20,657 nt of DNA from a virus, in the IMG/VR virus record IMGVR_UViG_3300036851_000518, positions 1 through 20,657 of that record, one strand, 5' to 3'. Positions 1 through 20,657 of the stretch are shown here, one piece after another. The notes beneath the pieces are model-generated. The model did not search any database, had not been told where the DNA came from, and was given only the letters and a program-made list of their open reading frames with translations. Each line of letters opens with the position of its first letter. Positions within the stretch are counted from its first letter, which is position 1. The position numbers were made by a program, and so were the translations under genes.

Positions 1-1530
1 GTGCGCCTCGTAGACCACGTTCACGTAGTCCATGAACGTCGTCTCGTCGCGAGTGTGCAGCATCACGCGTGCGCGCCCCCACGGGTCGGGCTTCGCCTCC
101 GTGATGTTGACGAGCTTGTGGCCCCTGCGCACGGCTTCCTCCGCTGCCTGCTGGAGCGTCGTCATTTCGCCTCCAGTCTCGGCCTCCTCGCCCTCCTCGG
201 GGATGATCCCCTTGTCCACCGCGACCTCGATCACGCGGTCGATGAACCAGCGGAAGATGCCCTCGATGATCTCGATGCGTGTCTCGACCATCTTGAGCAC
301 CGGAAGCTCCATCGCCGTCGCCGTCGCCAGGCCCGGCCCGTCGCCCGCGCCCAGATAGTGCTGCGGCCAGCGTGACGCCGCCGAGAACTGCGAGCGCAGG
401 TTCGCCGCGTCCATCTGCGCGTTGCCCGCGCCGGAGTCGATCCGCAGCGGTTCGTGGCGGACGCCCTCGTTCGAGGTGATGATCGCCGGGCCACGCGGCC
501 CGTACTGAAGCCCCACGCCCTCGTTTATCACCTCGTCCGGGGAGACGGGGAAGTTCCCGGCAAGCGGGCTCGTGCGGCTGACCGCCTTCGCCGCCAGGCG
601 CGCGACCTGCGACGGAGTGCCGGTGACGCGGCGCTCCATCACGAACGCCGCTGCCGCCTTCATCACGTCCACGCGCGACTTCATAAAGTCGTTGTAGGCG
701 GTCGCCCAGCGCAGCACCCTGATCCACTCGGGGACGCCGAAGATCATCTCGGTGATGCGGTTGATCGCGACGTGGTAGACGCGCCCCTCGCCCATGTCGT
801 CGGGCTTCGGGCGGTAGTCGCCGAGCGAGCGGCCCTCGTCTTCCTCCACGTCGCGGACGTTGTGCCAGTGTTCGTAGTACCGCTTCTTCGGCTTCGCGAC
901 CTCGGCGGTATCGACCTTCCAGCGGTGCTCCTGGAAGTCCCACTCGCGCTTGACCTCGGTCGCGACGTACCACAGCACGCGGTGACGGTTCTCCGGGTCG
1001 GTGATCGCTTCGCTGACGGTCAGGTAGTCGAGCGTCGAGAGCTTCACCTTGCCGTCGTCGCCGTCGTCGAACAGCAGGAACAGCAGGTTCGACTGGAGCG
1101 ACAGGTCGGTGTTCATCGCGATCTGCGACGTGAAGTCGGTCAGGATGCGGCGGTTGTCGGGATCGTCCCACGCCTCGTCGATCTGCTTCTGGGAGAGCTT
1201 GTCCTTGAACCGTGGCCGGGGCACACCGCGCCCGAGCACAAAGTCGTTCATCAGCGCGACCGCGCCACCGATCAGCGGGTCGTGAATCCAGGCGTGGATC
1301 GCCCGCTTCGCCATCACCTTCCGCGACTCGTACTTGACCTCGTGCTCGCGCCCTGAGAAGTGGTCGAGCACCGTCCAGCCGAGCAGGTCGAGCATCCGCT
1401 GTTGGGCGGTGTAGTCCTGCGCGGTCGCTTCGAGAAGCTCGACCTCCGACTGCGACCGAACCGCGAGCCCGGTGCGCGCTTCGACGAGGTCGAGCGCCTG
1501 GCCTAGGAGTCCTCCGGTCGGCCTACGCAT
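1..1530 (-). CDS. Phage portal protein (3' end beyond window)
   Basis: Portal proteins form the dodecameric ring at one capsid vertex through which DNA is packaged and ejected. The frame is open from the ATG at 1530 to the left edge, giving 510 visible residues, so the C-terminus is missing. Evidence is family resemblance: an N-terminal region with the pattern AWIHDPLIGGAVALMNDFVL (about residues 80-99), and a late segment around residues 385-420 with HYLGAGD followed by GLATATAMELPVLKMVE, typical of portal proteins just before the long stem helix (IIEGIFRWFIDRVIE). The start overlaps the stop of the upstream Ig-like protein by 8 bp (ATGCGTAG), supporting this ATG and co-translation. It lies downstream of TerL in the same orientation, though nine small genes separate them, which is unusual. 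The call rests on pattern recognition, not a database search. Confidence 0.85.
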   Translation of the reverse strand, partial: MRRPTGGLLGQALDLVEARTGLAVRSQSEVELLEATAQDYTAQQRMLDLLGWTVLDHFSGREHEVKYESRKVMAKRAIHAWIHDPLIGGAVALMNDFVLGRGVPRPRFKDKLSQKQIDEAWDDPDNRRILTDFTSQIAMNTDLSLQSNLLFLLFDDGDDGKVKLSTLDYLTVSEAITDPENRHRVLWYVATEVKREWDFQEHRWKVDTAEVAKPKKRYYEHWHNVRDVEEDEGRSLGDYRPKPDDMGEGRVYHVAINRITEMIFGVPEWIRVLRWATAYNDFMKSRVDVMKAAAAFVMERRVTGTPSQVARLAAKAVSRTSPLAGNFPVSPDEVINEGVGLQYGPRGPAIITSNEGVRHEPLRIDSGAGNAQMDAANLRSQFSAASRWPQHYLGAGDGPGLATATAMELPVLKMVETRIEIIEGIFRWFIDRVIEVAVDKGIIPEEGEEAETGGEMTTLQQAAEEAVRRGHKLVNITEAKPDPWGRARVMLHTRDETTFMDYVNVVYEAH

Positions 1531-2083
1531 CGCCGGTCGTGAACGTGAACGTGTAGTCGCTTCCCATCGGCTGTCCGCCCAGCGCGCGCACGTTGCCCTT
1601 CACGGTCACCCGGTAGCTGACATTCGGGCTCAGCGGATTGCTCGGGATGATCCCAACGGTGTTCGTCCCCGGCGTGAACGACAGCCCGGCGTTCATGGCC
1701 CCACCACCACTCGCGGGCGCGATCTGGAAGTTCTCCGGGGTGACCGTCGCTGGCTCGATCTCGCTCTCGAACGTCACAAGCACGGGCTCGCCCGTGGCGA
1801 CGCCGGTCGCCTCGTCTGCCGGAATCACATCGCGGATGCTCGCGCGTGTGCCGAAGCGCCGAAACATCAGCGCCGCCTCGTGCATGAGGTCGGCGGTGGC
1901 GGCATCGTGCTCACGGATGCGCTGCGCCGCCGATTCCGCCGCGTCGGCGAACACGAGCGCGAGCAAAGTCGAGGCCGCCGTGCCGAAGAACTGCTGCTGC
2001 GCCTCGGCGAAGCCGCGCGCCCGCCCTTCCTCAGCGACGCGTTCCACCCGGTCGTTGATCTCGCGCACGAGGGTGCTACTCAC
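1523..2083 (-). CDS. Ig-like (Big_5/SbsA-type) domain protein, probable virion component
   Basis: 186 residues. The N-terminal part (about 1-100) is helical and rich in Ala, Glu and Arg, with no recognised family. The C-terminal part (about 103-183) has the signature of a bacterial Ig-like SbsA/Big_5 domain: VLVTFESEIEPATVTPENF, then SYRVTVKGNVRALGG, ending YTFTFTTG. Such domains are common in surface-layer proteins and in decorations of phage capsids and tails, where they bind cell surfaces or carbohydrate. Its position between a Cys-rich protein and the portal gene supports a structural role, but this is inferred. The GTG start at 2083 overlaps the preceding stop by 8 bp (GTGAGTAG), and a GGGAGG lies about 14 bases upstream. 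There is no signal peptide or membrane segment. Confidence 0.8.
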   Translation of the reverse strand: MSSTLVREINDRVERVAEEGRARGFAEAQQQFFGTAASTLLALVFADAAESAAQRIREHDAATADLMHEAALMFRRFGTRASIRDVIPADEATGVATGEPVLVTFESEIEPATVTPENFQIAPASGGGAMNAGLSFTPGTNTVGIIPSNPLSPNVSYRVTVKGNVRALGGQPMGSDYTFTFTTGDA

Positions 2084-2480
2084 GAGTCCAGTACCCGCCT
2101 CCCTCGGGATGGGGGAGCATGATGCGCAGTCTCGTGTCGGCCATCAGCCCGGCTTCGCGTAGCTCGCGCCGCCGTTCCTCCTCGGCCTCCTGCTCGCGCC
2201 AGAACGCGGCCTCCTCGACAGAGAAGACCTCGCGGAGCGTTGCCACCCCGCGCTTCGCCTTCTCCCGCTGCCAGGTCGGGCATCGCTTGAAGCCCTCGAC
2301 GCTCGTGCAGAACCGCCCGAGGCTCGACGGGTTCGTGGCGGCAAGGATGCGCTCACCCTCGACGCGGCACAGACACCCGGAGCCCTGATTCGTCTCGCCG
2401 ATGGGCTCACCGGCGGGACAGGGAATCTCCAGGTCGGCGACAACCCGGAGCCCGACGGCTTCTACGAGTGTTGCCGCCAT
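2076..2480 (-). CDS. Cys-rich small protein, probable metal binder
   Basis: 134 residues, not assigned to a named family. It has five cysteines in the N-terminal half at residues 21, 36, 38, 58 and 67. The last two sit in FCTSVEGFKRCPTWQREK, a C-x8-CPxW pattern like those of small zinc or Fe-S binding phage proteins. The second half (about 85-110) is strongly charged (EEAAFWREQEAEEERRREL) and probably helical. The reading frame overlaps the 3' end of the mini membrane protein by 19 bp and the start of the Ig-like gene by 8 bp, so it belongs to the same late operon. No good Shine-Dalgarno sequence precedes the ATG, so translation may be coupled. Metal binding is an inference from cysteine spacing. 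Confidence 0.7.
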   Translation of the reverse strand: MAATLVEAVGLRVVADLEIPCPAGEPIGETNQGSGCLCRVEGERILAATNPSSLGRFCTSVEGFKRCPTWQREKAKRGVATLREVFSVEEAAFWREQEAEEERRRELREAGLMADTRLRIMLPHPEGGGYWTRE

Positions 2481-2605
2481 CTCTGGGAAGAATACTGAGG
2501 AGAACGCCAGACGATCTCGTGTATTGCGATCCAGAGCGCGACGAGCAGAATGTTCAGTCCCACCCAGACGGCGAGCCCGAGCAGGATCATCCAGACGATG
2601 CTCAT
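2462..2605 (-). CDS. 47-aa single-pass membrane protein
   Basis: A 47-residue protein that is almost entirely one hydrophobic segment: residues 2-30 run from SIVWMILLGLAVWVG to ALWIAIHEIVW, followed by a short polar tail rich in Ser, Gln and Arg. The ATG at 2605 overlaps the upstream stop as ATGA, the arrangement used repeatedly here; this is the reason for preferring it over a longer in-frame extension to 2722, which is Arg/His-rich and lies antisense in character. It could be a mini-holin or a membrane anchor, but nothing in the sequence decides this. Confidence 0.6.
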   Translation of the reverse strand: MSIVWMILLGLAVWVGLNILLVALWIAIHEIVWRSPQYSSQRWRQHS

Positions 2606-3033
2606 TCCCAGGATGGCGGCTCGATCAGGGGGCAAAGCAACACGGCGATGGTGTCCACAAGCACCTCTACGTCCCGCTCGAATATGCCCCGGAACATCTC
2701 CCACGTGCGCTCTGGCATCCACGATGGTACGCCTTGCTCGACCGTGTCGCAGAGCGCCTTGACGTGCGCGTGGACAAGCTCGTGAACGATGGCGTGCCGC
2801 TGATCGTCTGACGGTAGCTCGCGGAAGCCTTCGCAGACACGCAGCCGAACCGTCTGCCGGAAGGCGGAGAGATCGACTTCGGCGATCCGGCCCGGTGCCG
2901 CGTGCCTGCTCTGGACTTCGACCTCGTGGTCGCGCAGACCGAGCGCGTCGGCGACGAGTCGAACGTAGAGCGAAAGCTGGGAGCGGAAGCTCCCGTCGGG
3001 CGCGGGGCGCAGGACGCGGCTCCTCTCCGGCAC
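2602..3033 (-). CDS. HExxH zinc-metallopeptidase-like protein
   Basis: 143 residues with the zinc-protease motif HELVH at residues 84-88 inside the helix HAIVHELVHAHV, and an acidic helix about 35 residues later (ERDVEVLVDTIAVLL) that could supply the third ligand. The size and the motif resemble SprT-like or minimal gluzincin domains encoded by phages; substrate unknown. The N-terminal part (1-75) appears alpha/beta and carries no known motif. The start is GTG at 3033 and no Shine-Dalgarno sequence is evident. It lies between peptide deformylase and the mini membrane protein in the late operon, so virion maturation or turnover of a host protein are both possible. The motif is certain; catalytic activity is inferred. 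Confidence 0.75.
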   Translation of the reverse strand: MPERSRVLRPAPDGSFRSQLSLYVRLVADALGLRDHEVEVQSRHAAPGRIAEVDLSAFRQTVRLRVCEGFRELPSDDQRHAIVHELVHAHVKALCDTVEQGVPSWMPERTWEMFRGIFERDVEVLVDTIAVLLCPLIEPPSWE

Positions 3034-3063
3034 GTACGCAAGCTAACGCGGGAGCCGGACGGT

Positions 3064-3729
3064 CTAGCGGGAGAACAGAGCGCCGACACGCTGTAGCTCC
3101 TCGGCAACCATGCCCACCGACACGTCCTTGCTCGCCGCGAGCATCCTCACCGCCTCACGCCGGAGCTTCGCCGGGACGTGGTCGAGCATCAGCACGCCGT
3201 CCAGATGGTCGATCTCGTGCTGCGCCACTCGGGCGAGCAGCCCACCGAGATTTATCTTCGTGTCCTCGCCGTCGGGCGGGTACTGGCCGGTGACGACGAT
3301 CTCGTTGTGACGCTCGACCGGCACGTTGATCCCCGGCAGAGACAGACAGCCCTCCATGTCCACGCTCGTCTCCTCGGAGCGCATCACGATCTCGGGGTTC
3401 GCGAGGATCATCACCTGGCCGGACGCGAGGTCGTTCACGTTGCGGATCGCAACGACGCGCTGGAGCACTCCGACCTGGTTCGCCGCGAGCCCGTAGCCCT
3501 GGAACGCGACGACGGTGTCGGCCATGAAGCGGGAGAACGCGTCGAGCCCGGAGTCGAACTCCTCGACGGGCTTCGCCTTCATCCGCAGCGGCGGAGCGGG
3601 GAAGACGCGCACCGGATTCGGCGGAACCGGCCTCGTCACCGAGTAGAGCACGCTGCTGGGCAGCTCGGGGCGCTCCTCCTGCACCTCCGGCACCGCCACG
3701 AGGTGCCTGCGTTTCCGGCTCTTGCTCAC
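3064..3729 (-). CDS. def: Peptide deformylase
   Basis: Peptide deformylase removes the N-formyl group from nascent bacterial proteins, using a metal held by one Cys and two His. All three family motifs are present and intact: GYGLAANQVG (78-87), EGCLSLPG (126-133) and QHEIDHLDG (170-178). The metal ligands are C128, H171 and H175 and the catalytic Glu is E172. At 221 residues it is somewhat longer than the typical 160-200 because of a basic, proline-rich N-terminal extension of about 40 residues (MSKSRKRRHLV, then RPVPPNPVRVF). The C-terminus after residue 180 is helical and full length. The start is GTG at 3729. It sits among virion/late genes rather than beside a formyltransferase gene, so it is a phage accessory gene. 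Assignment is secure from the motifs. Confidence 0.96.
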   Translation of the reverse strand: MSKSRKRRHLVAVPEVQEERPELPSSVLYSVTRPVPPNPVRVFPAPPLRMKAKPVEEFDSGLDAFSRFMADTVVAFQGYGLAANQVGVLQRVVAIRNVNDLASGQVMILANPEIVMRSEETSVDMEGCLSLPGINVPVERHNEIVVTGQYPPDGEDTKINLGGLLARVAQHEIDHLDGVLMLDHVPAKLRREAVRMLAASKDVSVGMVAEELQRVGALFSR

Positions 3730-3741
3730 CTCGGCGGGCTA

Positions 3742-3837
3742 TCAGTCCCGACCGCCCCGAAGTTGCATGTTCCCGACGGGAAGCCACTCATCTTCGCCCT
3801 CCGGCGACTCCCTGAAGTCGTCGTCGAAGTAGCCCAT
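3742..3837 (-). CDS. Possible 31-aa acidic miniprotein
   Basis: A short frame starting at ATG 3837 and ending in TGA at 3742, 12 bp before the deformylase start. The product MGYFDDDFRESPEGEDEWLP plus 11 more residues is very acidic at first and ends LRGGRD. It fills what would otherwise be a gap between the 73-aa zinc-finger protein and deformylase, and its codon choice looks more gene-like than the overlapping tail of the 73-aa frame. No clear Shine-Dalgarno sequence is present. It overlaps the upstream frame by 50 bp. It may be a real miniprotein, or the tail of the upstream gene after a frameshift. Confidence 0.4.
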   Translation of the reverse strand: MGYFDDDFRESPEGEDEWLPVGNMQLRGGRD

Positions 3838-4009
3838 CGTGTCGGCGGCATCTGAGAGCAGAGAACTCCGGTTTAGAGTCGCTCACGAGCACGGTCACGT
3901 TCGACGGCACGCAGGGGTTCGCTGGCGCATGCGCGACGTGCGTGCCGCACCGCTCGCAGAACGGCTCACCATTGTGGTAGCGGTGGCCGTTGACGCGCTC
4001 GACCGTCAC
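3788..4009 (-). CDS. Small CxxC zinc-finger-like protein
   Basis: 73 residues from a GTG at 4009 that overlaps the upstream stop as GTGA. Residues 12-34 hold HNGEPFCERCGTHVAHAP then NPC: Cys18, Cys21, His24, His27 and Cys33 form a compact potential zinc site. The last 25 residues (CRRHDGLLRRRLQGVAGGRR) are arginine-rich and read as an out-of-frame version of the downstream acidic miniprotein. The natural C-terminus may therefore be shorter in relatives, or the sequence may contain a frame change. Function unknown; similar small zinc-finger proteins are common between late phage genes. Confidence 0.6.
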   Translation of the reverse strand: MTVERVNGHRYHNGEPFCERCGTHVAHAPANPCVPSNVTVLVSDSKPEFSALRCRRHDGLLRRRLQGVAGGRR

Positions 4010-4341
4010 TCGACTGTCTCACTAGACGCTGCGACGATACGGTGAAGGGTCGGCTGCTCCGTAGCCACGACCCAGCGCAGGTCGCCTCGGAGCGTCACGC
4101 GGTCGGAGTAGTTGTCCTCATCGTCGGGCGGCGCCTCGGCCTTCTCGAACGCTGCCGTGCCGGACTCGCGCTGCGTGATACGCCAGACGCCGTTATTGTC
4201 GTAGCGCACGTAGAGCACTGTCCCGTCACCGAACGCGAGCAGCATCGCCTCGCTGTCGTAGGCCAGGTTGAACTCCTCGTTGAGGTCGCCCTCGATTTCT
4301 ACGAGATCGTCACTCGCACCATAGACGGCTACCTCGACCAT
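4006..4341 (-). CDS. Hypothetical protein, 111 aa
   Basis: 111 residues with a regular alpha/beta pattern: VEVAVYGASDDLVEIEG, then an acidic DLNEEF stretch, then LLAFGDGTVLYVRYDNNGVW. The segment resembles small phage and bacterial proteins that begin with a YGASDDLVE-like motif, but I know no function for them. The middle region 65-78 is acidic and proline-containing (EAPPDDEDNY). The ATG at 4341 has an excellent ribosome binding site, GGGAGGAGG, about 4-5 bases upstream, and the gene overlaps the stop of the winged-helix gene by 13 bp. It is a soluble protein with no membrane segment or cysteine cluster. Confidence 0.75.
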   Translation of the reverse strand: MVEVAVYGASDDLVEIEGDLNEEFNLAYDSEAMLLAFGDGTVLYVRYDNNGVWRITQRESGTAAFEKAEAPPDDEDNYSDRVTLRGDLRWVVATEQPTLHRIVAASSETVE

Positions 4342-4814
4342 GTTCCTCCTCCCGGCGGCACCTTGATCGAGTCGCCGACAACCTCGAACTCGCGCGAGCG
4401 CCGCACCGAGTCGCCCGTCGGGCGAATCACGCCGCGCTCCTCCAGCGCCCGCAGCCCGTAGGTCATCGTGCCCGAGTTGAGCCGAGTGTCCTCGGTCAAC
4501 TGATGCTGCGTCGCCCGTCCTCCGCGACGCCGGAGCGCCTCCTCGATCTTGACGACGTTCCCCGGCCCCGCCCGCCGCTCGGCGCTGTCGGTCACCGGCG
4601 TCGCACGCTTCCGCTTCGAGCGCTTGCCGTTGCGAGGCTTACCCCGGAGCGTCGCGAGGGTGTCCTCCAGCCGAGCGATCTCGGAGTCGAGCGCGCCCCG
4701 CTGCACATAGGCGCGTTCGAGTATCCGCTCGACGCCCTCCTCGACCCCGTGAAGCTCCGTGCGAAGCCCCTCGACCGTCGTCTCGGCGTCCGCGATTGCC
4801 TGTGCCTGTCCCAT
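4329..4814 (-). CDS. Coiled-coil winged-helix DNA-binding protein
   Basis: 161 residues in three parts. Residues 8-58 form a probable coiled coil (VEGLRTELHGVEEGVERILE); 59-71 are a Lys/Arg linker (KPRNGKRSKRKR); 86-138 look like a winged helix-turn-helix: VVKIEEALRRRGGRATQHQL, then TRLNSGTMTYGLRALEERGV, then a wing IRPTGD. A dimeric DNA-binding regulator is the simplest reading, possibly controlling the late operon in which it lies. The start at 4814 is preferred over one 23 codons upstream because AGGAGG lies 6 bases before it. The C-terminal tail is Gly/Pro-rich. Regulator role is inferred. Confidence 0.75.
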   Translation of the reverse strand: MGQAQAIADAETTVEGLRTELHGVEEGVERILERAYVQRGALDSEIARLEDTLATLRGKPRNGKRSKRKRATPVTDSAERRAGPGNVVKIEEALRRRGGRATQHQLTEDTRLNSGTMTYGLRALEERGVIRPTGDSVRRSREFEVVGDSIKVPPGGGTWSR

Positions 4815-4861
4815 ACTGGCCTCCTGGTTCGTCCCTCGTATTCTCTCAGCCGCGCCCACGA

Positions 4862-5161
4862 TCAGTCGTCGCCTGCGGGCCAAAAGCCGAAGTCGGCCCC
4901 GTCGCTCTCGTGCGCGCCGAAGTAGTGACCGCGCGGCGCGACCTCCTCCAACTCCCGAAACAGGTCTTCGAGGAGCATCCCACGCGCCGTCACCACGCGC
5001 GAAACCGTGTCATCGCTCAGGTGCGCAAGCGTCTCCGGGTAGAGCCGCCTGATCTCCTCGGCCTTGTCGGGCGCGTGGGCCTCCAGCACGTCGAGGAACT
5101 TCGGGATCAAGTCCTCGGGCCTTTGCGTGCCCTCGCTGACCGTGCCCGGCTGCGGCGTCAT
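4862..5161 (-). CDS. Hypothetical protein, 99 aa, first gene after TerL
   Basis: 99 residues; mostly helical and acidic (DLIPKFLDVLEAHAPDKAEE, then LLEDLFRELEEVAP), ending in a Gly/aromatic-rich tail GHYFGAHESDGADFGFWPAG. A tail with an FGAH...DGADFGFW pattern is one I associate with short actinobacterial and actinophage proteins of unknown function. The start at 5161 is chosen over a CTG/ATG 9 codons upstream because AGGAGG lies 6 bases before it and because the conserved promoter element (5179-5218) would be inside the longer version. It is the first gene of the unit that runs through deformylase to the portal. Confidence 0.75.
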   Translation of the reverse strand: MTPQPGTVSEGTQRPEDLIPKFLDVLEAHAPDKAEEIRRLYPETLAHLSDDTVSRVVTARGMLLEDLFRELEEVAPRGHYFGAHESDGADFGFWPAGDD

Positions 5162-5178
5162 AGCGCCCTCCTGGGTCG

Positions 5179-5218
5179 TGGTACACACAGCCCAGACTGT
5201 AGCACACAGCGTGTTGCT
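5179..5218 (-). promoter_or_regulatory. Conserved extended -10 promoter element, copy A
   Basis: On the minus strand this 40-bp stretch begins AGCAACACGCTGTGTGC, then TACAGT (5196-5201, placed as the -10, preceded by TGC), and 19-20 bases later a second TGTGTGTACC. It starts 4 bp after the TerL stop and ends 17 bp before the 99-aa gene start. Copies B (11132-11174) and C (19257-19309) share the same order and spacing. No TTGACA-like -35 is visible, so an extended -10 promoter or an operator is inferred. Confidence 0.6.
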
Positions 5219-5221
5219 TCG

Positions 5222-7051
5222 CTAGTACCTCGGCCAGTCGTCCTCGTCTGTCAGCGGGCTCCACTCGTCGGGCTCGACACCCGGCGGTTCGGGCGCATCC
5301 TCCGGCCCGCCCCGGTACTCGATGTTCTCGGGCCGGTCGAGGTCTGACCGCTCGAACGTCTGGAGATGCTCGTCGAGCGTCGTCGTCTGCTTGCGGAAGT
5401 ACGACTCGACCTGCGTGCGCATCCACCACAGTTCGGTCGCGATCATGTCGAAGACCTCCGCCATCGCGAAGTGATCCGGGCCGGTCGAGACGTATTCGGT
5501 CGTCACCTCGCCGGTGTCCTCATCCTCCTCGGTGAGCCGCTGCGGCGACTTCATCTCGTTCCGGTAGTTCTCCGGCAGGTTCACAGCGAGATGGTTGTTC
5601 TGGGCTCGGATCATCGAGATCATCGCGTCGATGGACTCGGTGCGCTTCACGCTCGCGGTCTGTAGCTGCTCGTCGGTCGTGAGCACCTGCTTCTGCTGGT
5701 GGCCGGTCAGCGCGACGACGTAGACCCTGCCGGGGAACGCCGCCTGGAACGCGCGTGCGACGCGCCCGTCCGGGAGGTGGTCGATGGCTGCCATGTTCAC
5801 CTTGAAGCGCATCATCAGATCGCCCAGCAGCCGGATGAACTGCGCCAGCCGTTTGTCGTCCACCTCCCCCGTCCACAGCATCCGCTTCGTGTTCTCGTCG
5901 ATGTGCTCGCTGATCCGCACGGTCGCGCTGCGCGTGGACGCCATGTCGATCCCGGCGGTCACCGGGTTGCGGCCCGAGTAGCCGTTCACCATCTCGAAGC
6001 CGCCTCCGGCTGAGATCGCAGCGTCGAGGTCGGCATCGGTCAGCCGCCCACCCTCCTCCTGGAACTCGATCCCGAGGTCTTTGTTGTAGAACCGCTGCAC
6101 CTGGTAGATGCGCTTTTCCTTCGAGTGGTCGATGATCTTCTGGAGGTTCGTCCACGGCACGATCAGACGCGGCGTGTGGTAACCACGCGGGCGCTGCACC
6201 TCGGTCACCTGCGGCACCCACTCCCCCTTTGCCACGTCGAGCGGCTTGCGACAGTGGGAGCAGACAATCAGCACCCGCTCCTGATCGACGTTCTTCCAGA
6301 AGTCGATCTCCTGCCAGCCCACCCGACACCGCTTACACTTCACCATCCAGACGCGCTTGTCGGTGCCCTCATAGATCGCCGAGATGCCGAACTGCGGGAT
6401 CGTCGGCGTCCCGAGTCGCCGCATCATCCCGTGTGGCGAGCCCGTGATCCGCTGCTCGGCGTCGGGAATGTTCGCCTGGACGATCCGGTCGTACTCGTCG
6501 AAGACGATCACGTCGGCATCGACAGAGTCCAACTCGTCCTTGTTCTGCGAGCCTCGGAAGTTCGCGAACCCGAGCCCGACCTGCTTCAAGCCCTTGTTGT
6601 TCGTGTACCCGTACGGCACCCGCGAGCGCAGGTAGGGGACGCGCTCGATCAGCGGCTTGATCCGCTGGTCGCTGAACTCGTTGAGTTGCTTCGCCTTCGG
6701 GAAGACGTAGAGGCTCGTCCATCCCTTCGTGTCAGGGAAAAACAGCCCCCACCTGACGGCCCACGCCGACGCGCCCGCCTGCGTCGCCTTCTTCACGCAC
6801 CCTTCGGGCTCATAGGTGTAGTCGTCGTCGTACCACTCGCGCTGGAACGGGAACCGCTCGAAGTCGAGAGTCTTCGTCTTCGGCTCGGGGATGCGCAGCG
6901 CCCACGGCAGGAACGGCACGCGCAGGTTCTCCGTCTCGCGAATGTCGATCTGGAGCTTCTCGGTGAGTTGCTCGATGGGCGAGCCCTCGTCCGCTGCTAC
7001 CTCACGACGAACACCGGCCCATCCGCGAGCCTGCGAGGCGAACTGCACCAC
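5222..7051 (-). CDS. terL: Terminase large subunit, GpA type
   Basis: The ATPase-nuclease that cuts and packages phage DNA into the prohead. 609 residues. ATPase domain: a degenerate Walker A at 86-95 (VKKATQAGAS, the Q-x-G form seen in the lambda gpA family rather than GKS/T) and Walker B at 181-187 (VIVFDEY). A zinc-ribbon insertion follows with C239, C242, C264 and C267 (CKRC and CSHC), also typical of GpA-type terminases. The RNase H-like nuclease domain begins near 366 with AGIDMAST (D369), continues with MAAIDHLPDG near 427, and has a late DHFAMAEVFDMIA near 535. GTG start at 7051, 1 bp after the TerS stop. The C-terminal 60 residues are acidic and Pro-rich. GpA-type terminases usually make cohesive ends, relevant to the Ku gene here. 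Confidence 0.95.
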   Translation of the reverse strand: MVQFASQARGWAGVRREVAADEGSPIEQLTEKLQIDIRETENLRVPFLPWALRIPEPKTKTLDFERFPFQREWYDDDYTYEPEGCVKKATQAGASAWAVRWGLFFPDTKGWTSLYVFPKAKQLNEFSDQRIKPLIERVPYLRSRVPYGYTNNKGLKQVGLGFANFRGSQNKDELDSVDADVIVFDEYDRIVQANIPDAEQRITGSPHGMMRRLGTPTIPQFGISAIYEGTDKRVWMVKCKRCRVGWQEIDFWKNVDQERVLIVCSHCRKPLDVAKGEWVPQVTEVQRPRGYHTPRLIVPWTNLQKIIDHSKEKRIYQVQRFYNKDLGIEFQEEGGRLTDADLDAAISAGGGFEMVNGYSGRNPVTAGIDMASTRSATVRISEHIDENTKRMLWTGEVDDKRLAQFIRLLGDLMMRFKVNMAAIDHLPDGRVARAFQAAFPGRVYVVALTGHQQKQVLTTDEQLQTASVKRTESIDAMISMIRAQNNHLAVNLPENYRNEMKSPQRLTEEDEDTGEVTTEYVSTGPDHFAMAEVFDMIATELWWMRTQVESYFRKQTTTLDEHLQTFERSDLDRPENIEYRGGPEDAPEPPGVEPDEWSPLTDEDDWPRY

Positions 7052-7052
7052 G

Positions 7053-7664
7053 CTAGTTGTCTGACGGCGCGAGCAGGGCGAGCACCTCGCGCTTCGCCTC
7101 GCCGGGCTCGATCTCGCCCTTCTCGATCCGGTCGAGCACGAACACGACGCGCTGCACCACGGTGCGCACCTCGAACACGTGCTTGAGCGTGCCGAGATTC
7201 TTCGGAAGCATGTCGGCCTCCTGGAGCAGCTTCACCTTCGCCTGACGCGTGTCGAGCATCTTGCCCTCGAACCCGAGTTCGGCATTGAGGTTGTTCTGCT
7301 TCACCGCACGCTCGCGCCCTTCGCGCAACCGCTCCAACTGCGCTTCTAGTCCCTGGAGCGTCTCCCATAGCTCGCCAGTGGCATCGACCTGGTCGATGCT
7401 CTCAGCGTTGTTCTCGCGCCAGCGCGCCAGGATGCGACGGGCGGTGCTCTCGTCGATCCCATGCTTGGTCGCGATACCCGTCCACGACATGTCGCCGACG
7501 AGTCTGTCGCGCACGACCTCCGTGTCACGCTGGACGGTCTGCGCCGCCGTCAGCCGCTTCGTCTTCGGCTTGGCCCTCGGCTTCTTCTTCGGCGTCCGCC
7601 TCGGACGTGTCTGGGCCTTCGCCTGCTCCAGGCTCTTAGCCTTGCGCCCAGATTTCCCAGCCAC
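7053..7664 (-). CDS. terS: Terminase small subunit
   Basis: 203 residues directly upstream of TerL. It opens with a very basic tail (residues 1-38, rich in Lys, Arg and Pro), then a helix-turn-helix at about 40-82 (LTAAQTVQRDTEVVRDRLVG then WTGIATKHGIDESTARRILA), then a long predicted coiled coil at about 100-150 (LEAQLERLREGRERAVKQNN). This DNA-recognition HTH plus oligomerisation helix layout is that of terminase small subunits, which bind the packaging site and stimulate TerL. GTG start at 7664; stop is 1 bp before the TerL start. Sequence identity of small subunits is always weak, so the call rests on architecture plus position. Confidence 0.85.
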   Translation of the reverse strand: MAGKSGRKAKSLEQAKAQTRPRRTPKKKPRAKPKTKRLTAAQTVQRDTEVVRDRLVGDMSWTGIATKHGIDESTARRILARWRENNAESIDQVDATGELWETLQGLEAQLERLREGRERAVKQNNLNAELGFEGKMLDTRQAKVKLLQEADMLPKNLGTLKHVFEVRTVVQRVVFVLDRIEKGEIEPGEAKREVLALLAPSDN

Positions 7665-7688
7665 GCCGCGAGTTTACCCCCTGCGCGC

Positions 7689-7994
7689 TCACAGCACACC
7701 ACCCGGACGCCGGAGCGTCCCGCCGCAGAGTGCGCACGAGTCCCGCTTCGCCTCGCGCGTGATCGCGCCGCAGCCGTCACAAACACGATCGGTGAGCCCA
7801 GCGAACGCGAGCTTCATCACCGGCCCGTCGTCGCTCGGAACGACCACGTGGCTGACGCGGTAGAGGAAGCGTCCCTCCTTCTCGGCGCGGTAGAGCCTGG
7901 GAGCAATGACCCCCGCCCACAGATAGTCCACGAGCGGAAGGCTGGTCGAGACACGCAAGCCGTCGTACGGCCCACCCGTGAACTCGGCCCACAC
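7689..7994 (-). CDS. Small protein with C-terminal zinc ribbon
   Basis: 101 residues. The N-terminal half (AEFTGGPYDGLRV, then FLYRVSHVVV) is a beta-rich module seen in small phage proteins of unknown role. The C-terminus carries a four-cysteine zinc ribbon at residues 72-91: CDGC, then 13 residues, then CALC. GTG start at 7994 lies 7 bp after the preceding stop; no Shine-Dalgarno sequence is seen, so coupling is likely. It sits between the cysteine peptidase and the terminase genes. A nucleic-acid or packaging accessory role would fit but is not shown. Confidence 0.75.
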   Translation of the reverse strand: MWAEFTGGPYDGLRVSTSLPLVDYLWAGVIAPRLYRAEKEGRFLYRVSHVVVPSDDGPVMKLAFAGLTDRVCDGCGAITREAKRDSCALCGGTLRRPGGVL

Positions 7995-8001
7995 GGCTAC
8001 G

Positions 8002-8100
8002 TCAGCGGAACCTCGGGCAACCGTCGGCGTGACTACCGGTGCGGCGGTGGTAGCTGCGACAGCGACACCGGCGCAGGAACCAAGGCACGAACTTCATCAT
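8002..8100 (-). CDS. Possible 32-aa basic Cys/His miniprotein
   Basis: A 32-residue frame beginning MMKFVPWFLRRCRCRSYH and ending GCPRFR, with three Cys and three His and a high Arg content. Its ATG codons at 8100 and 8097 overlap the peptidase stop (ATGATGA), and its stop leaves a 7-bp gap before the zinc-ribbon gene, so it exactly fills the space between two real genes. No ribosome binding site is apparent. It may be a real miniprotein or chance coding in the gap. Confidence 0.4.
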   Translation of the reverse strand: MMKFVPWFLRRCRCRSYHRRTGSHADGCPRFR

Positions 8101-8903
8101 CGGTCGGTGATGATCCCCATTTCCCCGTCCTCCGCATGAAGGCGCGCAATCACGCTGCGCGGCACCTTCACCCGATGCGGGTAGTGGGCACGCCCCCACG
8201 AGTTGAGCCAGACGGCGTACTCCGCGTCCTGGTTGCCGAGCACCCGGAAGACCTCGTTGTCATCGAGCGCCCAGCGGAACGCGCTGATGCCCTCCGCCGA
8301 CGAGAACGGCCTCGTCACCTCGCCCTTCTGGATGAAGTGGCGCTCGCCGCCCCACCTCGGGATCGCACCGTGGTGCAGGAGCACCCACAGACCCGCGTTC
8401 ACGCTCGTGCCGTCGTACGCCTCCCCGGCCCACTCGTCGTTCTGCTGGGCCACGTCGTAGAGCGGTCGCGGCTGGTACATGCGCCGGTTGTTGTGCGCCA
8501 TCAGCCGCACAGCCATCTCGCTGACGCAGATGCCCTCGCTGACCTGGTCGTGCCACTCCCACCACGACGTGCGGTCGCGGACTGCGCTCTCGCCGGGGAA
8601 CGCCTCCAGCGTGATCGCGTGCCCGCCGAGGATCGAGCCGAGGTCGCCCTCGCGCACCCACCACTCGATGCGTCCGAACCGGCCCGCGCGCTGGATCAGC
8701 CTGTCGGCGTAGAAGTTCCGGTACCAGTTGACGCCGATCCCAACGGGCGAGTTGCGCGGCTGCTCGGTCAGCGGGAGTGCCCGCAGCGGGTACGCCTCGA
8801 TGTGCTCGTCGTGCGGCGTCCGTACGCGCCCGAGCCGTGGATCAGCGACGGCGCCCCCACCCCTGACGCGGGTCTTCTTCCTGATCGGCTCGCCAGCCGC
8901 CAC
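8097..8903 (-). CDS. Papain-like (C1) cysteine peptidase-like protein
   Basis: 268 residues. A Cys motif DQVSEGICVSEMA has Cys126 and is followed by a helix and YDVAQQNDEWAGEAYDGTSV (149-168), the EWPGE-YDGTSV-like signature of phage and bacterial papain-like proteins. NSWG at 234-237 is the canonical C1 family Asn motif. A GGHAITLE segment with His95 lies N-terminal to the Cys, preceded by VGIGVNWYRNFY (54-65), whereas in papain the order is Cys, His, Asn. The C-terminus ends EDGEMGIITDR. GTG start at 8903. It precedes the terminase genes, so a role in virion maturation or in degrading a host target is possible. Fold assignment fairly secure; activity and the catalytic His are not. Confidence 0.7.
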   Translation of the reverse strand: MAAGEPIRKKTRVRGGGAVADPRLGRVRTPHDEHIEAYPLRALPLTEQPRNSPVGIGVNWYRNFYADRLIQRAGRFGRIEWWVREGDLGSILGGHAITLEAFPGESAVRDRTSWWEWHDQVSEGICVSEMAVRLMAHNNRRMYQPRPLYDVAQQNDEWAGEAYDGTSVNAGLWVLLHHGAIPRWGGERHFIQKGEVTRPFSSAEGISAFRWALDDNEVFRVLGNQDAEYAVWLNSWGRAHYPHRVKVPRSVIARLHAEDGEMGIITDR

Positions 8904-8912
8904 GGGCCTAGC

Positions 8913-9158
8913 TTACTCGCTTGGCTCGGGCGGCGTCGCGTCCCTGACCCCAGGCGTGGTCTTGATCCTGGTGATCCGCTCCGTCGTCGTGTTCTTGTCC
9001 ATGTCGAGCTTCTCGACGATGCCCTCGCGCTGCTGCTCGGAGTCTTTCATGTGCGTCTTGAGCCGCGCGCGGGCCTGATCCTCGTCCTTCGCCTCGACGA
9101 TGTACGTGCGCTCGACCTGCGCGGTCGTGACGCACTCGAACCTCTTAGTCGGTGGCAT
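8913..9158 (-). CDS. Hypothetical small charged protein
   Basis: 81 residues, strongly charged: RTYIVEAKDEDQARARLKTH, then DSEQQREGIVEKLDMDKNTT, and an acidic, Pro-rich tail. The beta-strand then helix pattern suggests a small alpha/beta domain; no family is recognised. The ATG at 9158 has AGGAGG 6 bases upstream. It is the first gene of the minus-strand block transcribed from the divergent promoter at 9194-9223, leading into the peptidase and terminase genes. Confidence 0.7.
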   Translation of the reverse strand: MPPTKRFECVTTAQVERTYIVEAKDEDQARARLKTHMKDSEQQREGIVEKLDMDKNTTTERITRIKTTPGVRDATPPEPSE

Positions 9159-9193
9159 GCGATCCTCCTAAATCGTCGGTCGGGTCATGCGTA

Positions 9194-9247
9194 ATCCTAC
9201 CCTTTCCACCGGACGACTTGCAACATGCTCTGAGCGCCAGGTACTCT
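9194..9247. promoter_or_regulatory. Divergent promoter pair sharing one -35 hexamer
   Basis: The palindromic hexamer TTGCAA (9218-9223) reads the same on both strands. On the plus strand an 18-bp spacer leads to TACTCT (9242-9247). On the minus strand an 18-bp spacer leads to TAGGAT (9194-9199), a good actinobacterial -10. The plus promoter would drive the small basic protein and the minus promoter the 81-aa gene with the terminase block. Placement by eye; not tested. Confidence 0.5.
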
Positions 9248-9335
9248 CAGCGGGCACCTCATCCTGGAGGAGTGGTGACGACCTAATACCCGACATGCCC
9301 TGGAACCCACGACGGCCTCGAAGGAGGTGGTCGCG

Positions 9336-9659
9336 GTGGGCATGGATCGGTCACCTCACCGCAGGCGCAAGGTCGCGTCGCCTGTCTCGACGCCACAGTC
9401 GGGTCGCTATGCCGGGCAGACCGGCATCTGGCTGCCGCTCGGGAAGAAGGCAGGGAAGTCGCACAAGCCCGAGGGCGGCGGCCAGCCGGGCAAGCGGTTC
9501 CGCGATCCGCAGGGCCGCTGGCACACGATCCCCGACAAGGGACGGGCCAAGCGCCGCAAGCAGCAGAAGGGCCGGGACGATCCCGGCCCTTCTTTTGCCC
9601 CTCAAACGGGCGAAGCCGCCCCGCAGGACGGCCTCAATCCCGGTGTGTACGACCCGTGA
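9336..9659 (+). CDS. Small basic protein, only plus-strand gene
   Basis: 107 residues counting from GTG 9336, chosen because AAGGAGGT (9321-9328) ends about 8 bases before it; ATG 9342 and GTG 9327 are alternatives. The first 75 residues are very basic (SPHRRRKVASP, GKKAGKSHKPEGG, KGRAKRRKQQKGR) with a central RYAGQTGIWLPLGKK and a RDPQGRWHTIP segment, suggesting a nucleic-acid-binding protein; no family recognised. Codons up to about 9575 show strong G/C third positions. An intrinsic terminator (9566-9596) lies inside the last quarter of the frame, so full-length product needs read-through. The stop is 1 bp from the stop of the convergent homing endonuclease. Confidence 0.6.
   Translation: MGMDRSPHRRRKVASPVSTPQSGRYAGQTGIWLPLGKKAGKSHKPEGGGQPGKRFRDPQGRWHTIPDKGRAKRRKQQKGRDDPGPSFAPQTGEAAPQDGLNPGVYDP
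9566..9596 (+). terminator. Intrinsic terminator inside the basic-protein ORF
   Basis: A perfect 12-bp stem (GAAGGGCCGGGA at 9566-9577 with its complement at 9581-9592), a 3-base loop CGA, then TTTT at 9593-9596. It is the best terminator hairpin in the window and is oriented for plus-strand transcription. It would limit the plus transcript to about 340 nt and stop it running antisense into the endonuclease and Ku genes. Confidence 0.8.
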
Positions 9660-9660
9660 G

Positions 9661-10116
9661 CTACGCCGTCGCCAGCGCACCCACCTTCTCGGAGGCAGTC
9701 TCGCGAGAAGCTCGTCTCCCGAGCGCCTTCATGCGCTCGTAGAAAATCACCTGACGCTCGTTGTACGCGTCGTCCTTCCTGCCGCTCGAACCCTTCTGCG
9801 CTTGGAACTCGACTGCGAGCCTCGCGCGCCGAATCACTCGCTCGGTTCGCAGATACGGGAGCACCGCTTCGAGGAACGCGCCAGCCTGCCGTGAGCACGC
9901 CGTCCACCGATGGAGGGGCGTCCGTCCCGGCATATTCCGACGCTCCATCCCGAGCGCCCCGGAGAAGTGCGCTTGCATGAACGCCACCGGCTCGGGATCG
10001 GTCATGGACACCATCACGCGCAGGAAGATGCCGTTCTTGTGGCTGTTTCGGAAGATGCCGATGCTTCCTTCGCCCTCGAACAGACCGGCGGCGTATGCGA
10101 GATCGGCCTCGGTCAC
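9661..10116 (-). CDS. LAGLIDADG homing endonuclease (single motif), after Ku
   Basis: 151 residues. The single LAGLIDADG-type motif YAAGLFEGEGSIGI lies at residues 8-21, followed by an alpha/beta domain with beta strands (FLRVMVSMTD) and a helix set ending in a charged C-terminus. Single-motif proteins act as homodimers that cut long DNA sites and copy their own gene into cut alleles. The GTG start at 10116 overlaps the Ku stop as GTGA, so it is co-transcribed and coupled to Ku. Its codons contain more A/T than neighbours, consistent with a mobile gene. The stop is 1 bp from the stop of the convergent plus-strand gene. I cannot tell from this one allele whether it still cuts. Confidence 0.85.
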   Translation of the reverse strand: MTEADLAYAAGLFEGEGSIGIFRNSHKNGIFLRVMVSMTDPEPVAFMQAHFSGALGMERRNMPGRTPLHRWTACSRQAGAFLEAVLPYLRTERVIRRARLAVEFQAQKGSSGRKDDAYNERQVIFYERMKALGRRASRETASEKVGALATA

Positions 10117-11114
10117 TTGGTCGCCACCGCCCGCTTCCGGGTAGTCGCTCGGGAAGCCTTCTTCGGGGTCTTGTGCTTGCGCCCCGACTTCTTCGTGGCC
10201 TTCGCCGCCTGGAGGCTCTCGCGCAGCATCCGCTCCAGCAGCGTCTCGTCGCGCTCCGTCACGCCGCCGCCGACCTTGCGCACGTCGGCGTCTACTTCGG
10301 TGAGCGGCTGGCCCATCTTCGCCTTCTCGACCAGGTCGGCCTTCATGTTCGCCTGGAGATCGCCGACCCCGTCGAGCACCGCCGCGTCGGTCGAGAGCGC
10401 CTCGACCAGCTTGACGGCCATCTCGACTTCCTTCTCCGTCGGCTCGCCGCGCGGGTCGGAGAGAGAAGCTGCGCCCTCGCGCACCTGCGCCCACTCCTCG
10501 GCGAACGCGAGTGTAGAGACGATCACGCCGCCGTGCCGGGCGTAGATCAGCGCGAGGTGGACACGCGACTTCGGGCACAGGAGTGCGACCCCAGCGGTGC
10601 CGGTCTGCTCCAGCGCGACCCGCAGCAGGTTCAGCGCCTTGAGCCCCGCGCCCTTGTTAGGCGTCAGGTAGTAGCCGTTCTTCACGCGCTCCCACGGCAC
10701 GTCGTCGAGCGGGACGAAGCCCTGGATCGTCAGTTCGTCGAGCTTCGTCAGCGCGTTGATCTTCTCGATCTCGTGCTTGTCGATGGCGTAGAAAGTGTCG
10801 CCCTCCCAGACGCCGTGCTTGATCTCGTGCTCCTCGAACACCTCGCCGGTGACGGTGTCGCGGTAGCGGGTGCGCTTGCCGTTCTGTACCTCCTCGACCG
10901 GCACGCCAAGCTCCTCGGCGACGGCCTTCGCGTCCTCGGGCGTCTCGACGACTGACTCCTCCTCGATCCCGGTGCCGACGAACTTCTCGAACCGGTTGCC
11001 CTTCGGGCTCGCCGTCGAGAACGACGGCAGCTTCTTCTCGGACGCGGTCTTGAGCGCCACGGGAACGCTGAGCGTCGCGACGTTCAGTACGAGTGTGCGA
11101 ATGGTGCTTGCCAC
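10113..11114 (-). CDS. ku: Ku-family DNA end-binding protein
   Basis: Bacterial Ku homodimers ring broken DNA ends and recruit LigD for non-homologous end joining. 333 residues. The opening VLNVATLSVPVALKTASE matches the Ku start (usual form: ...GLVSIPVKLY.A.E). The core follows in order: EVFEEHEIKHGVWEGDTFYA (91-110), then FVPLDDVPWERVKNGYYLTP (133-152), then KGAGLKALNLLRVALEQTG (154-172) and HGGVIVSTLAFAEEW (194-208). The tail from about 303 is Lys/Arg-rich, as in many bacterial Ku proteins. A short acidic insertion at 50-75 is less usual. GTG start at 11114 with AGGAGG 7 bases upstream, directly behind promoter element B. Phage Ku genes are known from mycobacteriophages Omega and Corndog. 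No ligase gene is visible here. Confidence 0.92.
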   Translation of the reverse strand: MASTIRTLVLNVATLSVPVALKTASEKKLPSFSTASPKGNRFEKFVGTGIEEESVVETPEDAKAVAEELGVPVEEVQNGKRTRYRDTVTGEVFEEHEIKHGVWEGDTFYAIDKHEIEKINALTKLDELTIQGFVPLDDVPWERVKNGYYLTPNKGAGLKALNLLRVALEQTGTAGVALLCPKSRVHLALIYARHGGVIVSTLAFAEEWAQVREGAASLSDPRGEPTEKEVEMAVKLVEALSTDAAVLDGVGDLQANMKADLVEKAKMGQPLTEVDADVRKVGGGVTERDETLLERMLRESLQAAKATKKSGRKHKTPKKASRATTRKRAVATK

Positions 11115-11131
11115 GGACTACCTCCTGAGTG

Positions 11132-11174
11132 GTCGGTTACACACGCCGCTCAGGATAGCACACAACGTGTTGCC
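11132..11174 (-). promoter_or_regulatory. Conserved extended -10 promoter element, copy B (Ku)
   Basis: On the minus strand: GGCAACACGTTGTGTGC, then TATCCT (11152-11157), then about 13 bases, then GTGTGTAACCGACCAC, closely followed by AGGAGGTAGTCC and the Ku GTG. It lies between the zinc-finger miniprotein stop (11178) and Ku. Compared with copy C, the core and the stretch through CCGACCAC and GGAGGTAGTC are nearly identical; copy A shares the core and less of the UTR. Confidence 0.65.
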
Positions 11175-11177
11175 AGA

Positions 11178-11351
11178 CTAGTGCCCTCGGAACTCTCGGA
11201 GCGCCGCCTTCGCATGGCGGCTGCAATAGACGCCAAGCGGCGCATTGAACCCGTTGCGCAGTGCCTCCGACGCCGGAGCGCCGCAGGTGCGACAACGAGG
11301 AAGCGCACGCAGGTGCGCCATCTCTCGGGCCTGATCGCCGCGATCAGCCAT
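11178..11351 (-). CDS. 57-aa zinc-finger miniprotein
   Basis: 57 residues from ATG 11351 to TAG 11178. It contains a CxxC / CxxH pair: RCRTCG at residues 19-24, 20 residues later YCSRH at about 43-47, with the stretch NGFNAPLGVYC between, like the zinc-finger miniproteins found in many phages. The start overlaps the stop of the membrane protein by 8 bp (ATGGCTGA). Function unknown; it ends just upstream of the promoter element of Ku. Confidence 0.65.
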   Translation of the reverse strand: MADRGDQAREMAHLRALPRCRTCGAPASEALRNGFNAPLGVYCSRHAKAALREFRGH

Positions 11352-11616
11352 CTTCGCGAGTCAGCTTGCCGTAGTCGTCCGACGCCTTCGTGGTCTGCGT
11401 GTAGAGCTTCTCGACCTCGAACGAGAACGCGTACGCCTGCTCCTCGCCCTGCACCCGCCCACTGAACTCGCTGACGAGCCGAATCTCGTTGCCGTTGTCG
11501 GCGATCCCGGTCGTCTCGAATCTCAGCGTGACCTTCGTCTTCGCCTGCACCGCCACGTAGGCGAGGAAGATCAGCACTGCCGCAACAGCGAGCAGGAACC
11601 ACAGCCACATCCACAT
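11344..11616 (-). CDS. 90-aa N-terminal membrane-anchored protein
   Basis: 90 residues. Residues 1-24 are a hydrophobic helix (WMWLWFLLAVAAVLIFLAYV), with two positive charges just after it (QAKTK), so a type II or signal-anchor topology cannot be settled. The remainder is beta-rich and soluble (VTLRFETTGIADNG, EIRLVSEFSG, YAFSFEVEKLYTQ). ATG at 11616 lies 2 bp after the stop of the ATPase gene and its 3' end overlaps the zinc-finger gene by 8 bp. No family recognised. Confidence 0.7.
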   Translation of the reverse strand: MWMWLWFLLAVAAVLIFLAYVAVQAKTKVTLRFETTGIADNGNEIRLVSEFSGRVQGEEQAYAFSFEVEKLYTQTTKASDDYGKLTREDG

Positions 11617-11618
11617 CG

Positions 11619-13514
11619 TCAGCCTCCCAGCGGAAAGAGAACGTCGGTCGCCACGACCATCCCGGTCGAGGGGTACTCGATCACTCCGAGCGTGCGCAGA
11701 CGCCCGAGGATGTTCGCGAACGTGCCGCCGCCCTTCTCGGTCACGGTGTAGCCCGAGCGTGCGCCTAGCTCGATCCGACTCAGCGGCTCGTCGTACACGT
11801 CGATCAGGTTGCGCAGCACGCGCCGCTCCGGCTCGCTGAGCCTCGCCAGCACGGCTTCCTGCACCGCCTCGTTCGTCGGTTCGATACCGGAATCGTTCGC
11901 GAGCGAGCGCCCGGCTTCCGTCAGGGCCAGCGAGCCTGGCGACGGATAGTCCAGCAGCGGGGGCCAGTCGTACCTGCCCTCGCGGTTAGCCAGCGCACCG
12001 AGGATGTTCGCGAACGTCCCGCCGCCCTTCTTCGACGTGCGGTAGCCAGCGATGAAACCGACCTCGATCCGGCCCGGCGTCCTGATCCCGAGCGTCTCGA
12101 ACCAGCGGACGGCGTCGAGTACGCGCTGCATCGGCCCGGTCAGGTTGCCGCTGGGGCTCGCCCCGCCTGACGCGCTCGTGTCAGGAGCGGCCTCCGGCGC
12201 GGGCCGTCGGCGGGCGGCGTCTCCTACTGCACCACCCGGCTCCGGCTGTCGCCGCGTCGTGGTACCCAGACGCGGAGGATCGGCGGGGCGAGTCCTTGTC
12301 GGCGGACGGATCGTGTCCGTCGACACCTGATCCTTCGATGCGTCAACGATTCGGTTCAGCGCCGCGTTGAGGTCGTTGACGGGCCGAGCGAACTCGCCGA
12401 GAAGTTCCTGTCCGGCGATGATCGCGTCGGACAGCTTGTGGGCGAGCCCGGTCAGTTCCATCAGGTGCTCGGCGCTCAGCACCGGCATCTCGACGACCTT
12501 CTCGACCTCGACGACCTTCTCGACCTCCTCCGCAGGACGCTGCTCTAGCTCGCGCTTGAGCCGTGCGATCTCAGCCCGCAGTTCCTTCGGATCGTCGGCC
12601 TTGGCCTTCTCGACCGCTGTTTTCATCTGCTCGCCGAGCGCGTCCAGGTCGAGTTCCTTCCGGGCGGTCGGCTCGACGCGCACCTCGCCCGCCTTCGGCG
12701 TCGCGTAGGAGTCGAACGTCTTGATCCGCCGGATCGCGACCTTCTCCAGAACCCCGCGCAGCGGCGACCACACCCAGCCGGTGCCGGTCGGCAGCGAGTC
12801 GAGCGTCCTGATAACGCCCTGCTCGTCCTCCTCGCCCTTGACGAGAATCCAGTCCCGCACCGCCTCACGGGCGCGCGGCGACAGCATCCGCATCACGATC
12901 ATCGTCTCGATCAGGTCGAGCACCGCCTTGTTGAGCGACTGCGTCCGCTGGGTCGTGAGCACGACGCCGAGCCCGCGCGAGCGTCCGAGCCCGCACGCAT
13001 CCTCCATCGCACCCATCAGCTTCGCGGAGTCGCCCTTGAAGCCCCCGCGCGGCGTCTGCGGCGCGTAGAAGTGGGCCTCGTCGATCACGAGCACAGTCGT
13101 CGAACGTGCGCGCGCCTTGCGGTCGTAGAGCCGTTCGAGGAACTCGGCGGCGAACTTGACCGTTCCGGCCTTCGAGAGATCGGAGAAGTCGAGCACGAAC
13201 GAGTGGCCCGACTCGACGACGAGGTCGGCGATCATCACGCCAGCGTGCGGTTCGAGTGGAACGTCGCCGTGCGGGCCTCCGAGCACGTAGATGCCTAGCC
13301 CTCCCCGCGCCTGACCATCACGGTTCGAGCGCAGCCCCCAATAGACGCCGGTGCGGTCGAAGACGACCGACTGGACGCCGAGCGGGAATGTCTCCTCGAC
13401 GATCACCGCGCCGGTCGAGGACTTGCCTGCACCACGCGTCGCGACGACAGCGGTCGCCTCGGTGATTACGTCGAGCGGGAGCGAGAACCCGCGCGCGAGG
13501 TGAAGCTCGCTCAC
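11619..13514 (-). CDS. HerA/FtsK-like ATPase with duplicated C-terminal winged helices
   Basis: 631 residues from GTG 13514, chosen because it overlaps the upstream stop as GTGA; the 12-codon longer form starting at 13550 has no better support. ATPase domain (1-about 290): Walker A ATRGAGKSST (26-35), Walker B VLVIDEAH (141-148), and TTQRTQS (187-193), the polar motif of the HerA/FtsK family. A coiled-coil/linker region with RAEIARLKRELEQ and a repeated VEKVVE (about 312-338) follows, then a Pro/Arg/Thr-rich disordered stretch (about 400-450). The end holds two related modules, each with KGGGTFANILG (496-506 and 594-604), probably wHTH DNA-binding domains. HerA enzymes translocate DNA ends, usually with the nuclease NurA; none is visible. 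Neighbours are SSB and Ku. Confidence 0.9.
   Translation of the reverse strand: MSELHLARGFSLPLDVITEATAVVATRGAGKSSTGAVIVEETFPLGVQSVVFDRTGVYWGLRSNRDGQARGGLGIYVLGGPHGDVPLEPHAGVMIADLVVESGHSFVLDFSDLSKAGTVKFAAEFLERLYDRKARARSTTVLVIDEAHFYAPQTPRGGFKGDSAKLMGAMEDACGLGRSRGLGVVLTTQRTQSLNKAVLDLIETMIVMRMLSPRAREAVRDWILVKGEEDEQGVIRTLDSLPTGTGWVWSPLRGVLEKVAIRRIKTFDSYATPKAGEVRVEPTARKELDLDALGEQMKTAVEKAKADDPKELRAEIARLKRELEQRPAEEVEKVVEVEKVVEMPVLSAEHLMELTGLAHKLSDAIIAGQELLGEFARPVNDLNAALNRIVDASKDQVSTDTIRPPTRTRPADPPRLGTTTRRQPEPGGAVGDAARRRPAPEAAPDTSASGGASPSGNLTGPMQRVLDAVRWFETLGIRTPGRIEVGFIAGYRTSKKGGGTFANILGALANREGRYDWPPLLDYPSPGSLALTEAGRSLANDSGIEPTNEAVQEAVLARLSEPERRVLRNLIDVYDEPLSRIELGARSGYTVTEKGGGTFANILGRLRTLGVIEYPSTGMVVATDVLFPLGG
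11704..11737. repeat. 34-bp direct repeat, copy 1 (inside ATPase gene)
   Basis: A 34-bp segment beginning CCGAGGATGTTCGCGAACGT and ending GCCGCCGCCCTTCT on the plus strand. It is identical at 33 of 34 positions to 11998-12031 (one G/C difference). It encodes the KGGGTFANILG core of the second C-terminal module on the minus strand. Confidence 0.9.
11998..12031. repeat. 34-bp direct repeat, copy 2 (inside ATPase gene)
   Basis: Matches 11704-11737 at 33 of 34 bases, 294 bp away, and encodes the equivalent KGGGTFANILG core of the first C-terminal module. Flanking sequence in the two modules is much more diverged than this core. Confidence 0.9.
12489..12524. repeat. Two perfect 18-bp tandem repeats in ATPase linker
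   Basis: The unit CTCGACGACCTTCTCGAC occurs twice in succession without a mismatch (12489-12506 and 12507-12524). On the minus strand it encodes VEKVVE twice in the coiled-coil region of the HerA-like ATPase. An identical tandem duplication suggests recent slippage. Confidence 0.9.
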
Positions 13515-13753
13515 GACAGGGCGGCTTCGCCCTTCCGAGTCAGCGACCACTTCGCCGGACGACCCTCACGCTTCGTCAGTCCGCGCGCATGAAGCCGCTT
13601 GAGCGTCGCGTGCAGCGCGTCGTAGCCGTAGTACCACGAGCCGAGCCGTGACAGCGTGGCGTCGAGCGCCTGCGTCGTGACCGGCCCGTCTTCCCGGTTC
13701 AGCGCGCGCAACACGTCGCGCTGCTTGATCGTGATTGCACGTTCCTTTGCCAT
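13511..13753 (-). CDS. 80-aa winged-helix protein (internal start)
   Basis: This frame is identical to the C-terminal 80 residues of the HNH frame. The ATG at 13753 is preceded by GGGAGG at 5 bases, so independent translation is likely. The sequence reads MAKERAITIKQRDVLRALNR, then PVTTQALDATL, then YGYDALHATLKRLHARGLTK and a final EGRPAKWSLTRKGEAALS, a typical winged helix-turn-helix with wing. It precedes the HerA-like ATPase (GTGA overlap). The likeliest history is an independent small regulator gene, with the HNH gene inserted upstream without a stop. Confidence 0.7.
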   Translation of the reverse strand: MAKERAITIKQRDVLRALNREDGPVTTQALDATLSRLGSWYYGYDALHATLKRLHARGLTKREGRPAKWSLTRKGEAALS

Positions 13754-14257
13754 CAGTCCTCCCTTGCGTAGCTCAGCGTGGTGGAGCGGACACCGCCATC
13801 TAACTTCCAGCGGCTTCGAGTAGTCGTCGTGGTGAGCGTGAACCCGCCGCGTCGCACCACAGACTTCGCACGGTTGCCGAACAAGCTCGCCGCGTCGTAG
13901 CGCACGCGCGACCGCGCTGTGTGCCCGTGCCGCCTCGGGATGCTCCGCCCGCCACCGCCTCGTATTCTTCGCGAGGCGTTGCAGAACACGAGGCTGCCTA
14001 CTTCGGCGACGATCACGAGCACGAACCTTCTCTTTGTCCCGCCGCGCAACCATCGCGCGACGCTCCTCGACAGACATAGCCTGGTATCGAGCGCGAGCAC
14101 TCTCGGCGGCTTGAGCACGTCTCGTCGCTGCCCGCTTCTCGCGTTCTTCGGCAGAGAGCGAGGGCTTCGGTGGCCTCGGGACGTAGCTAGCCCTTGCACG
14201 CAGTCGTCGCTTGCACTTGGGACACGTGCCGCAGAGACAGGACGGCTTGCGAGGCAC
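13511..14257 (-). CDS. HNH endonuclease read in frame into a winged-helix domain
   Basis: 248 residues. N-terminal CLCGTCPKCKRR (about 7-18) is a zinc-binding motif common at the start of phage HNH proteins. A long basic helical region follows (about 30-110), then the HNH/zinc core: QPCEVCGATRRVHAHHDDYS, then KPLEVRWRCPLHHAEL, ending near residue 166. HNH proteins are often homing-type nickases. The frame then continues without a stop into an 80-aa winged-helix protein whose own ATG (13753) has a good ribosome site. GTG start at 14257, weak leader. The base composition of the HNH part is less GC-rich than neighbours, consistent with insertion. Whether the full fusion is made, the two separate proteins, or both, is unknown. 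Confidence 0.75.
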   Translation of the reverse strand: MPRKPSCLCGTCPKCKRRLRARASYVPRPPKPSLSAEEREKRAATRRAQAAESARARYQAMSVEERRAMVARRDKEKVRARDRRRSRQPRVLQRLAKNTRRWRAEHPEAARAHSAVARALRRGELVRQPCEVCGATRRVHAHHDDYSKPLEVRWRCPLHHAELRKGGLMAKERAITIKQRDVLRALNREDGPVTTQALDATLSRLGSWYYGYDALHATLKRLHARGLTKREGRPAKWSLTRKGEAALS

Positions 14258-14312
14258 CGCGCGATGCTACGCTCCTCGTCAGACGACATAACCGTAGATC
14301 GTAGAAACGAAA
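14258..14312. other. Short AT-rich gap between SSB and HNH gene
   Basis: 55 bp, clearly richer in A and T than its surroundings. On the minus strand it reads TTGATTTCG...TACGGTTATG and could contain a weak promoter for the HNH gene, but spacing is not convincing. Seen as a possible join of the inserted HNH gene. Confidence 0.3.
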
Positions 14313-14759
14313 TCAAAACGGAATGTCGTCGTCGCCCGCGTAGGGCTCGTCCGCTCCGGCGGTGCTGCGGTAGGGCTCGGGCTCGGATGGTTCCTGGAAC
14401 TGGCGGCTGCCGCCGCTGTCGCCGTCCTGACGCGGGGTGAGGAACTGGACGCTGTCGGCAACGATCTCGATTGCCTGTCGCTTCGAGCCGTCCTGTGCTT
14501 CCCACTCGCGCCAGTCGAGCCTGCCGGTGATCCCGACGCGGCGTCCTTTCGAGAGGAACCGGGACGCGTTCTCGCCCTGTGCCCCCCAGACGATCACGTC
14601 GAAGTAGTTGGGCTTGTCGCCCCACGTGTCGCCGGTCTTCGTTCGGCTGTTCACGGCGACGCGCATCTTCAACACGGGCGTTCCCGCCGGTGTGTGGCGA
14701 AGCTCGGGGTCGCGAGTCAGGTTGCCGATCAGCGCGACGACGTTCATGTCTGCTGGCAT
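14313..14759 (-). CDS. ssb: Single-stranded DNA-binding protein
   Basis: SSB coats single-stranded DNA during replication and recombination and recruits partners through its tail. 148 residues. The OB fold covers about 5-105: NVVALIGNLTRDPELRHTPA, then VLKMRVAVNSRTKTGDTWG, then YFDVIVWGAQGENASRFL and KGRRVGITGRLDWREWE. A flexible Gln/Pro/Ser-rich linker follows and the C-terminus is the acidic tip DDDIPF, the standard protein-interaction signal. ATG at 14759 with GGGAGG about 5 bases upstream. A palindrome and possible promoter precede it. It is the first gene of the SSB-HNH-HerA block. Confidence 0.96.
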   Translation of the reverse strand: MPADMNVVALIGNLTRDPELRHTPAGTPVLKMRVAVNSRTKTGDTWGDKPNYFDVIVWGAQGENASRFLSKGRRVGITGRLDWREWEAQDGSKRQAIEIVADSVQFLTPRQDGDSGGSRQFQEPSEPEPYRSTAGADEPYAGDDDIPF

Positions 14760-14785
14760 GCGCCTCCCTTGGTCGGGGAGCGCAC

Positions 14786-14804
14786 AGCATACCGCTATGA
14801 GCGG
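14786..14804 (-). promoter_or_regulatory. Possible SSB promoter with palindrome
   Basis: On the minus strand the palindrome CCGCT CAT AGCGG (14792-14804) runs directly into GGTATGCT, whose TATGCT (14786-14791) could be a -10, about 26 bases before the SSB start. The 5'UTR then contains CCGACC as in the other leaders. No -35 was identified. Confidence 0.35.
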
Positions 14805-14819
14805 ACGCGGTCTACACGA

Positions 14820-15290
14820 CTACGGATCGCGCACGCGACCAGGGACTTCTGTGTTTGCGCGCGTCAACTCCTCCGGAGTCGGCTTCACCGGCGGGATTGA
14901 CCGCTGGAGGAGCTTCTCGGTGAGTACGTCTGCCTCGTCGCAGTCCACGTGCTGCAACTCCACCAGCGTGTTGCGGTCGTCGATCATCCCCTGGCGAATC
15001 AGCGCGCGCGGAATCCCTGGCGCTCCGTTCGGGAAGTCTTCGAGGTACTCGTACGAGCGATTGAGGCCGCGCGCCGCATCGACCTTGTCGCGACAGACGA
15101 GCGCCTGCAAGTCGTCGATCCGGTGCCGGTTCGCCTTGAACAGCGAGTACGCCCCGACGGCGATCAGCATGTAGGGGACGATGAAGCCGATCAGCAGCAG
15201 GCGGCGAGTGATAGCGACCTTGCCCTGCCACCACTCGCGGCTGAGCACCGCCTCGCGAGCAGAGGGTCTGACGAGTCTGCGTGGACTCAT
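14820..15290 (-). CDS. Single-pass membrane protein, 156 aa
   Basis: 156 residues. A basic N-terminus (MSPRRLVRPS and ITRR) precedes one membrane helix at about 31-51 (LLLIGFIVPYMLIAVGAYSLF), so by the positive-inside rule the N-terminus is cytoplasmic and the C-terminal 100 residues are outside. That part includes RIDDLQALVCRDKVD and two cysteines (66 and 117) that could pair, and a Pro-rich tail. ATG at 15290 overlaps the previous stop as ATGA. No family recognised; last of three consecutive small membrane genes. Confidence 0.7.
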   Translation of the reverse strand: MSPRRLVRPSAREAVLSREWWQGKVAITRRLLLIGFIVPYMLIAVGAYSLFKANRHRIDDLQALVCRDKVDAARGLNRSYEYLEDFPNGAPGIPRALIRQGMIDDRNTLVELQHVDCDEADVLTEKLLQRSIPPVKPTPEELTRANTEVPGRVRDP

Positions 15291-15481
15291 GCGACGTAGT
15301 GAGCGCCGACATGAGAGGACACGACGACGACCATGTAGCCGACGCCGATCACCTGCACGATCTCGCCCCCGAATAGCAGGTAGAGGGTGAGATAGCTGAG
15401 CGCGGACGCGACCACGATGCACCCGAAGACCAACCTATGTCTCTTGCACCATCGAAACACCTGTTCCGTCACTTTCGTCAC
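15287..15481 (-). CDS. 64-aa two-helix membrane protein
   Basis: 64 residues from GTG 15481, which overlaps the upstream stop as GTGA. After a positively charged start (VFRWCKRHR) come two hydrophobic helices at about 17-37 (LVFGCIVVASALSYLTLYLL) and 41-60 (IVQVIGVGYMVVVVSSHVGA). Size and two-helix plan fit small holins or superinfection-exclusion proteins, but no lysin is nearby, so no function is claimed. Confidence 0.6.
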   Translation of the reverse strand: MTKVTEQVFRWCKRHRLVFGCIVVASALSYLTLYLLFGGEIVQVIGVGYMVVVVSSHVGAHYVA

Positions 15482-15711
15482 GACTTCGACCGGTCGCGCA
15501 GCGCCTCCGCGATCTCTGTGAGGCCGAGCATCGCTCCGTAGAGCGCCAGCAGATAGGGCCGCTCGGGAAGCTGCCTGTTGCCGATGCTGATGATGGCCTC
15601 GACCGCCACGCCGATCAGCGCCCCGTAGCGGACGAAGACGGGAAACCACGCTAGTGCCCTCTCCGGTGTGTAACGGGGCTCGGGCTTTGAGGAGTGTCTC
15701 TGTCTTGCCAT
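15478..15711 (-). CDS. 77-aa membrane protein
   Basis: 77 residues from ATG 15711. A basic N-terminus leads into a hydrophobic helix (about 20-43: LAWFPVFVRYGALIGVAVEA) and a second less hydrophobic one (53-70: YLLALYGAMLGLTEIAEAL). The stop overlaps the next gene start by 4 bp. First of three linked membrane genes; no clear ribosome site, and an out-of-frame ATG lies 4 bp upstream, so the start is uncertain. Confidence 0.55.
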   Translation of the reverse strand: MARQRHSSKPEPRYTPERALAWFPVFVRYGALIGVAVEAIISIGNRQLPERPYLLALYGAMLGLTEIAEALRDRSKS

Positions 15712-15849
15712 CCATCGGCTAGGCAAATGTGACCGCACACGTCGGATCGGATTCTGGGCTGACGGCCACCCGTCACAGAGTATCGCTGATCCCAGACACC
15801 AGGAAGGGCGGCAACCGCCGCCCCTCCAGAACAAGTGCTCCGAGCCGAG
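15712..15849 (-). other. Intergenic region with hairpin and possible promoter
   Basis: 138 bp without a convincing gene. A hairpin at 15806-15823 (7-bp stem GGGCGGC, 4-base loop) follows the acidic-repeat gene and may be a weak terminator, although no T-run follows it. Further down the minus strand GATACTCT (-10 candidate TACTCT) lies 17 bp from TTCCTG and could start the membrane-gene transcript. Confidence 0.35.
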
Positions 15850-16014
15850 CTACGCCGCGTCGTCGTCGCCCGCGTCGCCCGCGTCGCCCGCGTCGCCCGC
15901 GTCGCCCGCGTCGCCCGCGTCGGGTGCGTCGCCCCCATCGCCCGAATCGCCGGTGCCGCCTTCCTCCTCGCCGCCTCCGCTCGTCTCGTACTCGATGAAA
16001 TCGCTGCCGCGCAT
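15850..16014 (-). CDS. Small acidic protein with Gly-Asp-Ala repeat tail
   Basis: 54 residues from ATG 16014, which has GGAGGAGG about 6-7 bases upstream. After MRGSDFIEYETS come a Gly/Glu run and a repeated GDA tail (about 35-50: DAGDAGDAGDAGDAG) ending DDDAA. The repeat comes from a 9-bp DNA unit. Strongly acidic and disordered; no cysteines or membrane segment. The same DNA read on the plus strand gives only arginine/proline repeats and is not coding. Confidence 0.6.
   Translation of the reverse strand: MRGSDFIEYETSGGGEEEGGTGDSGDGGDAPDAGDAGDAGDAGDAGDAGDDDAA
15868..15926. repeat. 9-bp tandem repeat (GTCGCCCGC units)
   Basis: About six consecutive units of GTCGCCCGC, with degenerate flanking units. 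The period is a multiple of three, so copy-number changes keep the reading frame of the acidic protein. It is a coding minisatellite, not a CRISPR (no spacers). Confidence 0.85.
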
Positions 16015-16070
16015 CTGCCCTCCTCCCCGTCGGGTCGTCGTTTGCCGGAACATACCGCCCGGCGCTAACC

Positions 16071-16088
16071 CCCGCCCTACAAGGCGGG
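16071..16088 (-). terminator. Hairpin after tandem-HTH gene
   Basis: CCCGCC at 16071-16076 pairs with GGCGGG at 16083-16088 across a 6-base loop, 7 bp beyond the stop of the tandem-HTH gene. There is no T-run, so termination would be weak; it may instead be a processing or RNA-stability hairpin. Confidence 0.4.
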
Positions 16089-16095
16089 AACCTCT

Positions 16096-16737
16096 CTACC
16101 CGGCTCGCCTTCGCCGCTCACGCTCAGGCCGGAGCTTCTCCACGTCGGGCCTCCACCACAACGGGCCTGCCCTGATCCGGTCGAGCGGCGGCGGCATCCA
16201 GCCCTTGTCGAGCCAGACGCCGATGCGGTCGCGCTTCATGTCGAGAATGTCCTCGGCTGCCTCGGCGGTGCCGACGAGGGCAAGCGAGAACGTGCGAATC
16301 TCCTCGATAGAGACGCCGTCGCGCACCTGCTCGATCTGGGAGCGCAGCCAGACCGGCCCCATCTTGAGCTTCGCGACCGGGTCGGGTAGCCGCTTCGGGC
16401 TCCCCTTCTCCTCATGGTTGCGCATCCACCTGCCGATCCGTGGCGGCTCGACGCCGATGATCGCCGACGCCTCTCCGGTGCCGACGAACTCGCCCCTGCC
16501 GAGCCCTCGCAGCACGATGGACTTGCCGTTGTCGAGCGTCGAGTTCCAGGTGTCACGTAGCTCGCGCGCCGCCTTCCTCGCCTCGATCCGGTAGACGACG
16601 ATCCGCTTGAGCACGGTGTCGTAGAGAACCCAGCCGTCCTTACCGGGCCTGACGATGTAGCGACGATCCGACTGCGTGCCCCGCTTGAGGTTTGGGTGCT
16701 GCGGGATGGTCGCTCCTGACCGGGTCATGCGGAACAC
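16096..16737 (-). CDS. Tandem helix-turn-helix (excisionase/MerR-like) protein
   Basis: 213 residues. Two similar segments each look like an AlpA/excisionase-type winged HTH: repeat 1 at 85-136 (VGTGEASAIIGVEPPRIGRW to GPVWLRSQIE) and repeat 2 at 155-200 (VGTAEAAEDILDMKRDRIGV to GPLWWRPDVE). Both share VGT-EA, RIG-W and GP-W followed by D/Q and IE/VE. The N-terminal 80 residues have beta strands (YIVRPGKDGWVLYD, RIVVYRIEARKAAREL) like small AP2 or arm-type domains. GTG start at 16737, or ATG 16728; no Shine-Dalgarno sequence. A DNA-binding regulator or recombination directionality factor is possible; no integrase is visible. Confidence 0.75.
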   Translation of the reverse strand: MFRMTRSGATIPQHPNLKRGTQSDRRYIVRPGKDGWVLYDTVLKRIVVYRIEARKAARELRDTWNSTLDNGKSIVLRGLGRGEFVGTGEASAIIGVEPPRIGRWMRNHEEKGSPKRLPDPVAKLKMGPVWLRSQIEQVRDGVSIEEIRTFSLALVGTAEAAEDILDMKRDRIGVWLDKGWMPPPLDRIRAGPLWWRPDVEKLRPERERRRRAG

Positions 16738-16756
16738 GATGTTAGCGTTTTTGGGC

Positions 16757-18436
16757 TCACGATGAAAGTGGGCGAGGGCTCAGCTTGCGACGCACGAGCG
16801 TCTTCAACACGAGCGGTTTGTCGTCTGGCCCTTTGATAAAGGGCGGCGTCCAGATTCGGCGGCAGAACCCACAGTTCGTCGCCAGATCGGTGCGGGGGCA
16901 CGGGCGGACGAGATCGGGTCGCACGTCGGCCACCCGAGTGCCGAGCGGGAAGTGCTTGTAGTGGCCGCGCACCCAGAACCGGTGCGAGTAGTTCGCCTCG
17001 TTGCCGGTGACCGTGCGCTCGCCGTCGGCGCGTCGCCGTGCGGGCCGGATCATCACCTGCTGGGCGATGGGCCAGCCGCGCTTTTCGGCGCGCTTGCGGT
17101 CGCGCCTCTCCATCGGCGCGTCTACGAGGATCACTTCCTCGGCCTCGACGATGCTGAGCGCCGCCATCGCCTTCTTCGTCAGCACCCAGATCAGGTGCGA
17201 CCACCACATGATGTTGTTCACCGCCGTGTCCACTCCAGCGGCGGCGACAGCGGCGCGCTTGCTGAACGGGAGGATCGCGTGGCCGGGCCAGCCGTCTGCG
17301 CCGACCGGCACGTCCTCGTCGGGCTCGGCGGGCAGGCAGCACGAGTCTGCCGCGACGAGTATCGCGTGACCCCCGGTGGTCGTTCCTTCGAGCATCAGCG
17401 GCCCGGTCGTGATGTGCATGGGCTTGCCGTTTTCGTTGCGGAGCACGTCGCGGTCGAACACGAACCAGCCTGCCGTCTCGTGCGGCGACCAGCGGATCGC
17501 CTGTCGGTTCACCTCGACGCCCTCGGCCCAGCCGACCGGGGCGACGGTGAGCGGCCCGCCCTCGAAGCGGGGGAACATCAGCGCGCCTCGGATCGTGACC
17601 GGGTTGCCGTACAGGTCGATCCCTGCTGGCGGGGCGAGTCCGCCTGGCCCCTCGAAGTCGAGGTAGATCGTCTCGAAGGGAAGCTCGGCTTCGAGCCCGA
17701 ACTCGATGAACTCGTCGTCGTTCTCCCATTCGGGCAGCACCGCCACCTGCTCGGGATCGACACGCACGACGTGGCAGGAGTCGAGGATGCTCGCCTCGGT
17801 CATGGAGAGCAACTGGCGGGCGGCGTTGTCGGAGAAGCCCATGTGCAGCGACATGCCGCTCGCGATGATGCGCGCCTGCTCGATCACCGGGTCGAAGCTG
17901 ACCGAGCCCGCCCAGCGCGGACGCGTCGGCTTGAGCACCGGCTTGGCGAATCCGACGTAGTCGAGTGGGATGCCCCTCGGCCTCACGCCGATCGTCCCGT
18001 GCCTGGCGGCGTCGATCATCGTCCCGACAGCCTTGACGGGGAGATCGACGAACTCCTCCCACGGCTGCGTCGCCGGGAGATCGGCGAGCTTCAAGATCAT
18101 GCGCGTGCGCACGACCTCGCTGCCGTCAGGCAGGAAGATGCGCGTCAGCTCGCGGAGCATGTGCTTACCCGCCGGGTCGAGCCGGTCGAGCGCCTCCTGC
18201 GTGAGCGCGCACGGCCAGCCTACGCTCGGGGCGTGCCCGGCGAGCGTGCGGATCAACTGCGACGGCACCATCAGCGTCGCTGTCTGCTCCTCGTCGGTGC
18301 CGAACAGCACGTCGGCGAGCCGGTCGCCCATCTTCTCGCCCTCGTACAGCGGAAGCTCCTCCTGCTGCGAGGCTGGCCCGACGGGGTTCAGCACGGTGTC
18401 GCTCTCGGACGACGTGTAGCGTCGAGGCTCGGTCAC
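16757..18436 (-). CDS. Conserved phage/actinobacterial protein of unknown function, 559 aa
   Basis: 559 residues from GTG 18436, which overlaps the upstream stop as GTGA; a longer frame to 18628 is rejected because its extra residues are the antisense-type Arg/Pro run. Largely alpha/beta with many Trp and Phe residues; no ATPase, nuclease or membrane motif was found. The C-terminus holds a distinctive block: HRFWVRGHYKHFPLG (about 485-499), then CPRTD and NCGFC (Cys513, 522, 525), then WTPPFIKGPDDKPLVLKT. A HRFWVRGH plus PFIKGP combination recurs, from memory, in actinobacterial proteins annotated only as hypothetical. It could bind a metal through the three Cys. Function not assigned. Confidence 0.8.
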   Translation of the reverse strand: MTEPRRYTSSESDTVLNPVGPASQQEELPLYEGEKMGDRLADVLFGTDEEQTATLMVPSQLIRTLAGHAPSVGWPCALTQEALDRLDPAGKHMLRELTRIFLPDGSEVVRTRMILKLADLPATQPWEEFVDLPVKAVGTMIDAARHGTIGVRPRGIPLDYVGFAKPVLKPTRPRWAGSVSFDPVIEQARIIASGMSLHMGFSDNAARQLLSMTEASILDSCHVVRVDPEQVAVLPEWENDDEFIEFGLEAELPFETIYLDFEGPGGLAPPAGIDLYGNPVTIRGALMFPRFEGGPLTVAPVGWAEGVEVNRQAIRWSPHETAGWFVFDRDVLRNENGKPMHITTGPLMLEGTTTGGHAILVAADSCCLPAEPDEDVPVGADGWPGHAILPFSKRAAVAAAGVDTAVNNIMWWSHLIWVLTKKAMAALSIVEAEEVILVDAPMERRDRKRAEKRGWPIAQQVMIRPARRRADGERTVTGNEANYSHRFWVRGHYKHFPLGTRVADVRPDLVRPCPRTDLATNCGFCRRIWTPPFIKGPDDKPLVLKTLVRRKLSPRPLSS

Positions 18437-18933
18437 GTCGTCACTTCCTCGCGGTAGCGGTGGATCATCCGCGCCTCGAACGCCTCGCACTTCGGCTCCA
18501 CCCGCTGCATGCCGATGCGTCGCCGCCGTCCGCTCGCGAGCCGCGCCCGCTCGCGGTAGGCACGGTCGTAGGCGTGCTCCGCGTGGAGCCCCTCGTGGGC
18601 GGCAATCCCTACGAGCGCCTCCTGCCACGAGCGCGCGTCGTGGATGATGCCGTTGCGGCGGAACGGGGTGATCGGGAAGCCCTCGGGCGGGCCGATGCGC
18701 AGGACGATCAGAAACCGCTCGTTCCTGGTCATGCGCTTGTAGGCCCAGAGAGGGATGCCGTTGCCCATGTAGTCGTAGAAGGTGCCGCTGTATTCGCGTC
18801 GAGCGTGCTTCACGAGCGCGAGCAGGCCGGTGCGGCGTACGTCGATCTCCCGGAGCCCGAACTCCACGAGCGCCTTCACCTCATCGTCGGGATAGCTCGT
18901 CTCGTTCAGCACCCTGAGCCTGCCGCCCTTCAT
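18433..18933 (-). CDS. HExxH metallopeptidase-like protein, 166 aa
   Basis: 166 residues. HEGLH at 113-117, within VGIAAHEGLHAEHAYDRAY, is an HExxH zinc motif; Glu150 and Glu153 in EPKCEAFEARMIHRY are candidates for the third ligand. The N-terminal 100 residues have beta strands (FLIVLRIGPPEGF) and resemble small SprT-like or integral-metallopeptidase folds only loosely. ATG at 18933 with GGAGG 6 bases upstream and ATGA overlap with the previous gene. It is a second HExxH protein in this window and not similar in sequence to the one at 2602-3033. Substrate unknown. Confidence 0.7.
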   Translation of the reverse strand: MKGGRLRVLNETSYPDDEVKALVEFGLREIDVRRTGLLALVKHARREYSGTFYDYMGNGIPLWAYKRMTRNERFLIVLRIGPPEGFPITPFRRNGIIHDARSWQEALVGIAAHEGLHAEHAYDRAYRERARLASGRRRRIGMQRVEPKCEAFEARMIHRYREEVTT

Positions 18934-19250
18934 GCTGGCCTCCGCTTCGCAGCGCGCTGAGCCTTTCCCAGCGCCTCGCCTCGGGTCGCGACCCACTGCT
19001 TCCTGATCTGCGCTTGCGGGTCGTCGGCGAGGATGTACGCCTCGCACTCCTCGTACGTGCCGGTGAAGTGCGACTCGATCAGCTTCCCGGTCGGAGCCGC
19101 CGCCTGAATCGTGCCGACGATCTCGCCGTCACGCATGACCGGGATCGTGGTGGGGATCGCGGACTCGTCCGGGTACCACACTCGCCAGCGGCGACCGCGC
19201 CCCCGGATCACGAACGTGCGAGGCTGGGCCTCAGCACCGTTCTCGTTCAT
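18930..19250 (-). CDS. Hypothetical protein, 106 aa
   Basis: 106 residues, beta-rich: RTFVIRGRGRRWRVWYPDES, then PVMRDGEIVGTIQ, then a helical region with DPQAQIRKQWVATRGE. No family recognised. ATG at 19250 is preceded by GGAGGTAGTC and promoter element C. It opens the block that continues through the HExxH protein and the 559-aa protein. Confidence 0.7.
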   Translation of the reverse strand: MNENGAEAQPRTFVIRGRGRRWRVWYPDESAIPTTIPVMRDGEIVGTIQAAAPTGKLIESHFTGTYEECEAYILADDPQAQIRKQWVATRGEALGKAQRAAKRRPA

Positions 19251-19256
19251 CGACTA

Positions 19257-19309
19257 CCTCCGTGGTCGGATGGCACACACCACCACAGTATAGCACACAT
19301 CGTGTTGCT
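19257..19309 (-). promoter_or_regulatory. Conserved extended -10 promoter element, copy C
   Basis: On the minus strand: AGCAACACGATGTGTGC then TATACT (19287-19292, the best -10 of the three, preceded by TGC) followed by GTGTGTGCCATCCGACCAC and GGAGGTAGTC. It lies 36 bp from the -10 to the ATG at 19250, as in copies A (about 34) and B (about 37). Confidence 0.65.
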
Positions 19310-19351
19310 ACCCGTGCGGCGTATCCTCGTCCGACAACGCGGCGGGGGCTG

Positions 19352-19376
19352 TCGGGCGGGGTACACGCCCGCCCGA
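19352..19376 (-). terminator. Hairpin between homing gene and element C
   Basis: TCGGGCGGG at 19352-19360 pairs perfectly with CCCGCCCGA at 19368-19376 (9-bp stem, 7-base loop), 18 bp beyond the endonuclease stop. No T-run follows on the minus strand (CAGCCCCC), so it would be a weak or Rho-assisted terminator separating the RusA unit from the next. Confidence 0.45.
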
Positions 19377-19394
19377 GCCCTCCCTTGGCGGAAG

Positions 19395-19835
19395 CTACGC
19401 GGCGCGGTCGAGCGAGTAGGCGCGCGTCGCGACGAGCCGCTTCCGCAACTCTGCCATGCGGCTCCAGTCGGCGCCACGGCGCAGCGTCGCCCACTCCGCG
19501 ACACCCTCGCGCCAGACCTCGAAGTCTCTGCGCTTCCGGCTGCGCAGCGGGTGCTCGTCGAGAATCATCACGAGCGCACGCACATCGGCGCGACGCTCGA
19601 CTTCCCAAACAACCGTGTCGTTGCCGCCAAGCCCGTTGCGCGACCGCCAGTGGACGCGTCCTAGACCCGTGCGCGCTGCGATCTCGCGCACGATTTCCTC
19701 GTCGTCGTCTCGGAGACGCAGCGAGAAGTGACAGGCGTACGTGACGCCGTACGGGCGATTCCTCGCCTTGATTTGGAAGCAACCCTCGCCGTCGATCAGC
19801 CCAGCGAGCCAGTGGAGGAAAGCGTCGTCCTCCAT
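19395..19835 (-). CDS. LAGLIDADG homing endonuclease (single motif), after RusA
   Basis: 146 residues. One LAGLIDADG motif, WLAGLIDGEGCFQI, at residues 9-22, then a beta-rich segment (YGVTYACHFSLRLRDDDEEI), GLGRVHWRSRNGLG and a helical, basic end (LRKRLVATRAYSL). As a single-motif protein it should dimerise. ATG 19835 is 5 bp after the RusA stop, and the gene is followed by a hairpin. It is not obviously similar to the other single-motif endonuclease (after Ku) beyond the motif and general plan. A free-standing homing gene; activity not known. Confidence 0.85.
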   Translation of the reverse strand: MEDDAFLHWLAGLIDGEGCFQIKARNRPYGVTYACHFSLRLRDDDEEIVREIAARTGLGRVHWRSRNGLGGNDTVVWEVERRADVRALVMILDEHPLRSRKRRDFEVWREGVAEWATLRRGADWSRMAELRKRLVATRAYSLDRAA

Positions 19836-19840
19836 CGGCC

Positions 19841-20503
19841 CTACGCGACGAGCAGTTCCAACTGCTCCGCGTGCTCCTCGGGGCGCGGAAGCTCCAGCAT
19901 GTCGAAGGCGACGAGATCGCCCACGGTCTGCGTCTCCAGCAGCGTGATCGTTACCTCGACGTGCTCGTCCTCCCACCGGTGGCAGTACCGCTTGCCGATG
20001 TGGTGGGTGACGATCAGCGAGTCGTCGGTGTAGACGACGCCCTTGAGCGCGTCCTCGACCGCGCGGGCGAGCTTGAGCCCGTCGGGGATGCTGCCCGGCG
20101 CTGCCGGTGCGCTGTCCTTCAACTGGCGCTCGTTCTTCCCGGTGCCGTAGTGGGCCTTCGGACGCTGTCGCACGAACACGAAGGTGGCCTCGATTAGACC
20201 ATCGAAGACCTCGCGACCGCCCATCGCGAGCCGGGCCGTGTAGCCGACGGCGTCGCGCCACGCGTCCAGCTTCGGATTGTCCTCGCGCGTGTTGACCAGG
20301 ATCGGGCACTCGCAGGCGATCTTCTGCCACGAGCCGTCCGGCCCCGGCATCCCGTCGCGGGCGACGGAACGGTCGCGGTTCGGGCAGCCCTTCCGGTGCC
20401 GCCTGACCGGCGTGCCGTCCTTGTACGTCGGCACGACAGGGTTCTTCGAGCCCTGCGTGGCGGGCTTGCCCGCGACCGTGAATGCGACCGTGCGCTCGTC
20501 CAT
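19841..20503 (-). CDS. rusA: RusA-type Holliday junction resolvase
   Basis: RusA resolves Holliday junctions and branched intermediates as a dimeric endonuclease. 220 residues; the family core is clear: NPVVPTYKDGTPV at the start, NPKLDAWRDAVGYTARLA (76-93), FVFVRQRPKAHYGTGKNE (108-125), and the active-site region PDGLKLARAVEDALKG followed by VVYTDDSLIV (140-165). D141 and D160 match catalytic Asp positions; where E. coli RusA has PDxD, this protein has PDGL (Leu143), a variant I recall from actinobacterial members. ATG at 20503. Longer than E. coli RusA (120 aa) because of an insertion at 30-70 with several Cys and a C-terminal tail. Confidence 0.9.
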   Translation of the reverse strand: MDERTVAFTVAGKPATQGSKNPVVPTYKDGTPVRRHRKGCPNRDRSVARDGMPGPDGSWQKIACECPILVNTREDNPKLDAWRDAVGYTARLAMGGREVFDGLIEATFVFVRQRPKAHYGTGKNERQLKDSAPAAPGSIPDGLKLARAVEDALKGVVYTDDSLIVTHHIGKRYCHRWEDEHVEVTITLLETQTVGDLVAFDMLELPRPEEHAEQLELLVA

Positions 20504-20542
20504 AGCTCACAGCGTACCCGTCAGAGCGGATGGTATGGAGTG
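20504..20542 (-). promoter_or_regulatory. Short gap before RusA, possible promoter
   Basis: 39 bp. On the minus strand GGGTACGCTGTGAGCT leads into the RusA ATG with TACGCT as a poor -10 candidate only about 10 bp from the ATG; no Shine-Dalgarno sequence. If used, it would give a nearly leaderless mRNA. Weak. Confidence 0.2.
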
Positions 20543-20657
20543 TTACCGGCGCTTCTTCCGCCGATCTGTGGCGAAGAAACGGTGCCCAACTGCCCCCTGT
20601 GCGATTCGGCTGACGATCCGCTGAGCGGTGACCCGGTCGAAGCGCAGGTCGGTGATC
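20543..20657 (-). CDS. 3' end of an unknown gene cut by the window edge
   Basis: The minus frame is open from the right edge to TAA at 20543, giving the last 37 residues: a hydrophobic/charged ITDLRFDRVTAQRIVSRIAQ, ending FFATDRRKKRR. Only the C-terminus is visible; the family is not identifiable. It lies upstream of RusA with a 39-bp gap. Confidence 0.5.
   Translation of the reverse strand, partial: ITDLRFDRVTAQRIVSRIAQGAVGHRFFATDRRKKRR

What the first reader, a model, noticed from the sequence alone, without database searches (positions are those of the whole stretch)
10113..11114. A phage-encoded Ku protein, without a visible ligase
The sequence shows a full-length bacterial-type Ku core plus basic tail, on a genome with TerS/TerL/portal. 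Ku is rare in phages but known in mycobacteriophages Omega and Corndog, where it is proposed to help circularise short cohesive ends by recruiting host LigD. With the GpA-type TerL here (a cos-cutting family), a similar circularisation or end-protection role is plausible. No LigD-like gene is present in the window.
Basis: partly seen in the sequence, partly recalled or inferred. Interest (0 to 1): 0.85.

Follow-up and report, generated by a model that had tools for sequence, protein, structure and literature searches.

The report
Highly divergent phage DNA-end clamp (Ku)
A soil-type bacteriophage, probably of Thermoleophilia bacteria, carries its own version of Ku, the ring protein that grips broken DNA ends; it is far more divergent than the few Ku proteins known from phages, is kept next to the DNA-packaging genes, and has no ligase of its own in the sequence available, so it most likely works with the host's repair ligase or simply caps the phage's DNA ends.

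Summary
The Ku gene is real: window 10113-11114, minus strand, GTG start with an AGGAGG site, 333 aa, Pfam Ku E 1.7e-20, predicted Ku fold (Z about 16 to B. subtilis and M. tuberculosis Ku-DNA structures). The window and one 68-kb sister virus (TerL 67%, Ku 64% identical) keep Ku at the same place between SSB and TerS/TerL/portal, at core-gene conservation. Neither record has a DNA ligase. Likely hosts, inferred from SSB only (Thermoleophilia), widely encode Ku and LigD. The TerL is closest to those of SPO1 and Seuss, whose records carry terminal repeats. It is barely related to lambda gpA and not detectably to Omega- or Corndog-type terminases. Ku is also less rare than stated: two further scans found 30 and 60 other Ku-bearing viral contigs. 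What is new is this Ku itself: an isolated branch (26% identity or less to all others sampled), below the curated Ku_bact cut-off that Omega- and Corndog-type Ku pass, with an insert of about 45 residues, loss of regulatory residues (D250, L13), but retention of the LigD-arm motif. Best guess: an end clamp that recruits host LigD; a Gam-like end cap is a close rival. A new variant of a known kind.

The parts
10113..11114 (-). ku gene, 333 aa, GTG start
   Evidence: Pfam PF02735 E 1.7e-20; phrog_4873; AlphaFold2 model pLDDT 78, pTM 0.66, Z 15.9 to 9vnq and 15.5 to 9i91; 64% identical to the sister Ku
11120..11126 (-). AGGAGGT ribosome-binding site of ku
   Evidence: sequence printed
10869..11003 (-). 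insert of about 45 residues (about res. 38-82; strand plus two short helices) between the segments that in M. tuberculosis Ku carry His35 and Cys48/Cys51 of the bridge
   Evidence: alignments A3 and A8, model secondary structure; shared only with the sister Ku
10179..10250 (-). C-terminal helix (res. 289-312) with LLxxxLxxS motif, the minimal C-terminus that in bacterial Ku stimulates LigD ligation
   Evidence: Ser258 (66 of 66) and Leu255 (65 of 66) of the compared sequences kept, Asp250 (59 of 66) replaced by Leu; helix 292-312 in the model
10116..10202 (-). basic C-terminal tail
   Evidence: 15 K/R against 3 D/E in the last 44 residues
9661..10116 (-). LAGLIDADG-type homing endonuclease ORF, start overlapping the ku stop (GTGA); absent after ku in the sister
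   Evidence: phrog_5046 E 6e-21
7053..7664 (-). terminase small subunit (HTH protein), 44% identical to the syntenic sister protein
5222..7051 (-). terminase large subunit, SPO1/Seuss-like (phrog_675), GpA_ATPase domain, no GpA_nuclease match
1..1503 (-). portal protein, cut by the window end
   Evidence: 63% identical to the sister portal (phrog_10963)
14313..14759 (-). single-stranded DNA-binding protein; closest to chromosomal SSBs of Thermoleophilia
19841..20503 (-). RusA Holliday-junction resolvase, conserved in the sister
11619..13550 (-). HerA-like ATPase upstream of ku; not found in the sister, so not a conserved partner

Best explanation
The gene encodes a phage-specialised homodimeric Ku. 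The ring threads onto double-stranded ends of phage DNA (the injected linear genome or breaks made during infection), shields them from host exonucleases, holds two ends together, and with its C-terminal helix and basic tail brings in the host's LigD, which seals the ends. Shown here: it is a Ku by sequence and predicted fold; it is kept as a core gene next to SSB and terminase in two phages; no ligase is encoded in the 20.7 kb plus the 68 kb of the sister; the Leu-Leu...Leu...Ser arm motif is retained; likely hosts have LigD. Inferred: DNA binding, dimerisation, LigD recruitment, host identity and the exact step served (circularisation or break repair). The narrower claim of circularising short cohesive ends is not supported by the terminase.
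For: Ku family and fold. Synteny RusA - 623-aa gene - SSB - ku - TerS - TerL - portal with the sister, and Ku identity (63-64%) in the range of TerL (68%), RusA (63%) and SSB (56%). No PF01068 or PF01653 ligase in window or sister. C-terminal motif residues equal to M. tuberculosis Leu251, Leu255 and Ser258 kept; this minimal C-terminus is the main C-terminal feature needed to stimulate LigD ligation (PMC9638933). SSB nearest to chromosomal SSB of Gaiellaceae/Solirubrobacterales, a class where 150 of 249 sampled genomes match Ku and 78 of 149 exceed the cut-off for the NHEJ ligase. Precedent: Ku-bearing phages Omega and Corndog use host LigD (Pitcher et al. 2006, as cited in PMC7719229, PMC4351075, PMC3706429).
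Against: Closest characterised terminases belong to phages with terminal repeats, which can circularise by recombination and need no end joining (PMC5418689). Several near-invariant Ku residues are lost (Trp5, Gly7, Leu13, Lys226, Asp250 in M. tuberculosis numbering), two of them at surfaces that control filament formation and DNA binding. It scores 97.7 bits against the 150-bit cut-off of the Ku_bact equivalog. The host is inferred from one gene (SSB), and both virus records are fragments, so a ligase could lie outside them.
Confidence: 0.48

Rival explanations
1. [quoted passage not shown] Circularisation, if any, is by recombination between terminal repeats.
For: No ligase; terminase kin have terminal repeats; Leu13, needed with Val14 for end-bridging filaments in M. 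tuberculosis Ku (PMC12658125), is Thr in both phage Kus, and Asp250, whose loss raises DNA affinity about 20-fold (PMC9638933), is Leu: a pattern that fits tighter clamping and altered synapsis. Precedent: Mu Gam protects linear ends (PMC1378119) and blocks RecBCD loading (PMC12407980).
Against: The C-terminal arm motif is kept between two phages only 64% identical, unexpected if no ligase partner or other arm function remained; position 14 is still hydrophobic (Leu).
Confidence: 0.33
2. Break repair during infection: Ku helps to reseal double-strand breaks made in phage DNA by host nucleases or by the phage's own homing endonucleases.
For: The window holds three homing-type endonuclease ORFs, one of them overlapping the ku stop codon.
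Against: The LAGLIDADG neighbour is absent after ku in the sister, so the link is not conserved; homing normally relies on recombination.
Confidence: 0.1
3. Packaging-associated role: Ku binds the free end of the concatemer or packaged DNA and assists or regulates the terminase next to which it is encoded.
For: Conserved location between SSB and TerS/TerL in both phages, unlike Omega- and Corndog-type phages, where ku lies far from the terminase genes.
Against: Gene order alone; no interaction evidence.
Confidence: 0.08

Closest known systems
Ku of mycobacteriophages Omega (cluster J) and Corndog (cluster O)
   Same: Phage-borne Ku without a detected ATP-dependent ligase in the phage; basic or extended C-terminus; probable use of host LigD
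   Different: About 18-20% identical; those cluster with other actinophage Kus in the tree, the window lineage is a separate deep branch; they pass the Ku_bact cut-off, this one does not; unrelated-type terminase and, for cluster O, 4-base 3' ends (PMC4351075); ku far from terminase there, near it here
Bacterial Ku with LigD (M. tuberculosis, B. subtilis)
   Same: Core fold (Z about 16), C-terminal Leu/Ser motif, basic tail
   Different: Insert of about 45 residues at the bridge; loss of Trp5, Gly7, Leu13, Lys226, Asp250 and of both metal-site residue sets reported for M. tuberculosis Ku except Glu172 (PMC12658125)
Gam of phage Mu
   Same: Phage protein of the Ku kind that binds DNA ends (literature: PMC1378119)
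   Different: Not compared by sequence here; the window protein has the bacterial Ku core and C-terminal arm
Viral contigs with Ku plus their own ATP-dependent ligase (L126, L127, L185, L213)
   Same: Ku on a viral contig
   Different: Those encode a ligase near ku; the window lineage does not, as far as sequenced

Membership tests
Ku superfamily (Pfam PF02735) | match above the curated gathering score | tested here: met
   74.2 bits against 25
Ku superfamily (Pfam PF02735) | Ku core fold | tested here: met
   model pLDDT 78; best matches all Ku, Z 15.9 (9vnq), 15.5 (9i91), model residues 2-209
Bacterial NHEJ Ku equivalog (NCBIfam TIGR02772) | score above the curated cut-off of 150 bits | tested here: not met
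   97.7 bits (sister 94.2); Corndog-type 168.1 and Omega-type 261.6 pass
Bacterial NHEJ Ku | minimal C-terminal motif that stimulates LigD | tested here: inconclusive
   Leu255 and Ser258 equivalents kept, Asp250 equivalent lost
Bacterial NHEJ Ku | homodimeric ring that binds DNA ends and recruits LigD | not testable with these tools
   needs protein biochemistry
Omega/Corndog-type phage circularisation system | phage Ku without phage ligase, host LigD available | tested here: inconclusive
   no ligase in window or 68-kb sister, but records are fragments and the host is inferred from SSB
Omega/Corndog-type phage circularisation system | short 3' cohesive ends | not testable with these tools
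   no reads or complete ends; terminase kinship points elsewhere; no end repeats in the sister record, which is classed linear and may be a fragment
lambda-type cos terminase | lambda gpA-like terminase with GpA_nuclease domain | tested here: not met
   GpA_ATPase only; lambda gpA has both domains; window against lambda gpA E 3e-4 versus 1e-33 for SPO1
Mu Gam | sequence kinship to Gam | not tested
   compared only through the literature

The most novel reading that the evidence does not exclude
A Ku branch specialised for phage DNA ends in phages with SPO1-type terminases: a clamp freed from the C-terminal autoinhibition and filament-based synapsis of bacterial Ku, with a new bridge insert, that caps or hands over the ends during entry or packaging rather than acting as a classical NHEJ factor.
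Probability: 0.17. Interest if true: 0.75.

Novelty: new variant of a known kind. Interest (0 to 1): 0.5.

Why it matters
It shows that phage Ku is not confined to the two mycobacteriophage clusters and is not tied to short cohesive ends: it sits, as a core gene, beside a terminase of the terminal-repeat kind. Natural changes at exactly the residues that experiments link to DNA affinity (Asp250) and filament/synapsis (Leu13) in M. tuberculosis Ku make this protein a ready-made test of which Ku functions a virus needs: end protection, synapsis or LigD recruitment.

Tried and rejected
Direct Ku relatives in IMG/VR by single sequence and by the two-row alignment: nothing beyond the sister. TerL in 84,980 species genomes: none, so no prophage or direct host link. 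A ten-row Ku alignment gave no usable search pattern. HerA-like ATPase as a Ku partner: rejected, because the sister lacks it and the phage that shares it (L003, 78% over the ATPase part) lacks Ku. FtsK neighbours of ku in Omega-type phages suggested a shared pattern, but it is not conserved here. MT838252 'Bacteriophage sp.', the only INPHARED hit of the window Ku, looks like a bacterial scaffold (Ku beside a Fpg-like gene) and was not counted as phage. dN/dS: synonymous rates are distorted by about 90% GC at third positions, so only relative protein identity was used. First structure model was poor (pLDDT 61); a deeper alignment fixed that. Terminal repeats at the sister record's ends: none, uninformative because the record may be a fragment. 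PADLOC gave no hit for Ku.

Full report
Observation. The window is a 20,657-base virus record. The proposed Ku is a 333-aa ORF on the minus strand at exactly 11114-10113, GTG start, preceded by AGGAGGT. It passes the Pfam Ku cut-off (74.2 against 25 bits, E 1.7e-20), hits the PHROG Ku family, and hits only Ku in the PDB sequence search. An AlphaFold2 model on 37 aligned sequences (pLDDT 78, pTM 0.66) matches B. subtilis and M. tuberculosis Ku-DNA structures at Z 15.9 and 15.5 over model residues 2-209. Observation confirmed.

Context. All confidently assigned genes run on the minus strand: RusA, a 623-aa gene, SSB, an HNH protein, a HerA-like ATPase, ku, a LAGLIDADG ORF whose GTG overlaps the ku stop, TerS, TerL, peptide deformylase, a weakly matching zinc-peptidase-like protein, and a portal cut by the window end. 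One relative was found: IMGVR_UViG_3300005937_000014, 68,362 bp. It keeps the order RusA, 623-aa gene, SSB, ku, TerS, TerL and portal. Ku is 63-64% identical, in the range of TerL (68%), RusA (63%) and SSB (56%), so ku is inherited with the core rather than being a recent guest. Neither record has an ATP-dependent or NAD-dependent ligase. The sister also encodes an exonuclease-family PD-(D/E)XK protein and a DnaC-like loader.

The terminase does not support cohesive ends. The Pfam GpA_ATPase model also matches the SPO1 and Seuss terminases. In a direct comparison the window TerL matches an SPO1-like phage (7e-40), SPO1 (1e-33), Seuss (4e-27) and a Staphylococcus Twort-type phage (1e-24), lambda gpA only at 3e-4, Corndog-type at 0.24 and Omega-type not at all. 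The SPO1 record notes a terminal redundancy and the Seuss record 1748-bp terminal repeats; TerL clades tend to follow end type, with exceptions by recombination (PMC5418689). At 25-30% identity this is a pointer, not proof. It removes the main argument for transferring the Omega/Corndog model on the basis of terminase type.

Host. The phage SSB is closest (61%) to a Gaiellaceae SSB, which lies beside genes that read as ribosomal-protein genes on a chromosomal contig, followed by other actinobacterial SSBs, many of them Solirubrobacterales. In that class 150 of 249 sampled genomes match Ku and 78 of 149 exceed the curated NHEJ-ligase cut-off, despite many being draft genomes. Host LigD would thus often be available. 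The host assignment rests on one gene and is inference.

How different this Ku is. In a 67-sequence tree the window and sister Kus form a pair on a stem of 3.24 changes per site, apart from the mycophage Kus, other viral-contig Kus and Thermoleophilia host Kus; the highest identity to any of those is 26%. The score for the NCBI Ku_bact equivalog is 97.7 against a cut-off of 150, while Corndog-type and Omega-type Ku pass. An insert of about 45 residues lies between the segments that correspond to His35 and Cys48/Cys51, reported as a bridge metal site in M. tuberculosis Ku (PMC12658125). Against 66 other Kus, the pair keeps Ala23, Phe95, Tyr110, Glu172, Asp213, Leu255 and Ser258, and loses Trp5, Gly7, Leu13 (to Thr), Lys226 (to Ala) and Asp250 (to Leu). 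Alanine at Asp250 raises M. tuberculosis Ku's DNA affinity about 20-fold (PMC9638933), and L13A/V14A abolishes filaments on DNA (PMC12658125). In apo M. tuberculosis Ku the C-terminal helix covers the filament interface (PMC12658125). Both the helix and that interface are altered here. Inference: tighter or differently regulated end binding. The alignment around Asp250 could also be read as a one-residue gap, so this point needs a structure.

Mechanism. Two readings remain. (1) End clamp plus host LigD: retained C-terminal motif, no ligase in the phage, LigD in likely hosts, precedent of Omega and Corndog using host LigD (Pitcher et al. 2006, cited through PMC7719229, PMC4351075, PMC3706429). 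(2) Gam-like end cap: terminal-repeat-type terminase, changed synapsis and autoinhibition residues, precedent of Mu Gam (PMC1378119; PMC12407980). I put them at 0.48 and 0.33. They are separable in vitro.

Prevalence. Among deposited phages the Ku matches were mycobacteriophages only, apart from one scaffold that looks bacterial. In IMG/VR, a Streptomyces-plasmid Ku query found 30 loci and a mixed host/phage alignment 60 loci, overlapping in part and possibly including plasmids, prophage edges or host sequence. A local search found an ATP-dependent ligase in the flanks of three of them (L126, L185, L213), and a family search also found one in the L127 record. So phage-borne Ku is more widespread than the literature suggests; I did not verify the viral status of each contig.

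Noticed in passing
window 9661-10116, 19395-19823, 13511-14257 (minus): Three homing-type endonuclease ORFs in 20 kb: two LAGLIDADG-like, one overlapping the ku stop codon, and one HNH fused in frame to a winged-helix gene that stands alone in the sister.
   Followed up: partly
window 11619-13550 (minus); L003 6456-8210: HerA-like ATPase with repeated winged-helix-like C-terminal parts, 78% identical over the ATPase part to a protein of another virus (IMGVR_UViG_3300036851_000548) that lacks Ku.
   Followed up: partly
L126, L127, L185, L213: Viral contigs (up to 392 kb) with Ku and their own ATP-dependent ligase close by: possible phage-encoded two-component end joining; viral status not verified.
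   Followed up: partly
L216, L220, L223: Viral contigs with two neighbouring, dissimilar Ku genes.
   Followed up: no
L004 (MT838252): A GenBank 'Bacteriophage sp.' scaffold that looks like actinobacterial chromosome (Ku beside a Fpg-like glycosylase).
   Followed up: yes
window 3064-3729 (minus): Peptide deformylase gene (Pfam E 1.6e-40), not found in the syntenic stretch of the sister.
   Followed up: partly
window 15850-16053 (minus); L002 3689-4066: Low-complexity GDA-repeat ORF in the window; at the same place the sister has a collagen-like Gly-Pro repeat protein with a membrane segment.
   Followed up: no
L009 7949-9553 (sister record 60948-62552): 534-aa protein with a zeta-toxin domain, which PHROGs files with minor head proteins.
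   Followed up: no
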